NCBI RefSeq assembly: GCF_030269685.1 | Contig: NZ_BSTT01000003.1 | Span: forward strand, 434,001-498,000 | Reading direction: 5' to 3' | DNA: 64,000 nucleotides | Source: Actinomycetospora sp. NBRC 106378 | GTDB taxonomy: Bacteria > Actinomycetota > Actinomycetes > Mycobacteriales > Pseudonocardiaceae | Translations under genes and position numbers: made by a program | Shown: in pieces, positions 1 through 64,000 of the stretch | Layout: every line of letters starts with the position of its first letter | Numbering within the stretch: position 1 is the first letter of the stretch | The notes under the pieces: generated by a model | What the model saw: only the letters and a program-made list of their open reading frames with translations | Databases searched by the model: none | Told to the model about the DNA's origin: nothing

Positions 1-1235
1 TGTTCCGCCCGGTGCTCGGGGCCGACGCCCCGATCACCGTCCGCGCGTACGACGGCAGCGTCTCGCGCCCCGACGGGGGTGATGCGGTCGCCACCGTCGA
101 CGTCCGCAGCGAGACCGCGCTGGCCTACCTGGCCGGATCCCCGAACTCCCTGGGCCTCGCCCGGGCGTTCGTGTCCGGCCATCTCGACGTCGACGGTGAC
201 CTCTACACCGCCCTGACCGCGATGAGCGAGCTGACGATCTCCGACGTCTCGCCGCGCACGCTCGCCGAGATGGCGCTGCGTCTCGCGCCGATCCGGCTGC
301 GCCACCGCCATCTCGCGCCGCCGCCCCAGGAGCACCGCCAGCACGGCTGGATGCACTCGAAGTCGCGCGACGCCGAGGCCATCGCCCACCACTACGACGT
401 CTCGAACCGCTTCTACGAGATGGTCCTCGGCCCGTCGATGGCCTACACCTGCGCGGCGTACCCGAGCGAGACCGCCACGCTCGAGGAGGCGCAGTTCGCC
501 AAGCACGCGCTGGTCGCCGACAAGCTCGCCCTGCAGCCGGGGATGCGCCTGCTCGACGTCGGGTGCGGCTGGGGCCAGATGTCGATGCACGCCGCCGAGC
601 ACCACGGCGTGCGGGCGCTCGGCGTGACCCTCTCGCGCGACCAGGCGCTGTGGGCGCAGAAGGAGGTCGCGCGCCGCGGCCTGTCCGACCTCGTGGAGAT
701 CCGCCACGGCGACTACCGCGACGTCGCCGAGACCGAGTTCGACGCCGTGGCGTCCATCGGTCTCACCGAGCACATCGGCCGCGCGCAGCTCAAGGGGTAC
801 TTCAGCTTCCTGTACTCGAAGCTGCGGACGGGGGGCCGACTGCTCAACCACTGCATCACCCGGCCGGACGCCCACCACCGGGCCCACGCCGACCCGTTCA
901 TCGACCGCTACGTCTTCCCCGACGGCGAGCTCCTGCCGGTCGGCTACCTCGTCTCCCGGATGAACGGGGCCGGCTTCGAGATCCGCCACGAGGAGAACCT
1001 GCGCGAGCACTACTCGAAGACGCTCAAGGCCTGGACCGCCAACCTCGAGGCGAACTGGGACGAGTGCGTCGCCGAGGCGGGGGAGGGGAGCGCCCGGGTG
1101 TGGAAGCTCTACATGCCCGCGTGCGCCGTCGGCTTCGACCTCAACAACATCCAGCTCCACCAGGTGCTCGGCGTGAAGCTCGACGAGCAGGGCCGCTCCG
1201 GGTTCCCGCTGCGCGGGTGGCGCCCCGCCTCGTGA
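1..1235 (+). CDS. Cyclopropane-fatty-acyl-phospholipid synthase-like SAM methyltransferase (5' end cut by window)
   Basis: The frame is open from base 3 to the TGA at 1233-1235. A GTG at 12 is available, but the residues before it (FRPV) continue the usual family N-terminus, so the true start is probably off the window. About 180 residues after that GTG lies the SAM-binding motif LLDVGCGWG. It is preceded by the family signature HHYDVSNRFYEMVLGPSMAY, followed by a conserved Cys. The family transfers a methylene or methyl group from SAM to unsaturated acyl chains of membrane lipids, at the membrane surface. The exact lipid product (cyclopropane, methyl-branched or mycolate-type) cannot be read from the sequence. 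It converges on the sigma-factor gene with a 30-bp gap. Confidence 0.85.
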   Translation, partial: FRPVLGADAPITVRAYDGSVSRPDGGDAVATVDVRSETALAYLAGSPNSLGLARAFVSGHLDVDGDLYTALTAMSELTISDVSPRTLAEMALRLAPIRLRHRHLAPPPQEHRQHGWMHSKSRDAEAIAHHYDVSNRFYEMVLGPSMAYTCAAYPSETATLEEAQFAKHALVADKLALQPGMRLLDVGCGWGQMSMHAAEHHGVRALGVTLSRDQALWAQKEVARRGLSDLVEIRHGDYRDVAETEFDAVASIGLTEHIGRAQLKGYFSFLYSKLRTGGRLLNHCITRPDAHHRAHADPFIDRYVFPDGELLPVGYLVSRMNGAGFEIRHEENLREHYSKTLKAWTANLEANWDECVAEAGEGSARVWKLYMPACAVGFDLNNIQLHQVLGVKLDEQGRSGFPLRGWRPAS

Positions 1236-1265
1236 GCAGAAGGTGGCGGTAGCCGCCCTGAGTGC

Positions 1266-2174
1266 TCACCTGGGCGGCGCCCACCTCGCGGCGGCCGCGG
1301 CCATCCGGGCGTCCTCGGCGGCGAGGACGTCCTGGTGGCCGCGGCGGTCCGCCACCCCCGTCGGGCCGCCGCCCTCCGCGGCGAGCCCCTCGGTCGTCGC
1401 CCGCAGCACGTGGGCGTCGGCGGCGTCGAGCAACCGGTCGAGCAGCTCGTGACCGGTCCGCGGCGCCGCGTGCCAGTCGACCGTCGGTTCCCCCGGGGCG
1501 GACGCCACCGCCGGCGCCTCGGCACGACGACGCGGACCGCGGGTCCCGCCGCGTCGACGCGGTGCCGCGTCGGGCCCGTCGTCGGGACGCGGGGGAGCAT
1601 CCCCGCGCTCGACGATGAGCTGGCGCAGCCGGGTGAGCGCGCGGTGCTGGGCGACCCGCACCGCGCCCGCCGTCGAGCCGACCGCCTCCGCGGTCTCCTC
1701 GGCCGAGAGTCCCACGACGACGCGCAGCCGCAGCACCTCGCGCTGCTTCTCGGGCAGCTCGGCCAGCAGGGCCGCCATCTCGACCGAGTCCGAGAGGTTC
1801 ACCGCGTGCTGTTCCGGGCCGTCGTGGACGTCCTGCTCCTCGGGGAGCTCGTCCACGGGGTCCGAGCGGTCGCGACCCGCCGACCGGTGCGCGTCGACGA
1901 CCTTGTGCTGGGCGATGCCGTAGACGAAGGCCAGGAAGGGTCGCCCCTGGTCCTGGTAGGTCGGCAGCGCCCGCAGGACCGCGAGGCAGACCTCCTGGGC
2001 GACGTCGTCGGGCGAGGCGTTGACCCGGTCGTACCCGCCGAGGCGGCTCCGGCAGTAGCGGACGACGAGGGGCCGCAGGATGCGCAGGAGCGTGTTCATC
2101 GCGCCGCGCTCGCCGGCGAGGGCCGAGGCGACGAGCCGGTCGAGCTCGCGCGGGTCGTTCACCGGGTCGGTCAC
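1266..2174 (-). CDS. shbA: ECF/group-3-like RNA polymerase sigma factor, ShbA/SigD type
   Basis: 302 residues from the GTG at 2174, which overlaps the stop of the upstream gene as GTGA. Region 2 lies at about residues 20-95 and includes SPDDVAQEVCLAVLRALPTY. Region 4 lies at about 130-185 and includes ELPEKQREVLRLRVVVGLSAEE. This matches the ShbA/SigD sigma factors of actinobacteria, which in Streptomyces drive transcription of the principal sigma gene hrdB; that target is not shown here. Unusually, about 110 residues follow region 4, first basic and low in complexity, then a predicted helical segment ending DVLAAEDARMAAAAARW. The family is normally shorter (roughly 180-220 residues). The tail could be a regulatory extension. 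Confidence 0.8.
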   Translation of the reverse strand: MTDPVNDPRELDRLVASALAGERGAMNTLLRILRPLVVRYCRSRLGGYDRVNASPDDVAQEVCLAVLRALPTYQDQGRPFLAFVYGIAQHKVVDAHRSAGRDRSDPVDELPEEQDVHDGPEQHAVNLSDSVEMAALLAELPEKQREVLRLRVVVGLSAEETAEAVGSTAGAVRVAQHRALTRLRQLIVERGDAPPRPDDGPDAAPRRRGGTRGPRRRAEAPAVASAPGEPTVDWHAAPRTGHELLDRLLDAADAHVLRATTEGLAAEGGGPTGVADRRGHQDVLAAEDARMAAAAARWAPPR

Positions 2175-2749
2175 GGCACCGGCTCCCCGCCCGCGGCCGC
2201 GGTGACGGCGTCCCACTGCGCCATCGCCGCGCGGAGGCGCGCGTCGAACTCCGCCGCCGGGAGCCCCAGCTCCGGGCCGGCCTCGGTGGCCGGGACGTCG
2301 AGCCACCGCAGGACGGCGAGGTCGCGGGCGAGCGGGTCCAGGTGCGCGAGGGCGCGCAGCGGGCGGGCCGCGTGGACGGCGAGGAGCCGCCACGGATCCG
2401 GGTGGCGCCACGCGGGGTCGAGCGAGCGGGCGGCCAGGACCGCCCGGGCCGGCGGCGGCAGCGCCGGGCGCGGACGGTGCGGGGCGGGCGTCGCCTGGGC
2501 GCCGACGCTGCGGGCGGTGCGGACGAGCAGGAGGGTCAGCTCCAGGGAACGCACGTCGTCCGGGGCACTGCAGAGCTGGGGCCAGCGGTCGTACAGGGCG
2601 GCCCGGGTCATCAGGAAGACGTCGTGGGCACCGGCACCGTAGGCGTGGCCGAGGATCGCGGCGCGGGGCTGGAGCATCGCGTCGTGGCGCAGGAGGAACG
2701 GGGCGAGCTCGCCCGCCTCGCGCCCACGCGTGACCGGCCCGGGCGTCAC
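2171..2749 (-). CDS. Degenerate sigma-70-like protein coupled to shbA
   Basis: 192 residues from a GTG at 2749 with GGAGG five bases upstream. The stop overlaps the shbA start (GTGA), so the two are probably translated together. No family is recognised with certainty. Residues about 25-90 resemble a worn sigma region 2 (helical, with ALYDRWPQL). Residues about 130-180 resemble a region-4 helix-turn-helix (LDPLARDLAVLRW, then a second helix after GPELGLPAAEF). Acidic residues typical of region 2 are missing. A non-DNA-binding partner, a decoy sigma or a simple paralogue are all possible. No membrane segment or zinc motif of a classic anti-sigma factor is visible. Confidence 0.6.
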   Translation of the reverse strand: MTPGPVTRGREAGELAPFLLRHDAMLQPRAAILGHAYGAGAHDVFLMTRAALYDRWPQLCSAPDDVRSLELTLLLVRTARSVGAQATPAPHRPRPALPPPARAVLAARSLDPAWRHPDPWRLLAVHAARPLRALAHLDPLARDLAVLRWLDVPATEAGPELGLPAAEFDARLRAAMAQWDAVTAAAGGEPVP

Positions 2750-3300
2750 GTCGTCCTCCGGCGCCCGTGCTGCGCCGCTCGCTGGTCCTGCTGATCCACT
2801 CGTTCGCCCACCCGTGCCCCGAATCCCCCTCGATGATCGGACCGGCGTACCGACCCTCGCGACCCCCCGCCGCGTCGATCACCCCACGTCGTGAGGCAGG
2901 CCCCGATCAGTGACTCCGGGCCGGCCTCGGCTACACGCCATCGTGTGATGTCACCGTGACCGACGGACAGCGAGCGAGGGAAGCACGCGTCGACCGACGG
3001 CGCATCGCATCGCCTCAGTGGCAGCCACCACGACCCGCCGGGGCCGCCGCGGCACTGTCACCGGTCGCCCAGCGGCGACGAACGGCACCACTGGTGCGCC
3101 TTCATCCGCCGGTTTGCAGCCGAAAAGAGCTGTACAAGGGCCCGTTCGGTGCATGGATCACTGACCCGTTCGGGCCCGTGGCCCGGCGTGTCGGTGGTCT
3201 GCGCGGCGCATTCCTCGAGATCCGTCGTCGTCCTGCGCCGCCAGGGAGGCAGCAGGCATGATCCACCGGGGTGGATCGGCCGGGGGAGAGGGGCGCGACG
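2750..3300. other. Long intergenic region between divergent units, no convincing gene
   Basis: 551 bp between the leftward shbA unit and the rightward Mce-associated pair. Short ORFs on both strands show no family features and no good ribosome site, so I do not call them. Visible structure: GGGCCCG (3138-3144) and CGGGCCC (3171-3177) form perfect 7-bp arms 26 bp apart. Inside them CCCGTTCGG occurs twice as a direct repeat (3141-3149 and 3165-3173). This could be an operator for either unit. Confidence 0.4.
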
Positions 3301-3747
3301 GTGGGCACGCAGCCGGGACGGCCGCGACCGACGCCGGTCGTCGTCCTGCTCGTCCTCGGCGCGCTGCTGACGGTCGCGGCCGTGGTCCTCGGGGTGCTCG
3401 ACGTCCGGGTCGGTGCCCGGGAGGAGGACCGGGCGGCCGCGGTCGCCGCCGCCCGTGCCCACCTGCTCGATCTCGGGGCCGCCTCCGCCGACCCCGAGGC
3501 CCGGAGCCGGGCGGTCGCGGGCGCGACCGGCGCCTGGCACGACCGGCTCGCGGCGGCCGCCGCCACGGGCTCGACCTCCACCTTGGTCCGGACGATCGGG
3601 CTGGAGGAGTTCGACGGCGACGCGGCCCGGGCCCTCGCGGTGGGCCTCGTCGGCGGCGACGGCGGCCCGCGCCCGTTCCGCGCGACCGTGGCGCTGTCCC
3701 GGATCGACGACCGCTGGCTCGTCGCGGACGTGGGAGAGCTGCCGTGA
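3301..3747 (+). CDS. Mce-associated membrane protein
   Basis: 148 residues from the GTG at 3301, chosen because GGAGAGGGG lies just upstream; a GTG at 3271 would add ten residues. One N-terminal membrane helix (about residues 12-34) is followed by a helical segment and a compact extracytoplasmic beta domain ending VALSRIDDRWLVADVGELP. This is the architecture of proteins found next to mce lipid-import operons. No mce, yrbE or mceG gene is in the window. The stop overlaps the next start (GTGA), so the two form a coupled pair. Function is inferred from architecture only. Confidence 0.7.
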   Translation: MGTQPGRPRPTPVVVLLVLGALLTVAAVVLGVLDVRVGAREEDRAAAVAAARAHLLDLGAASADPEARSRAVAGATGAWHDRLAAAAATGSTSTLVRTIGLEEFDGDAARALAVGLVGGDGGPRPFRATVALSRIDDRWLVADVGELP

Positions 3748-4226
3748 CCCGGAGTCGGCTCCTCGTCGCGACGCTCGGGGTGGTCGCCCTGGTCCTGGCC
3801 GTCGTCGTCGGGCTGCTCGCCCGGGGTGTGGTCGCGGCCGCACGCACCGAGGACGCCACCCGGGAGGCGACCCGGGCCGCGGGCGAGCTCACCCCCGTGC
3901 TGCTGGGCTACGACTGGCGGACCCTCGACGACGACGTCGCCCGCATCGACTCCGCCACCACCGGCCCGTTCGCCGAGCAGAACCGGGCGATCGTGGCGAG
4001 CCTGGTGGTGCCCGCCGCGATCGGCACCCGGGCGAGTTCCTCGGCCGCCGTCGCGCGGGTCGCCGTGGTGTCCGCGGCGCCGGACCGCGTCGAGACCCTC
4101 GTCCTCTACGCCCAGACGACGGCCCGGGGCGGAGAACCGGGGGAGACGGTCGCCCGCAGTGCCCGCGTCGTGCTCGAACCCGGCCCCGACGAGCGCTGGC
4201 TCGTCGCCGGGTTCGACGCGTCCTGA
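3744..4226 (+). CDS. Mce-associated membrane protein, second of a coupled pair
   Basis: 160 residues from the GTG at 3744, overlapping the previous stop by four bases. A membrane helix spans about residues 4-32. A NTF2-like extracytoplasmic domain follows, with YDWRTLDDDVARIDSATTG, a phrase typical of Mce-associated proteins (helix before the beta sheet), and ends in VVLEPGPDERWLVAGFD. The two neighbours share this plan and probably sit side by side in the membrane as accessory factors for a lipid importer encoded elsewhere. The gene converges on the hydrolase with a 5-bp gap. Confidence 0.75.
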   Translation: MTRSRLLVATLGVVALVLAVVVGLLARGVVAAARTEDATREATRAAGELTPVLLGYDWRTLDDDVARIDSATTGPFAEQNRAIVASLVVPAAIGTRASSSAAVARVAVVSAAPDRVETLVLYAQTTARGGEPGETVARSARVVLEPGPDERWLVAGFDAS

Positions 4227-4231
4227 GCCCG

Positions 4232-5083
4232 TCAGGCGTCGAGGAACCCCGTGACGGCGGCCGCGACCGCCCCGGGGCGCTCGACGGGGAGGAAGTGACC
4301 GGCGTCGGGCACCTCGACGGTCGCGCACAGCGACGACGCGAGCCGGCTCAGCTCCGGCCGCACGCACCCGTCGTCGGCACCGAAGAGGTACAGCAGCGGG
4401 TGTCGCGGCATCCCGAACACCGCCCGCTCCTCGCGTCGGTACCGCGGGGAGCGGTGCCAGGGCTGCAGCCACGCCCGGTAGTAGCGCAGCGCGGCGGTGC
4501 GCCGGGCGGGCGTGTCGAGGGCGGCCAGGACCCGCTCGACGTCCGCGGTCGCGTCGTAGCCCGGCGACCAGTCGGCCCACAGCTGCGGGACGAGCCGGTC
4601 CAGGACGGCCTCGGAGAGCCACGGCAGCTGCTGGAAGCCCATGTACCAGCTCGCGCGGAGCTGCTTCCCGACGAGGCCCGGGTCGCGCACCGCCGCCCCC
4701 GTCGGCAGCGGTGGCACGGCCATCGTGACGACGCGGTCCCACAGGTCGGGGGCGAACACGGCCGCCCCGTAGGCGGTGACGGCGCCCCAGTCGTGCCCGA
4801 CCAGCAGCGCCGGGCGGTCGTCACCCAGGGCGCGGCGCAGGGCGACGGCGTCCGCGACGAGGGCCCCGCTCTGGTAGCAGCCGTCGGGGGCGAGCCCGGT
4901 CGGGCCGTAGCCGCGCAGGAACGGGGCGACGACGCGGTACCCCCGGTCGGCCAGGACCGGGGCGAGATGGCACCAGGACCACGCCGTGTCGGGGTAACCG
5001 TGCAGCAGCAGCGCCGGCCGCCCGTCGTCGGGACCCGCCGTCAGGTAGGCCACCTCGAGCTCGCCGAGCCGGATCCGCCGCAT
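4232..5083 (-). CDS. Alpha/beta hydrolase, epoxide-hydrolase-like
   Basis: 283 residues from the ATG at 5083; an in-frame GTG at 5182 would add 33 residues unlike the family. The oxyanion motif HGYP lies at 28-31. The nucleophile elbow is GHDWGA with Asp98 in place of Ser, which marks epoxide hydrolases and haloalkane dehalogenase relatives, whose Asp forms an ester with the substrate. The acid is probably in GADDGCV and the catalytic His in DAGHFLP. The cap region (about residues 130-210) contains several Tyr and Trp. A cytosolic enzyme opening epoxides of small organic molecules is likely; the substrate is unknown. Confidence 0.8.
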   Translation of the reverse strand: MRRIRLGELEVAYLTAGPDDGRPALLLHGYPDTAWSWCHLAPVLADRGYRVVAPFLRGYGPTGLAPDGCYQSGALVADAVALRRALGDDRPALLVGHDWGAVTAYGAAVFAPDLWDRVVTMAVPPLPTGAAVRDPGLVGKQLRASWYMGFQQLPWLSEAVLDRLVPQLWADWSPGYDATADVERVLAALDTPARRTAALRYYRAWLQPWHRSPRYRREERAVFGMPRHPLLYLFGADDGCVRPELSRLASSLCATVEVPDAGHFLPVERPGAVAAAVTGFLDA

Positions 5084-5236
5084 CTCCACGCGGAGATCGT
5101 GGACCGCCGCGTGCGGTCCGTGCAGGCGGTCCGGTCGTGAAGGTGCTCTCAGCCGGCCGGTGACCAGTGGTTCCCGGGCCACCCGCCTGCTCGATGCTGA
5201 CCGACGGCCTGCGCGCGCGCTGACGACTCCGCGGTC

Positions 5237-6262
5237 TCACTCGCGGCCGGAGGAGATCCAGTCGTCGGTGGCGAAGGAGAAGTTCCGGCCGCCCTGCACG
5301 AGGTCGGCGGCCGCGTCGAGCCGGGACTTCTGCTCGGCCGAGAGCGTGAGCGACACCGCGCCCGCGTTCTCGACGACGCGCTGCGCGGAGCGGGTGCCGG
5401 GGATGGGCACCGTCGGGACCCCGAACGCCGCACCCTGGGCGTAGACCCACGCGAGGGCGACCTGCGCGGCGGTGGCGTCGAGCTCGCCCGCCACCTCCCG
5501 GATGACGTCGACGACCTTCTGGTTGGCGTCGAGGTGCTCGGAGAACCGCGGCGACTTGCTGAGCAGCGTGCTCGCGACCCGGTCCGCCGTCATGGTGCCG
5601 GTCAGGAAGCCGCGCCCGAGCGGGCTGTAGGGCACGAACCCGACACCGAGCTCCACCGCCTTCGGCACGACGTTCGCCTCGACGTCGCGCGACCAGATGC
5701 TCCACTCGCTCTGCACCGCGGCGATCGGGTGCACGGCGACGGCCTCGGCGAGCTCCGTCGCGGTCACCTCGGACAGCCCGAGGTGCCGGACCTTGCCCTC
5801 GGTCACCAGCTCGGCCATCGCCGCGACGGTCTCGGTGATCGGCAGGTCGAGCTGGCGGCGGTGCATGTAGTACAGGTCGATCGTGTCGGTCCCGAGCCGA
5901 CGCAGCGAGTTCTCGCAGGCCTGCCGGACGTAGTCGCGGTCGCCCCGGGTCGGCGTCGCGCCCTTCCCGACCTGCCCGGTGATCCCGAACTTGGTGGCGA
6001 GCTGCACCTCGCCGCGCCGGTCGGCCAGCACGCGGGCGACGAGCTCCTCGTTGGTGCCCGACGGGCCCGTCGTGCCCTCACGCGGGGTGCCGTAGACGTC
6101 GGCGGTGTCGAGGAACGTGACGCCGGCGTCGAGCGCGGCGTGCAGGGTGCGGACCCCCTCGTCCGGGTCGGTGGCGCCGTAGACGTCGGAGAGCGCCATG
6201 CCGCCGAAGCCGAGCGCGCTGACCCGCAGTCCGTCGCCGAGGGTGGTGATCGGGAGGCTCAT
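5237..6262 (-). CDS. Aldo/keto reductase
   Basis: 341 residues from the ATG at 6262, the second possible start, at the residues MSLPITTLG that open the barrel. The fold starts with the beta hairpin and GFGGMALSDVYG. The catalytic tetrad is visible: Asp and Tyr in DTADVYG, Lys in LATKFG and His in DLYYMHRRQ. The C-terminal NADPH site is VPIPGTRSAQRV. This YajO/Tas-like branch usually reduces aldehydes, ketones or quinone-like carbonyls with NADPH. It lies 39 bp downstream of a MarR regulator on the same strand, and an 18-bp perfect inverted repeat fills the gap, so induction through that regulator is likely. Confidence 0.85.
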   Translation of the reverse strand: MSLPITTLGDGLRVSALGFGGMALSDVYGATDPDEGVRTLHAALDAGVTFLDTADVYGTPREGTTGPSGTNEELVARVLADRRGEVQLATKFGITGQVGKGATPTRGDRDYVRQACENSLRRLGTDTIDLYYMHRRQLDLPITETVAAMAELVTEGKVRHLGLSEVTATELAEAVAVHPIAAVQSEWSIWSRDVEANVVPKAVELGVGFVPYSPLGRGFLTGTMTADRVASTLLSKSPRFSEHLDANQKVVDVIREVAGELDATAAQVALAWVYAQGAAFGVPTVPIPGTRSAQRVVENAGAVSLTLSAEQKSRLDAAADLVQGGRNFSFATDDWISSGRE

Positions 6263-6278
6263 GGCGCCCACGCTAGGA

Positions 6279-6296
6279 GTTCGAGCGCACTCGAAC
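6279..6296 (-). promoter_or_regulatory. Perfect inverted repeat between marR and the aldo/keto reductase gene
   Basis: GTTCGAG-CGCA-CTCGAAC has 7-bp arms and a 4-bp spacer. It sits between the MarR stop (6302) and the reductase start (6262). Its size suits a MarR- or TetR-type dimer, although its sequence differs from the TTGG/CCAA operators in front of marR. The arms point the opposite way from the actinobacterial SOS box. Confidence 0.5.
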
Positions 6297-6301
6297 GCAA
6301 G

Positions 6302-6718
6302 TCAGGGAGCGACCCGGCGCAGCAGCGCGGTGAGCTGCGCGCGCTCGTCCCTGCTCAGGGCGCCGAACACGTCCGCCTGCGCCTCGTGCACGACGATCGC
6401 GAGCTCGGCGAAGGTCGCGGTGCCCGCGGGGGAGAGGGCGACGAGCACACGGCGGGCGTGCTCCGGGTCCTGACGACGGGTCACGAGGGCCTTGCCCTCC
6501 AGCGCCCGGACCGTCGCGGTCACGTCGCTGCGGTCGAGCGAGGCGGCCCGGCCGAGGTCGGCCTGGGTGCGGTGCTCGACGCCGGCCAGCACGGCGAGCA
6601 CCCGGTACTCGAAGGGACTCGACCCGGCGTCCGCGAGCCGGCGGGCCAGCAGCGTCTGGGCGTGCGCGGCGACGCGGGTGAGGGTCGTGGTCTCCAGGTC
6701 GGACCAGGCGGTGGGCAC
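6302..6718 (-). CDS. MarR-family transcriptional regulator
   Basis: 138 residues from a GTG at 6718 with GAGGAGG five bases before it. The winged helix-turn-helix covers about residues 30-100: TQADLGRAASLDRSDVTATV is the recognition part, and the wing contains RRQDPEHARRVLVALSPAG, the usual MarR phrase DxRRVxVxLTxxG. The C-terminal helices make the dimer. Two TTGG/CCAA palindromes overlap its own promoter, so it is probably autorepressed, and it probably controls the reductase just downstream. The ligand is unknown; family members respond to phenolics, electrophiles or oxidants. Confidence 0.85.
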   Translation of the reverse strand: MPTAWSDLETTTLTRVAAHAQTLLARRLADAGSSPFEYRVLAVLAGVEHRTQADLGRAASLDRSDVTATVRALEGKALVTRRQDPEHARRVLVALSPAGTATFAELAIVVHEAQADVFGALSRDERAQLTALLRRVAP

Positions 6719-6734
6719 GGAGCCTCCTCGTCGG

Positions 6735-6778
6735 TGTTGGTTACGCCAACACTAGAGGTCGACGTTGGTGGCACCAAC
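6735..6778 (-). promoter_or_regulatory. marR promoter with two overlapping operators
   Basis: Read on the minus strand, TTGGTG (6772-6777) and TAGTGT (6749-6754) are spaced by 17 bp and form a -35/-10 pair. Two palindromes cover them. GTTGGTG-G-CACCAAC (6764-6778) lies over the -35 element. TGTTGG-TTACG-CCAACA (6735-6751) runs into the -10 element. The shared TTGG...CCAA half-sites suggest binding by the MarR protein encoded 17 bp away. Confidence 0.65.
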
Positions 6779-6812
6779 AACAGGGGACCAGGTCCGGCCT
6801 GGCACCCGCGGC

Positions 6813-6870
6813 GCGAGGGTCACGTCGGGCAGGCGCGGCGGCCCCGAAGGATGCCTGACGTGCACCTCGC
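6813..6870. repeat. 58-bp palindromic repeat A, copy 1
   Basis: Starts GCGAGG and ends CCTCGC, with ACGT near both ends; about 20 of 29 positions pair across the centre. Together with copy 2 it forms a direct tandem, 94 bp start to start. The flanks GGCAC(C/G)CGCGGC on the left and GACCGG on the right are shared. Confidence 0.7.
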
Positions 6871-6906
6871 GGACGTCGACCGGACCGCCGGCGTGGCACG
6901 CGCGGC

Positions 6907-6964
6907 GCGAGACTCACACGGAGCAGGTCCGGGCGCCTCGGGATCGGCCTGACGTGCACCTCGC
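6907..6964. repeat. 58-bp palindromic repeat A, copy 2
   Basis: Same length as copy 1 and the same right end, GCCTGACGTGCACCTCGC. Lies 94 bp downstream of copy 1, between the 3' end of a GAF-ANTAR gene and the marR promoter. Confidence 0.7.
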
Positions 6965-7090
6965 GACGGACCGGACCGGACCGGCACCGACCCGACGTCG
7001 GGAACGCTCCGCGCACCTCAAGAGCGATCCGATAATCGACATTATGTCAGATCGGACCGACGAGGAGGCAGGTCGGCCCACCCCTGCCCC

Positions 7091-7909
7091 TCAGAGCTCC
7101 GCGCGTCGCGAGGCGATGGTGGACGCGATGTCGCGGATCTTGACGTTCAGGTCCTGCGAGGCGCGGCGGAGGATGTCGAACGCCTCGTCGGCACCGACAC
7201 CCCGTCGCTCCATGAGGATGCCCTTGGCCTGGCCGATGACGTCGCGGGACTGCAGCGCCTCGGTGAGCTGCACGCTGCGCAGGCGCTCGGCCTCCACCCG
7301 CTGCGCCGCCTGCAGGGCCACCGCGGCGTGCGCGGCCAGGAGCAGCAGCACGTCCTCGTCGACGTCGTCGAGGTGCTCGGCGGACCGGAAGTAGTGGTTC
7401 AGCGCGCCCAGCCTCGGCGGCTCGCCATCGGGGAACATGCCGGTCGCGATCACGGCGGTCATCCCGAGCTGCGCGACGCGCGGCCCGAAGCGCGGGTAGC
7501 GCGGATCGTGGGCGAGGTCGCGGCTGGAGGTGCTGCCCGAGCTCGAGGAGGCGACGACCTCGACGCAGGGCCCCTCCCCGGTCTCGTACTGGATGTGGTC
7601 GGCGCGCGTCGCGAGCTCGTCGGTCTCGACCGGGGTGTGGTAGCTGCCGTCGGGCTCGCGCAGGGTCACCGACACCATCGCGGCCTCCGGGGTGAGCTCG
7701 TGCGCGCGCCGGACGATCTGCTCGAGCACGCCCACGACGCCCCGCTCGGCGGGCACCGCGAACAGGTCGCGCGCGAGGTCGAGGAACTGGTCGCCGAGCG
7801 GGCCCGGCTCCTTGACGAGCGTCTGTCCGGCGGGGCCCGGTCCCCCGGCGCCGTCCGACTCCTCGACGAACCGACGCCTGGCCGCCTGCCACTCCCGCTC
7901 CGTCGCCAT
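7091..7909 (-). CDS. GAF-ANTAR domain regulator
   Basis: 272 residues from the ATG at 7909. A GAF sensor domain covers about residues 45-185, with TGEGPCVEVVASSSSG as the usual ligand-pocket segment. An ANTAR RNA-binding domain covers about 205-265 (LQSRDVIGQAKGILMERRG, a three-helix bundle). ANTAR proteins act as antiterminators by holding a pair of hexanucleotide loops in nascent mRNA. There is no response-regulator receiver domain, so the GAF ligand is the likely signal. It is the last gene of a leftward three-ORF run with a second GAF-ANTAR gene upstream, and lies three bases after the small ORF. Confidence 0.85.
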   Translation of the reverse strand: MATEREWQAARRRFVEESDGAGGPGPAGQTLVKEPGPLGDQFLDLARDLFAVPAERGVVGVLEQIVRRAHELTPEAAMVSVTLREPDGSYHTPVETDELATRADHIQYETGEGPCVEVVASSSSGSTSSRDLAHDPRYPRFGPRVAQLGMTAVIATGMFPDGEPPRLGALNHYFRSAEHLDDVDEDVLLLLAAHAAVALQAAQRVEAERLRSVQLTEALQSRDVIGQAKGILMERRGVGADEAFDILRRASQDLNVKIRDIASTIASRRAEL

Positions 7910-7912
7910 GTC

Positions 7913-8107
7913 TCACACCTTCCCGGGTGTCGGGGTGCCGCGCACGTACAGGTTGCTCACCGGGTCCCGACGACGGGTGTTAGCCGCGCGGGGCGGTCGG
8001 GTAGACCTCCCGCGCACCAGGTCGGCTGCCCGGGCGGCCGACGGGTGCAGGTCCTGGATGGTGCAGACCTCGCTGCCGCCAGGACCGTCCTCAACGATCG
8101 ACGGCAT
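7913..8107 (-). CDS. Possible 64-residue protein between two GAF-ANTAR genes
   Basis: ATG at 8107 overlaps the upstream stop as TGATG, a typical translational-coupling arrangement. The stop is three bases before the next ATG, so the run has no untranslated gap. The product is basic, with a stretch rich in Arg and Pro (TRPPRAANTRRRDP), and matches no family I know. Third-position GC is roughly 84%, lower than in its neighbours, so this could equally be a leader. Called on arrangement, not on similarity. Confidence 0.35.
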   Translation of the reverse strand: MPSIVEDGPGGSEVCTIQDLHPSAARAADLVRGRSTRPPRAANTRRRDPVSNLYVRGTPTPGKV

Positions 8108-8811
8108 CACGACGGACGGGGGGATGGCGTACTCCCGTCCTGGTCGGTGACGTACCAGCGGGCGATGTCGACGAGCTTGACGTTCATGTCCTGCGAGGCC
8201 TCCACGAGCCGGCCGAAGGCCGTCGCCGCGTCGATGCCGAACCGGTGCATGAGGATGCCCTTGGCCTGCCCGATCACGTCGCGGCTGGCCACGGCCTCGC
8301 GCAGCTGCAGGAGCCGGCGGCCGCTCTCCACGACGAGCGCGGCCTGGTGCGCGAGCAGCTCCCCGATCTCCCGCACGTCGTCCCGGTCGGCGTCCTGCCG
8401 CCCGTAGAGCGTGATCGCTCCGACGGCGCGGCGGTCGATGACGACCGGTACCGCCAGCACGTCGTGGTAGCCCGCCCGCTCGACGGCCTCGGACCACGGC
8501 CTCGGGGTCCGCGTCGTGTCGTCCCGCGCCCCGACGACCCGCATCTCGTCGAGGGCGCAGATCGTGGGGCCCGCGTCGAGGCGGGCCTCGAGTTCGGCGA
8601 GCTCCCGGACGGTCGGGGCGGTCGCCGCTCGCGTCGAGCGCGAGCGGTCGAGCAGCAGGGTGACCGCGACGTCGTGGTCGCCCACCACCCGTCCGGCGGC
8701 CTCGGCCAGCCCGGAGGCGATGTGCTCCATCGACGGCGGTTCACCGTGGACGATCGCGAGAAGCTCGTGCGACAGGCTCGCGGACGAGGCGAGAAGGTCC
8801 CTCGAATTCAC
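8107..8811 (-). CDS. GAF-ANTAR domain regulator (first of the tandem)
   Basis: 234 residues. The GAF domain covers about residues 20-165 and has a shorter loop than its neighbour; WSEAVERAGYHDVLAVPVVI is the conserved inner strand region. ANTAR follows at about 165-222 (VASRDVIGQAKGILMHRFG). The two ANTAR cores are nearly identical (SRDVIGQAKGILM) but the GAF parts differ, so the pair may send different signals to overlapping RNA targets. The 122 bp upstream of the start, before the DUF72 gene, is the natural promoter region. Confidence 0.85.
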   Translation of the reverse strand: MNSRDLLASSASLSHELLAIVHGEPPSMEHIASGLAEAAGRVVGDHDVAVTLLLDRSRSTRAATAPTVRELAELEARLDAGPTICALDEMRVVGARDDTTRTPRPWSEAVERAGYHDVLAVPVVIDRRAVGAITLYGRQDADRDDVREIGELLAHQAALVVESGRRLLQLREAVASRDVIGQAKGILMHRFGIDAATAFGRLVEASQDMNVKLVDIARWYVTDQDGSTPSPRPS

Positions 8812-8933
8812 CTGGTTTCCTCAGCGGGGACGACACGACGACGTGCCTGCCTCACGACTGAACCAGGGGTTCACGCAGCTTATCCGGTGCCGTCACCCGC
8901 AGGGGCGACAGGCCCGCCCCGAGGTGGCGCGTG

Positions 8934-9827
8934 TCATGGGCCGGACGGGCGAGCACACCGCGCGGCGAGCGCGAGGGCGTCCCTCGGCGCGTGCGCGTCC
9001 CCGTCGTTGTCGAAGAAGACCCAGACGTCGCGGGGGACCTGGGCGACGCGGTCGCCGGGCGCGACCGTGTCCCCGGAGGCCGACGACTCCCCCGCCGCCC
9101 AGGCGCGGACGCGCTCCGCCCACCGCGCCAGGGCCTCGTCGGAGTAGCCGCTGCGGTAGAGCTCGGTGTCGCCGTGCAGCCGGACGTACACCGGGTCGGC
9201 GGTCACGTCGTCGAAGCGCGGGAACGCCCCCGCCCCGTCGGAGACGACGAGCGAGACGTCCAGCTCCCGCAGGGCGCGCACGACGGCGGGGTCGCGGAAG
9301 CTCGGGTGCCGGGCCTCGAGGGCGTGGCGCAGGGGCCGGTCGGCGTCGACGTCGGTGCACGGGTCGCGCACGAGCTCCGCGTACGGCCGCGCGAGGTCGG
9401 CGGCCGCGGCGGTGCTGCGCGGCAGGCCCGCGAGGAACGCCGGGATGCGGTCGGCGTCCCACGCCGTCGCCGCCGGCAGCTGCCACAGCACCGGCCCGAG
9501 CTTCGCCCCCAACGCCAGCGGGCCGGAGGCCAGGAAGCGACCGAGCGCCTCGTCCACGTCGCGCAGCCGCTTCATGTGGGTGATGTAGCGGCTCCCCTTG
9601 ACCGCGAACCGGAACTCCTCCCCCGTCGCCGCCGCCCACGCGCGGAACGTGGACGCGCGCTGCAGCGAGTAGAAGGTCCCGTTGACCTCGGCCGCGTCCA
9701 GGCGGGTCGCCAGGTACTCGAGGCGCCGCCGCTTCGCCAGCCCGTCGGGGTAGAACGTCCCCTGCCAGTGGTCGTAGGTCCAGCCCGACGTCCCGATCCG
9801 GATCCGACCCGCGTCCACCCCCGTCAT
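8934..9827 (-). CDS. DUF72 (YecE-like) protein
   Basis: 297 residues, the full family length. The N-terminus RIRIGTSGWTYDHWQGTFYP is the DUF72 signature. EVNGTFYSLQ, FRFAVKGSRYITH and VYVRLHGDTELY follow in the right order for a TIM-barrel fold. The biochemical function is not established for the family; a phosphatase/nuclease-like barrel has been suggested, and I add nothing to that. It diverges from the MOSC gene with only 26 bp between starts, so both promoters must overlap the 5' coding ends. Confidence 0.85.
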   Translation of the reverse strand: MTGVDAGRIRIGTSGWTYDHWQGTFYPDGLAKRRRLEYLATRLDAAEVNGTFYSLQRASTFRAWAAATGEEFRFAVKGSRYITHMKRLRDVDEALGRFLASGPLALGAKLGPVLWQLPAATAWDADRIPAFLAGLPRSTAAAADLARPYAELVRDPCTDVDADRPLRHALEARHPSFRDPAVVRALRELDVSLVVSDGAGAFPRFDDVTADPVYVRLHGDTELYRSGYSDEALARWAERVRAWAAGESSASGDTVAPGDRVAQVPRDVWVFFDNDGDAHAPRDALALAARCARPSGP

Positions 9828-9853
9828 GGTCCCCCACGGACTACCGTCGCCGG

Positions 9854-10495
9854 GTGGGCGTGATCGAGTCGGTGAACGTCGGGGTGGAGCGGGCGATCCT
9901 CGCGAAGACCGGGCGCTCGGGCATCGACAAGCGCCCGGTCGACGGCGCGGTGGCGGTCGGCGTGCCCGGGGCCGGACGCAGTGGGCTCGCGGACGACCCC
10001 ATCAGCGACACCGAGCACCACGGCGGCCCGGACCAGGCCGTCTACGCCTACGCCCGGGAGGACCTCGACGAGTGGGCGCCGGTCCTCGGCCCGCTGCAAG
10101 CCGGCGCGTTCGGCGAGAACCTCACCACGCGCGGGCTCGACGTCACGGGGGCGCGGATCGGCGAGCGCTGGCACGTCGGGGACGCCCTCGTCCTGCAGGT
10201 CACGGTGCCCCGCATCCCCTGCCGCACCTTCGCCGCCTGGCTCGACCGGCAGGGCTGGGTCAAGGAGTTCACGACGGCGGGTGTCCCCGGCGCCTACCTG
10301 CGCGTGGTCGAGCCCGGCCCGGTACGGGCCGGTGACCGGGTCGTCGTCCGACGACCCGACCACGACGTCACGATCGGCCTGGCCTTCCGCGCGGTCATGA
10401 CGGCGCCCCAGCTGCTCCCCGAGCTGCTCCCCGCCCTGACCCAGCTTCCCGACGACGTCCGGGAGCGCGTGCTCCGGCGCCTGCCGACCCGGTGA
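9854..10495 (+). CDS. MOSC domain protein (YiiM-like)
   Basis: 213 residues from the GTG at 9854 (a GTG at 9860 is also possible). The MOSC core includes DTEHHGGPDQAVYAYAREDL and FGENLTTRGLD, followed by VGDALVLQVTVPRIPCRTFA, which carries the conserved Cys. MOSC domains bind molybdenum cofactor or carry sulfur and occur in enzymes that reduce N-hydroxylated bases and drugs. The C-terminal three-helix extension is typical of YiiM relatives. Cytosolic. No molybdopterin gene is nearby. Confidence 0.85.
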   Translation: MGVIESVNVGVERAILAKTGRSGIDKRPVDGAVAVGVPGAGRSGLADDPISDTEHHGGPDQAVYAYAREDLDEWAPVLGPLQAGAFGENLTTRGLDVTGARIGERWHVGDALVLQVTVPRIPCRTFAAWLDRQGWVKEFTTAGVPGAYLRVVEPGPVRAGDRVVVRRPDHDVTIGLAFRAVMTAPQLLPELLPALTQLPDDVRERVLRRLPTR

Positions 10496-10508
10496 TCGAG
10501 CGGCCGCC

Positions 10509-10821
10509 TCACGGCGGCACGAAGCTCACCCGGGTGGTCGGGACGACCTCGGCCCGGCGCCCGGGGCGGGACTCACCGCGCCAGTAGAGGTCGGTGTGGG
10601 CGATGACGCCGTCCGGCGGCGGTGCACCGTAGGCGGTGAGGTCGATCGTGGTGTGCGCGTCGGCCACGAGCGTCGTGTCGTACCCGCGGACGATCGCCCC
10701 GCTCGACCAGGTCCGACACGTGGGCGATCACCTCGTCCCGACGGACCGCCCCGTCCATCGGCTCGTTCTGCACGTCGATCACCAGCAGCGCGGTGCGCGG
10801 CCGGCCCCCCAGCGTCGTCAT
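10509..10821 (-). pseudogene. Isochorismatase-family cysteine hydrolase, internally deleted and frameshifted
   Basis: The first frame encodes RTALLVIDVQNEPMDG and continues to DLVERG (to about 10712), the normal family start with the catalytic Asp. The next frame then encodes AIVRGYDTTLVADAHTT and continues to SFVPP and a TGA at 10509-10511, which is the normal family C-terminus. Roughly 80 central residues of a normal 180-residue protein, including the region with the catalytic Lys and Cys, are missing at the join. The remnant cannot be active. One deletion event explains both the loss and the frame change. Confidence 0.75.
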
Positions 10822-10852
10822 GCGACCGTCCTACCAGTGGGGTCCGACGACC

Positions 10853-11422
10853 TCAGCCCGGTCGCAGACCGGTGAGCAGGTCTGCCGGACACACGGTGAC
10901 CTCGAACGGACGCTCGACCGAGATCGCCTCGTCGCCGGAGGCCTGCGCGACGGCCCGGTAGGACCCGTCGTCGGCGAGCTCGAGGACCTCGATCCGACCG
11001 GGACCGGTGGGGTCGAGCATCCAGTACGACCGCACCCCGAGACGCTCGTAGTGCGCGCGCTTCGTGTTCCGGTCGTACAGGCGGGTACTGCGGGAGGCGA
11101 CCTCGGCGGCCAGGAGCGGCGCGACGGGCAGGTTCGCGAGGGTCAGATCGACGTAGCGGGCGACGAGGACGTCGGGCTCGACCTCGTCGTGCAGGGTCGT
11201 CCGCACGGCGAACGGCGCGGCGAGGACGCGTAGTTCGGAGGGGCAGACGCCGTGCAGCAGGCGGTACAGCGCGAGCGCCATCTCCTGATGGGCCCACCCG
11301 GGTGCGGGGCTCACGTAGAGCATCCCGTCGATGAGTTCACGACGGCGCCCGTCGTCGGGCATCGCGTCGAGGTCGTCGACCGTGTACAGGTCGCTCGCGA
11401 CCAGCTCGGTCATACCGGTCAT
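10853..11422 (-). CDS. Uma2 family (DUF820) putative restriction-like endonuclease
   Basis: 189 residues from the ATG at 11422, which has GAGGAG four bases upstream; an ORF start 12 codons earlier has no such site. The fold is PD-(D/E)xK: RELIDGMLYVSPAPGWAHQ opens the domain, EPDVLVARYVD carries the acidic residues and LAAEVASRST the following strand. YERLGVRSYWMLDP is the conserved end. Uma2 genes are abundant and scattered in actinobacteria and have no proven role; they resemble solitary nucleases of mobile origin. Confidence 0.8.
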   Translation of the reverse strand: MTGMTELVASDLYTVDDLDAMPDDGRRRELIDGMLYVSPAPGWAHQEMALALYRLLHGVCPSELRVLAAPFAVRTTLHDEVEPDVLVARYVDLTLANLPVAPLLAAEVASRSTRLYDRNTKRAHYERLGVRSYWMLDPTGPGRIEVLELADDGSYRAVAQASGDEAISVERPFEVTVCPADLLTGLRPG

Positions 11423-11492
11423 GGTGCTCCTCGGTGTCGGTGGGCACCAGGGCAGCATGATCGCGGCGACCGCTCCGTGGGGGCCGTTCCGG

Positions 11493-12239
11493 CTACTCCC
11501 CCGGCTTGTGGATGTCGACGGTGACGTTCATGCCCGGGATGAGGTCCGCGCCCTGCATGTCGGTGATCCCGACGCGGACCGGGATGACCTGGGTGACCTT
11601 CTGGAAGTTGCCACCGGAGTTCGACTGCGGGAACGGCGAGAACACCGCGGCCGCGCCGCCCTGGATCTGGTCGACGTACCCGCGGAAGGTCCGGCCCGGG
11701 TAGGCGTCGACGGTGAAGTCGACCGGCCGCCCGACCTGGACCTCGTCGATGTCCGTCTCGTCCACGCGGGCGGTGACGTAGACGTCGGCCGGGTCGTAGG
11801 CGATCGCGAGCTGGCTGCCGGCGGTGAGGTAGGCGCCCTCGGCGGTGTTGGTCGTGGCCACGGTCGCGTCGGCGGGCGCCCGGATCGGCAGCTGGGGCTG
11901 GACGTAGGCGCCCTGCAGCTCGACCCGGCCGAGGACCTGGTCCTTGTGCAGCACCGTCCCGACGGTCACCTCCCAGCCCGTCAGCGTGCCGCTGGCCGGC
12001 GCCACGATGGGGATCTGGGTGCCGTCGACCTGCGCGTTGTCGGTGGAGACGAAGCGGCTGGCGTTGAGGAAGTACGACACCGCGAAGCCGATCGCCGCCA
12101 GCAGCGCGAGCACGATGATGACCGCGAGCGCGATCTTCGTCGAGCGCTTGAGCGGGCGGCGCTTCGCGGGCGCCGCGGTGCCCTCCGCCGGGGTGGCGGT
12201 GTCCTCCGCGGCGTCGGTGGTCTCCTGTGGTGTGCTCAC
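11493..12239 (-). CDS. HlyD/EmrA-type membrane-fusion adaptor
   Basis: 248 residues from the GTG at 12239 that overlaps the previous stop (GTGA). A 33-residue cytosolic tail and one membrane helix (about 34-58) come first. The lipoyl-like half-motifs follow (STDNAQVDGTQIPIVAPASG, where VDG and APASG are typical), then the beta-barrel strand region VGRPVDFTVDAYPGRTFRG. The alpha-hairpin of EmrA is almost absent. Such proteins link an inner-membrane pump to outer layers. No pump gene follows; the next gene is the Uma2 nuclease. Confidence 0.75.
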   Translation of the reverse strand: MSTPQETTDAAEDTATPAEGTAAPAKRRPLKRSTKIALAVIIVLALLAAIGFAVSYFLNASRFVSTDNAQVDGTQIPIVAPASGTLTGWEVTVGTVLHKDQVLGRVELQGAYVQPQLPIRAPADATVATTNTAEGAYLTAGSQLAIAYDPADVYVTARVDETDIDEVQVGRPVDFTVDAYPGRTFRGYVDQIQGGAAAVFSPFPQSNSGGNFQKVTQVIPVRVGITDMQGADLIPGMNVTVDIHKPGE

Positions 12240-13738
12240 GACGCCCCTCCGCCGATGATGACCTGCTGTCCCTCGGTGAGTCCGCCGAGGATCTCCGTGC
12301 GGTCCGCGCCGACGAGGCCGGTCGTGACCGGGGTCGGGACCTGGCGGCCGTCGGGTTCCTGCACCGTCGCCACCGTCGCGCTGCCCTCCCGGCGCAGCGC
12401 CGAGTTCGGCACCGACAGCCGGTCGGACTGGGCGGTGACGACGGTGGCGCGGGCCGACTGACCGTCGCGGATGCGCGGGTCGGTGTCGGTGAGCGCCATG
12501 GTGACGTAGTACTCGATGCTGCCGCCGATCGCCGTGCCGGACGGCGCGACGGCGAGCACCGACCCGGCGAAGGTGCGGTCCGGGATCGCGTCGAGGGACA
12601 CCACCGTGCGCTGGGCCGGCGCGATCTTCGCCGCGTCGACCTCCTGGAACGGGGCGACGACCTGGAACTCCGCCACGTTCTGCAGCACGAGGAACTGCGT
12701 CCCGCCGGGACGGGTCGGCGAGGCGGCCGCCGCCGCGGCACCGGCCGCTCCCCCGGCGGCCTGGGCCGCGCCGGGGATCGTGGCGTCCGACCCGGGTGCG
12801 AGCGCCGAGGTCCCGGAGCTCGGCTGCAGGTACTCCCCCACCGCGCCGTTGAGGGCCGACACGGTGCCGGCCGCCGGGGCGCGCAGGGTGGTGTTGGCGA
12901 GGTTGCGGCGGGCGATCTCCACCTGGGTCCGCGCGTTGTCCACGGCCGCCGCGGCGGCGTCGAGGCTGTTGGGCCGGGAGGCGCTGGCCGAGTCCAGGCC
13001 GTTCTGCGCGCTCACCTGCCCCTGCCGGGCGCTCGCGACCTGCAGGTCGCCGGCCGCGGCGTCGACGGAGCGCTTCTGCTGGGCCTGCTGGAGCGCCTGT
13101 TGGGCCTGCTGCACACCCTGCTGGGCGGACTGGACGGCGTACTGGGCGGCGGGGATCGACTGGCACGAGGCCGCGGGAGCGGTCGGGTAGGCCCCGCCGG
13201 ACGCGCAGGACGTCTGGTAGGCCTGGAGCTGGGCGACCGCCTGGGCGTACCCGGCCTGGGCCTGGGGCAGCGCCGACCTCGCCGCCGAGACCGCGGCGTC
13301 GTCGGCCTTCAGGGTCGCGTCGACCTGACGCCTGGTCGCGGAGACCACCGAGGCGGCGGCGTTCACGGAGTTCTGGGCCCCGTCGACCGACGTGCCGTCC
13401 TTGGTCTGGTCGTACTGCGCCTCCTGGCCCGCGAGCCCGGCCTGCGCCTGCTTGAGGGCCTGGCGGGCCTGGAAGTCGTCGATCGTCGCGAGGACGTCGC
13501 CGGCCTCGACCCGGTCCCCGACCTTGACGCGCACCGAGGTGAGCTGACCCGCCGTCGGGAACCCGAGGTTGGTCGCGCCGAGGGCGGAGACCGAGCCGCC
13601 GGAGTCGACCCCCGAACTGACCGAGGCGCGCTCGACGCGGACCGTCTGTGGCGGTGCGTTCTCGTCGGAGCCACCGCACGCGGACAGGGAGAGGGCCGTT
13701 ACCGCCATCAGGGCTGCGAGCGCCGCGCGTCGGGTCAC
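12236..13738 (-). CDS. Lipoprotein efflux adaptor with long Gln/Ala coiled coil
   Basis: 500 residues. The signal peptide ends in the lipobox LSAC with Cys21, so the protein is lipid-anchored outside the membrane. Lipoyl halves flank a long helical hairpin rich in Gln and Ala (repeated QQAQQALQQA-like heptads, about residues 100-280). The beta barrel and membrane-proximal domain then follow (VVAPFQEVDAAKIAPAQRTV). This is the MacA/RND adaptor plan. It is coupled by GTGA to the next adaptor, an unusual two-adaptor operon. The partner transporter must be encoded elsewhere, and the substrate is unknown. Confidence 0.75.
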   Translation of the reverse strand: MTRRAALAALMAVTALSLSACGGSDENAPPQTVRVERASVSSGVDSGGSVSALGATNLGFPTAGQLTSVRVKVGDRVEAGDVLATIDDFQARQALKQAQAGLAGQEAQYDQTKDGTSVDGAQNSVNAAASVVSATRRQVDATLKADDAAVSAARSALPQAQAGYAQAVAQLQAYQTSCASGGAYPTAPAASCQSIPAAQYAVQSAQQGVQQAQQALQQAQQKRSVDAAAGDLQVASARQGQVSAQNGLDSASASRPNSLDAAAAAVDNARTQVEIARRNLANTTLRAPAAGTVSALNGAVGEYLQPSSGTSALAPGSDATIPGAAQAAGGAAGAAAAAASPTRPGGTQFLVLQNVAEFQVVAPFQEVDAAKIAPAQRTVVSLDAIPDRTFAGSVLAVAPSGTAIGGSIEYYVTMALTDTDPRIRDGQSARATVVTAQSDRLSVPNSALRREGSATVATVQEPDGRQVPTPVTTGLVGADRTEILGGLTEGQQVIIGGGAS

Positions 13739-13805
13739 GGTTGGTGAACGTATCGGAGCCTAAGCGGGATACGACTCCCGGCTCGTCATTCACCTCACAG
13801 GGTGC

Positions 13806-14285
13806 TCACCGGTAGCCGCGGCGCACCACGCGCTCGAGGATGCCGAGCGTCCCCTTGAGGGCCTGCGCGGAGATGACCGGGAAGATTCCCTTCTCCCGCC
13901 ACTCCGGCCGGATGTCCGACCAGTCGTAGTACGACGTGACGAGGGTGCCGCCCTCCTCCGTGTCCTGCGGGTCGAGCCGGTAGCCGTAGACGTGGCCGAT
14001 CGAGGGCCGGACGGTGCCCTCGATGGTCCAGGCGATCTCGCGGTCGGGCTCGAAGGCGGAGATGGTGACGGTGACGTCGTAGTGCCCGAGCGGCACGTCG
14101 CCGAGGGCCTCGCGGTCCATGTGCACCACGAACGAGTCGCCGGTCGCGGTCACCCGCTCCCCCGTCGCGTCCATGAGCATGCCGGAGCTGTCGATCGCCA
14201 CGTGTCCGATCGGGTCGGTGAGGACGGCGAAGACGGATGCGGCGTCGGCGGGGATCCGGCGGGAGACCTCGATGCGGTCGGTCAT
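13806..14285 (-). CDS. SRPBCC (START-like) family protein
   Basis: 159 residues from the ATG at 14285, which overlaps the upstream stop as ATGA. The N-terminus ISRRIPADAASVFAVLTDP pattern (here EVSRRIPADAASVFAVLTDP) opens the hydrophobic-cavity fold. YDVTVTISAFEPDREIAWTI and the C-terminal helix ALKGTLGILERVV complete it. The family binds lipids, polyketides or other hydrophobic ligands; many actinobacterial members have no known ligand. Coupling to the thioesterase suggests a role on acyl substrates, which is an inference from context. Confidence 0.75.
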   Translation of the reverse strand: MTDRIEVSRRIPADAASVFAVLTDPIGHVAIDSSGMLMDATGERVTATGDSFVVHMDREALGDVPLGHYDVTVTISAFEPDREIAWTIEGTVRPSIGHVYGYRLDPQDTEEGGTLVTSYYDWSDIRPEWREKGIFPVISAQALKGTLGILERVVRRGYR

Positions 14286-15175
14286 GAGGTGATCATGCGC
14301 CACCCGTCGAGGACGGTCCCCTCGAGCGCGGTCCCGTCGTGCGCACGGCGTGGCCCGACGGCGTCGGCCAACCCCACGCAGCGGTCCCCCAGGAACACCC
14401 CCAGCCCGTAGGTCACGGTGGTGTCGTCCACCTCGAGCACCGCCACGCCGATCTCGTACTGCGCGGGGTAGCCGACCTCGGCCACGTACTGCACGTGGTA
14501 GCCCGACGGCCCGAGTTCGGGCGGCGGCCCGCCCCAGCCGGAGGTCAGGAGCTCGTCGTGCAACGTGGCGACGCCGTCGGCGTACCAGCTGACCAACGTG
14601 ACGTTGTTGACGTGCCGGTTCGTGTCGATGTCGCCGACCCGGGCGCGCAACGACACCGCGAACGGGTACGACGCGCGGTCCCGGCGGTCCGCCCCGGGCT
14701 GGTAGGACGGCGGGGCGTCGGGCTCGTCCAGCACGAGGGCCCCGAGGTCGGTCCGCAGGGCGTCGGGCAGGTGCGCCGACCCGGCCTCGGTGGCGAAGAC
14801 GGTGACGGTGCTGCCGAGCGCGACGCAGCGGTCGTCGCAGAAGACCGCGTAGCCGTAGGTGAACGACGAGCCACCGATGCGCCGCACCCCGACACCGATG
14901 CGGTACTTCCCGTCGAAGGGCATCCGGTCGAGCCGCTCGACCGACTGCGCGGCGAGCAGGATCCGGAAGGCGCCGAACTCGCCGTCCTCGATCAGGCGCC
15001 GGAAGGCCGGCAGCTCCTGCCCCACGCGGGCGTCCTCGAACCAGCGCGTCACCCCGGTCGCCGAGACGGTGCCGTCGGGCCCGAGGTCGGAGTAGCGCGG
15101 AGCCACCTCGCGCAGCACGGGATAGGCCGCCGGGTGGGTCAGCGCCGCCGGGTGTGTGTCGGGCATGTCGACCAT
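14282..15175 (-). CDS. Acyl-CoA/ACP thioesterase with two hot-dog domains
   Basis: 297 residues from the ATG at 15175; an upstream GTG would add 16 atypical residues. Two hot-dog repeats are visible. The first has TRWFEDARVGQELPAFRRL and GVGVRRIGGSSFTYGYAVF. The second has RVGDIDTNRHVNNVTLVSWY, whose D-x-N-x-H-V-N is the 4HBT/FatA-type active-site phrase, and YEIGVAVLEVDDTTVTYG. The enzyme should hydrolyse an acyl thioester in the cytosol. The stop overlaps the next start (ATGA), so it is co-translated with the SRPBCC protein. Confidence 0.8.
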   Translation of the reverse strand: MVDMPDTHPAALTHPAAYPVLREVAPRYSDLGPDGTVSATGVTRWFEDARVGQELPAFRRLIEDGEFGAFRILLAAQSVERLDRMPFDGKYRIGVGVRRIGGSSFTYGYAVFCDDRCVALGSTVTVFATEAGSAHLPDALRTDLGALVLDEPDAPPSYQPGADRRDRASYPFAVSLRARVGDIDTNRHVNNVTLVSWYADGVATLHDELLTSGWGGPPPELGPSGYHVQYVAEVGYPAQYEIGVAVLEVDDTTVTYGLGVFLGDRCVGLADAVGPRRAHDGTALEGTVLDGWRMITS

Positions 15176-15248
15176 CGTGGCCGCCGGGGCCCGGCGGGTG
15201 CCGCACCCCTCGGTGCGCGTCACAGGCGGGGCCGGTCACACCGAGGGC

Positions 15249-15665
15249 TCACACGAGTCGGACCACCCCCGCCGAGGTCGCCGTGAACACGCCGCGCTGG
15301 ACGACGCCACGCGCGGCGCACATCGCGACGAGTGCCTCGGCCCAGTCGCGGTCGGCGGGGTGCACGGTCGCCGGACCGAATCGTTCGAGCACGAAGACGA
15401 GCGATCCCGGTCCGGCGTCGGTGGACAGGGCGGGGAGGAAGCCGCCGATCACGGTCCCGAGCGACGCCACGAGGTCACCCGGCAGGTAGGGCACGTCGCG
15501 GATCGGGATGAGCATCGGCGGCTGTCGGCGGTCGCCGTCGATCGGGACGAGCCAGAGGGTGCGGTCGGCCCGGGCCGCCCCGACGAGGGACTCCACCCGG
15601 TCGCGGACGTCGTCATCGGTGAGCAGCGGCGGCAGGTCCGGCGCCGGGGGCATCAGATCGGTCAT
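15249..15665 (-). CDS. Conserved-looking hypothetical protein
   Basis: 138 residues from the ATG at 15665. I do not recognise the family. The N-terminal third is acidic and helical. The middle has strands WLVPIDGDRR and MLIPIRDVP. The end, SLVFVLERFGPATVHPADRDW followed by ALVAMCAARGVV, looks like the strand-helix part of a small alpha/beta enzyme or a degenerate JAB/RadC-like domain. Third-position GC is high across the frame, which supports coding. It stands alone, with palindromic repeat A (copy 3) upstream of its start. Confidence 0.6.
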   Translation of the reverse strand: MTDLMPPAPDLPPLLTDDDVRDRVESLVGAARADRTLWLVPIDGDRRQPPMLIPIRDVPYLPGDLVASLGTVIGGFLPALSTDAGPGSLVFVLERFGPATVHPADRDWAEALVAMCAARGVVQRGVFTATSAGVVRLV

Positions 15666-15733
15666 GACGACGAGCGTGACCGGGCGTCGTCCCCCGTGGG
15701 GGCGGTTCCGGCGAACCGGCCGACGCGCGTTCC

Positions 15734-15791
15734 GCGAGGCGTACGTCAGACAGGTTCCGGGCGCCCGGACCCTGTCTCACGTGACCCTCGC
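15734..15791. repeat. 58-bp palindromic repeat A, copy 3
   Basis: The most symmetric copy: 24 of 29 positions pair across the centre, from GCGAGG through CGGGC/GCCCG to CCTCGC. It lies between the 3' end of feoC and the 5' end of the hypothetical gene at 15249-15665. Confidence 0.75.
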
Positions 15792-15900
15792 GAGCGAGCC
15801 GGTGCCGGCCCGACCCGCCCGACCGGACCCGCCGTCGAGGATGCGGCGATCCTGGCGTCCGATGACAGCAACGACGCTTTCCTGCCACGGAGAGGTGGGG

Positions 15901-16167
15901 TCAGGGCTGCCGCACGCTGATGGCCAGCAGCACCGGGCCCGTCGTGCCGCAGCCGGGGCTGCCGTGGTCGCCGGAGGGGCAGGACCCGCAGCCGCCCGAG
16001 GAGCAGGCCGCGCTCAGGTCGGTGACGTCGAGACGGCCCTTGCGGACCCAGTGGTCGACCATCGCCGACGCCTCGTCGCGGGAGACGCCGACCCGGCGGG
16101 CCAGGTCGTCGAGACCCCGCGCCCGCCCCGAGCGGACCTCGTCGAGCACCTGACGCAGCGCGCTCAC
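15901..16167 (-). CDS. feoC: FeoC-like winged-helix protein
   Basis: 88 residues from the GTG at 16167, which overlaps the feoB stop (GTGA). The N-terminal winged helix includes ARRVGVSRDEASAMVDHWVR. The C-terminal half has clustered Cys residues (CSSGGCGSCPSGD, then SPGC), as in FeoC proteins that bind a [4Fe-4S] cluster. It is the third gene of a feoABC operon and probably tunes FeoB activity or stability according to iron or oxygen. The Cys cluster and position make the call; the sequence is otherwise short and variable. Confidence 0.75.
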   Translation of the reverse strand: MSALRQVLDEVRSGRARGLDDLARRVGVSRDEASAMVDHWVRKGRLDVTDLSAACSSGGCGSCPSGDHGSPGCGTTGPVLLAISVRQP

Positions 16168-18284
16168 GAGAGCAGCACCCCGACCTGGAAGACGGCCACG
16201 GCGAGCACCCAGGCGACGCCGAGCTGCATGACGATCCCGGCGAGCGTCCAGCGGGTGCCGATCTCCTGGCGCTGGGCGGCCACCGTCGTCATGCACGGGG
16301 TGTACGCGAGCAGGAACACCATGAACGCCAGCACCGCCGCCACCACGTGGCCGCCCGAGGTGGCGGTGAACGTGTCGCGCAGGGCCGGCCCGAGCGCGCC
16401 GGCCTGGTGCACGTCGGCGGGTTCCTCGGCGGAGTAGGTCTGGGCGGTCGTCGCGACCACGGCCTCCTTCGCCACGAACCCGGTGATGAGTGCGGCGGAG
16501 GCGTGCCAGTCGTCGAACCCGGCCGGGGCGAACACCGGCGCCACGGCCCGCGAGACCGACCCGAACAGGCTCTCCTCCGGCGCGACGTGCCCGAAGGAAC
16601 TCCCGGCCGCCGCTCCCGGGGCGGCGAGCGAGGAGAGCAGCCAGACCACCGTCACCGTCGCGACGATGATGCCGCTGGCCGTCCGCAGGAAGGCCCGGAG
16701 CTTCTGCCAGGTCTGCATCGCCGTGACCCGGAGCGCGGGCCGGCGGTAGGGCGGCAGCTCGAGCAGCAGCGGCTCGTGGGCGAGGTCGCGGAACAGGACG
16801 CGGCGCAGCACCCAGCCCATGCCCACGACCAGCGCGATCGAGAGCACGTACATCCCGAACACCATCGTGCCGGCCTGGTTGCCGAAGAAGATCCCCGCGA
16901 GCAGCACGTACACCGTGAGCCGGGCGCTGCAGGAGACGAACGGGATGATCAGGTTCATCAGCAGGCGCTGCCGCGGGTTGCGCAGGATGCGGGTGCCCGC
17001 GAGGGCGGGGACGTTGCACCCGAAGCCGACGATGATCGGCAGGAACGCCTTGCCCGGCAGGCCCACCACGCGCATGAGCCGGTCGACGACGAAGGCCGCC
17101 CGGGCCATGTAGCCGGAGTCCTCCAGCACGGCGAGCAGCACGAACATGATCGCCATCAGCGGCGCGAAGCTCAGCAGCTGCCCGACCCCGGAGACCAGCC
17201 CGTCCTGCACCAGCCCGTCCAGCCACTCCGGCGCCGACACCGCGCCGAGCACCCACCCGAGCCCGTCGGAGACCGGGCCGTCGAAGAGGTTCTGCACGGC
17301 GTCCTGCAGCGGCGCCGCGATCGACGTCGTCGCCTCGAACACCCCCCACATGACGGCGAGGAAGATCGGCAGGCCGAACCAGCGGGAGGTCAGGACGCGG
17401 TCGGCCCGGTCGGACCAGGTGACGCGGTCGCCCCGGCGCCGGACGGCGGTCTCCAGCACCCGGTGCGCCCAGGCGTAGCGGGCCTCGGCGACGAGCAGCT
17501 CGACCTCCTCGGCGACCTCGTCGTCCGGCGTGCCGGGCTCCACCAGCCCGACGGCGACCTCCCGCGCCGGACCGTCGGCGGACTCGAGGGCCGCGAGCGC
17601 CCGCCACCGCGAGGCGGGGCCACCCGGCTCGACGGAGGCCACCGCGCCGTCGAGCGCGGCGCCCAGCGAGGGCGCGGCGAACGGGGCGGGTGCGGTCAGC
17701 GCGGACGCCACGACACCCGCGAGCACGTCGACGCCCTGACCGCTGCGCGGCACCACGGGGACCACGGGCACGCCGAGGGCGCCCGCCAGTGCGTCCGGGT
17801 CGACGTCGAGACCGCGCGACCGGGCGACGTCGACCATGGTCAGCGCGACGACCACGGGCACGCCGGTGTCGGCGATCTGCGCGGCGAGGTACAGGTTGCG
17901 CGTGAGGTTGGAGGCGTCGAGGACCGCGACGACGAGTTCCGGACGGCGGTCCGCGTCGACGAGGAGCTCCCGCGTCAGCTCCTCGTCGGGCGAGTCCGGC
18001 ACGAGGCTGTAGGTCCCGGGGAGGTCGACGAGCCCGACGGCGGGACCGGCGCCCGGCCGCCACTCCCCCGACGCGACCGCGACCGTCTTGCCCGGCCAGT
18101 TCCCGACGTGCTGGCGGGCCCCGGTCAGCGCGTTGAACAGGGTCGACTTCCCGACGTTGGGGTTGCCGACGAGCACCACCCGCGGTGCGCCGACCGGGGC
18201 GGCGTCCTCGCCGTCGACGCAGCACGGCTTCTCCAGCAGCACCGCCGCCGCTCCCCGCGGTCGGCGTGCGGACACCTCAGTCAT
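16164..18284 (-). CDS. feoB: Ferrous iron transporter FeoB
   Basis: 706 residues from the ATG at 18284, which overlaps feoA by eight bases. The N-terminal G domain has GNPNVGKST (G1, about 39-47) and DLPGTYSL (G3). G4 reads LTMVD, with Thr where most FeoB proteins have Asn. A GDI-like helical domain follows. About eight membrane helices hold the two Gate motifs, with PCMTTVAA near the C-terminus and a conserved Cys in the core (FGCNVPALAGTRILRNPRQR). It imports Fe2+ across the cytoplasmic membrane, driven or gated by GTP. An IdeR-like box lies in the promoter of the operon. Confidence 0.93.
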   Translation of the reverse strand: MTEVSARRPRGAAAVLLEKPCCVDGEDAAPVGAPRVVLVGNPNVGKSTLFNALTGARQHVGNWPGKTVAVASGEWRPGAGPAVGLVDLPGTYSLVPDSPDEELTRELLVDADRRPELVVAVLDASNLTRNLYLAAQIADTGVPVVVALTMVDVARSRGLDVDPDALAGALGVPVVPVVPRSGQGVDVLAGVVASALTAPAPFAAPSLGAALDGAVASVEPGGPASRWRALAALESADGPAREVAVGLVEPGTPDDEVAEEVELLVAEARYAWAHRVLETAVRRRGDRVTWSDRADRVLTSRWFGLPIFLAVMWGVFEATTSIAAPLQDAVQNLFDGPVSDGLGWVLGAVSAPEWLDGLVQDGLVSGVGQLLSFAPLMAIMFVLLAVLEDSGYMARAAFVVDRLMRVVGLPGKAFLPIIVGFGCNVPALAGTRILRNPRQRLLMNLIIPFVSCSARLTVYVLLAGIFFGNQAGTMVFGMYVLSIALVVGMGWVLRRVLFRDLAHEPLLLELPPYRRPALRVTAMQTWQKLRAFLRTASGIIVATVTVVWLLSSLAAPGAAAGSSFGHVAPEESLFGSVSRAVAPVFAPAGFDDWHASAALITGFVAKEAVVATTAQTYSAEEPADVHQAGALGPALRDTFTATSGGHVVAAVLAFMVFLLAYTPCMTTVAAQRQEIGTRWTLAGIVMQLGVAWVLAVAVFQVGVLLS

Positions 18285-18534
18285 GGACGGCCACCCACAG
18301 CTCCTCCGCACCGGCCCGGTCGATCGCGACCCGGGCGTCGGCGTTCACCCCGACGACCAGACCCCCGGCACCCCGCCCGACCACCTCGATCGACGCCCCC
18401 GGCACGAAGCCCAGTTCGGCGAGCCGACGACGGCGGGCGCCGCCCGCGCGGACCGCGCGCAGGACCCCCCTCGTGCCGACGGGCCACTCGGGCAGCGGAC
18501 GGACCGTCGGGTCGGTGATCTCGGGAATGCTCAT
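18277..18534 (-). CDS. feoA: Ferrous iron transport protein FeoA
   Basis: 85 residues, an SH3-like fold of normal FeoA length. RRRRLAELGFVPGASIEVVG is the conserved core, followed by GGLVVGVNADARVAIDRAGA. It is a small cytosolic partner that regulates FeoB. First gene of feoABC. Its ATG is 16 bp downstream of a predicted -10 element that overlaps an IdeR/DtxR-like box, so repression by iron-loaded IdeR is expected. Confidence 0.9.
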   Translation of the reverse strand: MSIPEITDPTVRPLPEWPVGTRGVLRAVRAGGARRRRLAELGFVPGASIEVVGRGAGGLVVGVNADARVAIDRAGAEELWVAVHD

Positions 18535-18541
18535 CGCCGCC

Positions 18542-18573
18542 GGAGGTTAGCCTCGCCTTTCCGGCACGCTCAA
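18542..18573 (-). promoter_or_regulatory. feoABC promoter overlapped by an IdeR/DtxR-like box
   Basis: On the minus strand TTGAGC (18568-18573) and TAACCT (18544-18549) are 18 bp apart and fit a -35/-10 pair. The 19-bp site at 18542-18560 (plus strand GGAGGTTAGCCTCGCCTTT) matches the DtxR/IdeR consensus at 12 of 19 positions and covers the -10 element, the classic layout for iron repression. Confidence 0.6.
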
Positions 18574-18660
18574 GAACGCGTTCCGATTGCCCCGGAAACT
18601 GCGGTCCGCATTCGACGCGAACCGGACGAACATCGCCACCAGGGCGAGTCGGAGATCCGG

Positions 18661-18711
18661 TGAGGTGAGCCTGCACTGCCGAATCGGCGGAATCAGGCAA
18701 GCCTCGCTTTC
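18661..18711 (+). promoter_or_regulatory. Two further IdeR/DtxR-like sites upstream of the VIT-type transporter
   Basis: TGAGGTGAGCCTGCACTGC (18661-18679) matches the consensus at 11 of 19 positions and TCAGGCAAGCCTCGCTTTC (18693-18711) at 10. Both keep the core AGG(T/C)NAGCCT seen in the feoA site. They lie 38-88 bp before the GTG of the transporter, a position from which IdeR can activate storage or export genes in mycobacteria. Confidence 0.45.
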
Positions 18712-18748
18712 CTGGCACGGTCCGTCCATCGTTGCTTGACTCGTCGCC

Positions 18749-19480
18749 GTGAGCGAGGAGAGCGCGGAGGTCCTGCCGACCCACGACGACGAGCCGCACG
18801 TCGAGCAGAACGAGAACCGGCTCAACCGGCTGCGGGCCGGGGTGCTCGGCGCGAACGACGGGATCGTGTCGGTCGCCGGCATCGTCGTCGGCGTCGCCGG
18901 AGCGACCATCGAGAGCGGTCCGATCCTGACGGCGGGGGTGGCCGGTCTGGTGGCGGGCGCGGTGTCGATGGCGCTGGGCGAGTACGTGTCGGTGTCGAGC
19001 CAGCGCGACGCCGAGCGCTCGATGCTGGCCAAGGAGGAGCGCGAGCTCCGGGAGGACCCCGAGGACGAGCTCGAGGAGCTCGCCGCGATCTACGAGGCGA
19101 AGGGGCTGCGCCCGGCGACGGCGATGCAGGTCGCCCGCGAGCTCACCGAGCACGACGCGTTCGCCGCGCATGTGGAGGCCGAACTCAAGATCGACCCGGA
19201 CGATCTCACCAGCCCGACGCAGGCGGCGGTCACCTCGGCGATCGCGTTCACGCTCGGCGGCCTGCTCCCCCTGGTGGCGATCCTGCTGCCGCCCGCCACC
19301 TGGCGGGTGCCGGTCTGCGTGGTCGCCGTCCTGATCGCGCTCGGGGTCGCGGGCTGGGTCGGCGCGCGACTGGGCGGCGCCGCCCCGCTCAAGGCGATGC
19401 TCCGCGTGGTGATCGGCGGGGGGATCGGGCTCGCGGTGACCTACGGGATCGGTATCGCCCTGGGCACCGCGGTGGGCTGA
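18749..19480 (+). CDS. VIT1/CCC1-type iron/manganese transporter
   Basis: 243 residues from the GTG at 18749. LRAGVLGANDGIVSVAGIVV is the family signature at the first membrane helix. VSMALGEYVSVSSQRDAERS ends helix 2. The cytosolic metal-binding segment is rich in Glu (EERELREDPEDELEEL). Three more helices close the protein, giving five. Relatives move Fe2+ or Mn2+ out of the cytosol, to vacuoles in eukaryotes and probably out of the cell in bacteria. It diverges from feoABC with IdeR-like sites between, so uptake and removal of iron are probably set by one regulator. Confidence 0.88.
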   Translation: MSEESAEVLPTHDDEPHVEQNENRLNRLRAGVLGANDGIVSVAGIVVGVAGATIESGPILTAGVAGLVAGAVSMALGEYVSVSSQRDAERSMLAKEERELREDPEDELEELAAIYEAKGLRPATAMQVARELTEHDAFAAHVEAELKIDPDDLTSPTQAAVTSAIAFTLGGLLPLVAILLPPATWRVPVCVVAVLIALGVAGWVGARLGGAAPLKAMLRVVIGGGIGLAVTYGIGIALGTAVG

Positions 19481-19484
19481 GCGG

Positions 19485-19509
19485 TTGCGGGGGTGTAGCG
19501 CCCCCGCAA
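19485..19509 (+). terminator. Strong hairpin after the VIT-type gene
   Basis: TTGCGGGGG and CCCCCGCAA form a perfect 9-bp stem with a 7-base loop, five bases after the stop. There is no U-tract, as is common for actinobacterial terminators. It also lies 25 bp before the next start, so it may separate two same-strand units. Confidence 0.65.
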
Positions 19510-19533
19510 CATCGCCGCGATGGGATCGACCCC

Positions 19534-20919
19534 GTGACCGCACCCCGCCCCGACCAGCTCGCCGACCTCGTGGTCGCCGGCGCCGACCTCGTCGTCCTGT
19601 GCGACGACGACGGGACCGAGCTCCCGGGCGGCTGGGTCGCCGTGACGGGCGGGTTCGTCTCCGGGGTCGGCACCGGCCCGCCGCCACCCGCCGTCGAGAC
19701 CCTCGACGCGACGGGCTGCCTGGTGACGCCGGGCCTGGTCAACACCCATCACCACCTCTACCAGAACCTCACCCGCAGCCACGGCCCGGCGATCCGGGGC
19801 GGGCTGTTCGCCTGGCTCACCACGCTCTACCCGCTGTGGGCCGGTCTCGACGAGGAGGCGTCCTACCTCGCCGCCCGCGTCGGGCTGGCCGAGCTGGCCC
19901 TCGGCGGGTGCACGACCACGACCGACCACCTCTACGTCGCCCCGGCGGGCGGCGGGGACCTCTGGACCGCCGAGATCGTCGCCGCGCGCGAGGCCGGGAT
20001 GCGCTTCCACCCGACCCGCGGATCGATGACCCGCTCGGTCGACGACGGCGGGTTGCCACCACGCTCGGTGGTGCAGGACGACGACGCCGTGCTGGCCGAC
20101 TCCGAGCGCCTCGTCGCGGCCCACCACGACCCCTCCCCCGGGTCGATGTGCCGGGTCGCGCTCGCGCCGTGCTCGCCGTTCAGCGTCTCCCCCGAGCTGA
20201 TGAAGCGGACCGCGGAGCTCGCGGAGCGCCTCGACGTCCGCCTCCACACCCACCTCGCGGAGGACGCCGACGAGGACGCGTACTGCCTCGAGACGTTCGG
20301 CCGCCGTCCGGTGGAGCACTTCGAGGAGGTCGGCTGGCTGGGCGACCGCAGCTGGGTCGCCCACTGCCTGTTCCCCTCCGCCGACGAGATCGCCCGGCTC
20401 GGCGCGGCCGGCACCGGGGTCGCGCACTGCCCGTCGTCGAACGCGATCCTCGGCAACGCCCGCATCTGCCCGGTCCCCGAGCTGCGCGCGGCCGGCGCCC
20501 CGGTGGGGCTCGGGTGCGACGGCTCGGCGTCCAACGACGCGGCGTCGCTGTGGCTGGAGGCCCGGCAGGCGCTGCTCGTCGGCCGGCTCCGGGCCGGGCC
20601 CGCGGCGATGAGCGCCCGGGACGTCCTGATCCTGGCGACGCGCGACGGCGCCCGCTGCCTGGGCCGCGAGGGCGAGATCGGGCAGCTCACCGTCGGGGCC
20701 GCGGCCGACCTGGTGGTGTGGCCCCGGGTCGGCCTCGCGCACGCCGGCGCGTTGACCGACCCGGTCGAGGCCTGGTTGCGCTGCGGCCCGAACGCGGCCC
20801 GCGACACGGTCGTCGCGGGCCGGTTCGTCGTGCGGGACTCCCGACCCGTGGCCGTCGACCTCGACGACGTCCTGGTGCGCCACCGCCGGGCGGCGGAGCG
20901 CATCCAGGGCGTCGGCTGA
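19534..20919 (+). CDS. Amidohydrolase, 8-oxoguanine deaminase-like
   Basis: 461 residues from the GTG at 19534. GLVNTHHHLYQNLTR carries the metal-binding HxH at 72-74. HTHLAEDADED supplies the next His, WVAHCLFPS another, and GLGCDGSASNDAA the metal-bound Asp. LFAWLTTLYPLWAGL follows the first metal site as in bacterial 8-oxoguanine deaminases of the subtype III amidohydrolases. The enzyme should convert 8-oxoguanine (or a related guanine or triazine) to the deaminated product with water and Zn2+. The neighbouring NCS2 purine permease fits a purine-scavenging role. Hydroxyatrazine-type substrates cannot be excluded. Confidence 0.8.
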   Translation: MTAPRPDQLADLVVAGADLVVLCDDDGTELPGGWVAVTGGFVSGVGTGPPPPAVETLDATGCLVTPGLVNTHHHLYQNLTRSHGPAIRGGLFAWLTTLYPLWAGLDEEASYLAARVGLAELALGGCTTTTDHLYVAPAGGGDLWTAEIVAAREAGMRFHPTRGSMTRSVDDGGLPPRSVVQDDDAVLADSERLVAAHHDPSPGSMCRVALAPCSPFSVSPELMKRTAELAERLDVRLHTHLAEDADEDAYCLETFGRRPVEHFEEVGWLGDRSWVAHCLFPSADEIARLGAAGTGVAHCPSSNAILGNARICPVPELRAAGAPVGLGCDGSASNDAASLWLEARQALLVGRLRAGPAAMSARDVLILATRDGARCLGREGEIGQLTVGAAADLVVWPRVGLAHAGALTDPVEAWLRCGPNAARDTVVAGRFVVRDSRPVAVDLDDVLVRHRRAAERIQGVG

Positions 20920-20931
20920 GCGGCGCCGGTC

Positions 20932-22488
20932 TCAGGCCCGGTGACGGGCCACGCCGTCCTCGGACTCCCGCGCAGCGGGGGCCGTCGCCCCCTCGTCCGG
21001 CGGCGCGCCCCCCGTCACCGCGCCCGCCTGCACCGCCTCCTCGACGGCCCCCGTGCGGCGCGGGAAGTTCGGCAGCCAGTGGTTGAACACGAGGTTCAGC
21101 ACGAACACCACGATGACCGTCGAGGTGATCGAGGACCCGAAGATCACCTGGAAGTCCGACGAGAAGTGCTGGTAGAACTTCGGCTGGATCGTCGGGATCA
21201 GGCCGATCGAGAACGACACCGCGATGATCAGCAGGTTGTGGTTGTTCGGCCCGCCGAAGGTCACCTTGTGCAGGGTCTGGATGCCGACCGCGGTCACCAT
21301 CGCGAACATGACGGTCGCGGCGCCGCCGACCACCGGTCCGGGCAGGGCGGCGACGATCGCACCCACCTTGGGCACCAGCCCGAGGATCACCAGACCGACG
21401 CCGCAGACCGTGACCACCCACCGGCTGCGGACGTTCGTCATGCTCACCAGGCCGACGTTCTCGGCGTAGGCGGTGTCGGGGAACGAGTTCATGAAGCCGG
21501 CGAGGAACGCCGAGAGCCCGTCGACGGCGAGCCCGCGGGCCAGGTCGTTCGGCCGCAGGTCGCGTCCGGTCAGCTCACCGACCGCGAGCATGTCGGCGGT
21601 CGACTCGACGTAGGTCACCAGCATGACGATGCACATCGAGATGATCGCCGCGGCCGCGAACTTCGGCGGGCCGAAGTGGAACGGCGGGGCGATGCCGAAC
21701 CAGCCGCTGGAGCCGACCGAGGAGAAGTCGACCAGTCCCATCGGGATCGCGATGATCGTGCCGAGGACGATCGCGATGAGCACGGAGGTCTGCCCGAGGA
21801 AGCCGCGCAGGAAGCGCGCGAACACGACGATCATGAGCACGACGACGGCCGCGAGGACGATGTGCGAGACCTGTCCCGCGTCGGGGTTGGTGGTCATCGC
21901 GACCGCGCCGTCGGCGTCGAGGAACGGCTGCCCGGCGGCGTTGAGCTCCGGGATCTCCGGGGTGAAGGTGGAGGTCTTGTCCCCGGCGATCAGGCCGATG
22001 TTCGCGCCGATCAGCGACAGCCCGATCATCGCGATCACGGTGCCGGTGACCAGGGGCGGGAAGTAGCGGATCACCATCGAGAACGGCTTGGCGATGATCA
22101 GGCCGAAGATGCCGGCGATGATCATCGCGCCGTAGACGTAGGGCAGCCCGTCCCGGCCGCCGTACGAGTTCGCGATGATGATCATCGGGTTGAGGACGGT
22201 GAAGGTGGCCCCGGCCACCACGGGCAGGCGCACGCCGAGGATCCGGCCGATGCCGGCCGACTGGATGATCGAGGCGACCCCGCACACCAGCAGGTCCGCG
22301 CTGACGAGGATCGCGATGTCCGACTCGTCGAGGCCGACCGCGGGTCCGACGATCAGGGGCACCGCGATCGCCCCGGCGTACATGATGAACAGGTGCTGCA
22401 GCCCGAGGACGATCAGCCGCGGCAGCGGCAGGAGCTCGTCCACCGGGTGTACCGGTGGCCGCTCGTCGGTCCGGGTCGGTGAGGCCAT
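20932..22488 (-). CDS. NCS2 family purine/uracil permease
   Basis: 518 residues. The N-terminus has LPRLIVLGLQHLFIMYAGAI, the NCS2 start with its conserved QH. About 12-14 membrane helices follow. Helix 8 carries VTYVESTADMLAVGE and helix 10 AFLAGFMNSFPDTAYAENVG, which contain the Glu and Asn/Gln substrate-binding positions of xanthine/uric-acid members (the signature region near PDTAYAENVGL). An inserted extracellular loop of about 45 residues sits between helices 5 and 6. Proton symport of xanthine, uric acid or uracil is expected. It converges on the deaminase with a 12-bp gap. Confidence 0.85.
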   Translation of the reverse strand: MASPTRTDERPPVHPVDELLPLPRLIVLGLQHLFIMYAGAIAVPLIVGPAVGLDESDIAILVSADLLVCGVASIIQSAGIGRILGVRLPVVAGATFTVLNPMIIIANSYGGRDGLPYVYGAMIIAGIFGLIIAKPFSMVIRYFPPLVTGTVIAMIGLSLIGANIGLIAGDKTSTFTPEIPELNAAGQPFLDADGAVAMTTNPDAGQVSHIVLAAVVVLMIVVFARFLRGFLGQTSVLIAIVLGTIIAIPMGLVDFSSVGSSGWFGIAPPFHFGPPKFAAAAIISMCIVMLVTYVESTADMLAVGELTGRDLRPNDLARGLAVDGLSAFLAGFMNSFPDTAYAENVGLVSMTNVRSRWVVTVCGVGLVILGLVPKVGAIVAALPGPVVGGAATVMFAMVTAVGIQTLHKVTFGGPNNHNLLIIAVSFSIGLIPTIQPKFYQHFSSDFQVIFGSSITSTVIVVFVLNLVFNHWLPNFPRRTGAVEEAVQAGAVTGGAPPDEGATAPAARESEDGVARHRA

Positions 22489-22627
22489 GTCGTCTCCCGG
22501 TCTCGCGCCTGGCGCCCCGTCGGATCGGGAGCGCGGACCCCGAAGATGACGAGGCGCTGTGACGGCCGTGAGACCGGGATGTGTCGGGCGGGACAGATGT
22601 TGCGGGCGCGTGGACGATTCGCGGCTT

Positions 22628-23407
22628 TCATCCGATTTCGCGGCCGAGAACGTCGCGGGTGTGCGCGTCGGCCGGGACGAACGACTCGATCGACAATTCG
22701 TCGAGGGTGACGTCGAAAGCCGCGCCGAAATGTGTGATGGTCGAGTAGAGGCGCAGTTCGCCGAACTCCGGGTGGCCGAGGTGCAGCGGCAGCATCAGCT
22801 GTGCCGCGCGGTCGAGCACCCGCACCGACCCGGCGTCGGGAACGTGGGGCCGGACCTCCGCACGTAGCGACACCAGCCGCGGGTCGCCGGTGAGGTCGAC
22901 GAGACGGTCGAGCCGGTGGAGCAGGTGCGCCGACCAGGCCGCCCGGTTGCGGACGTCGAGCACGTCCGGGTGCAGCGCGAGGCGGTAGATGTTCACCGGC
23001 GGGGCGAGCCACCGCTCGTCGACCCCGGCCAGGAGCAGCCCGACGCCGCGGTTGGTCCGCACCACGTCCCCGCGGCGGTCCACGACCAGCGCCGGGTACG
23101 GCTCGTGGCCGGCGAGCAGGTGGTCGAGGGCCTCCCGGACCGGGGCCAGGTCGCCGAGCGTCGACTCCGCGTAGCTGGGCGCGTAGCCCGCGGCGAGCAG
23201 CAGCGCGTTGCGCTCACGCAACGGCACCTCCAGCCGCGTCGCGAGGTCGAGCAGCAGCGCGCGGCTGGCCTGCGCCTTGCCGGTCTCGACGAAGCTCAGG
23301 TGCCGGGTGGAGACGTTCGCCTCCAGCGCGAGGTCCATCTGGCTGCGACGACGGCGGGTGCGCCAGCCCCGCAGCATCGCCCCGGCGGTGGTCCCGGCGG
23401 TCGTCAT
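22628..23407 (-). CDS. XRE regulator with MmyB-like ligand-binding domain
   Basis: 259 residues from the ATG at 23407, overlapping the TetR stop (ATGA). The helix-turn-helix at about residues 20-65 reads SQMDLALEANVSTRHLSFVE. The C-terminal MmyB-like domain (about 95-255) has YPALVVDRRGDVVRTNRG and ends HPEFGELRLYSTITHFG, typical of these PAS-like domains, which may bind fatty acids. It is co-transcribed with a TetR gene that diverges from the CocE hydrolase. The target is unknown; the permease downstream and the hydrolase upstream are both candidates. Confidence 0.82.
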   Translation of the reverse strand: MTTAGTTAGAMLRGWRTRRRRSQMDLALEANVSTRHLSFVETGKAQASRALLLDLATRLEVPLRERNALLLAAGYAPSYAESTLGDLAPVREALDHLLAGHEPYPALVVDRRGDVVRTNRGVGLLLAGVDERWLAPPVNIYRLALHPDVLDVRNRAAWSAHLLHRLDRLVDLTGDPRLVSLRAEVRPHVPDAGSVRVLDRAAQLMLPLHLGHPEFGELRLYSTITHFGAAFDVTLDELSIESFVPADAHTRDVLGREIG

Positions 23408-24036
23408 GGACCCGGACGGTAGGGCGGCGCGGGAACGGTCGCCATGACCTCGGAGGTCATGATCCCGCGCAGGAGCGCGTCGACGAGGCGCCGCGCCCAC
23501 CCGGCGTCGACCGGTTCGCGTGCCAGCAGCAACCGGAAGTGCACCGGGCCGACGAGCATCTCGACGGTCAGCCGGGGGTCGACCGTGTCCGGCAGCTCGC
23601 CGCGCCCGATCGCGCGCGTGACCATGGCGACCGAGCCCGCGGACCGCTCGGCCCAGAAGCGTCGGCGGGCCTCGGCCATCGCCGGCAGGTCGTCGCCGAG
23701 GGCGAGGACCTGGTCGAGCGCCCGCCCGACCGGCGTGGCCAGGAACGCGGCGAGCGCGACGGCGTAGGCGACGAGGTCGTCGCGCAGACGCCCGGTGTCG
23801 GGCACCCGCAGCTCGTGCTCCGTCGTCCGCAGCAGCGCGTCGAGCAGGACCCCCTCCCGGCTCCCCCAGCGGCGGTAGATCGACGTCTCGTGCACCCCGG
23901 CGAGCGTGGCGACCGCCGCGATGCGGAAGTCGGCCAGCCCGCGGGCCAGGAGCACCTGGATCGCGGCGTCGAGGACGGCCTCCCGGACCCGGGCGGACCG
24001 GCCGCCGGGCCGGCGCCGCACCTCCGGAGCGCCCAT
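23404..24036 (-). CDS. TetR-family transcriptional regulator
   Basis: 210 residues. The DNA-binding domain spans about residues 14-62 and contains FRIAAVATLAGVHETSIYRR followed by WGSREGVLLDA. The C-terminal ligand domain (TetR_C_11-like) has LVGPVHFRLLLAREPVD. Its start faces the CocE gene across 87 bp that contain a 24-bp dyad (24046-24069), a good self-operator and a likely control site for the hydrolase. The stop overlaps the XRE start. Confidence 0.85.
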   Translation of the reverse strand: MGAPEVRRRPGGRSARVREAVLDAAIQVLLARGLADFRIAAVATLAGVHETSIYRRWGSREGVLLDALLRTTEHELRVPDTGRLRDDLVAYAVALAAFLATPVGRALDQVLALGDDLPAMAEARRRFWAERSAGSVAMVTRAIGRGELPDTVDPRLTVEMLVGPVHFRLLLAREPVDAGWARRLVDALLRGIMTSEVMATVPAPPYRPGP

Positions 24037-24045
24037 CGCCGCACA

Positions 24046-24069
24046 CTAACGCAAGTCCACTTGGCTTAG
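24046..24069. promoter_or_regulatory. Probable TetR operator between tetR and the CocE hydrolase gene
   Basis: CTAACGCAAGT-CC-ACTTGGCTTAG: 11-bp arms with 9 of 11 positions symmetric around a 2-bp centre. It starts 10 bp upstream of the TetR ATG and ends 55 bp before the hydrolase ATG. Confidence 0.6.
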
Positions 24070-24123
24070 CTGCCATGCGGTGCGCAGACTGCCGGGACCC
24101 ACGCCGGAGAGGAAGCCACCACC

Positions 24124-25635
24124 ATGCGCAACGAGCGGGACATCGCCGTCCCCACCCGCGACGGGACCCCCGTCGTCGTCGACGTCTTCCGTCCCGACGG
24201 GGAGGACCCGGTCCCGGTCATCGCCTCGATCAGCCCGTACGGCAAGGGCGTGCACTGGCCCGAGCGCTACCCGCAGTACGAGCACGTGCCCCACCACGAG
24301 CACATGGTCTGGGAGACCCCGGACCCGGTGTGGTGGACCGACCGCGGCTACGCGGTGCTGCGCGCCGACACCCGCGGCACCGGCGCGTCCCCGGGCCCGC
24401 TCGACCTCTACGGCCCCCGGGACGCCGAGGACTTCCACGACGTCATCGAGTGGGCCGGGACGCAGCCGTGGTCCACCGGGAAGGTCGCCTCCAGCGGCAT
24501 CTCCTGGCTCGCGATGATGGGGTGGCGGGCCGCCGCCCTGCAACCGCCGCACCTGGCCGCGGTGGTCGCGTGGGAGGGCTCGACCGACTTCTACCGCGAG
24601 GCCGCCTACCAGGGCGGCCTCTACGACCACGGCTTCATCGACTTCTGGTGGGCCCGGCAGATCGAGCCGCAGCGCACCGGCCCCGAGGGCGACGACTGGC
24701 GCGAGGTCCTGCCCGCCCACCCGCTGCTCGACGACTACCACCGGGCCCGCGCGACCGACCTCGGGAACATCACGGTCCCGTTGCTCTCCGGCGCGAACTG
24801 GGGCGGGGTCCAGCTGCACCTGCGCGGCAACGTCGAGGGGTGGCGCCGGGCCGCCTCGGAACACAAGTGGCTCGTCGCGTTCACCGGCACCCACATCGAC
24901 CCCTACTACGAGGACTGGGCGCTGGACCTGCAGGAACGCTTCCTCGACCGCTTCCTCAAGGGCGAGGCCGACCGGATGGACGGGGTCGCCCCGGTCCGGC
25001 TGGCGATCCGCCACGGCCGGGAGACCACGTGGCGCGACACCACCGACCTCCCGCTGCCGGGGACCGACTGGCGCGAGCTGTACCTGGGTGGGGGCGCCCT
25101 CGGCTTCGACCGCCCGGACGCCGACACGGTCCCCTACCCGTCGACGTTCGACACCGCTCCGGTCACCGAGCCGCTGGAGCTCACCGGCCCCGTGGCGCTG
25201 CGACTCTGGCTCACCGCGCAGCAGGACGACCTCGACGTCTTCGCCCGGCTCCACCACCTCGACGCGGACGGCGTCCCGATCCCCGCGGTCGGGCCGCAGG
25301 GACAGGACGTGCCCATGGCGATGGGGTGGTTGCGGGCCTCGCACCGCGAGACCGACCCGGAGCTCTCCGAGCCCCACCGCCCGTGGCACCCGCACACGCG
25401 CGAGCTCCCGCTCGTCCCGGGCGAGCCGACCCTGCTCGAGGTCGAGATCTGGCCGACCAGCATCACCCTCGCGCCCGGGGAACGCCTGCGGCTGGAGTTC
25501 GCCGTCTCCGACTCCGAGCTCGGCACGATGGCGCACGACCACCCGGACCTGCGGCGGCCGGCCGTCGGCGCCGTCGTGCACGTCGGCGGTGAGCACGCCT
25601 CGCACCTGCTCGTGCCGGTCATCCCCACGACGTGA
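24124..25635 (+). CDS. CocE/NonD family hydrolase (X-Pro dipeptidyl-peptidase S15-like)
   Basis: 503 residues from the ATG at 24124 with GAGAGGAAG upstream. The alpha/beta-hydrolase core starts at MRNERDIAVPTRDGTPVVVD. RADTRGTGASPGPLDLYG precedes the nucleophile elbow, SGISWLAMMG, where the Ser lies in GxSWxA (family GxSYxG). The cap helices run about 160-230, and GTHIDPYYEDWALD contains the likely catalytic His. The C-terminal jelly-roll (about 330-500) has FDTAPVTEPLELTGPVALRL. Enzymes of this group cleave esters or amides such as cocaine or glutaryl-cephalosporins. The substrate here is unknown. Probably controlled by the divergent TetR. Confidence 0.85.
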   Translation: MRNERDIAVPTRDGTPVVVDVFRPDGEDPVPVIASISPYGKGVHWPERYPQYEHVPHHEHMVWETPDPVWWTDRGYAVLRADTRGTGASPGPLDLYGPRDAEDFHDVIEWAGTQPWSTGKVASSGISWLAMMGWRAAALQPPHLAAVVAWEGSTDFYREAAYQGGLYDHGFIDFWWARQIEPQRTGPEGDDWREVLPAHPLLDDYHRARATDLGNITVPLLSGANWGGVQLHLRGNVEGWRRAASEHKWLVAFTGTHIDPYYEDWALDLQERFLDRFLKGEADRMDGVAPVRLAIRHGRETTWRDTTDLPLPGTDWRELYLGGGALGFDRPDADTVPYPSTFDTAPVTEPLELTGPVALRLWLTAQQDDLDVFARLHHLDADGVPIPAVGPQGQDVPMAMGWLRASHRETDPELSEPHRPWHPHTRELPLVPGEPTLLEVEIWPTSITLAPGERLRLEFAVSDSELGTMAHDHPDLRRPAVGAVVHVGGEHASHLLVPVIPTT

Positions 25636-25663
25636 CCGCCGGGCCGTAGGGCAGGGTGACGCC

Positions 25664-26380
25664 GTGACCTCCGTGGACCTGGCCGTCGAGATCGCCGCCG
25701 ACCCGGGTCGCGTGCGTTCCACCCTCGGCGCCGCGCTCGCGTTCTGGCTCCGTCCGACGGGGCTCGAGACCCGGGGCGACGGCGGCGAGACCGTGGTGGT
25801 GGTGACCGCGGACGAGCCGGTGCGGATCACCCACGACGACGACGGGCTCACCACCGAGATCGACGAGGGCCCGGCGACCGTGTCGACGGCGTGGACGGTG
25901 GCGGGCCGGGCCGACCGGACCACGGTGGTCACCTGCCGCTCCACCGGCGCGGCGGACCCCGAGGCGTTCGCCGAGCGGATGACGACGGTGCTCGTGGCCC
26001 TCGCCGCCCACCTCGAGCACTTCCCCGACCCGCCCGGCAGCGAGCTCCACGCCTGGGGGCCGTCGCGCGGGCGCACCTCGGAGTCCACCGCGGAGCAGGC
26101 CCACGCCCGCTTCCTGTCCCAGGTCGGAGTCGTCGCCCCGCGTCAGGAGTTCCACACCTTCCGCGGGCTCCCGGCGATGTCCGGCACGTGCCTGGAGCGC
26201 CGCGGCGGCCGGCACCACAGCGCCGCGGTCATCCTCCTCGACGACCCGGTCCCCGGCGTCGCGGTGTTCGCGACGAGCGGGACGCCGCCGGTGCACGAGG
26301 TCCGTGCCCTGCTCTTCGGCGACCAGACGGTGGCCGAGCGCCTCCAGGCCCAGTGGGCCGCGTGGCTCGCCGCCGCCTGA
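25664..26380 (+). CDS. SRPBCC-like protein of unknown function
   Basis: 238 residues from the GTG at 25664. The first half (to about residue 110) has the alternating-strand pattern and final helix of an SRPBCC/AHSA1 domain (TSVDLAVEIAADPGRVRSTL to MTTVLVALAAHLEHF). The second half (about 140-238) has VVAPRQEFHTFRGLPAMSG and AVFATSGTPPVHEVRALLFG, which I do not recognise. Same strand as the CocE gene, 28 bp after it, so probably the same transcript. The protein has no signal peptide. Confidence 0.6.
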   Translation: MTSVDLAVEIAADPGRVRSTLGAALAFWLRPTGLETRGDGGETVVVVTADEPVRITHDDDGLTTEIDEGPATVSTAWTVAGRADRTTVVTCRSTGAADPEAFAERMTTVLVALAAHLEHFPDPPGSELHAWGPSRGRTSESTAEQAHARFLSQVGVVAPRQEFHTFRGLPAMSGTCLERRGGRHHSAAVILLDDPVPGVAVFATSGTPPVHEVRALLFGDQTVAERLQAQWAAWLAAA

Positions 26381-26390
26381 GCACGCCGTC

Positions 26391-26437
26391 GTGAGGGGAG
26401 ATCCCGAGCGCTCTTATGAGGTGAGGGTTCCCCTCAC
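26391..26437. repeat. 47-bp hairpin repeat B, copy 1
   Basis: GTGAGGGGA at the left end and TCCCCTCAC at the right end make a perfect 9-bp stem; GAGCGCTC lies inside. It lies at the convergent 3' ends of the SRPBCC and DUF2071 genes and encodes the last codons of the latter, so it is well placed as a two-way terminator. Confidence 0.7.
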
Positions 26438-27175
26438 GCCGTAGGGCGACGGCCGCGCACCGGGAAGGCCGAAGCGGACCGAGACCCCCGGCGAGTAGTG
26501 CACGAGGTCCGGCGCGCGCCCCGCGAGCTGCGGGAACCCGGCCGCGGCGACCAGCTCGTCGTCGAACGCGGTGAGCTCGGCGGCGCGCAGCGGCCAGGGC
26601 TCGTGCACGTTCGGCACGTAGAGCGGCAGGCCGAGGTGGCGCTCGTGCAGGCCCCAGCGGGCGGTGAGGAACGTCGTCAGGTCGTCGGCGACCGGCTCCC
26701 CCGGCCGCACCCGCACGAGGCTGCGGTGCCCGCCCACCCGGGTGGTCGCCCGATAGGTCAGCTCGCCCTCGACGTGCCGGAAGTCCATCCGGGCCCAGCG
26801 GTAGGGCAGCCCGAACGCCACCTGTGCTCCGAGCACGACGGCGAGCCGGTCCGCGTCGAGCGACCGGAACACGATGCCGCGCCGGCCGCGCTCGTCGACG
26901 GTGTAGAGCCGCACGTTCGTCTCCAGGAACGTGCCGAAGAACGGGATGGACGGCCCGCGCGACACCCCGGCGCCGACCATGCGGAACGGGATGAGACCGA
27001 CGTAGGTGCTCGACCCGCCGTCGGGAACGTCGGGATGCACCCCCGGCGGCAGGAACGGGGCCACCTCCGCCGGCTCGACGGCCCAGTGCAGGAAGGCGGC
27101 GTCGCACCAGGACTGGGTCATCATCGTGGGGCCGGTGAAGGGCGGGGCCGTGGCGTCGACGGGTTCCGGGGTCAC
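26414..27175 (-). CDS. DUF2071 (YqjF-like) protein
   Basis: 253 residues from the GTG at 27175. MTQSWCDAAFLHWAVEPAEV is the DUF2071 opening; PFLPPGVHPDVPDGGSSTYV, FLETNVRLYTVDERGRRGIV and FGLPYRWARMDF follow in family order. DUF2071 proteins share the acetoacetate-decarboxylase fold, but their reaction is unknown. The last seven or so codons and the TAA lie within hairpin repeat B copy 1. It diverges from a methyltransferase gene with 42 bp between starts. Confidence 0.8.
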   Translation of the reverse strand: MTPEPVDATAPPFTGPTMMTQSWCDAAFLHWAVEPAEVAPFLPPGVHPDVPDGGSSTYVGLIPFRMVGAGVSRGPSIPFFGTFLETNVRLYTVDERGRRGIVFRSLDADRLAVVLGAQVAFGLPYRWARMDFRHVEGELTYRATTRVGGHRSLVRVRPGEPVADDLTTFLTARWGLHERHLGLPLYVPNVHEPWPLRAAELTAFDDELVAAAGFPQLAGRAPDLVHYSPGVSVRFGLPGARPSPYGVRGTLTS

Positions 27176-27217
27176 CGGACGGGAGTGCCCGCGAACCGGT
27201 TCGGGAACATCACCGCT

Positions 27218-27832
27218 GTGGCCGATACCGACCTGACGTTCCCCCGGGGATTCTTCGACCGCTCCGATCCCCGCGACGACGCCGTCTTCTACGGCCCCCC
27301 GCGGCTGGTGCAGCACATCGACGACGCCGCCGTCGCGGCGGTGAGCGCCTACTACGACGAGGTGGGGGTGGACGGCGACGTCCTGGACCTCATGTCGTCG
27401 TGGGTCTCGCACCTCTCCACCCCGCCGCGGCACCTCACCGTGCTCGGCATGAACCACGCCGAGCTGCGCGCCAACACGTGGGCGCACGAGCGGGTGGTGC
27501 ACGACCTCAACACCGACCCCACCCTCCCCTTCGCCGACGCCTCCTTCGACACGGTCGTCAGCACCGTGTCGGTCGACTACCTCACCCGGCCCGTCGAGGT
27601 GTTCCGCGAGGTCGCCCGCGTCCTGCGCCCGGGCGGGCCGTTCGCGATCACGTTCTCCAACCGCTGCTTCCCGACGAAGGCGGTGCGCGGCTGGCTCTCC
27701 ACCGACGACGCCGGGCACGTGCGGATCGTGCGGGACTACTTCGCGGCGTCGGGAGCGTTCGCCGAGCCCGTCGACCAGCAGCGTCCCTCGGCGGGCGACC
27801 CGGTGTTCGCGGTGTGTGCCACGCGCCTGTGA
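27218..27832 (+). CDS. Class I SAM-dependent methyltransferase
   Basis: 204 residues from the GTG at 27218. DVLDLMSSWVSHLSTPPRHL is a variant motif I (hydrophobic strand then DLMSSW rather than a Gly loop). NHAELRANTW, LPFADASFDTVVSTVSVDYL and REVARVLRPGGPFAITFSN give motifs II to IV. This version of motif I is seen in a group of small methyltransferase-like proteins without known substrate. It precedes the DUF427 gene by 19 bp, so the two probably share a transcript. Confidence 0.78.
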   Translation: MADTDLTFPRGFFDRSDPRDDAVFYGPPRLVQHIDDAAVAAVSAYYDEVGVDGDVLDLMSSWVSHLSTPPRHLTVLGMNHAELRANTWAHERVVHDLNTDPTLPFADASFDTVVSTVSVDYLTRPVEVFREVARVLRPGGPFAITFSNRCFPTKAVRGWLSTDDAGHVRIVRDYFAASGAFAEPVDQQRPSAGDPVFAVCATRL

Positions 27833-27851
27833 GGAGGTGTACGAAGGACCC

Positions 27852-28655
27852 ATGGCACTGACGCGCTTCGGCGGACCGCTGTCGAGGAACCTGCCCGAGA
27901 CCCGCACCTTCACCGTCGAGGGTCCCGCGCACTCGTTGCTGCTCCAGCCGTTCCGCCGGCGCGTGCGGGCCGTCGTGGACGACGTCGTCGTGCTCGACAC
28001 CGCGGCCGGCTCCCTGCTCTTCGAGACCGGGCTGGGCCCGCAGCTCTACGTGCCCGAGGGCGACGTGCGGTCCGACCTGCTCAGCCCGAGCGACACCGTC
28101 ACGCACTGCCCGTTCAAGGGCGACGCCTCCTACCGGCACCTGACCGTCGGGTCGCGCACCATCCCCGACGCCGTGTGGGCCTACCCCGACCCGAAGCCGG
28201 ACGCCGCCTGGCTCGCGGGCCTCGTGGCGCTGCCGATGAGCGCGGCGGACCACTGGTTCGACGAGGACGTCGAGGTGCTCGGGCACCTGCCCGACCCGTA
28301 CCACCGGGTCGACCTGCGCCCGACGAGCCGTCGGGTCACCGTCACCGCTCCGGACGGCACGGAGATCGCGTCGACGACGTCGGCGGTCCTGCTCGACGAG
28401 ACCGGCCTGGACGTGCGGTTCTATCTCTCGCCCGACGACGTGCGGGGCGAGCTGGTGCGCAGCGACACCACCACCGTCTGCCCCTACAAGGGCGTGTCCA
28501 CGTACTGGACGGTGCGGACCGGCGACACGAGCGTGGTCGACGGGGCGTGGTCCTACGAGCAGCCGATCGACGAGTCGCGCGGCATCGCGGGTCGGGTGTG
28601 CTTCTCCGACGACTTCACGGTGACGGTGGAGGCGGTGCCGTCGGTGGGGTCGTAG
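27852..28655 (+). CDS. Protein with two tandem DUF427 domains
   Basis: 267 residues from the ATG at 27852 with GAAGGA five bases upstream; earlier in-frame codons lack a site. Two DUF427 units are visible, at about residues 35-125 and 155-260, each with the phrase CP(F/Y)KG(D/V)xSY (CPFKGDASYRHLTVG and CPYKGVSTYWTVRTG) and a trailing W-x-Y strand. DUF427 folds as a small beta barrel of unknown function. Its 3' end overlaps the convergent DinB gene by 41 bp. Confidence 0.82.
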   Translation: MALTRFGGPLSRNLPETRTFTVEGPAHSLLLQPFRRRVRAVVDDVVVLDTAAGSLLFETGLGPQLYVPEGDVRSDLLSPSDTVTHCPFKGDASYRHLTVGSRTIPDAVWAYPDPKPDAAWLAGLVALPMSAADHWFDEDVEVLGHLPDPYHRVDLRPTSRRVTVTAPDGTEIASTTSAVLLDETGLDVRFYLSPDDVRGELVRSDTTTVCPYKGVSTYWTVRTGDTSVVDGAWSYEQPIDESRGIAGRVCFSDDFTVTVEAVPSVGS

Positions 28656-29310
28656 CCCGCTGGTCCTCCGTGGCCAGGAGGACCTCACGCAGGGTCTGGG
28701 CCTGCCCGGCCCGCCGAGCGGTCTCGGTGATCAGGTGCAGGAGGATCCAACGCAGCTCGATGTGCCCGCGGCGGTCGTCGCGGACGGCGTCGTCGAGCGA
28801 CTCGGCGCCGGCGAGCGCGTCGCGGCCCTTCTCACACACCTCCTGGTAGGCGCCGACCAGGATCGCGGGGTCGTCCAGTTCGGAGAACCGGAAGGGCGCG
28901 TCGGCGTCGTCGACGTAGCTGAAGGTGTAGGCCGCCCGACCGCCCCGCTCCCCCCAGCGCTCCACCAGCCAGGTGCGTTCGAGGTCGGTCAGCAGCCGGA
29001 CGATGCCCACCAGCGAGGCACCGGACTCGGGGACCCGACGGCGCAGGGCGCGGTGCGGCAGCCCGTCGAGGGACGAGACCACCTGCGCCCGGAAGTAGTC
29101 GAGCCAGCCCTCGAGCGCCTCCCGCTCGTCGGCGACCTGGGGGGGCTGCAGGCGACGCACCGGCGCCCGGAAGACGACCTCGTCGTCGACCGCGACCACG
29201 TCGGCGACGACGAGGTCGTCCGTCGCGGCCGTGCCGACCGTGTCCGCGGCGTCGGCCGGTTCGTCCTTGACGTTCCTGGTCGAGGGGTGCTGGGGGTCGT
29301 CGATGCTCAC
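28615..29310 (-). CDS. DinB-like (DUF664) protein with acidic N-terminus
   Basis: 231 residues from the GTG at 29310. A disordered, acidic first 45 residues precede a four-helix DinB fold: EREALEGWLDYFRAQVVSSL begins it, SGASLVGIVRLLTDLERTWL carries the first metal-type position, and DRRGHIELRWILLHLITETA matches the last helix with the usual HxxxH region. Members bind a divalent metal and some are mycothiol- or bacillithiol-dependent transferases. The thiol cofactor here would be mycothiol, as in other actinobacteria. Overlaps the DUF427 gene tail to tail. Confidence 0.8.
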   Translation of the reverse strand: MSIDDPQHPSTRNVKDEPADAADTVGTAATDDLVVADVVAVDDEVVFRAPVRRLQPPQVADEREALEGWLDYFRAQVVSSLDGLPHRALRRRVPESGASLVGIVRLLTDLERTWLVERWGERGGRAAYTFSYVDDADAPFRFSELDDPAILVGAYQEVCEKGRDALAGAESLDDAVRDDRRGHIELRWILLHLITETARRAGQAQTLREVLLATEDQRATTPPTAPPPPSP

Positions 29311-29428
29311 CGTGGTCCCGCCGTCCGGGGTCCCGGGGAGCGCTCGCCGGGACGTGATCGCGGCGGCCCAGCATGCCCGGACCGGTCGCGCACGACAAGA
29401 CGGCCCGCGGGTGACACGACCGATCGGC

Positions 29429-29911
29429 CTAGGACGACTGCGCGACGAGTGCCTCGAGGGCCGGCAGGGCGGCGGCCAGGGCCTCACGGTGCCCCTCCGG
29501 CAGCCGCTCCAGGCGCTCGGCCAGCATCGCGGTCCGCTCGGTACGCAGCCGCTCGATCATCGCGCGGCCGTCCGCGGACAGCTCCACGAGTGCGGACCGG
29601 GCGTCCTGCGGGTCCGGGGTGCGCACGAGCAGCCCGGCGTCGTCGAGCGCGGCCAGCACGCGGCTCATCGTGGGCGGGGTGACCGCCTCACGGCGGGCGA
29701 GCTCGGAGAGCCGCAGGGGCTCGTGCTCCTCGAGGGTCACGAGCACCGAGGTCTGCAGCGGGGGCAGCACGGCCCCGGAGTCGACGCGGATCCGTCGGTT
29801 CAGCCGGCCGACGGCGAGCCGGAGCCGTGCCGGGAGCATCGGATCGTGCGGGTCGGTCCGCTCCCCCACTCCCATCGGGGAGGCCGCCAGGTCGGACGAG
29901 GTCGTTGCCAT
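29429..29911 (-). CDS. MarR-family transcriptional regulator
   Basis: 160 residues from the ATG at 29911. The winged helix-turn-helix at about residues 55-120 includes LRLSELARREAVTPPTMSRV, and the wing reads DPQDARSALVELSADGRAM. The N-terminal 25 residues are loose and poor in structure, while the C-terminal pair of helices is typical for the dimer. It is flanked by single genes on the same strand (DinB 118 bp downstream, coaA 106 bp upstream), so its target is not evident from position. Confidence 0.8.
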   Translation of the reverse strand: MATTSSDLAASPMGVGERTDPHDPMLPARLRLAVGRLNRRIRVDSGAVLPPLQTSVLVTLEEHEPLRLSELARREAVTPPTMSRVLAALDDAGLLVRTPDPQDARSALVELSADGRAMIERLRTERTAMLAERLERLPEGHREALAAALPALEALVAQSS

Positions 29912-30017
29912 ACCTCATCATCCCACCCCGGGGACCCTGAGGTCACCACCGGGCGCGTGTTTCTTGCCGCTTTCGTCCGATTCGTCGCAGAGGCAGTAGC
30001 CCGTTCGGCCCTGTCGA

Positions 30018-30953
30018 TCACAGTTTGCGCAGGCGGATCCGTCGCACGGCGTGATCAGGTCCCTTGGTGAGCACCAGGCCCGCGCGGGATCGGGTCGGCG
30101 CGATGTTCTCGCGGAGGTTCGGCCCGTTGATCTCGTCCCAGATCTGCGACGCCCGCTCGCGTGCAGCGGCCTCGTCCATCTCGGCGTAGCGGCGGAAGTA
30201 CGACGCCGGGTCGCGGAACGCCGTCTGGCGCAGCGCGAGGAACCGCTCGATGTACCAGCGGCGCACGTCGGTGGGGTGCGCGTCGACGTAGATGGAGAAG
30301 TCGATGAGGTCGCTGACCGCGAGGGCGCTGGCCCGCTCCCCCGTCTGCGGTGCCGGCTGCAGGACGTTGAGCCCCTCCAGCACGAGGATGTCCGGCCGGG
30401 TGACCGGCCGCTGCTCGTCGAGGACGTCGTAGACCAGGTGGGAGTAGACGGGGGCGGGCACCTCGGGCTTGCCCGCCTTGATGTCGGAGACGAACCGCAG
30501 GAGCGCCCGCCGGTCGTAGGACTCCGGGAAGCCCTTGCGGGCCATGATCCCGCGCCGTTCGAGCTCGGCGTTCGGGTAGAGGAAGCCGTCGGTGGTCACC
30601 AGCGCCACGTTCGGGTGGTCCGACCAGCGGGCGAGGAGCAGACGCAGCAGGCGGGCGGTGGTCGACTTCCCCACCGACACCGACCCGGCGATCCCGACCA
30701 CGAACGGCGTCCGTTCCTCGTCCTGGCGCAGGAAGGTCCGGTAGGCCTCGAGGAGCCCCGCGCTCGCCCGGACGTGCAGGTCGAGCAGGCGCGACAGCGG
30801 CAGGTAGACGTCGCGGACGTCGTCCAGGTCGACCGGGTCACCGAGGGACCGCAGCTCCTCGAGCTCGGCGGCGGTCAGGGGGAGGTCGTCGGACTCGTCC
30901 CGCAGGGCCGCCCAGGAGGCGCGGTCGAAGTCGACGAACGGGGACCCGCTCAT
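30018..30953 (-). CDS. coaA: Type I pantothenate kinase
   Basis: 311 residues, the normal CoaA length. The P-loop is [15 protein letters not shown] (about 88-102). [17 protein letters not shown] is the conserved phrase after the second strand; [35 protein letters not shown] and LEGLNVLQP follow. The enzyme phosphorylates pantothenate with ATP in the first step of coenzyme A synthesis and is inhibited by CoA in this family. Single-gene unit; 106 bp upstream of the MarR gene on the same strand. Confidence 0.95.
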
Positions 30954-31020
30954 GAGGTCCCATTCTCGTCACGATCACCCACGCGACGGCCACCGGCTGT
31001 CCGCCAGGTCACGGGCTGCA

Positions 31021-31761
31021 TCAATTCCGGTCGTCTCCCCGGTACCCCAGCTGCCGCACGGACTGCACCGCGTACTCGACGACCACCACGGCCGGCGGGA
31101 GGCCCAGCACGTGCACCACGCCCGCCGCCACGTCGGCGGGCTCGAGACCCTCGTCGTGCATGCGCTCCCCGAAGGCGTCGGCGTTCTCCTGCCCGGCCAC
31201 GAGGTCGGTGGCGACGAACCCCGGCGACACCGTCGTCACCCGCACCCCGCGCGGCCCCACCTCGAGACGCAGCGTCTCGGCCACCGCGTGCGCGGCGTGC
31301 TTGCTGGCGGCGTAGACGCCGCCGGCAGCCGAGGCCACCCGCCGTCCGGACATCGAGGAGACGATCACGACGGTGCCGCCCGGTCCGAGGTGCCCCAGCA
31401 CGGCACGGGTGGCGGTGAGCAGGCCGGTGACGTTGACGTCGAGCACGTCGCGCCACACCGCGGGGTCGGTCTCCCCGACCGCACCGAGCGCCATGATCCC
31501 GGCGGCCAGCACGACGTCGTCGATGCCGCCGAGCTCGGCGGCGACCGCGTCGACGGCCCCACCGATCGACGCGGCGTCGGTCACGTCGCCCGCCGCCACG
31601 GCGGCGCCCCCGAGCGTGTCCGCCAGCTCCGCCAACCGGTCCCGACGCCGGGCCACGAGCCCGAGCCGGGCGCCGGCGGCGCCCGCCGCCTCCGCGACGG
31701 CCGCTCCGATGCCGGAGGAGGCACCGACGACGAGGACGCGGCGACCGCGCAGGCTGTCCAC
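31021..31761 (-). CDS. Short-chain dehydrogenase/reductase
   Basis: 246 residues. VLVVGASSGIGAAVAEAAGA is the NADP(H) Rossmann start (GxxxGIG with Arg in VARRRDR). The LAAGIM segment replaces the usual NNAG. The catalytic Ser lies in VIVSSMSGRR and YxxxK in YAASKHA. After the catalytic centre the protein has SPGFVATDLVAGQEN. The preferred substrate is unknown. It diverges from the PPOX gene with 70 bp between starts. Confidence 0.85.
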   Translation of the reverse strand: MDSLRGRRVLVVGASSGIGAAVAEAAGAAGARLGLVARRRDRLAELADTLGGAAVAAGDVTDAASIGGAVDAVAAELGGIDDVVLAAGIMALGAVGETDPAVWRDVLDVNVTGLLTATRAVLGHLGPGGTVVIVSSMSGRRVASAAGGVYAASKHAAHAVAETLRLEVGPRGVRVTTVSPGFVATDLVAGQENADAFGERMHDEGLEPADVAAGVVHVLGLPPAVVVVEYAVQSVRQLGYRGDDRN

Positions 31762-31831
31762 CCGACCAGCCTAGTGAGCACCGTTGATCACGACGCGCCG
31801 TGCGGTGGCGCGCGCCCGTAGGCTGACGTCC

Positions 31832-32296
31832 GTGGCGAACACGGCGACGAACGACCGGGTCGGACGCGAGGAACTGATCGAGTTCCTGCGCACGCGGCAC
31901 AAGGCCATCGTGGTGACCCGACGCGGCGACGGCGGGGACCAGACCTCGCCGGTGACCCTCGGCATCGATGCGGACGGCCGCCTGCTGGTGTCGACCTACC
32001 CCGAGCGCGCGAAGGTCGCGAACATCCGCAAGGAGCCGCGCGTGGCGATGTGCGTGCTCTCCGACGACTTCGACGGCCCGTGGGTGCACGTCGAGGGCAC
32101 GGCCGAGGTGCTCGACCTGCCCGACGCGCTCGACCCGCTCTGCGAGTACTTCCGCTCCATCTCCGGGGAGCACTCGGACTGGGACGAGTACAAGGAGGCC
32201 ATGGCGAAGCAGGGCAAGTGCATCATCCGGCTCACCGTCGAGCACTGGGGTCCGATCGCCACCGGGGGCTTCCCGGCCCGGCTGAACAAGGGGTAA
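31832..32296 (+). CDS. PPOX-class F420-dependent oxidoreductase
   Basis: 154 residues from the GTG at 31832. The split-barrel flavin/deazaflavin-binding fold is recognisable from EFLRTRHKAIVVTRRGDGGD, SPVTLGIDADGRLLVSTYPE, RAKVANIRKEPRVAMCVLSD and VHVEGTAEVLD. It resembles the F420-binding Rv1155/Rv2074 group. Such enzymes reduce small conjugated substrates in the cytosol; biliverdin reduction is known for one relative. A FMN-dependent role cannot be excluded. Confidence 0.82.
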   Translation: MANTATNDRVGREELIEFLRTRHKAIVVTRRGDGGDQTSPVTLGIDADGRLLVSTYPERAKVANIRKEPRVAMCVLSDDFDGPWVHVEGTAEVLDLPDALDPLCEYFRSISGEHSDWDEYKEAMAKQGKCIIRLTVEHWGPIATGGFPARLNKG

Positions 32297-32306
32297 CTCT
32301 CTCCTC

Positions 32307-33662
32307 GTGGACGTCCTGCTCTCCGTGCTCGGCCTCGTCGGGGTCGTCGCGGTCACCCTCGGTACCGCGGTGTTCGTCGCGGCCGAGTTCTCCCTGACCA
32401 CGCTGGAACGCAGCCAGGTCGACCACCACGCGAGCGAGGTGGGTGACCGGCGCGCCCAGGCCGTGGCCAAGGCGCACCGCAACCTGTCGTTCGAGCTCTC
32501 CGGGGCGCAGCTCGGTATCACGATCACCACGCTGGTCACCGGTTACCTGGCCCAGCCCGCGATCGCGACGCTGATCTCCCCGCTGCTCGAGGACGTCGGG
32601 CTGCCGACGGGGGCGGCGGGCGGCACGGCCGCGGTGATCGCCCTGGTCCTGGCCACGGCGCTGTCGATGGTGTTCGGCGAGCTGGTGCCGAAGAACCTCG
32701 CGATCTCCGACCCGTTGCGCACGGCCCGGGCGGTGGCGGGGGTCCAGGCCGGGTTCTCCCGGGCGCTGTCGTGGTTCATCGGCGGGCTGAACGGGGCGGC
32801 GAACTGGATCGTGCGCCGGCTCGGGGTGGAGCCCGCCGAGGAGCTGCGCTCCGCGCGCTCGCCCCAGGAGCTGGGCTCGCTGGTCGCCACCAGCGCCGAG
32901 CAGGGCACGATCGACGAGGGGACCGCGGCCGTGCTCACCCGGACGCTGCGCGTCGGGGAGCGGACCGCGGACGAACTGATGACCCCGCGGGTGCGGGTGG
33001 CGACGCTCTCGACCGACGACACCGTCGACGACCTGCTCGCCGCCGCGATCCGCACCGGCCACTCGCGCTTCCCCGTCGTCGACGGCGACCTCGACGACGT
33101 GCGGGGCGTGGTGCACGTCAAGCAGGCGTTCGCCGAGCCGCGGTCGCGTCGCGGGCAGCAGTTCCTGCGCAACGTGATGCGCACGGCGACGACGGTGCCC
33201 GACTCCCTCGACGGCGACGAGCTGCTCGACCGGCTGCGCGGCACCGGGTTCCAGCTGGCCGTGGTGGTCGACGAGTACGGCGGCGCGGCGGGCATCGTCA
33301 CGTTGGAGGACCTCGTCGAGGAGATCGTCGGCGACGTCCGCGACGAGCACGACCGCGGCGAGGCCGCCCGGTTCCGCGAGACCGGCGACGACACCTGGAT
33401 CGTCTCGGGCACGCTGCGGCCCGACGAGCTGGCCGAGGTGGTCGGGTGGTCCTTCCCCGACTCCGAGGTCTACGAGACCCTGGCCGGCTTCCTGCTCGCC
33501 GAGCTGGGCCGCATCCCGTCGGTCGGCGACACCGTGACCCACGAGGGCTGGCGCATGGCGATCACCCGCATGGACCGGCGGCGGATCGCCGACGTCCGGA
33601 TCACCCGGCCCGCCGACGCGGCGACCGAGCCGGAGCGCGAGACGGCGGGGATCACGCCATGA
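32307..33662 (+). CDS. Hemolysin C/CorC-like membrane protein (DUF21, CBS pair, CorC-HlyC)
   Basis: 451 residues from a GTG at 32307, ten bases after the PPOX stop. The DUF21/CNNM membrane domain (about 1-190, four helices) has ELSGAQLGITITTLVTGYLA and FGELVPKNLAISDPLRTARA. Two CBS domains lie at about 215-340 (ELMTPRVRVATLS, GVVHVKQAF). The CorC_HlyC domain closes the protein (WIVSGTLRPDELAEVVGWSF). The family moves Mg2+ or related cations out of the cell or acts in magnesium homeostasis. It is the first of two paralogues in a row. Confidence 0.87.
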   Translation: MDVLLSVLGLVGVVAVTLGTAVFVAAEFSLTTLERSQVDHHASEVGDRRAQAVAKAHRNLSFELSGAQLGITITTLVTGYLAQPAIATLISPLLEDVGLPTGAAGGTAAVIALVLATALSMVFGELVPKNLAISDPLRTARAVAGVQAGFSRALSWFIGGLNGAANWIVRRLGVEPAEELRSARSPQELGSLVATSAEQGTIDEGTAAVLTRTLRVGERTADELMTPRVRVATLSTDDTVDDLLAAAIRTGHSRFPVVDGDLDDVRGVVHVKQAFAEPRSRRGQQFLRNVMRTATTVPDSLDGDELLDRLRGTGFQLAVVVDEYGGAAGIVTLEDLVEEIVGDVRDEHDRGEAARFRETGDDTWIVSGTLRPDELAEVVGWSFPDSEVYETLAGFLLAELGRIPSVGDTVTHEGWRMAITRMDRRRIADVRITRPADAATEPERETAGITP

Positions 33663-33690
33663 GCGGGGCGAGCGCAGCGAGGGGGCATCG

Positions 33691-34836
33691 ATGAACGACT
33701 ACGTCGCTCTTCTCGCGATGGTCGGGCTGCTGCTGGCCAACGCGTTCTTCGTCGGCGCCGAGTTCGCGCTGATCTCCGCGCGGCGCGACCGGCTCGAGAC
33801 GATGGTCGACGCCGGCACCTCCGGCGCCGCTACCGTCCTGCGGGCCACCGAGCACCTGTCGATGATGATGGCCTCGGCACAGCTCGGGATCACGATCTGC
33901 TCCCTGGCGCTGGGATCGCTGGGCGAGCCCGCCCTGGCCCACCTGCTCGAGGCGGTGTTCGAGCCGATCGGGGTGCCGGACGCGCTGCTGCACCCGGTCG
34001 CCTTCGTGATCTCCCTGCTGATCGTCACGGTGCTGCACATCGTGATCGGCGAGATGGTCCCGAAGAACATCGCCATCGCCGGCCCGGAGCGGACCTCGGT
34101 GTGGCTGGTGCCGCCGCTGGTCGCGTTCCTCAAGGTGGCGCGGCCGATCATCTACCTGCTCAACTGGATCGCGAACCACGTGCTCAAGCTGCTCGGGGTG
34201 GAGCCCAAGGACGAGCGGGAGTCGGCCTTCACGCCCTCGGAGATCGCCGAGATGCTCTCGGAGTCCCGCCGTGAGGGGCTGCTCGACGCCTCCCAGACCC
34301 GGCGGCTGACCCAGGCGCTGCACACCGCCGAGCGCACCGTCGCCGACGTCCTCATCCCCCGCGAGCGGCTCACCGTGCTCCCCGCGCACCCCACGGTCGG
34401 GGCGCTCGAGGAGGCGGTGGCGGCCACCGGGTTCTCCCGCTACCCGGTGCAGGCCCCCGAGGCCCCGGACGCGCACCCGCGCCTGGACAGTCACGCCCTC
34501 GAGCCCGGGACCTCCCCGCTGCTGCCCGAGCAGACGGGGATCGCCCCGAGCGTGGAGCTGGAGGGCTACCTGCACATCAAGGACGTCCTCGACCTCGACG
34601 GCGGCCCCGACGAGGTCGTCCCCGTCGACCGCGTCCGGGCCCTGCCGCGCGTGACCGTGACGGCGGCGGTCGACGAGGCGCTGGCCTCCATGCGCCGGGA
34701 GGGCTCCCACCTGGCCCGCGCGGTCGACGAGGAGGGCACGACGGTCGGCGTGGTCGCGCTGGAGGACCTCATCGAGGAGTACGTCGGGACGGTGCGCGAC
34801 TCCACGCACGCGGCCCGGTCGGGCTCGCGCGACTAG
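33691..34836 (+). CDS. Hemolysin C/CorC-like membrane protein, second paralogue without C-terminal CorC domain
   Basis: 381 residues from the ATG at 33691. The DUF21 domain (about 1-195) has MMASAQLGITICSLALGSLG and IGEMVPKNIAIAGPERTSVW. The CBS pair (about 215-370) has VADVLIPRERLTVLP and YLHIKDVLDLD; a loop of about 35 residues is inserted between the first strands of CBS1. It ends GVVALEDLIEEYVGTVRD, without the CorC_HlyC domain its neighbour has. The pair probably forms a heterodimer, as DUF21/CNNM proteins work as dimers. Confidence 0.85.
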   Translation: MNDYVALLAMVGLLLANAFFVGAEFALISARRDRLETMVDAGTSGAATVLRATEHLSMMMASAQLGITICSLALGSLGEPALAHLLEAVFEPIGVPDALLHPVAFVISLLIVTVLHIVIGEMVPKNIAIAGPERTSVWLVPPLVAFLKVARPIIYLLNWIANHVLKLLGVEPKDERESAFTPSEIAEMLSESRREGLLDASQTRRLTQALHTAERTVADVLIPRERLTVLPAHPTVGALEEAVAATGFSRYPVQAPEAPDAHPRLDSHALEPGTSPLLPEQTGIAPSVELEGYLHIKDVLDLDGGPDEVVPVDRVRALPRVTVTAAVDEALASMRREGSHLARAVDEEGTTVGVVALEDLIEEYVGTVRDSTHAARSGSRD

Positions 34837-34929
34837 GACGTGCGCTCGCCGGCACGAGGTCGCACGCCTCGGAGGTGAGGTCGCCACTCGCTCCGTCGCA
34901 CGATCATCGCGGCAGGACCGCAGCTCGGA

Positions 34930-36117
34930 TCACCAGGACGGCAGCGACGTCGGGTAGAGGAGCTTCACGATCTGCCCCCACAGCGCCTGCGAGGGCACCG
35001 CGTTCCCGTCCGCGGCGTTGACCATCACCACGACCGTCGCCCGCGCACTCGGCAGGTAGAAGACCATGTCGCTGTAGCCGATGATCGATCCGTCGTGCCC
35101 GACCCAGTCGCCGAGCTGGGTGATGCCCAGCCCGTACTGCACGCGGACGCCGGAGGTGGTCAGCGGCGTCCACGCCTGGCGTTGGGCGGCGACGGCGGGC
35201 GGCAGGCCCGCCCCGGTCGCGAGCAGGGGTGCGTACCGGGTCATGTCGGGCACCGTGGAGACCAGGGCGCCCGCGGTGTCGGGGACCAGAGGGTTCGAGA
35301 GCGTGCCGTCGCGGTAGGGCGGCGGGGTCGTCCCGTCGACCGTGGAGAGGTAGCCGCGGGTGAACGGCGCCGGGAGGTCGTCTCCGACCGGCCAGGACGT
35401 CTGCGGCAGGCCCAGCGAGCCCGCGACCCCGTCGAGGGCCTCGGCGGCGGGCTTCCCGGTCACCTTCTCCAGGATCTGCCCGAGCAGGACGTACTCGGAG
35501 TTCGAGTACACGGTGCTCGTGTTCGGTGGCTTGGCCTTCCCGGGGTTGGCGCGGATCAGGGCCAGGACGTCCTGCGGGGTCCAGCCCGGCAGCGTCGGGT
35601 CGGCCTCGTAGCGCCGGTCGAAGTCCGCGTCGGCGGTGAAGTCGTACACCCCACCCCGCATGCCCAGTAGGTCGCGGACCGTGATCGCGTTCCCGTTCGG
35701 GATGTCGGGCACGAACTGGGCGAGCGGGGCGTCGAGCGAGAGTCGGCCCTGCCCGACGAGCTGCAGCACGGCGTCCGCGGTGAAGGTCTTGCTGACGCTC
35801 GCGATGCGGTAGTGCACGTCGGTGGTCATCGGGGTGCCCGCGGTGTCGGCGGTCCCGTAGGCCTTGAGGAACGTGCCCCGGACGGGGTCGACGATGCTCA
35901 CGACGGTGCCGGTGATGCCGCCGGTCAGCGAGGCCTGGGCGTCGCGGTCGATCTGTGCCACGACGTCCGCGGGGAACGTCGCGGCGGCCGGCGTCGTGGA
36001 GGCGGGCGTGGTCGGGCCGGTCGTCGGGGACGAGGAGGAAGAGCACGAGGTGAGCCCGAGGGCGAGTGCTGTCAGGCAGGCGACCGTCAGTGCGGCGCCC
36101 GGGAGAGCCCGGATCAC
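34930..36117 (-). CDS. Serine hydrolase lipoprotein, class C beta-lactamase/DD-peptidase fold
   Basis: 395 residues. The signal peptide ends in LTSC with Cys25, so it is a lipoprotein, and a Ser/Thr-rich linker follows. Ser107 lies in the SxxK motif SVSK. The YxN motif is in VYSNSEYVLLGQ. HDG near the C-terminus (GHDGSIIGYSD) is the third motif (HxG). The organisation matches DD-carboxypeptidases of the Streptomyces R61 kind and esterase relatives. An extracytoplasmic wall or ester hydrolase is likely, while a true beta-lactamase is less so. It diverges from the amine-oxidase-like gene. Confidence 0.85.
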   Translation of the reverse strand: MIRALPGAALTVACLTALALGLTSCSSSSSPTTGPTTPASTTPAAATFPADVVAQIDRDAQASLTGGITGTVVSIVDPVRGTFLKAYGTADTAGTPMTTDVHYRIASVSKTFTADAVLQLVGQGRLSLDAPLAQFVPDIPNGNAITVRDLLGMRGGVYDFTADADFDRRYEADPTLPGWTPQDVLALIRANPGKAKPPNTSTVYSNSEYVLLGQILEKVTGKPAAEALDGVAGSLGLPQTSWPVGDDLPAPFTRGYLSTVDGTTPPPYRDGTLSNPLVPDTAGALVSTVPDMTRYAPLLATGAGLPPAVAAQRQAWTPLTTSGVRVQYGLGITQLGDWVGHDGSIIGYSDMVFYLPSARATVVVMVNAADGNAVPSQALWGQIVKLLYPTSLPSW

Positions 36118-36206
36118 GGGTGTCCTTTCCGCCGGCCGAGGCGCGGCTGCTCACGGCGGCCCCCGTGCCGTCCGGCCGCCGACGCGGACGGGTGTCCGGA
36201 TGATCG

Positions 36207-36229
36207 GCGACCGACTGATGGTCGGTCGC
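36207..36229. promoter_or_regulatory. Perfect 9-bp inverted repeat in a divergent promoter region
   Basis: GCGACCGAC-TGATG-GTCGGTCGC, 90 bp before the serine hydrolase start and 183 bp before the oxidase start. In the same 294-bp region the octamer GGTGCACC occurs twice (36260-36267 and 36275-36282). Nothing else is recognisable there. Confidence 0.4.
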
Positions 36230-36411
36230 GCGCAACGGATCCACAAGGGACCTGGATCAGGTGCACCACGAGTGGGTGCACCGGTCCGAGGGTGAAGCCG
36301 CCTCGTGAAGGCCCCGGCCCCGACGTGCTCGCGCCGACTGCGCGCTCCCGGGCCGATCACCGAGCGCCCCGCGCAGGCATGGGTGAGCCACGCGGCGGGG
36401 ACCTGAGCGAC

Positions 36412-37407
36412 ATGGCCGACAGCGCGCAGCCCCGCACCGACGTCCTCGTCATCGGCGGAGGGATCAGCGGCATCGCGTGCGCGCGGGCGCTCACCGCGGC
36501 GGGTGTCCCGGTGCGGGTGCTGGAGCGCAGCGGACGGGTGGGCGGGCGGCTCGCCAGCCCGCCGCTGCCGCGGGGCACCGACGACGGACGGCCGGTCGAC
36601 CTCGGCGCCGCCTACTTCACGGTGTCCGACGACGCGTTCGCCGAGCAGGTCGCCGACTGGGAGCGCCGCGGCCTCGCGCGCCCCTGGACCGACACGCTGC
36701 AGGCGTACGCCGCGGACGGCACGGCGGAGGCCAAGTCCGGGCCGCAGCGGTGGGCCGCCCCCGGAGGGCTCCGTTCCCTGGTGGCCGACCTCGCCGAGGG
36801 GCTGACGATCGAGACCCGCCGCGAGGTCTCGGCGGTGACGCCCGGCCCCGCCGTCGACGGCGAGCCCGCCTGCGCCGTCGTGCTCGCCATGCCCGACCCG
36901 CAGGCCGCCCGGCTCGTCGCGGCCCCGCTGCGCGCGGCACAGGCCGTCGCCGACCGGGAGTGGGAACCGGTCATCGCGGTCGCCCTCGGGTACGACGAGC
37001 GCACGTGGCCCGAGCTCCCGGCCGCCTTCGTCAACGACCACCCGGTGCTCTCGCTCGTCGCCGACGACGGGTCGCGGCGCGGTGACGACGCCCCGGTGCT
37101 CGTCGCGCACACCACCGGCGACCTGGCCCGACGCCACCTCGACGACCCGGACGGCGTGATCGACGACGTCGTCGGCGCCGTCGGCGAGCTGCTCGGCCTC
37201 GACGCCGCGCCCCGCTGGACCCACGCCCACCGCTGGACGTTCGCGAGCCCCGCCGCGCCGCACGACACCCCCGCCGACGCCCCGTTCCACCTCGACGACG
37301 ACCTGATCGCGGTGGTCGGCGACGGCTGGGGGTCCCCGAAGGTCGAGACGGCCTGGCGCTCGGGCACGCTGCTCGGCCGCGCCCTCGCGGCCCGCGTCAC
37401 CTGCTGA
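36412..37407 (+). CDS. Renalase-like FAD-dependent amine oxidase/NAD(P)H oxidase
   Basis: 331 residues from the ATG at 36412; an ATG at 36379 is also open. The FAD-binding Rossmann motif is GGGISGIACARAL (15-27), followed by VRVLERSGRVGGRLAS. LGAAYFTVSDDAFAEQV resembles renalase, as do RWAAPGGLRSLVADLAEGL and the C-terminal VGDGWGSPKVETAWRSG, where the FAD pyrophosphate is bound. Bacterial renalases oxidise aberrant 2- and 6-dihydro-NAD(P) isomers. The sequence supports a flavoenzyme of that group; the substrate is inferred. Confidence 0.82.
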   Translation: MADSAQPRTDVLVIGGGISGIACARALTAAGVPVRVLERSGRVGGRLASPPLPRGTDDGRPVDLGAAYFTVSDDAFAEQVADWERRGLARPWTDTLQAYAADGTAEAKSGPQRWAAPGGLRSLVADLAEGLTIETRREVSAVTPGPAVDGEPACAVVLAMPDPQAARLVAAPLRAAQAVADREWEPVIAVALGYDERTWPELPAAFVNDHPVLSLVADDGSRRGDDAPVLVAHTTGDLARRHLDDPDGVIDDVVGAVGELLGLDAAPRWTHAHRWTFASPAAPHDTPADAPFHLDDDLIAVVGDGWGSPKVETAWRSGTLLGRALAARVTC

Positions 37408-37692
37408 CCCGGCCCGCCTCACCTCGCTGAGAGGTTCCCTGAGAAACCGGGCCCGCTCGCCGCGCGGGCGGCTCCGGCCGTCTCCGGCCGTCTCCGCCGT
37501 CTTCCCGACGACGGGTCGACGCCTACCGTGGGTCAAGGAGAAGTCACGGGAAGGTCACGACTCGTCGAACGGCGCCGGCTCCCCACCACGCCGTGAGCGG
37601 ACCCTCCCACGCCCGACCGGCCGACCCCGACGGCCGGGACGGCGGACGTCTCCGCGCAGCACGTCCGCTCCCCGACCCCGGAAGGCTCCTGC
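37408..37692. other. 285-bp gap before the M15-like wall enzyme
   Basis: No gene. The sequence contains GGTTCCCTGAGAAACC (an imperfect dyad right after the oxidase) and CGGCCGTCTC as a direct repeat (about 37473-37493). The position upstream of a cell-wall enzyme is where actinobacteria often carry a c-di-AMP (ydaO) riboswitch, but I could not align the conserved elements and do not call one. Confidence 0.35.
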
Positions 37693-38610
37693 GTGTCCCG
37701 GCACCGCTCCCCCGCGCCGGCACGTCGCCCCTCGTTCCGCTCCCCGGCGGACCGCGGCGCGGTGACGGCCGTCGACGCCCCCACGACCGTCCTCGACCTC
37801 GCCGCCCTCGTGGCCGACCGGCACACCCGCGCCGGGTACACCCCGGACGGCGAGGGGCGCCCCGCCCGTCGGCATCGGGCTCCCGCCGCCCGCGAGGCCC
37901 GGCGACACGGCCTGGCCGCCGCCGGGGTCGCCACCGTGGCCCTCGCCGCCGTCACCCCGGCCGTGCTCCAGCTGCCCGGCGACGGCGACGCGGCGCTCGA
38001 GCTCTCCGCCCAGGGCACCCGGCTGGAGCCGGGCGCGGCCGCCCCGGCCGTCGCACCCGTCGTCGTGAACCCGGCCTCCGACCCCGTGACCGCGGACCTG
38101 TTCAAGGCCGGCGACCGGACCCGGCGTCAGGCCGAGCAAGCGGCGCAGGCCGCGCGGGCCGCGGCCGCGGAGCAGGCCCGCGCCGCGGAGGCGGAGCGCG
38201 CGGCGGCCGCCGAGGCCGACCGGTCCGCCCGGGTGACCAGCTGCGGGGCGGACTCGGGCTACGGCGGGGTCGCCGACTCGGTGCAGACCGTCGGGAACGC
38301 CCTGGAGTGCGTGTTCCCCGGGCACGACGTGCTCGGCGTCGGCAGCCGCGGCAACGCCTCGGACCACCCCGGCGGCTACGCGCTGGACTTCATGACCCGC
38401 GACGGCGACGCCATCGCCGACTGCGTCGTCGACAACAAGGACGCGCTCGGCGTCTCGTACGCGATCTGGGACCAGCGCATCAACACCGGCTCCGGCTGGA
38501 AGGGCATGGAGGACCGCGGCGGCGACACCGCGAACCACCGCGACCACGTCCACATCTCCTTCGAGCGGGGCGCCGATCCCGACGTGTCGGTTCTGCGTTC
38601 CTGCGGCTGA
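37693..38610 (+). CDS. Membrane-anchored M15/VanY-like cell-wall protein
   Basis: 305 residues from a GTG. The first 72 residues are basic and should be cytosolic, followed by one membrane helix (about 73-93). An Ala-rich coiled coil (about 143-180, with repeated QAEQAAQAARAAAAEQAR-like heptads) comes next. The C-terminal domain (about 183-305) has NASDHPGGYALDFM and NHRDHVHISF, a zinc-site pattern (HxxxxxxD and HxH) like D-Ala-D-Ala carboxypeptidase and ARB-07466-type domains. It is likely to trim or bind peptidoglycan outside the membrane. The long cytosolic lead is unusual for an exported enzyme. Confidence 0.7.
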   Translation: MSRHRSPAPARRPSFRSPADRGAVTAVDAPTTVLDLAALVADRHTRAGYTPDGEGRPARRHRAPAAREARRHGLAAAGVATVALAAVTPAVLQLPGDGDAALELSAQGTRLEPGAAAPAVAPVVVNPASDPVTADLFKAGDRTRRQAEQAAQAARAAAAEQARAAEAERAAAAEADRSARVTSCGADSGYGGVADSVQTVGNALECVFPGHDVLGVGSRGNASDHPGGYALDFMTRDGDAIADCVVDNKDALGVSYAIWDQRINTGSGWKGMEDRGGDTANHRDHVHISFERGADPDVSVLRSCG

Positions 38611-38632
38611 TCCGTCCGGTTAGGGTGCGCGG

Positions 38633-40063
38633 GTGCCCCTGGCCCCGCCCGCCCACGCCTGGCTGCGCCGCAAGCCGGTCACGACGACGGAGTCCGGGTC
38701 CGAGGCCGACTCCGGGGAGCTGCGACGCAGCATCACGCTGTTCCAGCTGACCGCGTTCGGCGTCGGGGCCACGGTGGGAACCGGCATCTTCTTCGTGCTC
38801 TCCGAGGCGACCCCGGAGGCCGGACCCGCCGTCGTCGTCAGCTTCGTGGTCGCGGCGGTGACCGCCGGGCTCACCGCGCTCTGCTACGCCGAGCTGGCCT
38901 CCGCGGTGCCGGTGAGCGGCTCGAGCTACTCCTACGCCTACGCCACCCTCGGCGAGGCGCCCGCCATGGCGGTCGCGGCGTGCCTGCTGCTGGAGTACAT
39001 GGTGTCGTCGGCCGCCGTCGCGGTGGGCTGGTCGGAGTACCTGAACGCGCTGCTCGGCGACACCATCGGCGTCCGCATCCCGGACGCGTTGTCGGGCGCC
39101 CCGGGTGCGGGCGGCGTGGTCAACCTGCCCGCGATGGTGCTCGTCGTGCTGTGCGCGCTGCTGCTGGTCCGCGGCGTGAGCGAGTCGGCGACGGCGAACG
39201 CGGTGATGGTCGTCGTCAAGCTCGCGGTCCTGCTGATGTTCGCGGTGATCGCGGCGACCGCGTTCTCCGCCGACCGGTTCGCCGACTTCGCGCCGTTCGG
39301 CGCCGCCGGCGTGGGTGCGGCGGCGGGCACGGTGTTCTTCTCCTTCATCGGCCTCGACGCGGTGTCGACGGCGGGTGAGGAGGCCGTGGATCCGCGGCGC
39401 ACGCTCCCCCGCGCGCTGGTCCTCGCGCTCGTCATCGTCACCGTGATCTACCTGCTCGTGGCGGTGACCGCGATCGGCGCCCAGGACTGGCCGCGCTTCG
39501 ACGGCCAGGAGGCGGGGCTCGCCGCGATCCTCGGCGACGTCACCGGCTCGGTCTGGCCGTCGGTCGTCCTCGCGGCGGGCGCCGTGGTGTCGATCTTCTC
39601 GATCACGCTCGTGACCCTGTACGGCCAGACCCGCATCCTGTTCACGATGAGCCGGGACGGGATGCTCCCGGCGGTCTTCTCGGCGGTCGACCGGCGGACG
39701 CTGACGCCGGTCCGCAACACCGTGGTGGTCGCCGTGGCGGTCGGGCTGCTCGCCGGTCTCGTCCCGCTCGACGTCCTCGCCGACCTCGTCTCCATCGGCA
39801 CGCTCGTGGCGTTCACGGTGGTGTCGGTGGGCGTGATCGTGCTGCGCCGGACCGCCCCGGACCTGCCGCGCGGGTTCCGCGTGCCGGGCTACCCCGTCAC
39901 GCCGGTGCTCTCGATCCTCGCCTGCCTCTACCTGATCTCCGGGCTGTCGTGGGTGACGATCGTCGTGTTCGCCGTCTGGCTCGTCGTCGCGTTGGTGTTC
40001 TGGGCGGTCTACGGCTCGCGACGCTCCGCCCTGGCCGTCGGTGCGGCGGAGGACGACCGATGA
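38633..40063 (+). CDS. APC-family amino-acid permease (cationic-amino-acid type)
   Basis: 476 residues from a GTG, 22 bp after the previous stop. LTAFGVGATVGTGIFFVLSE is the substrate-binding helix-1 phrase (GxGxGxxxGTGIF kind). Helix 6 carries FFSFIGLDAVSTAGEEAVDP, the conserved second signature. Twelve membrane helices are predicted. The subfamily takes up Lys, Arg, ornithine or other amino acids with H+. The ATG of the universal stress gene overlaps the stop (ATGA), a transporter/Usp pair common in this group. Confidence 0.85.
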   Translation: MPLAPPAHAWLRRKPVTTTESGSEADSGELRRSITLFQLTAFGVGATVGTGIFFVLSEATPEAGPAVVVSFVVAAVTAGLTALCYAELASAVPVSGSSYSYAYATLGEAPAMAVAACLLLEYMVSSAAVAVGWSEYLNALLGDTIGVRIPDALSGAPGAGGVVNLPAMVLVVLCALLLVRGVSESATANAVMVVVKLAVLLMFAVIAATAFSADRFADFAPFGAAGVGAAAGTVFFSFIGLDAVSTAGEEAVDPRRTLPRALVLALVIVTVIYLLVAVTAIGAQDWPRFDGQEAGLAAILGDVTGSVWPSVVLAAGAVVSIFSITLVTLYGQTRILFTMSRDGMLPAVFSAVDRRTLTPVRNTVVVAVAVGLLAGLVPLDVLADLVSIGTLVAFTVVSVGVIVLRRTAPDLPRGFRVPGYPVTPVLSILACLYLISGLSWVTIVVFAVWLVVALVFWAVYGSRRSALAVGAAEDDR

Positions 40064-40869
40064 CGGTGCTGGTCGGGCTGTCGCCGCGGGCGCGCGACGA
40101 CGCCGGCGGTGCGGTCGGGCTCGGGGCCCGGCTCGCCGCGGCGTGGGGCGAGGAGCTGGCCGTCGCGCTCGTCGTCACGCCGGGGACCGGGACCGACGCC
40201 GCGCCCGCGTGGGCGGCGGTCGACGGCGTGCTCGCCGCGACCGGGCTCGTCGCGCGGCGGGCCACCGTGCACGGGCGCTCGGTGGCGGACGCCCTGACCG
40301 GGGCCGCGGCCGCCGAGCACGTGAGCACGCTCGTGCTCGGCACCGACGCCGACCGGTCCGGACGGATCGCGACCCGGGTGGCGCGCAGCAGCCCGGTACC
40401 CGTCGTGCTCGCCCGCGGGGGCGGCTCGTCGGTCCCGGGGCTACCGGTCACCCGGGTGACGTGCGCCTTCGACGGGACCACGGCGGCCGACGCCGTCCTC
40501 GGGGCGGCCGTGGACCTGGCGCACCGGTCGTCGGCGACGCTGCGGGTCGCCTCGTTCGCGGTCCGCCGCCGGGCCGTGATCCCGCCGGAGGTCGGCCTCG
40601 ACGCCGAGGAACCCGTCCTCGCGGAGTGGTCGGACCGGATCGCGGCGGCCCAGGCCGAGGCCCTCGCGGCCCGGGGCATCACGGACGCGGAGACCGGGGT
40701 GTTCCTCGGGCGCGGCTGGGACGCGGCGGTGCACGCCGCCGACTGGACCGCCGGCGACCTGCTCGTGGTGGGGGGCTCCCGGGGCGCGGCGACCCGGTTC
40801 TTCCTCGGCGACCGGGTCGGGGCGATCCTCGCCGCGGCGCCCGTTCCCGCCGTCATCGTGCGCGCCTGA
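40060..40869 (+). CDS. Universal stress protein with two UspA domains
   Basis: 269 residues from the ATG at 40060. Two alpha/beta UspA units: residues 1-125, ending in STLVLGTDADRSGRIATRVA, and 126-269, ending in DLLVVGGSRGAATRFFLG followed by PVPAVIVRA. The second carries a G-x2-G-x9-GS-like ATP/phosphate loop; in the first this loop is altered (GTDADRSGRI). Cytosolic. Translational coupling with the permease suggests it senses nucleotide state and tunes transport, which is an inference from other coupled pairs. Confidence 0.82.
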   Translation: MTVLVGLSPRARDDAGGAVGLGARLAAAWGEELAVALVVTPGTGTDAAPAWAAVDGVLAATGLVARRATVHGRSVADALTGAAAAEHVSTLVLGTDADRSGRIATRVARSSPVPVVLARGGGSSVPGLPVTRVTCAFDGTTAADAVLGAAVDLAHRSSATLRVASFAVRRRAVIPPEVGLDAEEPVLAEWSDRIAAAQAEALAARGITDAETGVFLGRGWDAAVHAADWTAGDLLVVGGSRGAATRFFLGDRVGAILAAAPVPAVIVRA

Positions 40870-40888
40870 CTGCGCACTTGACGGGGGC

Positions 40889-40916
40889 TTGACGTCGGGC
40901 CGGTCCGACCTATCTC
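40889..40916 (+). promoter_or_regulatory. Promoter of the MFS gene, nearly leaderless
   Basis: TTGACG (40889-40894) and TATCTC (40911-40916) are 16 bp apart. The expected start of transcription, about 40923, is three bases from an ATG at 40926, while the GTG at 40917 would not be transcribed. This favours ATG 40926 on a leaderless or near-leaderless mRNA. Confidence 0.5.
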
Positions 40917-40925
40917 GTGTCGGTC

Positions 40926-42290
40926 ATGTCGACGACGACGCCGGACGCCGCGATCGGGAGACGGACCCTGCGGAAGGTCGCGCTGCGGGTGATGCCGCTG
41001 CTGATGGTCCTGTACTTCGTCAACTACCTGGACCGCGTCAACATCGGCTTCGCCGGCCCCAACGGCATGAACCGGGAGCTGGGGCTCACGGCGACGGCGT
41101 TCGGCCTCGCCTCGGGCATCTTCTTCCTCGGCTACCTGCTGCTCGAGGTGCCGTCGAACCTCGCGCTGCACCGCTTCGGCGCGCGGCGTTGGCTCGCCCG
41201 CATCCTGATCTCCTGGGGGATCCTCGCGACGGCGATGGCGTTCGTGCCGAACGGCACCTGGCTGATCGTCCTGCGCTTCCTGCTGGGCGTCGCCGAGGCC
41301 GGGTTCTTCCCCGGGATCATCCTGTACCTGACCTACTGGTTCCCGGCCGAGCAGCGGGCGCGGGCGGTCGCGATGTTCATGGCGGCGGTGCCGGTGTCCA
41401 CCGCGGTGGGCTCCCTCGTGTCCTCGCTGATCATCTCCGGCGGCGAGGGCCTGTTCGGGCTCACCGGCTGGCGCGTCATGTTCCTGGTCGAGGGCATCCC
41501 GGCGATCCTGCTGGCCGTGGTCACGTTCGTCGCCCTCACCGACCGGCCTACGGACGCCCGCTGGCTGGCCGACGACGAGCGGGCCTGGCTGACCGCGCGG
41601 CTCGAGGCCGAGGCCCGCGAGACCGCCGTCGGGGGCCACTGGCCGCTGCGCCGGGCCCTCACCAGTCCCCGCATCCTGGCGCTGGCCTTCGTCTACTTCG
41701 GGGTCACCTACGGGCTCTACGCCCTCGGGTTCTTCCTCCCGACGATCGTCGCCGGCTTCGAGCAGCAGTTCGGCACGAAGCTGTCGGTGGTCGAACGCGG
41801 TGCGGTCACGGCGGTGCCGTACGTGATCGCCGCCGTCGCGATGGTGCTGTGGGGCCGGCGGGCGGACACGGCCCGCACCGTCCGGGCGACCGCCTGGTAC
41901 GTCGCGGCGCCCGCGCTGCTCGGCGGCATCGCGATCCCGATCGCGCTCTACCTGCGCTCGCCGTGGACGGCGATGGCGGCGGTGACGGTGTGCGCCGTCG
42001 GGGTGTGCGCGGCGCTCGGCCCGTTCTGGGCGCTCCCGTCGCGGTTCCTCACCGGGGCGGCCGCCGCCGGTGGGATCGCCCTGGTCAACTCGCTGGGCAA
42101 CATCTCCGGGTTCGCCGCGCCGTACGTCACGGGGTGGCTCGCCGACCTGTCGGGCTCCCAGCGCGCGGGCCTGTGGGTGGTGGGCGTGTGCATGGTGGCC
42201 GCGGCCGGCGTGGCCGTGCTGGTCGGGACGCGGATCGCCCGGGAGCGCACGCCCGCCACCGTCGACCGAAGGGCACCTTCGCTCGACTAG
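40926..42290 (+). CDS. MFS transporter, anion:cation symporter (ACS) family
   Basis: 454 residues from the ATG at 40926 (457 from the GTG at 40917). MPLLMVLYFVNYLDRVNIGF is the ACS signature, with Asp and Arg in helix 1. LLEVPSNLALHRFGARRWLA is the loop 2-3 motif, FLLGVAEAGFFPGIILYLTY follows, and 12 helices are predicted. ACS members import phthalate, 4-hydroxyphenylacetate, glucarate or similar organic anions with H+ or Na+. The substrate is not determined. The gene converges on gcvP across repeat-filled DNA. Confidence 0.85.
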   Translation: MSTTTPDAAIGRRTLRKVALRVMPLLMVLYFVNYLDRVNIGFAGPNGMNRELGLTATAFGLASGIFFLGYLLLEVPSNLALHRFGARRWLARILISWGILATAMAFVPNGTWLIVLRFLLGVAEAGFFPGIILYLTYWFPAEQRARAVAMFMAAVPVSTAVGSLVSSLIISGGEGLFGLTGWRVMFLVEGIPAILLAVVTFVALTDRPTDARWLADDERAWLTARLEAEARETAVGGHWPLRRALTSPRILALAFVYFGVTYGLYALGFFLPTIVAGFEQQFGTKLSVVERGAVTAVPYVIAAVAMVLWGRRADTARTVRATAWYVAAPALLGGIAIPIALYLRSPWTAMAAVTVCAVGVCAALGPFWALPSRFLTGAAAAGGIALVNSLGNISGFAAPYVTGWLADLSGSQRAGLWVVGVCMVAAAGVAVLVGTRIARERTPATVDRRAPSLD

Positions 42291-42343
42291 GCGGGCCGTG
42301 GGCGCCCTTCGCTCATCGGCCCCTCGGAGTCCGCCCCCCGGCT

Positions 42344-42401
42344 GCGAGACGCACACCATGCAGGCTCGGGCGCCCCGCACCCTGCCTCACGTCACCCTCG
42401 C
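42344..42401. repeat. 58-bp palindromic repeat A, copy 4
   Basis: Starts GCGAGAC and ends CACGTCACCCTCGC. Lies 54 bp after the MFS stop. Copy 5 follows 83 bp on in the same orientation, with the shared flank CCGGCT. Confidence 0.75.
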
Positions 42402-42426
42402 GGAGCCTGCGCCCACCCGGCCGGCT

Positions 42427-42484
42427 GCGAGACGCACACCAGGCAGGCCCGGGCGCCCCGCACCCTGCCTCACGTCACCCTCAC
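42427..42484. repeat. 58-bp palindromic repeat A, copy 5
   Basis: Nearly identical to copy 4; both contain CCTGCCTCACGTCACCCTC. The last pair is CAC rather than CGC. Part of the convergent 346-bp MFS/gcvP spacer, which contains no gene. Confidence 0.75.
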
Positions 42485-42510
42485 GGGTGCTGCGCCCAGC
42501 CCGTTCCTGC

Positions 42511-42557
42511 ACGAGGGGAACCCTCGGCCCAGGAGAACGACCCGATCCTCCCCTCAC
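42511..42557. repeat. 47-bp hairpin repeat B, copy 2 (inverted)
   Basis: The same element as the copies at 26391 and 42575, read on the other strand: CGAGGGGAACCCTC at the left and CCTCCCCTCAC at the right. The middle has drifted. The outermost pair has one mismatch. Confidence 0.65.
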
Positions 42558-42574
42558 GCCCGGCTGGGCCGAAC

Positions 42575-42621
42575 GCGAGGGGAGGATGCGAGCGCTCTTG
42601 TGGCACGAGGGTTCCCCTCGC
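42575..42621. repeat. 47-bp hairpin repeat B, copy 3
   Basis: GCGAGGGGA and TCCCCTCGC form the stem. Compared with copy 1 the second base pair changes from T-A to C-G on both sides, a compensatory change that supports a folded RNA or DNA hairpin. GAGCGCTCTT is shared with copy 1. It lies 15 bp beyond the gcvP stop and may end that transcript. Confidence 0.7.
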
Positions 42622-42636
42622 GCGGGAGAAGGGGGG

Positions 42637-45549
<2,913 letters not shown>

Positions 45550-45616
45550 GGGGGGCCTCCCGGCATCCGGCGGTCAGGGTCTCCCCGGCGCGCGCCACGA
45601 CGGGCACACCGGGATC

Positions 45617-45866
45617 CCTCCCCCTCTGCCACTGCCCGCTTCGGGTCCAGCGCGGGCGCCTGAGAGCTTCACCGGACCTCAGCCCCGACGTCGGACGTCG
45701 GGCCGGCTTGCACCATCGGCGGGCGGGCCACCGTCATCGCCGACGGGGTCCACCGCTTTCCAGAGGTGGTCTGTCCCACGCGGTACGGGATGCCTGAGAG
45801 ATTCCGGGGAGGAGTTGCTCCTTCGGCGCCTGCGTCCAGAGGCTTCTGACTGCAGGACTCTCCCGC
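45617..45866 (-). ncRNA. Tandem glycine riboswitch upstream of gcvP
   Basis: On the minus strand the first aptamer (45753-45866) shows GGGAGAGTCC, GCCGAAGGAGCAACTCC, GGAATCTCTCAGGCA and GGGACAGACCACCTCTGG in the right order. The second aptamer (about 45617-45740) shows GATGGTGCAAGCCGG, GGTGAAGCTCTCAGGCGCC and GCAGTGGCAGAGGGGGA. The repeated GAA-CTCTCAGGC core is diagnostic. The gcvP start follows 67 bp after the second aptamer. Two-aptamer glycine sensors upstream of gcv genes normally activate expression when glycine is high. Confidence 0.92.
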
Positions 45867-45939
45867 GTGGGATGAGCGACCAACGGTGGTGACGTTACCG
45901 TCGCGCGGACGCCGTGTCAGCCCACCGGCGGCGTGAGGT

Positions 45940-46557
45940 CTACCCCGCCGAGCGGGCGCCGCGGGCACGCCGCGAGGCCAGCTCGTCCTCCGGCGCGTGC
46001 TCGACGACGGCCGCGCCGGCCCCGGCCCGCTCGGCCGGGAAGTGCGCGATCGAGCCGGACAGCTCACGCATCGCACCGCCGACGGCGATGCCGAACACGC
46101 CTTGGCCGCCCTGCAGCAGGTCGACGACCTCCTCCGGGGAGGTGCACTCGTAGACGGTGACCCCGTCGGAGAACAGCGTGATCTTCGCGAGGTCGCGCAC
46201 GCCGTGGCGACGCAGCTGCTCCACGGCGGTGCGGATGTTGTTCAGCGACACCCCGGTGTCGAGGAGGTTCTTGACCACCTTGAGCACCGCGAGGTCCTTG
46301 AAGGAGTAGAGCCGCTGCGAGCCGGACCCGGTCGCGGTGCGGATGCTCGGCACCACGAGCTTGGTGCGCGCCCAGTAGTCCAGCTGCCGGTAGGTGATGC
46401 CGACGATCTGGCAGGCGGCCGGCCCGCGGTACCCGAGGACGTCGTCGTTCGGGCTCTCGCCGAAGAGCTCGTCCGGGAACAGGGAACCCTGCTCCCCCGC
46501 GGGACCCAGCGGCTGCAACGAGGCACCCTGCCCGGGCCGCTCATCGGCTCCCGCCAC
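45940..46557 (-). CDS. MerR-family regulator (Rv1830-like)
   Basis: 205 residues from the GTG at 46557, chosen for the strong site GAGGAGG six bases before it; earlier in-frame codons lack one. The winged helix has YRGPAACQIVGITYRQLDYW then TKLVVPSIRTATGSGSQRLY. The rest (KDLAVLKVVKNLLDTGVSLN and VRDLAKITLFSDG) and its place beside gcvP and the BFN gene match M. tuberculosis Rv1830. The effector domain is not a known metal or drug site. The C-terminal 25 residues are variable. Confidence 0.85.
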   Translation of the reverse strand: MAGADERPGQGASLQPLGPAGEQGSLFPDELFGESPNDDVLGYRGPAACQIVGITYRQLDYWARTKLVVPSIRTATGSGSQRLYSFKDLAVLKVVKNLLDTGVSLNNIRTAVEQLRRHGVRDLAKITLFSDGVTVYECTSPEEVVDLLQGGQGVFGIAVGGAMRELSGSIAHFPAERAGAGAAVVEHAPEDELASRRARGARSAG

Positions 46558-46721
46558 ACTTGCCTCCTCGACCCCGTCGACCGGCTTTCCGGCCCTGGTC
46601 AGACGACCGTACGAGGGGCGTCCACGGGGGTCAACGCGACGCGCGGTCAAGTCTCTACCTGAACTTCACGGTGAGACGAGCGGCGCGTCGGGGATGACGC
46701 GCCGTTCGACCACCCGTTCGA

Positions 46722-47189
46722 TCACGTGCCGGCGAAGTCCTCCGGCGACACGGTGTCGAGGAACTCGCGGAACTTCTCGACCTCGTCCTCCTGCTCGTCG
46801 GGGATGACGAGCCCGGCCTCCGAGAGCACGCCCTCCTCGGCGTGGATCGGCACGCCGACCCGCAGCGCGAGGGCCACGGAGTCGCTCGGCCGGGCCGACA
46901 CGCGCACGTCGCCGTCGAAGACGAGCTCCGCGTAGAAGGTGCCCTCCTGCAGGTCGGTGATCCGCACCTGCTCGAGGCGGCGGTCCAGGGCGCCCAGGAC
47001 GTCCTTGAGCAGGTCGTGCGTCAGCGGCCGCGCGGGCTTGACACCCTGCTGCTCGAGGGCGATCGCGGTGGCCTCGACCGAGCCGATCCAGATCGGGAGG
47101 TACCGGTCACCGTCGGACTCCCGCAGGAGGAGGATCGGCTGGTTCGCAGGCAGTTCGACCCGTACGCCCACGACACGCATCTCGCTCAT
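46722..47189 (-). CDS. BFN-domain protein (DUF151, bifunctional nuclease-like; Rv1829-like)
   Basis: 155 residues from the ATG at 47189 with AGGAGG eight bases before it. MRVVGVRVELPANQPILLLR starts the domain. PIWIGSVEATAIALEQQG and RPLTHDLLKDVLGALDRRLE give the conserved core, and the end has ARPSDSVALALRVGVPI, the BFN signature. DUF151 proteins fold as small alpha/beta dimers; plant relatives have nuclease activity, but bacterial activity is not firmly shown. It lies between two MerR-type genes as in mycobacteria. Confidence 0.88.
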   Translation of the reverse strand: MSEMRVVGVRVELPANQPILLLRESDGDRYLPIWIGSVEATAIALEQQGVKPARPLTHDLLKDVLGALDRRLEQVRITDLQEGTFYAELVFDGDVRVSARPSDSVALALRVGVPIHAEEGVLSEAGLVIPDEQEDEVEKFREFLDTVSPEDFAGT

Positions 47190-47460
47190 GCGTCTCGCCT
47201 CCTGTTCGGCCGTGGTGCGTTGGGGACGCACCGTGATCTCCGAAGATCGCCCCGGCAGCAGCGACCGGAGTCGACGGAGGGGAACGCTACACGCTCCGGG
47301 GCCTCCCGGGGCGGTGGCGAAGGCCCGCCCGGCGATGCGCCGGGAGCCTTCCCGACGGCGGGTCGCGGGGCCGGCCCGGTGGCCCTCGCCTCGCGGCGTC
47401 AGCTCGTCCGGCCGCTACGGCTCCGCCCCGACCGCGCCCGCCACACGGTGCCCGCCACAT

Positions 47461-47551
47461 CTTGTCGCGGGCTTCATCCCCGCCGTCGTCGCCCTGTCGT
47501 TGTGATTCACAACGACAAGGCGACGGGCGGCTCGCGGGAACCCGCGACAAG
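47461..47551. repeat. 91-bp dyad in the 446-bp ftsR-bfn spacer
   Basis: All blocks share one centre at 47506. The core TGTCGTTGTGA-T-TCACAACGACA (47495-47517) is perfect. Outside it GTCGCC pairs with GGCGAC. The outer ends CTTGTCGCGGG (47461-47471) and CCCGCGACAAG (47541-47551) are perfect 11-bp arms. The spacer holds no convincing gene on either strand. The motif GCGACA(A/G)G recurs just beyond the right arm. Confidence 0.7.
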
Positions 47552-47635
47552 CGACAGGCCCGAGGACCGGCGACAGAGCGTGGACGCACGCACGGGCCGC
47601 CGGTACCGGAATGGCCACCGTCCTTCGACGAGAAG

Positions 47636-48529
47636 TCAGCGACGCAGACCATGGCGCAGGCCGGAGCCCACGAGCAGGGCGTGCAGCCGTCCGGAGAGCG
47701 TAGCCAGCTCGCCCGAGAGGTCGAGGGCGCGCTGCGCGGCCTCGGGGGCGCGAGAGCGGGCGACCGGGGTGACGAGCTGGGTGAGCAGCCCGACCTCGCG
47801 GTCAGCGCCTGCACGCAGTCCGCGCAGCAGCCGGGGCTCGACGCCGAGCGCCGAGAGCGCCGCCGCGGTCCGGGCGATCACCGGGGCCTCCGGCTCGTAC
47901 CGGCCCGAGACGTCGGGTCGCAGGATCCCGTGGTGCTCCAGCGAGGTCAGCAGGGCCTCGTCGACGCCGTCCTCGGCGAGCACGGTCTCCCGGTCGACCC
48001 CGCCGACGCCCTCGTCCGCGACCACCGCGCCGAAGGCGCGGTCCGGGTCCTCGTCGGTCGGACCGGTCGGGCCGGCCGGCGTCCACGGGCCCACGGCGCT
48101 CAGGGAACGCGGCCGCGGCACCGTGCCGAAGCGGCGCGGGCCGCCGTCGTCGGACCCCCCGCCCCCACCGGGACCACCGGTCTGCGGCGGTGCGGCCCCG
48201 GCCGGCCCCGCCACGTCGGGCGGGGCGGTGAGCAGCGGGCCGTCGGGCGTCGGCGAGGCGTCGAACTCCTCGAGCTTCGCCCGGATGACCTTGAGCGGGA
48301 GGTAGTGGTCCCGCTGCGCCGAGAGCACGAACCGCAGCCGCCGGATGTCCGCGTGCGAGAACTGGCGGTAGCCGCTCGGGGTGCGGGCCGGGGAGATCAG
48401 ACCCTCGGACTCGAGGAACCGGATCTTGGAGATCGTGATCTCGGGGAAGTCGCTGCGGAGGGCGTCGAGCACGGCGCCGATGGACAGCGCGCCCCGCGAG
48501 TCGCCCTGGGGCAACCCTGCCGCGGTCAT
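47636..48529 (-). CDS. ftsR: FtsR, MerR-family regulator beside garA (Rv1828-like)
   Basis: 297 residues from the ATG at 48529. The MerR helix-turn-helix is ISKIRFLESEGLISPARTPS then GYRQFSHADIRRLRFVLSAQ. A long Pro/Gly linker follows (about 95-150), then a C-terminal domain (about 165-297) that ends GLRHGLRR and is shared by the Rv1828/FtsR group. In Corynebacterium FtsR activates ftsZ; here that is inferred from family and locus. Upstream garA and downstream bfn are in the order seen in mycobacteria. The linker is longer than in most relatives. Confidence 0.88.
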   Translation of the reverse strand: MTAAGLPQGDSRGALSIGAVLDALRSDFPEITISKIRFLESEGLISPARTPSGYRQFSHADIRRLRFVLSAQRDHYLPLKVIRAKLEEFDASPTPDGPLLTAPPDVAGPAGAAPPQTGGPGGGGGSDDGGPRRFGTVPRPRSLSAVGPWTPAGPTGPTDEDPDRAFGAVVADEGVGGVDRETVLAEDGVDEALLTSLEHHGILRPDVSGRYEPEAPVIARTAAALSALGVEPRLLRGLRAGADREVGLLTQLVTPVARSRAPEAAQRALDLSGELATLSGRLHALLVGSGLRHGLRR

Positions 48530-48557
48530 CGAACCCCCGTCGCTGCGCTCGCCGGGG

Positions 48558-49019
48558 TCACGAGTACTCGGCGCCCTGTCCGGCCGAGCCACCGTCGCGC
48601 GGCCCGGTGAGGAAGACGAGCCGGAACTTGCCGATCTGCACCTCGTCGCCGTTGGCCAGGACCGCGGTGTCGACCGGCTCCCGGTTCACGTAGGTGCCGT
48701 TGAGGCTGCCCACGTCGACGACCACGAACTCCGCGCCGTCGCGGCGGAACTCCGCGTGGCGCCGGGAGACGGTGACGTCGTCGAGGAAGATGTCGCTGTC
48801 GGGGTGCCGACCGGCGCTGGTGGTGTCGCGGTCGAGCAGGAAGCGCGAGCCCGCGTTGGGGCCACGCTTCACGACCAGCAGGGCCGAGCCGGCGGGCAAG
48901 GAGTCGACCCCGGAGACGCCGCCCCGGGACTCCTCGCCGGTCTCGGCGAGGAAATCGGCCCGGAAGACCGACGTCGTCTCGCCCTGACGCTCGGGGGGGA
49001 CCGGACCGCCTGTGCTCAC
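48558..49019 (-). CDS. garA: GarA/OdhI, FHA-domain regulator of 2-oxoglutarate and glutamate metabolism
   Basis: 153 residues from the GTG at 49019 with GGAGGAG upstream. The N-terminal motif GETTSVFRADF (13-23) carries the Thr pair phosphorylated by PknG and PknB in mycobacteria. The FHA domain (about 60-140) has GRHPDSDIFLDDVTVSRRHA, VVDVGSLNGTYVNREPV and NGDEVQIGKFRLVFL, nearly unchanged from mycobacterial GarA. Unphosphorylated GarA inhibits 2-oxoglutarate dehydrogenase and NAD-glutamate dehydrogenase and activates glutamate synthase. Neighbours gcvH and ftsR fit the conserved block. Confidence 0.95.
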   Translation of the reverse strand: MSTGGPVPPERQGETTSVFRADFLAETGEESRGGVSGVDSLPAGSALLVVKRGPNAGSRFLLDRDTTSAGRHPDSDIFLDDVTVSRRHAEFRRDGAEFVVVDVGSLNGTYVNREPVDTAVLANGDEVQIGKFRLVFLTGPRDGGSAGQGAEYS

Positions 49020-49252
49020 CGTGCTCCTCCGTCGATGCTCGCGTCCACTGCTCGTACCGGCTCGTGCGTGTCCCTCACTCGGGTGCGTCACCCGGCCGGG
49101 CCACCCCCACGGCGCCCGGTCGGGAGCGTGGGGACGAGGCCGTGGTCACGGTACCGTGCGTCACCATCACGCCGTGGGTCGGTCCCGCTTCGACCTGCTC
49201 TATCGATGTCAACGCGCCGTGACCGGATCGGTCACGCACCGTCGGGTGGAAT

Positions 49253-49639
49253 TCAGGCCCCGTCGACGACGGCCTGGTAGGCCTCGGCGTCGAGGAGCTC
49301 GGAGCGCTCACCGGCGTCCGAGAGGCGCAGCTCGAACATCCATCCGGAGCCGTAGGGGTCCGAGTTGACCTGCTCCGGGGTGTCGCCGAGGTCCGAGTTC
49401 ACCGCCGTGATCTCGCCGGCGAGGGGGGCGTAGATCTCCGAGACCGACTTCGTCGACTCGACCTCGGCGATCGAGTCGCCGGACGAGACGGTGTCGCCGA
49501 CGGTCGGGAGCTGGACGAACACCACGTCGCCGAGCTGCTCCTGGGCGAAGTCGGTGATCCCGACCCGCACGGTGTCCTCGTCGCCGGCCGACGCGATCCA
49601 CTCGTGCTCCGCCGTGTACTGCAGACCCTCGGGGACCAC
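49253..49639 (-). CDS. gcvH: Glycine cleavage system H protein
   Basis: 128 residues from the GTG at 49639, chosen for GAGGAG six bases upstream. VPEGLQYTAEHEW is the usual start. Lys64 in VESTKSVSE is the lipoylation site, and GSGWMFELRLSDAGE is the conserved end. It carries the aminomethyl group between P and T proteins. It sits 41 bp from the CDP-alcohol phosphatidyltransferase gene and 233 bp before garA. Actinobacterial relatives of the Rv1823-Rv1825 genes, normally between these two, are absent here. Confidence 0.95.
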   Translation of the reverse strand: MVPEGLQYTAEHEWIASAGDEDTVRVGITDFAQEQLGDVVFVQLPTVGDTVSSGDSIAEVESTKSVSEIYAPLAGEITAVNSDLGDTPEQVNSDPYGSGWMFELRLSDAGERSELLDAEAYQAVVDGA

Positions 49640-49680
49640 TGCGACTCCTCGGATGATCAGGGCTGATGGGCCGGGGGAGC

Positions 49681-50253
49681 CTAGCGTGCGGGTGTCCGGA
49701 TCAGCTGGACGACGTAGAGCGCCCCCGACCACAGGTGCAGCGCGATGCCCCAGGCGGTGAAGGCGTAGGCGAACGGGCGGGCGAGGTCGGCCCCCGGCCA
49801 GTCCATCTGCGCGAGCAGCAGCAGCGGGAAGGCGTAGAGCAGACACAACGTCGCGGCCTTGCCGATGTAGAGCACCGGGAAGGCGAGATAGCCCTTGCGG
49901 CGCAGCAGCGGCAGGGCCGCCGACACGACGACGTCCCGGCCGACGATGAGCACGACCACCCACCACGGCACGATGTCGCGCACCACGAACGCGACCAGGG
50001 CCGCGAGGGTGTAGAGCCGGTCGGCCAGCGGGTCGAGGGCCTCCCCCAGCTTGGAGTACTGGTCCAGCCAGCGGGCGAGCTTGCCGTCGAGCCAGTCGGT
50101 GACCCCGGAGATCACCAGCACGACGAGCGCCCACCCGTCGGCCTGCGGACCGAGCAGCAGCCACAGGAAGACCGGAACCCCGGCCAGCCGGATGACCGAC
50201 AGCAGGTTCGGGACCGTCAGCCACCGCTCGGACGCGATGTCCCGGATCGTCAC
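49681..50253 (-). CDS. CDP-alcohol phosphatidyltransferase (PgsA2-like)
   Basis: 190 residues with about five or six membrane helices. The full CDP-alcohol motif is visible in DWLDGKLARWLDQYSKLGEA followed by LDPLADR (Dx2DGx2ARx8Gx3Dx3D), which binds the metal and the CDP group. It resembles M. tuberculosis pgsA2 (Rv1822) by place and length. It makes a phospholipid, probably phosphatidylglycerophosphate or cardiolipin, by displacing CMP from CDP-diacylglycerol. The exact alcohol acceptor cannot be read from the sequence. Confidence 0.87.
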   Translation of the reverse strand: MTIRDIASERWLTVPNLLSVIRLAGVPVFLWLLLGPQADGWALVVLVISGVTDWLDGKLARWLDQYSKLGEALDPLADRLYTLAALVAFVVRDIVPWWVVVLIVGRDVVVSAALPLLRRKGYLAFPVLYIGKAATLCLLYAFPLLLLAQMDWPGADLARPFAYAFTAWGIALHLWSGALYVVQLIRTPAR

Positions 50254-50266
50254 GCGGGACAGTCTG

Positions 50267-51025
50267 TCAGCGTGCGGTCCATCCCATGTCCATCGTGACC
50301 GGCACGCCGGTGAAGGTGGACCCCGCCGGCGTGGTGAGGAAGGCGACGACGTCGGCGACCTCGCTGGGCTCGATGAGCCGCTTCACCGCGTGCGGCGTGA
50401 GGATGACCTCCTCGATGACCCGGTCCTCGCTGATGCCGTGGGCCTTGGCCTGGTCGGCGATCTGCTTCTCGACCAGCGGCGTCCGCACGTAGGCCGGGCA
50501 GACCGCCGCGGCGGTCACGTTCTGGGCGGCGCCCTCGAGCGCGAGCGTCTTCACCAGCCCGAGCACGCCGTGCTTGGCGGACACGTAACCGGCCTTGTAC
50601 GGGCTCGCCGCGAGCGCGTGCGCCGAGGCGATCGGGATGAAGCGGCCGCCGCGCGGGGCCTCGACCAGCGACGGCCAGGCGTACTTGGCCAGGAGGAACG
50701 GGCTGGTCAGCAGGATCTGCAGCAGGGCGTCCCAGCGGTCCTCGGGGAAGTCGGCGACCGGCGAGACGTGCTGGAAGCCGGCGTTGGGGACGACGAGGTC
50801 GATCCGGCCGAAGGCCTCGAGCGCCGTGTCGACGGCCGCCCGGTTGCCCTCCCGGGTCGTGAGGTCGGCGCCGAGGGTCTCCGCGCCCTTGAGGTCCTCG
50901 GCGGCCTCGAGGTCGACGCCGAGGACCTGCCAGCCGTCGGAGACGAGGCGCTCCACGACGGCGCGGCCGATCCCGCTGGCCGACCCGGTGACGACGGCGG
51001 CCCGGTCTTCTCCTGGGGTGCTCAC
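50267..51025 (-). CDS. 3-hydroxybutyrate dehydrogenase-type SDR
   Basis: 252 residues from the GTG at 51025. GSASGIGRAVVERL is the NAD site. NAGFQHVSPVADFPEDRWDA is the phrase typical of bacterial D-3-hydroxybutyrate dehydrogenases. The catalytic Ser is in IPIASAHAL and YxxxK in YVSAKHG, with Lys/Gln positions in VEKQIADQAKAHGI as in that group. It oxidises 3-hydroxybutyrate to acetoacetate with NAD+. It diverges from the GT9 gene across 158 bp that hold a long inverted repeat. Confidence 0.85.
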   Translation of the reverse strand: MSTPGEDRAAVVTGSASGIGRAVVERLVSDGWQVLGVDLEAAEDLKGAETLGADLTTREGNRAAVDTALEAFGRIDLVVPNAGFQHVSPVADFPEDRWDALLQILLTSPFLLAKYAWPSLVEAPRGGRFIPIASAHALAASPYKAGYVSAKHGVLGLVKTLALEGAAQNVTAAAVCPAYVRTPLVEKQIADQAKAHGISEDRVIEEVILTPHAVKRLIEPSEVADVVAFLTTPAGSTFTGVPVTMDMGWTAR

Positions 51026-51067
51026 GGCTCCGACGGTAGGTCGCGCGCGGCGACCGCGGTAGGTGAG

Positions 51068-51105
51068 GCCCACACCACGGCCGCGCCGGGCGATGTGGTG
51101 TGGGC
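51068..51105. promoter_or_regulatory. Perfect 11-bp inverted repeat between bdh-type SDR and GT9
   Basis: GCCCACACCAC and GTGGTGTGGGC with a 16-bp spacer, 43 bp from the SDR start and 79 bp from the GT9 start. Widely spaced half-sites like this fit a regulator with two separated DNA-binding units. A GTGTGGGCACAC palindrome overlaps the right arm. Confidence 0.5.
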
Positions 51106-51183
51106 ACACCCGTTCGGCGCGCCCGTCGTGCCACCGGTCGTTCTCCGCCGGTGGCGCGGGGTGTTTGCGGGCACCACGGGTCC

Positions 51184-52317
51184 GTGACTGCCCTGGTGAC
51201 GTCCCCCGCCGTCGCGTACGGCCCGGCCCTCGGTGTCCCCGCCGACCTCGCGCCCCTGGTGCCGGACGTGCGCCGGCTGGCGATCCTGCGGGCCAACGGC
51301 CTCGGCGACCTCGTCGTGTCCGAACCCGCCCTGTCGGCGGTCCGCGCCGCCTACCCGGACGCCGAGATCACCCTGCTCGGCCAGCCGCACCACGAGGCAC
51401 TGCTCGCCGGGCGCCCCTCCCCCGTGGACCGCGTCGTGTTCGTGCCGCCGGTCCCCGGCGTGCGGGTCGGTCCCGGCCCGGACGCGCCCGCCGACGTCGT
51501 CGAGGCCTGGGCCGCCGAGCAGCGGGCGTACGGCTTCGACCTGGCGATCCAGATGCACGGCGGAGGCGGGAACTCCAACCCGCTGCTCGCCCGGCTCGGG
51601 GCCCGCGTGAGTGCCGGGACCGCCGCGCCGGGAGCGCCGCGCCTCGAGCGCTGGGTGCCCTACACCCCCTACCAGCACGACACGCTGCGCTGGAATGAGC
51701 TGGCCGCCGCCGTCGGCGCCCCGACGCCCCGCATCGAGCCGCGGCTGACGGTCACCGAGGCCGACCTCGCGGCCTCGCGGGAGGTCGTCACCGAGACCGA
51801 CGAGCCGCTCGTCGTCGTCCACCCCGGGGCCACGGACGCTCGCCGGTGCTACCCGGAGGACCGGCTCGGGGCGGTCGCGGCGGCCCTCGACGGGGCCCGC
51901 GTGGTGGTCGTCGGCGGCGGGTCCGAGGGCGACCGGGTCGCCGAGGTGGCGCGGGGCTACGCGGCGGTCACCGGGCACGCGCCGGAGACCGTGGTCGGCG
52001 GCGTGACGCTGCCCGGGCTCGTGGGCCTGCTCGCCCGGGCCCGCCTGATGATCGGCAACGACTCCGGGCCCCGCCACGTCGCCGGGGCGGTCGGCACCCC
52101 GACGGTGGCCGTGTTCACCTACGCGAACCTCGCCGACGTCGCCCCGCTCACCCGCGTCTGGCACCGCGTCCTCGTGTCGTGGCACGGCGGCTGCCAGGTG
52201 TGCGGGCGCCGCGTGCTCGAGGGCTGGTGCGGCCACCACGCGTCCGCCACGCACGACGTGCCGGTCGAGGAGGTCCGCGAGGCCGCGCAGGACCTGTGGG
52301 CCCAGAGCGCCCTGTAG
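51184..52317 (+). CDS. Glycosyltransferase family 9 (heptosyltransferase-like)
   Basis: 377 residues from the GTG at 51184. ILRANGLGDLVVSEPALSAV is the GT-B start of heptosyltransferases (RxxxxGD). The C-terminal half has VVHPGATDARRCYPEDRL and RLMIGNDSGPRHVAGAVGTP, which are the nucleotide-sugar and acidic motifs of family 9. The tail has a Cys-rich segment, CQVCGRRVLEGWCGHH. The donor is probably an ADP- or GDP-linked sugar; Gram-positive bacteria lack LPS, so it may build a wall or secreted glycan. No other glycan gene is near. Confidence 0.82.
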   Translation: MTALVTSPAVAYGPALGVPADLAPLVPDVRRLAILRANGLGDLVVSEPALSAVRAAYPDAEITLLGQPHHEALLAGRPSPVDRVVFVPPVPGVRVGPGPDAPADVVEAWAAEQRAYGFDLAIQMHGGGGNSNPLLARLGARVSAGTAAPGAPRLERWVPYTPYQHDTLRWNELAAAVGAPTPRIEPRLTVTEADLAASREVVTETDEPLVVVHPGATDARRCYPEDRLGAVAAALDGARVVVVGGGSEGDRVAEVARGYAAVTGHAPETVVGGVTLPGLVGLLARARLMIGNDSGPRHVAGAVGTPTVAVFTYANLADVAPLTRVWHRVLVSWHGGCQVCGRRVLEGWCGHHASATHDVPVEEVREAAQDLWAQSAL

Positions 52318-52330
52318 GGACGCGCGCCCG

Positions 52331-53335
52331 TCAGCGCACCCGCAGCCGCACCCCGTCGTCGGGAACCAGCTCGCCGATGACGGGGTGCCCCGGGAGCTCC
52401 CCGACCAGCAGCAGCCCGCCCGAGGTCTGGGCGTCGGCGAGGAGGATGCGGTCCTCCTCGGACGCGCGCTCGAGGTCGGACTCCGGCGCGACCCAGTCCA
52501 GGTTGCGGCGCGACCCGCCGGGCACGAAGCCCTCCCGCACGGCCTCGCGGGCGCCGTCGAGGTAGGGCACGGCGGCGGCGTCGATGACCGCGGTGACAAC
52601 GGAGGCCCGGGCCAGCTTGAAGGCGTGGCCGAGCAGCCCGAAGCCGGTGACGTCGGTCCCGGCGACTATGCCCGCCTCGACGGCTGCGCGGGAGGCGGCG
52701 GCGTTCAGCGTCGTCATCGTCTCGACGGCCCCGGCGTGCACCTCGCCCGTGACCTTGTGGCGGTTGTTCAGGACGCCGAGCCCGAGCGGCTTGGTGAGCG
52801 TCAGCGGCAGCCCGGCGCGCCCGGCGTCGTTGCGGATCAGCTTCGCCGGGTCGGCGGTGCCGGTGACGGCCATGCCGTACTTGGGCTCCGGGTCGTCGAC
52901 GGAGTGGCCGCCGGCGACGTGACAACCTGCCTCGTCGGCGACCGCGAGTCCGCCGCGCAGCACCTCGGCGGCCATCTCGTAGGGCAGCACGTCCCGCGGC
53001 CAGCACAGCAGGTTCAACGCGACGACGGGCCGCCCGCCCATCGCGTAGACGTCGGAGAGCGCATTGGCGGCGGCGATGCGGCCCCAGTCGTAGGGGTCGT
53101 CGACGACGGGCGTGAAGAAGTCGGTCGTGGCGATGAGGGCGAGGCCGTCGCGGATCGTCACCACGGCCGCGTCGTCACCGTCCTCCAGCCCGACGACGAG
53201 CTCCCCGACCCGCTCGGCCGTCGGCGCGGGCGCCAGCGTGCGGACGAACGACTCCAGCTCCCCCGGCGGGATCTTGCACGCGCACCCGCCGCCGTGGGCG
53301 TATCCGGTCAACCGCTGGTCCGCCACCGCCGTCAT
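52331..53335 (-). CDS. selD: Selenophosphate synthetase
   Basis: 334 residues from the ATG at 53335. The N-terminus has GGGCACK with Cys18 and Lys21, the positions of the catalytic Cys and Lys. DFFTPVVDDPYDWGRIAAAN and NLLCWPRDVLPYEMAAEVL follow, then HVAGGHSVDDPEPKYGMAVT and TGFGLLGHAFKLA. This enzyme makes selenophosphate from selenide and ATP, the donor for selenocysteine or for 2-selenouridine in tRNA. No selA, selB, mnmH or tRNA-Sec gene is in the window. It converges on the GT9 gene with a 13-bp gap. Confidence 0.95.
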   Translation of the reverse strand: MTAVADQRLTGYAHGGGCACKIPPGELESFVRTLAPAPTAERVGELVVGLEDGDDAAVVTIRDGLALIATTDFFTPVVDDPYDWGRIAAANALSDVYAMGGRPVVALNLLCWPRDVLPYEMAAEVLRGGLAVADEAGCHVAGGHSVDDPEPKYGMAVTGTADPAKLIRNDAGRAGLPLTLTKPLGLGVLNNRHKVTGEVHAGAVETMTTLNAAASRAAVEAGIVAGTDVTGFGLLGHAFKLARASVVTAVIDAAAVPYLDGAREAVREGFVPGGSRRNLDWVAPESDLERASEEDRILLADAQTSGGLLLVGELPGHPVIGELVPDDGVRLRVR

Positions 53336-53433
53336 GCCCTCATCCTCCGTCAGACCGGGACGGACGGCACCATCGGATCGCCGGTCGGGATCTCGTGGTG
53401 CCGGCTTCGCCGGGGCCGTCGGAGTGCGCGCCC

Positions 53434-54321
53434 CTACAGTCCGTGCAGCCCCCGCAGCACCCGCGCCATGACCTCGCGGTCGGGGCCGTGCTGCGGGCCG
53501 GCCGCCGTCGGGTGGATGCGCACCGCCCCGTCGTCGGCCATGTCCCCGATGAGCACCCGGGCCACCCCGAGCGGCACCCGCATCAGCGCGGCGACCTCGG
53601 CGACCGACCGCGGCGCGTGCTCGCAGATGCCGCCGATGACGACGTGCTCCGGGTCGTCGAGCGGCGGTCGGGGGCTGGGCAGCGAGATCAGGGTCTCGAC
53701 CATGAGGTCGGGCCGGGCCCGCGTCCGACCGCGGGTGCGGACGTAGGGCCGCACCGACACCCGGGACTCGAAGCCCTCGGCGCGGTTCTTCAGCTCGGCC
53801 AGGTGCAGCGGCGCGGTGGGAGCCTCGTCCGGGCACGGGGCGATCGGGTCGTAGCGCTTCTCGCGCAGCGGCGCGGCCTGGACCGGGACCGCCGCGTCGT
53901 CGGCGGCCCGCTGGGCGATCACGCGGCGCACCTGCCGGCTCCGCGAGCCGAACCGGGCTCCCGTGCGGCCGACGACGATGCCCGACGACGGGTCGGGCCC
54001 GAGAACGGCCGGGGCGGCCGCGCCCCCACCGGTGTCCGGGGTGTCGGGGGTGCCGGCGGTGTCGTCCAGCTCCTCGACGACCATCGTGCGGGGAAAGCGG
54101 GCGCCGGTGCGGCCGAGCTGCGGACGCCGGCGGGCACCGGTGTCCGGGGCGGCCGGGGCGTCGAGGACCTCCGGGGTGTCCGGGAAATCGGCGGCGGTGT
54201 CGTCCGACTCCTCCACGACCACCGATCGGGGGAAGCGCGCGCCCGTGCGACCGAGCTGTTGGCGTCGTCGGAGCCGGGCCCGTCGGCCGCTCTCGGCACG
54301 CTCCTCGGTCACACTCCGCAC
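53434..54321 (-). CDS. DUF742 protein with three N-terminal repeats
   Basis: 295 residues from a GTG at 54321 (a GTG at 54312 is also open). The C-terminal DUF742 domain (about residues 185-295) is clear: VRPYVRTRGRTRARPDLMVE, then a winged-helix part, HAPRSVAEVAALMRVPLGVA. The N-terminus has a repeat, GRTGARF, at 24, 70 and 118; the first two continue with a ten-residue stretch ending in two Asp (VVVEESDD, VVEELDD). DUF742 proteins are normally the third gene of conservon (cvn) operons with a sensor kinase, roadblock protein and GTPase. None is present, so it stands alone. Confidence 0.78.
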   Translation of the reverse strand: MRSVTEERAESGRRARLRRRQQLGRTGARFPRSVVVEESDDTAADFPDTPEVLDAPAAPDTGARRRPQLGRTGARFPRTMVVEELDDTAGTPDTPDTGGGAAAPAVLGPDPSSGIVVGRTGARFGSRSRQVRRVIAQRAADDAAVPVQAAPLREKRYDPIAPCPDEAPTAPLHLAELKNRAEGFESRVSVRPYVRTRGRTRARPDLMVETLISLPSPRPPLDDPEHVVIGGICEHAPRSVAEVAALMRVPLGVARVLIGDMADDGAVRIHPTAAGPQHGPDREVMARVLRGLHGL

Positions 54322-54742
54322 CTACCCTCTGCGCACTCCGTCACCGAATGCCTCGTATCGGACAGGCTCTTCACGCTACGGCATGTCGCGAGGGGCGGAA
54401 ACGTGACGCTCGGTCCGCCGCGTGACGATCATGTGACGCTGCGCGGCGCGATCGGAGCAGCCGGCTGGTCCGACGGGGGTGATCGTCGCGCGCCCCCGGA
54501 TCGTCCCCCACCGGCCGGCCGCGCCGCTCGGGAGCGGCTCGGAACCCCGCGGGCGTTCGGCCGTTCCGGTGACCCCGAGGGACCTGATCACCCCTCCGGA
54601 CGGTGTGGGGCCCTAAGCTGAGAACGGCCCTGCCTACGACCTCTCGGCAGGGCTCATCTCGGCGGAACCCGGGGGTCGTCGTCGTTCCACCCGGTTCGCC
54701 GGGACGGCGCCTCCGGGTTTCGTTGCATACGCAAAAGACCGG
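54322..54742. other. 421-bp intergenic region with a GC hairpin
   Basis: No gene is supported on either strand. GCCCTGCC (54627-54634) and GGCAGGGC (54646-54653) form a perfect 8-bp stem with an 11-base loop. It lies 90 bp from the 3' end of the S4 gene and on the far side of the DUF742 promoter, so it may end the S4 transcript. I looked for a selenocysteine tRNA beside selD and did not find one. Confidence 0.45.
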
Positions 54743-54964
54743 CTACTCCGGGGTCACCACGCGGGCCCGATCTGCGCCCCACGCCACGACGTCGCCGCCC
54801 GCGAGCTGTCGCCCGCGCCGCGTCTCCGCGCGTCCGTTGACCGTCACCTCACCCGACGCCACGACGTCCTTCGCGTCGGCCCCGTGCTCGACGAGACCCG
54901 CCAGCTTGAGGAACTGGCCGAGTCGGATGGTGCCCGTCACCTCGACCGGCCGGATGTCTGCCAC
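54743..54964 (-). CDS. Small S4-domain RNA-binding protein (RlbA/YbcJ-like)
   Basis: 73 residues, nearly all S4 domain: IRLGQFLKLAGLVEHGADAK then VASGEVTVNGRAETRRGRQL and GDVVAWGAD. Such short S4 proteins bind structured RNA, often on the ribosome or in RNA-quality control. The start is 20 bp from the divergent TSUP gene. Confidence 0.85.
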   Translation of the reverse strand: MADIRPVEVTGTIRLGQFLKLAGLVEHGADAKDVVASGEVTVNGRAETRRGRQLAGGDVVAWGADRARVVTPE

Positions 54965-54984
54965 GCCGTGATCTGATCACAGCC

Positions 54985-55734
54985 GTGCCGACGACGCTGC
55001 TGCTCCTGCTCGCGGGGGTGGCGGCGGGGCTGTCGGGGTCGATGGCCGGGCTGGCCTCCCTGTTCTCCTACCCCGCCCTGCTCGCCGCGGGCCTGCCACC
55101 CGTCGTCGCGAACCAGACGAACACGATCGCGCTGGCTGTCTCGAGCTCGGCCTCCATCGCGTCCTCCCGGCGGGAACTGCGGGGGCAGCGCGACCGGGTA
55201 GTGCGCCTGATCCCGCTGACGGTGCTCGGCGGGGTGGTGGGCGGCGCGCTGGTGCTGGTCACGCCGTCGGACACGTTCGCGCTGATCGTGCCGTTCCTGG
55301 TCGCGTTCGCCTCGCTGGTGCTGCTCCGGCCGCCGCGGGCCGCACCGCCCGGGGAGGGGCGGCGGGACGGGCGGCCGAACGCGTCCACGGTGGTCGGGGC
55401 GGTTTTCATCGGCGTCTACTCGGGCTACTTCGGCGCCGCGGCGGGGGTGCTCATGCTCGCCCTGCTCACGCACCTGCTGGCGGACACCCTCGTCCGGGTC
55501 AACGCCGTCAAGAACGTCCTGCTCGGGGCCTCGAACGCGGTGGCGGCGATCGGCTTCATCGTGTTCGGCACCGTCGTGTGGAGCGCGGCGCTCCCCCTGA
55601 TGGCCGGGCTGTTCGTGGGGAACTACGCCGGCCCGGCGATCGCGCGCCGCCTGCCCCCGCGGGTGCTGCGCATCGGGATCGCCGTGGCCGGCCTCGTCCT
55701 CGCCGTCGTGCTCTTCGTGCAGGCGGTCGGCTAG
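54985..55734 (+). CDS. TSUP (TauE/SafE) family sulfite/organosulfonate-type transporter
   Basis: 249 residues with about eight membrane helices in two repeated halves. GLSGSMAGLASLFSYPALLA and GVYSGYFGAAAGVLMLALLT are the paired conserved helices, each with Gly-rich turns and Pro. The second repeat holds NAVKNVLLGASNAVAAIGFI. TSUP proteins export sulfite, sulfonates or thiosulfate, or import other small sulfur compounds; the direction is unknown here. Confidence 0.85.
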   Translation: MPTTLLLLLAGVAAGLSGSMAGLASLFSYPALLAAGLPPVVANQTNTIALAVSSSASIASSRRELRGQRDRVVRLIPLTVLGGVVGGALVLVTPSDTFALIVPFLVAFASLVLLRPPRAAPPGEGRRDGRPNASTVVGAVFIGVYSGYFGAAAGVLMLALLTHLLADTLVRVNAVKNVLLGASNAVAAIGFIVFGTVVWSAALPLMAGLFVGNYAGPAIARRLPPRVLRIGIAVAGLVLAVVLFVQAVG

Positions 55735-55748
55735 GAGCGCTGTCGCAC

Positions 55749-56198
55749 TCAGGAGGAGAGCTGGCGCTTCACCTCGGAGGAGACCCGCTTGCCGTCGGCG
55801 CGCGAGCCGACCTGCGGCTGCACCACCTTCATCACCTGGCCCATCTGCCTCGGGCCCTCCGCGCCGGTCTCGGCGATGGCGGCGGCGACCAGCGCGGTGA
55901 GCTCGTCGTCGGTGAGGGGCTGGGGCAGGTACTCGGCGAGCACCTGCTCCTCGGCGCGCTCCCGGTCGGCCAGCTCGGCCCGACCGGCTCCGTCGAACGC
56001 CTCGGCGGACTCCCGGCGCTTCTTCGTCTCGCGCACGAGGACGGTCATGACCTCGTCGTCGGAGAGATCGTGGTGCTCGGTGCCCGCGGTCTCGGCGTTG
56101 GTCACGGCGGTCAGCGCCATCCGCAACGTCGCGACCCGCACCTGGTCGCGAGCCTTCATGGCGGTCGTCAGATCGCTGCGGAGCTTCTCCTTGAGCAC
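55749..56198 (-). CDS. GatB/YqeY domain protein
   Basis: 149 residues from the GTG at 56198. LKEKLRSDLTTAMKARDQVR begins the family; RMALTAVTNAETAGTEHHDL and EEQVLAEYLPQPLTDDEL follow, and MGQVMKVVQPQVGSRADGKR is the C-terminal tail domain. Free-standing YqeY proteins resemble the C-terminus of the amidotransferase subunit GatB and may bind tRNA; the role is unclear. It converges on the TSUP gene with a 14-bp gap and diverges from the XRE gene. Confidence 0.88.
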   Translation of the reverse strand: MLKEKLRSDLTTAMKARDQVRVATLRMALTAVTNAETAGTEHHDLSDDEVMTVLVRETKKRRESAEAFDGAGRAELADRERAEEQVLAEYLPQPLTDDELTALVAAAIAETGAEGPRQMGQVMKVVQPQVGSRADGKRVSSEVKRQLSS

Positions 56199-56289
56199 CC
56201 GTCCAGGGTAGGCGCCGAGGTCCACCCCGATCGGGAGGTGGGACTGCGAGGACCACGACAGGAGCGGCCGGACGGCCCAGACTGACGGC

Positions 56290-57132
56290 ATGACCTCGGA
56301 GTTCGGGCGCACGGTGCGCCGCTGGCGCGACCGGCTCGAGCCCGCGGCGGCGGGCCTGCCCGCGGGACAGCGGCGACGCGCGGCCGGGCTGCGCCGCGAG
56401 GAGCTCGCCGGGATCGCGGGCATCTCGGCCGACTACCTCACCCGCCTCGAGCAGGGCCGGGCCACCTCGCCGTCCGCGCAGGTCGTCGAGGCGCTCGCCC
56501 GGGCCCTGCGGCTCTCCGACGCCGAGCGGGACCTGCTCTTCGCCCTCGCCGGGCACGCCGCCCCCGGGCGGGACGTCCTGCCGTCGCGGATCACCCGCAG
56601 CGTCCAGCGGCTGCTCGACCGCCTCGAGCACACGCCCGTCGCGGTCTTCGACGCCGCGCTGACGCTGCTGGTCGCCAACGCGCCCTACGACGCGCTGATG
56701 GGCGACACGACGTCCTGGCAGGGCCTGGAGCGCAACGCCCTCTGGCGGCACTTCGTCGGCCCGGGCGGGCGGGTCGCCTACACCGCCGAGGGCGAGCGGG
56801 TCTTCGAGGAGACCGTCGTGGCCACGCTCCGGATGACGGCCAGCCGCTATCCCGCGGACCACGCGCTGCGGCGGATGGTCGAACGGCTCGCGGCCGCCAG
56901 CCCCCGGTTCGCCGAGCTGTGGGACGCCGACCTGCCCGACCCGATGGCCGAGGTGTCGAAGCGCAAGACGATCGAGCACCCCACGGTCGGGCCGATCACG
57001 CTCGACTGCGACACCCTCGTCGTCGCCACCGACGACGTCCGGATCATGGTCTACACGGCCGACCCGGGCACCCCCGACGCCGAGCGGCTCGAGCTCGCCG
57101 TCGTCGTCGGGACCCAGGCCCTCGTGGAGTGA
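56290..57132 (+). CDS. XRE regulator with MmyB-like ligand-binding domain
   Basis: 280 residues. The helix-turn-helix (about 30-80) reads GLRREELAGIAGISADYLTR then LEQGRATSPSAQVVEALARA, the standard phrase of this very common actinobacterial group. The PAS-like MmyB domain (about 105-275) has TPVAVFDAALTLLVANAPYD and ends VATDDVRIMVYTADPGTPD. The group often controls an adjacent oxidoreductase. The SDR gene converges on it with a 3-bp gap, so it shares no promoter with it. Target unknown. Confidence 0.85.
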   Translation: MTSEFGRTVRRWRDRLEPAAAGLPAGQRRRAAGLRREELAGIAGISADYLTRLEQGRATSPSAQVVEALARALRLSDAERDLLFALAGHAAPGRDVLPSRITRSVQRLLDRLEHTPVAVFDAALTLLVANAPYDALMGDTTSWQGLERNALWRHFVGPGGRVAYTAEGERVFEETVVATLRMTASRYPADHALRRMVERLAAASPRFAELWDADLPDPMAEVSKRKTIEHPTVGPITLDCDTLVVATDDVRIMVYTADPGTPDAERLELAVVVGTQALVE

Positions 57133-57135
57133 CGG

Positions 57136-57873
57136 TCAGGTCAGGGCCCGCACGAGCGGCATCGGCATGATGCGCAGCGCCGGCCCGAGCAGCGACCACG
57201 GCCAGCGCGGCGCGTAGGCGTGGGCGGGCCGGCGCTCGATGGCCTCCACCATCGCCCGCACCCCCGTCGCCGCGTCGACGCCGAACGGCATCGTCATGCC
57301 CTCGTTGAGGTCGGTGCGGATGTAGCCGGGCGCGAGCTCGGTGACGACGATGCCGGTGCCGTGCACGTCGGAGCGCAGCCCCTCGGCGAACGTCGACAGA
57401 CCGGCCTTGGCGGCGGCGTACACCGTCTGCGCGCCGCGCAGACCGCGGTCGGCCGCCACCGAGGTGACGAGCACGAGGTGCCCCGAGCCCTGCGCCCGGA
57501 ACAGCTCCATCGCGGCCTCGGCCTGAGCGATCGCGGCGACGAAGTTGGTGCGGGCGGTCCGCAGGTTCGCGTCCGGCTGCCCGGACCCGACCGTGCGCCC
57601 CTCCCCGATCCCCGCGTTGACGATGACCCGGTCCAGCCCGCCGAGCTCCCCCGCCACCTCCGGGAACACCCGGGCCACCGCGGCGTCGTCGGTGACGTCG
57701 AGCTGCGCGGTCACCACCTGCGCCGACCCCGGCCGGGCACGCAGCTCCGCCGCGAGCGCCTCCAGCCGCTCCGTGCGCCGCGCGACCAGGGCCAGCTCGT
57801 GGCCCCGCGCGGCGAACTCCCGCGCCATCCCCTCGCCCAGCCCGCTCGACGCGCCCGTGATCAGTGTCCGCAC
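57136..57873 (-). CDS. Short-chain dehydrogenase/reductase (YdfG/DltE-like)
   Basis: 245 residues from the GTG at 57873. RTLITGASSGLGEGMAREFA is the NADP site with a following ARG and VARRTERL for phosphate binding. NAGIG, VTSVAADRGLRGAQTVYAAA and YAAAKAG give the catalytic Asn, Ser, Tyr and Lys. The C-terminus PWSLLGPALRIMPMPLVRAL is hydrophobic, as in membrane-associated SDRs. The substrate is unknown. It is the last gene of the leftward run that starts at the acyl-CoA dehydrogenase. Confidence 0.85.
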   Translation of the reverse strand: MRTLITGASSGLGEGMAREFAARGHELALVARRTERLEALAAELRARPGSAQVVTAQLDVTDDAAVARVFPEVAGELGGLDRVIVNAGIGEGRTVGSGQPDANLRTARTNFVAAIAQAEAAMELFRAQGSGHLVLVTSVAADRGLRGAQTVYAAAKAGLSTFAEGLRSDVHGTGIVVTELAPGYIRTDLNEGMTMPFGVDAATGVRAMVEAIERRPAHAYAPRWPWSLLGPALRIMPMPLVRALT

Positions 57874-57917
57874 TCGTGTCCTTCCCCGTCGCTCCGCTCG
57901 CCCCGCGCGACATGCAA

Positions 57918-58289
57918 TCACGCGTCGTGGTGCTCGAGGATGTTCACCACGACACCCCCGGGCGTCCGCACGAAGAATCGCCGCACGCCCCAGGGCTCGG
58001 TGGTCATCGGGTGCACGATCTCCAGACCCGCGTCGATCATCCGGCGGTAGATCGTCTCGTGCTCGGCCGGCTCCACCGCGACCGAGAGCACCGGGTCGAC
58101 CGGCGCGCTCGCGTCGTGGGTGAGCAGCTGGACCTGCGGGATCTGGGCGATCCCGGTCGCGCTGTGGTTCACCACCCAGCCCTGGTCCATCGGGGTGTCC
58201 AGGCCGAGCAGCTCGGTCCAGAAGGCGCGGTCGGCGGTGGGGTCGGCCATCGCGACGTCCGCGATGATCCGACGTACGGGGCTCGTCAT
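57918..58289 (-). CDS. VOC (glyoxalase/bleomycin resistance-like) protein
   Basis: 123 residues from the ATG at 58289. Two beta-alpha-beta-beta-beta units: the first has DRAFWTELLGLDTPMDQGWV, and the second starts at LSVAVEPAEHETIYRRMIDA and ends RRFFVRTPGGVVVNILEHHD. Candidate metal positions are few and not in the usual His/Glu pattern of the first strand, so it may bind rather than convert its ligand. The run of genes suggests a step in the same pathway. Confidence 0.8.
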   Translation of the reverse strand: MTSPVRRIIADVAMADPTADRAFWTELLGLDTPMDQGWVVNHSATGIAQIPQVQLLTHDASAPVDPVLSVAVEPAEHETIYRRMIDAGLEIVHPMTTEPWGVRRFFVRTPGGVVVNILEHHDA

Positions 58290-58354
58290 GGGACGACAGC
58301 CTTCCCGACGCCGGACCGGTGCGGCTTGGACGGATCCGCCCGACTCCCCAGCCG

Positions 58355-59110
58355 TCAGGTGGCGTGGTACCCGCCGTCGACGGGCACGGTCAGCCCGGTG
58401 ATCCGGGCGGCGTCGTCGGAGAGCAGGAACGCGATCACGGCGGCGACGTCCTCGGGCGTCCCCATGCCGGGCAGGGGCGACTGGGACTCCATCAGCCGCT
58501 CCATGGCCGCCGGGTCGGGCGCCGCCCGGATGTGGGCCTCCACCAACGGCGTGCGGACCGCACTCGGGGCCACGGCGTTGACCCGGATGCCGTGGGCGGC
58601 GTACTCGACGGCCGCCGTCCGGGTCAGCCCGACGATGCCGGCCTTGGAGAAGCCGTAGGGCGCGAGGTTCGGCTTGCCCGACAGCCCGGAGGACGACGAC
58701 ATGTTCACCACGGCCCCGCGCCCGGCCGCGACCATGGCCCCGAGTGCCGCCCGCAGGACGAAGAAGGCGCCGTCGGCGTTGACCCGCATGACCGACGTCC
58801 ACGTCGCGTCCGGGGTCAGGTGGATCGGCACCTGCGCGCCGACCACCCCGGCGTTGTTCACCAGGGCGTCGACCCTCCCGCGGGTCGCGACGATGCGGTC
58901 GAAGGTCGCGCTGACGGCGCGGGCGTCGGTGACGTCGACCTCGTGGGCGGTGCAGCCCGGCAGCGCCGCCGCGGCCTCCCGCACCGCGTCCGCGTCGCGG
59001 TCCAGGAGCTGGACCACCGCCCCCTCGTCCGCCAGCCGACGGGCCGCCGCCAGGCCCAGCCCGGAGGCCGCGCCCGTCACGACCGCCACCTGCTCGGCGA
59101 GGCGGCCCAC
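58355..59110 (-). CDS. SDR, 3-oxoacyl-ACP/CoA reductase-like
   Basis: 251 residues from the GTG at 59110, five bases after the ligase stop. VAVVTGAASGLGLAAARRLA is the cofactor site with Asp in LLDRDAD, so NAD(H) is favoured. NNAGVVGAQV, NMSSSSGLSGKPNLAPYGFS (Ser and Tyr) and the YGFSKAG Lys complete the catalytic tetrad. The C-terminus is DDAARITGLTVPVDGGYHAT, standard for this class. In the cluster it may oxidise a beta-hydroxyacyl-CoA or an alcohol. Confidence 0.87.
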   Translation of the reverse strand: MGRLAEQVAVVTGAASGLGLAAARRLADEGAVVQLLDRDADAVREAAAALPGCTAHEVDVTDARAVSATFDRIVATRGRVDALVNNAGVVGAQVPIHLTPDATWTSVMRVNADGAFFVLRAALGAMVAAGRGAVVNMSSSSGLSGKPNLAPYGFSKAGIVGLTRTAAVEYAAHGIRVNAVAPSAVRTPLVEAHIRAAPDPAAMERLMESQSPLPGMGTPEDVAAVIAFLLSDDAARITGLTVPVDGGYHAT

Positions 59111-59115
59111 GTCCG

Positions 59116-60594
59116 TCAGGCCCGGACCGCGCGCAGCTGGTCGGCGAGCTTCGCGGCGTCGACCCGGGAGAGCTTGCCGACCCGGTTCGTCGGGAGGCCC
59201 TCGACCCGGAACACGTACTCCGGCCACTTGCCCTTCATGAGGCCGAGGTCGGCGAGGTGACGCTGGATCTCGGGGAGCTCCAGGTCGTCCCGGCCGGTCA
59301 CGACCAGGACGGCGATCCGCTCCCCCAGGACGTCGTCGGGCACCGGGACCACGCAGACCTGGTCGACGTGCGGGTGGCGGGCCACCGCCGACTCGACCTC
59401 GGTCACGTCGATGTTGCGGCCGCCGCGGATGATGATGTCCTTCTCGCGTCCCCGGATCGACACCGTCCCGTCGGCCGCGACGGCGACGAGGTCGCCGGTG
59501 GGCAGGAAGCCGTCCTCGGTCAGCGCGGGCGGCACGACCTCGCCCGCCCGGGCGTACCCGACGAACAGGGACGGCCCGCGGACCTGGGCCCGGCCGGTCT
59601 CCCCGGCGGACAGCGGCGTGCCCGTCTCGTCGACGGCGCGCAGCTCGGTCCCGGGGAACGGGGTGCCGTCGGTCCCGAGCCGGGTCACCGGATCGTCGTC
59701 GGGCCGCGAGGTGGTGTGGCCGAGGCACTCCGACATCCCGAACACCCGCAGGAACCGGGTGTCGAGCCGCTCCTCGGCGCGGCCGAGCGCGCCGGCGTCC
59801 ATCGGCCCGCCGCCGACGGTCATCGCCGTCATCGCGGACAGCTCACCGCCACGACGGGCCGCGGTCCCCATCTGCAGCGCCATGGTCGGCACGCACATGG
59901 TCCAGCGCGCGTCGTGCTCGGCCATGAGGTCGACCGCGACCGCAGGGTCCCAGCGGTCCAGCAGGAGGACCCGGCCGCCGAGCAGCAGGGGCAGGTAGAG
60001 CCCGAAGCAGATCGCCGCGGCCGACGAGAGCGGGACGAGCGCCGCGACGGTGTCGCCCGGACGCAGTCCGACGGCCTCGATCGTGGCCCGCCCGGCGTAG
60101 CGCAACGCGTCCTCCGACTGGACGACGCCCTTCGCGCGGCCCGTGGACCCCGACGTCAGGCCGATCACGGCCCCGCCGCCCCAGCGACCGTCTCCGCGCG
60201 CCCGGCGGGCCGTCAGGTCCCAGCCGTCGAGGACCTCCGCGTCCCGCGGACCCGGTGCGATCGTCGCGGCCACCTCGGACGAGAGGACGACGGCGTCGGG
60301 GTCGACGTCCTCGCACGCCCCGACGAACTCCTCCCGCGTGGTGTGCCGGCTGAGCAGCGCCAGGGTCCCGTCGAGACGTCCGACGGCGACTGCCGCGACG
60401 AGGGTCCGCCACGAGTTGTCGGCCTGCACCATCACGGTCGGCCCGGGGCCGGTCCGGGTCTCGAGCTCCGCGGCGAGGACCGCCGCCCGGTCGAGGACGT
60501 CCGCGAGCCGGTGCTCGCCCTCGGCGTCGATCGCGACGACGTCGTCGGGCGCGAGCGCGGCGCGCCGCTCCAGGTCGGCGTGGAGCTGTCTCAC
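59116..60594 (-). CDS. Acyl-CoA synthetase / AMP-dependent ligase
   Basis: 492 residues from the GTG at 60594, which overlaps the EthD stop (GTGA). The ATP loop is IGLTSGSTGRAKGVVQSEDA. Further core motifs are FGMSECLGHTTSRPDD (A5) and GFLPTGDLVAVAADGTVSIR then GREKDIIIRGGRNIDVTEVE (A7-A8), with the catalytic Lys in VGKLSRVDAAKL near the end. The fold is the ANL superfamily. It activates a carboxylate to its CoA thioester; the chain or aromatic preference cannot be read. The N-terminal domain is shorter than in FadD enzymes. Confidence 0.87.
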   Translation of the reverse strand: MRQLHADLERRAALAPDDVVAIDAEGEHRLADVLDRAAVLAAELETRTGPGPTVMVQADNSWRTLVAAVAVGRLDGTLALLSRHTTREEFVGACEDVDPDAVVLSSEVAATIAPGPRDAEVLDGWDLTARRARGDGRWGGGAVIGLTSGSTGRAKGVVQSEDALRYAGRATIEAVGLRPGDTVAALVPLSSAAAICFGLYLPLLLGGRVLLLDRWDPAVAVDLMAEHDARWTMCVPTMALQMGTAARRGGELSAMTAMTVGGGPMDAGALGRAEERLDTRFLRVFGMSECLGHTTSRPDDDPVTRLGTDGTPFPGTELRAVDETGTPLSAGETGRAQVRGPSLFVGYARAGEVVPPALTEDGFLPTGDLVAVAADGTVSIRGREKDIIIRGGRNIDVTEVESAVARHPHVDQVCVVPVPDDVLGERIAVLVVTGRDDLELPEIQRHLADLGLMKGKWPEYVFRVEGLPTNRVGKLSRVDAAKLADQLRAVRA

Positions 60595-60917
60595 CGGTCG
60601 GCCCCGACCAGCTCGACCTCGTCGCCCAGCAGCGCGATCCGCTTGCCCTTCATGGCGCCGACGTGGCGCACGGCGGCCGCCCACTCCTCGCTGGCCAGGG
60701 CGGCACGGGCGGCGGCCTCGTCGTCGAAGCTGAGCACGGAGACACCGTCCCAGCCCTCGGAGCGGGGTTCGAGCGCACTCGTGACCGCGGTGTGCCGCCA
60801 GGCCCGCAGCCCGGGCAGCGGGTAGGTCATCTCCGCGTGCTCGCCGCGCCACCAGTCGATGAACTGCTCGTGGGTCCACTCGGGCGGGCGGGCGGCCAGC
60901 AGGACGAGGTTGAACAC
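60591..60917 (-). CDS. EthD-domain protein
   Basis: 108 residues from a GTG with AAGGAGG five bases upstream. A single ferredoxin-like alpha/beta fold: FNLVLLAARPPEWTHEQFID then WWRGEHAEMTYPLPGLRAWR are the EthD-type beta1-alpha1 features. EthD proteins often help the oxidation of ethers, or serve as small-molecule-binding dimers beside oxygenases. It overlaps the ligase start, so the two are co-translated. Confidence 0.8.
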   Translation of the reverse strand: MFNLVLLAARPPEWTHEQFIDWWRGEHAEMTYPLPGLRAWRHTAVTSALEPRSEGWDGVSVLSFDDEAAARAALASEEWAAAVRHVGAMKGKRIALLGDEVELVGADR

Positions 60918-60942
60918 GGTTCCTCCTTCTCGACGGCGGGGG

Positions 60943-61338
60943 TCAGCGGGCTTCGACGTCGAGCTCGGGAGAGCGCCCGATCATCAGGTCGGTGACGCGG
61001 CCGTCGGCGTCGAGCCGGGCGGCCGCCACGAACGTGGACTCGAAGGCGTCCCCGCGGCGGGCCTGGCCGAACACCAGCTCGTCGGAGGCGACGGTGGAGG
61101 CACTCAGGACGTGGTGGGTCAGCACGCTCTTCTCGCGCTGGGCGAGGTAGCCCTCCATCGCCGCGCGGCCGCCCGCGAAGTCCCGCGCCTCCCCGCCTCC
61201 GGTGCCGAAGACGATCGAGAACCGGAAGTCCGGCGCGATCATGTCGAGGATGTCGTCCGGGGTGTCCCCGTCGAGGCTGGCGAACCAGCGGCGCAGGAAG
61301 GGGGCCGCAGGCGCGGCCGGATCGGCGTCGATCACCAC
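60943..61338 (-). CDS. SnoaL/NTF2-like protein
   Basis: 131 residues from the GTG at 61338; the next GTG, at 61335, is better spaced (five bases) from AGGAG and is the more likely start. The NTF2-like alpha+beta barrel includes FLRRWFASLDGDTPDDILDM, IAPDFRFSIVFGTGGG and AAMEGYLAQREKSVLTHHVL. In this family such proteins are ligand-binding cyclases or isomerases of polyketides and steroids, or their small accessories. The pathway here is unknown. An operator-like region lies just upstream. Confidence 0.75.
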   Translation of the reverse strand: MVIDADPAAPAAPFLRRWFASLDGDTPDDILDMIAPDFRFSIVFGTGGGEARDFAGGRAAMEGYLAQREKSVLTHHVLSASTVASDELVFGQARRGDAFESTFVAAARLDADGRVTDLMIGRSPELDVEAR

Positions 61339-61370
61339 AACTCCTGATATGAGTTCAGTTCGGGTAACTC
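61339..61370 (-). promoter_or_regulatory. Promoter region with three AACTC/GAGTT half-sites
   Basis: AACTC (61339-61343), GAGTT (61351-61355) and AACTC (61366-61370) alternate in direction. The first two form a 5-bp dyad with a 7-bp spacer. It lies 2 bp from the SnoaL GTG and includes the AGGAG ribosome site, so a bound protein would block transcription or translation. Confidence 0.4.
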
Positions 61371-61403
61371 GAGACTAGGCAGCCCGACGGTCGGCGGCAA
61401 GGG

Positions 61404-62105
61404 TCAGCGGGCCGCGAGACCCCGGACGTCCGGGGCGGAGGGCAGCGAGTCGTCCCACCCGTCGACGTGCAGGACGTCGTCGACGGCCGGTCGGCGGGCG
61501 CGGCCGAACTTCTCCCCCGTCGTGAAGGCCACCGGGGTCAGGCACACCTGCTGCACCCGGTCGAAGGGGATGCCCAGCAGCTCGGCGGCGTCGCGTTCGC
61601 GGGCCATGTGCATCGTGGTCCAGCAGGTGCCGAGGCCGCGGGCCCGGGCGGCGAGCATGAAGCTCCACGTCGCCGGCAGCACGCCGCCCAGCAGGGACGC
61701 GCTCGCCATCGCCGAGGCGCCGTCGAGGCGGGCGCCCTCCAGGCAGGTGATGACGATCGTGTCGACCTCGTGGAGGGCGTCCGCCAGCGCGTCCGCGGAC
61801 CGTGCGGAGCGCTCCTGGGTGCGGGCGGCCCCGGCGTCGTCGGTCGCCACCCGCCCGATGTAGCCCTCGGACTCGCGGTAGGTGCCCTCGTAGACCTCGC
61901 TGTAGAGGTCGGCGAGGCCCTTCCGCAGCACGGGATCGCGGACGACGACGAAGCGGGTCCGCGGGAGGTTGGAGCCCGCCGGGGCCTGCAGCGCCACGTC
62001 GATGCAGTCCCGGATCAGCTCGAGCGGGACGGGGCGGGAGGGGTCGAGCCGGCGGCGGACCGCCCGCGTGGTGGTGAGGACCTCGTCGGCGTCCACCTCA
62101 GCCAC
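61404..62105 (-). CDS. Nitroreductase-family flavoprotein
   Basis: 233 residues from the GTG at 62105, overlapping the upstream stop by eight bases (a GTG at 62096 is also open). LTTTRAVRRRLDPSRPVPLE is the FMN-binding start (RRS/T-like). APAGSNLPRTRFVVVRDP is the phosphate-binding part, LLPATW-like phrases are present (LGGVLPATWSFMLAARARGL), and GIPFDRVQQVCLTPVAFTTG closes the fold. It should use FMN and NAD(P)H to reduce nitro groups, quinones or enoyl-like bonds. Its mix with SnoaL proteins and an acyl-CoA dehydrogenase suggests a redox step on a pathway intermediate. Confidence 0.83.
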   Translation of the reverse strand: MAEVDADEVLTTTRAVRRRLDPSRPVPLELIRDCIDVALQAPAGSNLPRTRFVVVRDPVLRKGLADLYSEVYEGTYRESEGYIGRVATDDAGAARTQERSARSADALADALHEVDTIVITCLEGARLDGASAMASASLLGGVLPATWSFMLAARARGLGTCWTTMHMARERDAAELLGIPFDRVQQVCLTPVAFTTGEKFGRARRPAVDDVLHVDGWDDSLPSAPDVRGLAAR

Positions 62106-62457
62106 CCTCGGGCAGCGTGAACATGCCGAAGTCGGGTCGGAAGAAGGCCTGGTAGCGCGAGACCAGCCCGTCGGTGACGAGCGCCGTCGCGGTGAAGGAG
62201 CCGGTGCCGCGGCCATCGGCCTCGGTGACGATGCCGTGCACCATCTCGAGGTCACCGTCGACGGCGCGCCGGTGGACGTGGTGGCGGCGACCCACCGCGG
62301 GACGTCCGGCCACGTAGGCCTCCAGGTCGGCGCGGCCGGAGCCCCGCACGTCCTGCCCGGGGATCGCGATGAGGAACTCGACGTCGGGGGCGACCAGGTC
62401 GAGCCCGCTGAGCGGGTCCGTCCCGTCGAGCCGCCCGTAGTACTCCTCGATGATCAT
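62098..62457 (-). CDS. SnoaL-like protein, second in cluster
   Basis: 119 residues. MIIEEYYGRLDGTDPLSGLD then LVAPDVEFLIAIPG are the start of the NTF2-like fold; HHVHRRAVDGDLEMVHGIVT has two His residues where some cyclases and SnoaL-type proteins place catalytic groups. It overlaps the nitroreductase start by eight bases, so co-translation is likely. It differs from the 60943 protein in sequence and presumably in ligand. Confidence 0.78.
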   Translation of the reverse strand: MIIEEYYGRLDGTDPLSGLDLVAPDVEFLIAIPGQDVRGSGRADLEAYVAGRPAVGRRHHVHRRAVDGDLEMVHGIVTEADGRGTGSFTATALVTDGLVSRYQAFFRPDFGMFTLPEGG

Positions 62458-62476
62458 CTGCCGTCCTCCTCTACGG

Positions 62477-63112
62477 TCACAGTGCCTCGGCGGCGACCAT
62501 GCGGGCCGCGCAGCCCTCCATGAAGTGCGCGATGTCGTCCAGGTCCATGGCCCCGCCGGGCCGGTACCAGCGCCACACGCCGGTGATCAGTCCCAGCAGG
62601 GTGCGGGCCATGACCACGGGGTCCCGGTCCGGGAACTCCCCCTCGGCGATGCCGCGTTCGAGCAGCTCGACCCAGTTGCGCTCGACGCGGGCGACGAGGT
62701 CCCGCGACGCGAGCCGCTCGGTCTCCTCCCGCTCGGAGGAGCGGGACGCGGCGAGCAGACCGATGTTGGCGACGAGGATCCGGTTCTGCTGGACCTCCTG
62801 CGGCGACAGCGCGTAGGCCGCCGCGACGGCGGCACGCAGGCCCTCGAGAGCGGTCGGCGCGTCGGCCGTGGCCGCGCGGAACGCCGCGTCGGAGTTGCGC
62901 AGACCCAGGCGCATGACGGTGAGCAGGCAGTGGGCCTTGGACTCGAAGTAGTGGTAGAGCGCGGTCTGGCCGATCCCGACCCGGTCCGCCACCGCCGACC
63001 ACTTCGTGCCCTCGTACCCGGCCTCTCCGAAGCACTCGACCGCGGCGGCCAGGATCGCGGGCCGCTTGGACCGGGGGCCGTCGTCGGTCTCGGTGAGTGC
63101 GGCGATGCTCAT
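62477..63112 (-). CDS. TetR-family transcriptional regulator
   Basis: 211 residues from the ATG at 63112 with AAAGGG upstream. The DNA-binding domain (about 15-62) has PAILAAAVECFGEAGYEGTK then WSAVADRVGIGQTALYHYFE. The C-terminal domain has ALEGLRAAVAAAYALSPQEV and ends RWYRPGGAMDLDDIAHFMEG, like KstR2-type regulators of lipid-CoA degradation. It is transcribed ahead of the SnoaL-nitroreductase genes and behind the acyl-CoA dehydrogenase. A perfect palindrome at 63159-63171 is a likely operator. Confidence 0.85.
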   Translation of the reverse strand: MSIAALTETDDGPRSKRPAILAAAVECFGEAGYEGTKWSAVADRVGIGQTALYHYFESKAHCLLTVMRLGLRNSDAAFRAATADAPTALEGLRAAVAAAYALSPQEVQQNRILVANIGLLAASRSSEREETERLASRDLVARVERNWVELLERGIAEGEFPDRDPVVMARTLLGLITGVWRWYRPGGAMDLDDIAHFMEGCAARMVAAEAL

Positions 63113-63158
63113 GGGCGGCCCTTTCGGCAGACGGGTCGCCTCCACCCTAGTCAGCGCC

Positions 63159-63171
63159 TGAACCGGGTTCA
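63159..63171. promoter_or_regulatory. Perfect palindrome TGAACC-G-GGTTCA upstream of tetR
   Basis: Perfect 6-bp arms around a single base. It overlaps the stop codon of the acyl-CoA dehydrogenase and lies 46 bp before the TetR ATG. Confidence 0.5.
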
Positions 63172-64000
63172 TGTGCTCGGCAGCCCGATCGCCCCGAGCA
63201 GCGCCTCGGAGTGCCGGGCGCCGAGCAGCGCCGCGTCGGTGGCCGCGCGCCGGACGTGGAGGTGGGCGACGTGTTCCCAGGTGAACCCGGTCCCGCCGTG
63301 GACCTGGACGGTCTCGGCCGCCACCCAGGCGTACGCCTCGCCGCACACCAGCGCCGCCGTCGCGACGGCGGCGGGCGCCTCCGGCGACCTCTCGGCGAGG
63401 GCCGCCGCCGCCCACCAGGACGCGGACCGGGCGGCCTCGACCCGGACGGCCATGTCGGCGCACCGGTGCTTGATCGCCTGGAACGTCGCGATCGGACGGC
63501 CGAACTGGACCCGGTCCGCGGCGTAGGCGACGGACAGCTCCATGGCCGCCGCCGCGCCGCCGGCCTGCTCGCAGCCGAGCGCGGCCCGACCCCGGCGCAG
63601 GACGCCCTCGACGGCCTCGCGGGCGTCGCCCGGGTGGCCGACGCGGCGGGCCGGGACGCGGTCGAGCAGGACGTCGGCCAGCTGCCGGTTCGGGTCCAGG
63701 GCGCGCAGCGGCGAGCGGACCAGCCCCTCGGCCGCGCCGTCCACCACGAACACGGCCGGTTCGCCCTCGACCGCCGCGACCACGAACAGGAGGTCCGCCG
63801 TCGCCCCCTCCACGACCTGCAGCTTCGTGCCGGAGAGCCGCCACCCGCCGTCGTCGTCGCCCTCCGCCCGGGTACCGAGGTGGTCGGGGTCCCACTCGCC
63901 GTGGTCCTCGCGGAACGCGAAGGTCCCGGTCCGCTCGCCGCTCGCGAGGGACGTCAGCAGCTCGCGGCGCAGGTCCTCGGTGCCCGAGAGTTCCAGCAGG
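63169..64000 (-). CDS. Acyl-CoA dehydrogenase (5' end beyond window)
   Basis: 277 codons are visible and the frame stays open to the right edge, so the N-terminal quarter is missing. SLASGERTGTFAFREDHGEW marks the middle beta domain. FGRPIATFQAIKHRCADMAV is the conserved first helix of the C-terminal domain, where QFGRPIATFQ binds FAD. ETVQVHGGTGFTWEHVAHLH is the C-terminal FAD/dimer phrase; the catalytic Glu position cannot be assigned with confidence in this branch. It oxidises an acyl-CoA at C2-C3 with FAD. Confidence 0.88.
   Translation of the reverse strand, partial: LLELSGTEDLRRELLTSLASGERTGTFAFREDHGEWDPDHLGTRAEGDDDGGWRLSGTKLQVVEGATADLLFVVAAVEGEPAVFVVDGAAEGLVRSPLRALDPNRQLADVLLDRVPARRVGHPGDAREAVEGVLRRGRAALGCEQAGGAAAAMELSVAYAADRVQFGRPIATFQAIKHRCADMAVRVEAARSASWWAAAALAERSPEAPAAVATAALVCGEAYAWVAAETVQVHGGTGFTWEHVAHLHVRRAATDAALLGARHSEALLGAIGLPST

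What the first reader, a model, noticed from the sequence alone, without database searches (positions are those of the whole stretch)
6813..6964. A 58-bp palindromic intergenic repeat, five copies at three distant loci
Copies at 6813-6870, 6907-6964, 15734-15791, 42344-42401 and 42427-42484 have exactly the same length and conserved ends (GCGAGR ... CTCRC). They share internal ACGT and CCTG(C/T)CT blocks and a CGGGC-rich centre, and all are imperfect palindromes (24 of 29 pairs in copy 3). Two loci hold direct tandems (periods 94 and 83 bp). All lie outside genes, four of them beyond gene 3' ends. This looks like a dispersed hairpin family (REP/BIME-like) of this lineage, possibly mobilised by a transposase acting in trans or working as a terminator or attenuator.
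Basis: seen in the sequence. Interest (0 to 1): 0.7.

Follow-up and report, generated by a model that had tools for sequence, protein, structure and literature searches.

The report
Phased 58-bp palindromic DNA sites
An actinobacterium carries well over a hundred copies of a 58-base two-fold symmetric DNA site between its genes, often in rows spaced by about whole turns of the DNA helix, which looks like the docking site of a still unknown DNA-binding protein rather than an RNA hairpin.

Summary
The repeat is real and far larger than the five copies seen: 140 copies in 550 kb of the own genome, 120 in 299 kb of a relative, G002, both samples taken around copies. The RNA-hairpin/REP reading is not supported: arms do not covary (1 of 29 pairs excepted), wobble pairs are not favoured over A-C, and no Y1 (RAYT-type) transposase was found in the 16 genus genomes searched. 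The element is two inverted ~20-bp half-sites (core CGAG, AC, GCA) around a variable centre. In 41 orthologous copy pairs core columns change 12-fold less than variable ones, so copies are constrained in place. Tandem copies lie at about 73, 83, 94, 104, 113 and 123 bp: 92 of 99 spacings below 130 bp fit a whole-turn ladder, and four orthologous spacings differ by one or two turns. Copies favour convergent gene ends and are rare in divergent gaps. An IS110-family element inserts at one exact point of the site (6 of 6 close copies in G002). Best reading: binding site of an unidentified, cooperative architectural or boundary protein; the protein and its effect are not shown.

The parts
6813..6870 (.). 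58-bp dyad element, copy 1 of a tandem pair (period 94)
   Evidence: CM 68.1 bits
6907..6964 (.). 58-bp dyad element, copy 2 of the tandem pair; the orthologous gap in G002 (L274) has three copies at 96 and 92 bp
   Evidence: (61.6 bits)
15734..15791 (.). 58-bp dyad element, single copy; one orthologous copy in G002 (L274)
   Evidence: (69.5 bits)
42344..42401 (.). 58-bp dyad element, copy 1 of a tandem pair (period 83) in the MFS/gcvP convergent gap
   Evidence: 66.4 bits
42427..42484 (.). 58-bp dyad element, copy 2 of the tandem pair
   Evidence: 65.7 bits
40917..42290 (+). MFS transporter gene, left convergent neighbour
   Evidence: PF07690
42637..45549 (-). gcvP-like gene (glycine dehydrogenase; name inferred from size, conservation and the glycine riboswitch before its start, not from a family scan), right convergent neighbour
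7091..7909 (-). GAF-ANTAR regulator gene whose 3' end faces copies 1 and 2
   Evidence: PF03861, PF13185
6302..6718 (-). MarR-family gene; copy 1 lies 95 bp before its called start
   Evidence: PF12802

Best explanation
The element is a double-stranded DNA site: two inverted ~20-bp half-sites (core CGAG - AC - GCA, patches about 7 bp apart) held at a fixed distance around a variable 16-19 bp centre, bound by a dimer or tetramer of an unidentified sequence-specific protein. Tandem copies mostly sit on the same face of the helix, which fits cooperative contacts between neighbouring complexes. From the placement (convergent gene ends, rare before divergent promoters) I infer an architectural or boundary role, such as a roadblock to read-through between convergent genes or handling of the supercoils that build up there. 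Shown: the family, the half-site anatomy, constraint in place, absence of arm covariation, phasing, placement. Inferred: the protein, cooperativity, and the effect on transcription or topology.
For: 140 copies in G000 stretches and 120 in G002 stretches. No arm covariation within G000 at 28 of 29 pairs, so the dyad comes from two independently conserved half-sites; above the 5th-percentile score no half-site stands alone except one broken copy. Orthologous copies: 0.031 substitutions per site in core columns vs 0.385 in variable columns, rho -0.91, 41 pairs. In another genus (G021, six copies read) the ~20-bp arms are nearly constant while the centre often does not pair. Phasing, one spacing per locus: R 0.81 (n 37, G000) and 0.91 (n 31, G002), 0 of 2000 random sets as high in each; G000 without the 82-84 class, n 22, R 0.70, 0 of 5000; 92 of 99 spacings on the ladder against 52% expected, 40 of 47 without 82-84. 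Orthologous spacings 83/104, 83/93 twice, 93/104. Placement: 76 of 140 and 68 of 120 copies in convergent gaps, 9 and 4 in divergent gaps; non-focal gaps of 60 bp or more with a copy: 4 of 16 convergent, 7 of 103 codirectional, 1 of 52 divergent (Fisher p 0.009 vs divergent, 0.04 vs codirectional).
Against: No binding protein was identified. Sites turn over: none found in the gcvP gap of 15 relatives nor in the dnaA-dnaN region of G016, so no single site seems essential. Neighbouring copies resemble each other more than random ones (47.9 vs 40.7 of 58), so local duplication adds to the rows; spacers are somewhat more alike than shuffles (0.391 vs 0.348, and 0.430 vs 0.366). Off the ladder: 78, 81, 91, 96 (2), 99 (2) of 99, and 133 and 171 among five longer ones; two copies in G006 lie 88 bp apart, about 8.5 turns. 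One orthologous spacing differs by 2 bp (83/85) and one by 37 (133/96). Pair 9/50 does covary. Other genus members carry differing sequences, most with fewer copies found, which is odd for a housekeeping system.
Confidence: 0.6

Rival explanations
1. A miniature transposable element (two abutted transposon ends) spread by a transposase in trans; core bases are transposase contacts and the phased rows come from insertion near a resident copy.
For: Dispersed copies, conserved outermost bases, no lone half-sites apart from one broken copy, sequence classes differing between species, presence/absence differences between close species.
Against: Core columns stay constrained in orthologous copies, which dead copies would not show. 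Y1_Tnp absent in 16 of 16. Copies differ by about 30% (random pairs 40.7 of 58 identical). No source element flanked by two copies was recognised, but this was not searched systematically; no clean empty site with a target duplication was seen.
Confidence: 0.2
2. Bidirectional intrinsic terminators or mRNA 3'-end hairpins between convergent genes.
For: Single copies often fill a convergent gap with few bases to each stop codon (e.g. L065, L068, L093, L100). Other long palindromes occupy the gcvP gap in 7 of 15 relatives by a simple finder.
Against: No covariation except pair 9/50, no compensation in place and no G-U preference, centres often unpaired in G021, sequence-specific core, DNA-helix phasing of rows.
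Confidence: 0.13
3. REP/REPIN/BIME-like family acting through gyrase or other nucleoid proteins.
For: 3'-end and convergent placement like published REPs (PMC3733652, passages), IS110-family insertion into them as for REPs (PMC1525189, abstract; PMC11208160, passages), tandem rows.
Against: 58-59 bp, half-site not itself palindromic, no GTAG/CGTC tag at the ends, no RAYT found, no compensatory changes, which are common in REPINs (PMC3116915, passages).
Confidence: 0.07

Closest known systems
REP/REPIN elements (GTAG or CGTC tagged; GTAG ones linked to RAYT)
   Same: Many intergenic copies, mostly near 3' ends and between convergent genes, inverted pair around a variable spacer, tandem clusters, IS110-family insertion target
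   Different: No RAYT in the genus genomes searched, half-sites not palindromic, no arm covariation, phased spacing with spacers little more alike than shuffles
Enterobacterial BIMEs (gyrase and IHF binding; REPs bind Pol I; passages of PMC2817692)
   Same: Tandem intergenic DNA sites that may bind architectural proteins
   Different: BIMEs have REPs in alternating orientation and known partners; here rows are direct (50 of 52 adjacent pairs match better in direct orientation) and the partner is unknown
Dispersed protein-binding motifs such as matS, KOPS or parS (recalled, no call)
   Same: Many short sequence-specific double-stranded DNA sites
   Different: 58 bp bipartite, concentrated at convergent gene ends, rows in helical register; no polarity relative to codirectional neighbours (27 vs 21); polarity to replication was not tested by a call

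Membership tests
REP/REPIN | RAYT / Y1 transposase in the genome | tested here: not met
   PF01797: 0 of 16 genus genomes including own; 1 of all 25 genomes searched; positive in 5 of 14 control genomes
REP/REPIN | GTAG or CGTC tetranucleotide tag at one end | tested here: not met
   Element ends are GCGAG...CTCGC; flanks show only a C / G preference
REP/REPIN | Hairpin with compensatory changes | tested here: not met
   (pair 9/50 excepted); REPIN yardstick from passages of PMC3116915
REP/REPIN | High copy number, intergenic, at gene 3' ends | tested here: met
   4 of 140 and 6 of 120 copies fell inside called genes
Intrinsic terminator | RNA stem kept by pairing in the transcribed strand | tested here: not met
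   G-U 94 vs A-C 87 in 48 codirectional copies; no compensation in place
Intrinsic terminator | Transcripts end there | not testable with these tools
   needs Term-seq
MITE | Target-site duplication at clean empty sites | tested here: inconclusive
   Of 31 orthologous gaps, 30 hold copies in both genomes and one a collapsed remnant, but the G000 loci were chosen for holding copies
MITE | Neutral decay of copies after insertion | tested here: not met
   12-fold lower change in core columns of 41 orthologous pairs
IS110-family insertion target | Insertion at one fixed point with a CT core | tested here: met
   Left junction GTGNNNCTC/AGTGTC in 6 of 6 close G002 copies; right junction .../CTCG in the 5 of 6 where the IS end was found; PF01548 and PF02371
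Dyad protein-binding site | Two conserved inverted half-sites at fixed distance with a free centre | tested here: met
Dyad protein-binding site | A protein binds it | not testable with these tools
   needs a binding assay

The most novel reading that the evidence does not exclude
The genus uses a chromosome-wide set of well over a hundred helically phased, bipartite docking sites for an unknown cooperative DNA-binding protein that insulates convergent genes, with the protein's specificity and all its sites shifting together between species, and an IS110-family (RNA-guided type) element exploiting the site as a safe harbour.
Probability: 0.3. Interest if true: 0.85.

Novelty: new variant of a known kind. 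Interest (0 to 1): 0.62.

Why it matters
Dispersed bacterial palindromes are usually filed as REP hairpins moved by RAYT transposases. Here a family without a detected RAYT behaves instead as phased double-stranded DNA sites under selection in place. It gives a direct handle (a defined bait sequence, more than a hundred sites, natural spacing variants) to find an architectural or boundary protein in a high-GC actinobacterium, and adds a natural target of an IS110-family element.

Tried and rejected
RAYT/Y1 transposase as mobiliser: none found. RNA hairpin: rejected on covariation, wobble and in-situ compensation tests. Rfam at gathering threshold: no match at the elements, only a glycine riboswitch in the window. 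Origin-specific role: copies lie just after dnaA in G000 and G002 (three each), G006 (two) and, more weakly, G014 (one, E 5e-5), but none was found there in G016 or in 13 more distant genus genomes with models R1 and R2, so it is not a fixed origin part. My simple palindrome finder missed known copies (one of three in G000 and in G002 after dnaA, both in the G000 gcvP gap), so absences were rechecked with the models. The palindrome as part of the IS110 element: rejected, since IS copies agree while the adjoining palindromes differ. Guide segment in the IS end: only two 6-mer matches, no better than chance by my estimate. The gcvP scan of named genomes gave mostly distant relatives, was told to leave out near records, and was not used for the element. 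Apparent orphan half-sites were mostly 59-bp copies. Pfam of 20 proteins, mostly neighbours of long rows, showed no common family.

Full report
Observation. Only copy 3 has 24 of 29 pairs; the others have 16 to 20. Searching the own genome (6.31 Mb, 52 contigs) with a model from 14 copies gave 150 scored rows, the limit, many being both strands of one site; merged with a BLAST search this is 115 places in 86 clusters, some of them partial matches. In 550 kb (window plus 80 stretches taken around copies) a symmetric matrix finds 140 copies and none in reversed sequence; three further copies there are 59 bp long (L059, L094, L112). The total for the genome was not obtained.

Distribution. With the same model all 18 genus genomes held matches at E 0.001 (2 rows up to the limit of 136), one of the 23 other genomes (G021, another genus) five rows, and the remaining 22 none. 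In a draw of 200 family genomes, 9 had matches at E 1e-5, in two of 46 genera (eight genus members and G021); that search scored few candidates per genome with stricter filters and is blind to diverged classes. Several species carry their own class of the same size: a 59-bp class GCGAGGGGCACGTTCSGCA, modelled from eight species; its model matched 12 of 16 genomes, all 12 of the genus, where it partly cross-matches the 58-bp family (89 rows in G000), and none of the four other-genus genomes. Others are a GATCA-ended class in G004, G010 and G012, one in G006, and CGAGATGAACCTCAGCCACG in G021 (about nine places by BLAST, six read). The consensus of each class keeps AC at positions 10-11 and CA at 18-19, though single copies can differ.

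Anatomy. Within G000 the most conserved columns are C2 G3 A4 G5, A10 C11, G17 C18 A19 and their mirror images; the centre is GC-rich but degenerate. In oriented copies the pairing of the arms is what independent arms would give at 28 of 29 pairs (106 non-redundant copies; pair 9/50 is the exception, z 3.4). Before orientation several variable pairs were below expectation, which the polarity of the element can explain. In G021 the arms are almost constant while the six centres pair to different degrees (21 to 28 of 29 pairs over the whole element). So the symmetry is that of two half-sites, not of a selected stem.

Selection in place. Clusters of the 61 G002 loci (60 with copies) gave 31 placements in fetched G000 loci. 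In 27 of the 31 a copy aligned with a copy; three more hold copies in both (a 59-bp copy in L094; L240/L134; L280/L090, where the single G000 copy joins the outer G002 copies); one G000 site is a collapsed remnant. These G000 loci were chosen for holding copies, so this is not a rate of loss. In 41 aligned copy pairs, core columns changed at 0.031 and variable columns at 0.385 per site. Both copies had to pass a lenient matrix score of 22 (most copies score 45 to 70), which could remove badly decayed copies; gene conversion could also keep copies alike but would not spare core columns only. Of 31 two-sided changes at paired positions 24 still pair, against 22.6 expected. In the window two of three clusters have orthologous copies in G002; the gcvP gap there has no match to the model and holds another palindrome.

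Phasing. Adjacent distances between 60 and 130 bp in both genomes (n 99): 73 x2, 78, 81, 82 x7, 83 x40, 84 x5, 85, 91-96 x28, 99 x2, 102-105 x5, 113, 123 x4, 124 x2. Best-fit period 10.1-10.2 bp, R 0.83 in each genome with all distances; one spacing per locus R 0.81 and 0.91, none of 2000 random sets as high in each; G000 without the 82-84 class (n 22) R 0.70, none of 5000. The ladder (83.3 + k x 10.4) was set after seeing the data; the period was scanned in the nulls too. Seven of 99 are off it; of five longer distances 176, 187 and 208 fit and 133 and 171 do not. Two G006 copies lie 88 bp apart, off the ladder. Spacers of exactly 25 bp at 14 and 19 loci are only moderately more alike than shuffles. 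Fifty of 52 adjacent pairs match better in direct orientation, and neighbours are more alike than random copies, so rows grow in part by local duplication, while the length rule must come from selection or from the duplication or insertion mechanism. Orthologous spacings differ by about one turn in three cases (83/93 in L282/L128 and L237/L118, 93/104 in L293/L077), by two in one (83/104, L235/L104, inspected as an exact 21-base gap), and by 2 or 37 bp in others (83/85, 133/96). Seven-copy rows in L095 (G000) and L279 (G002) both show an 83 + 123 pattern, with only short weak similarity between them.

Placement. G000 copies: 76 convergent, 48 codirectional, 9 divergent, 4 inside called genes, 3 at contig edges; G002: 68, 41, 4, 6 and 1 of 120. 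Gene calls are from my own codon-usage caller. In gaps of 60 bp or more away from the middle of a stretch (the window's included), 4 of 16 convergent, 7 of 103 codirectional and 1 of 52 divergent hold a copy, a small sample. The median distance to a 3' end is 46 bp. After dnaA, before dnaN, G000 and G002 have three copies each, G006 two, G014 one weak match; none was found in G016 or 13 others.

Insertion element. An IS110-family element (PF01548, PF02371), 1313 bp in one copy, is inserted at the right-arm end of a copy in 6 of 6 close copies in G002 (E 1e-60 or better); the right junction with CTCG was seen in 5 of these. In G000 its left end adjoins copies in L080, L076 and L132, the last two at contig ends; the protein search found one G000 copy and none in G014 and G016. 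The junctions fit a CT core as in IS621 (passages of PMC11208160). This is a user of the site; nothing shows it to be its mobiliser.

Function. The data support a double-stranded DNA site recognised by a protein and constrained where it lies. Boundary, roadblock or supercoiling roles at convergent ends are inference from placement. Literature: the listings showed no description of such a family in actinobacteria; the library holds open-licence papers only. I read the outline with abstract of PMC1525189 and search passages of PMC2817692, PMC3733652, PMC12306157, PMC3116915 and PMC11208160.

Noticed in passing
L241:2056-3368 (G002), also L317, L320-L323, L080, L076, L132: IS110-family element that inserts at one exact point of the 58-bp site, 6 of 6 close copies in G002; a natural system to test target guidance by its RNA.
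   Followed up: partly
L096:3002 to contig end: A copy is cut near its centre and followed by sequence that reads like the end of another transposase gene (IS30-like by eye, not searched).
   Followed up: no
window about 42268-42325 and 42513-42630; L248, L249, L251-L253, L257, L262: The MFS/gcvP-side gap carries other long palindromes (e.g. GAGCGAAGGGCCCC..., ATCCTCCCCTCGCG...) that differ between species, found in 7 of 15 relatives by a simple finder (window coordinates by eye); convergent gaps may collect interchangeable palindromes.
   Followed up: partly
window 45771-45875 (-): Glycine riboswitch before the gcvP-like gene.
   Followed up: no
L118:2812-3058; L237; L328:1305-1450; L327:1402-1458: Copies in the dnaA-dnaN region of G000, G002 (three each), G006 (two) and a weak one in G014; none found in G016.
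   Followed up: partly
L095:2504-3141; L279:1878-2552: Two seven-copy rows at different loci share an alternating 83/123 bp pattern, a 206-bp higher-order unit.
   Followed up: no
L061:about 4107-4140: Collapsed remnant with the centre deleted where G002 has a four-copy row.
   Followed up: partly
G021 (L305, L308, L310, L312, L314, L316): Another genus has its own 59-bp dyad family with near-constant 20-bp arms.
   Followed up: partly
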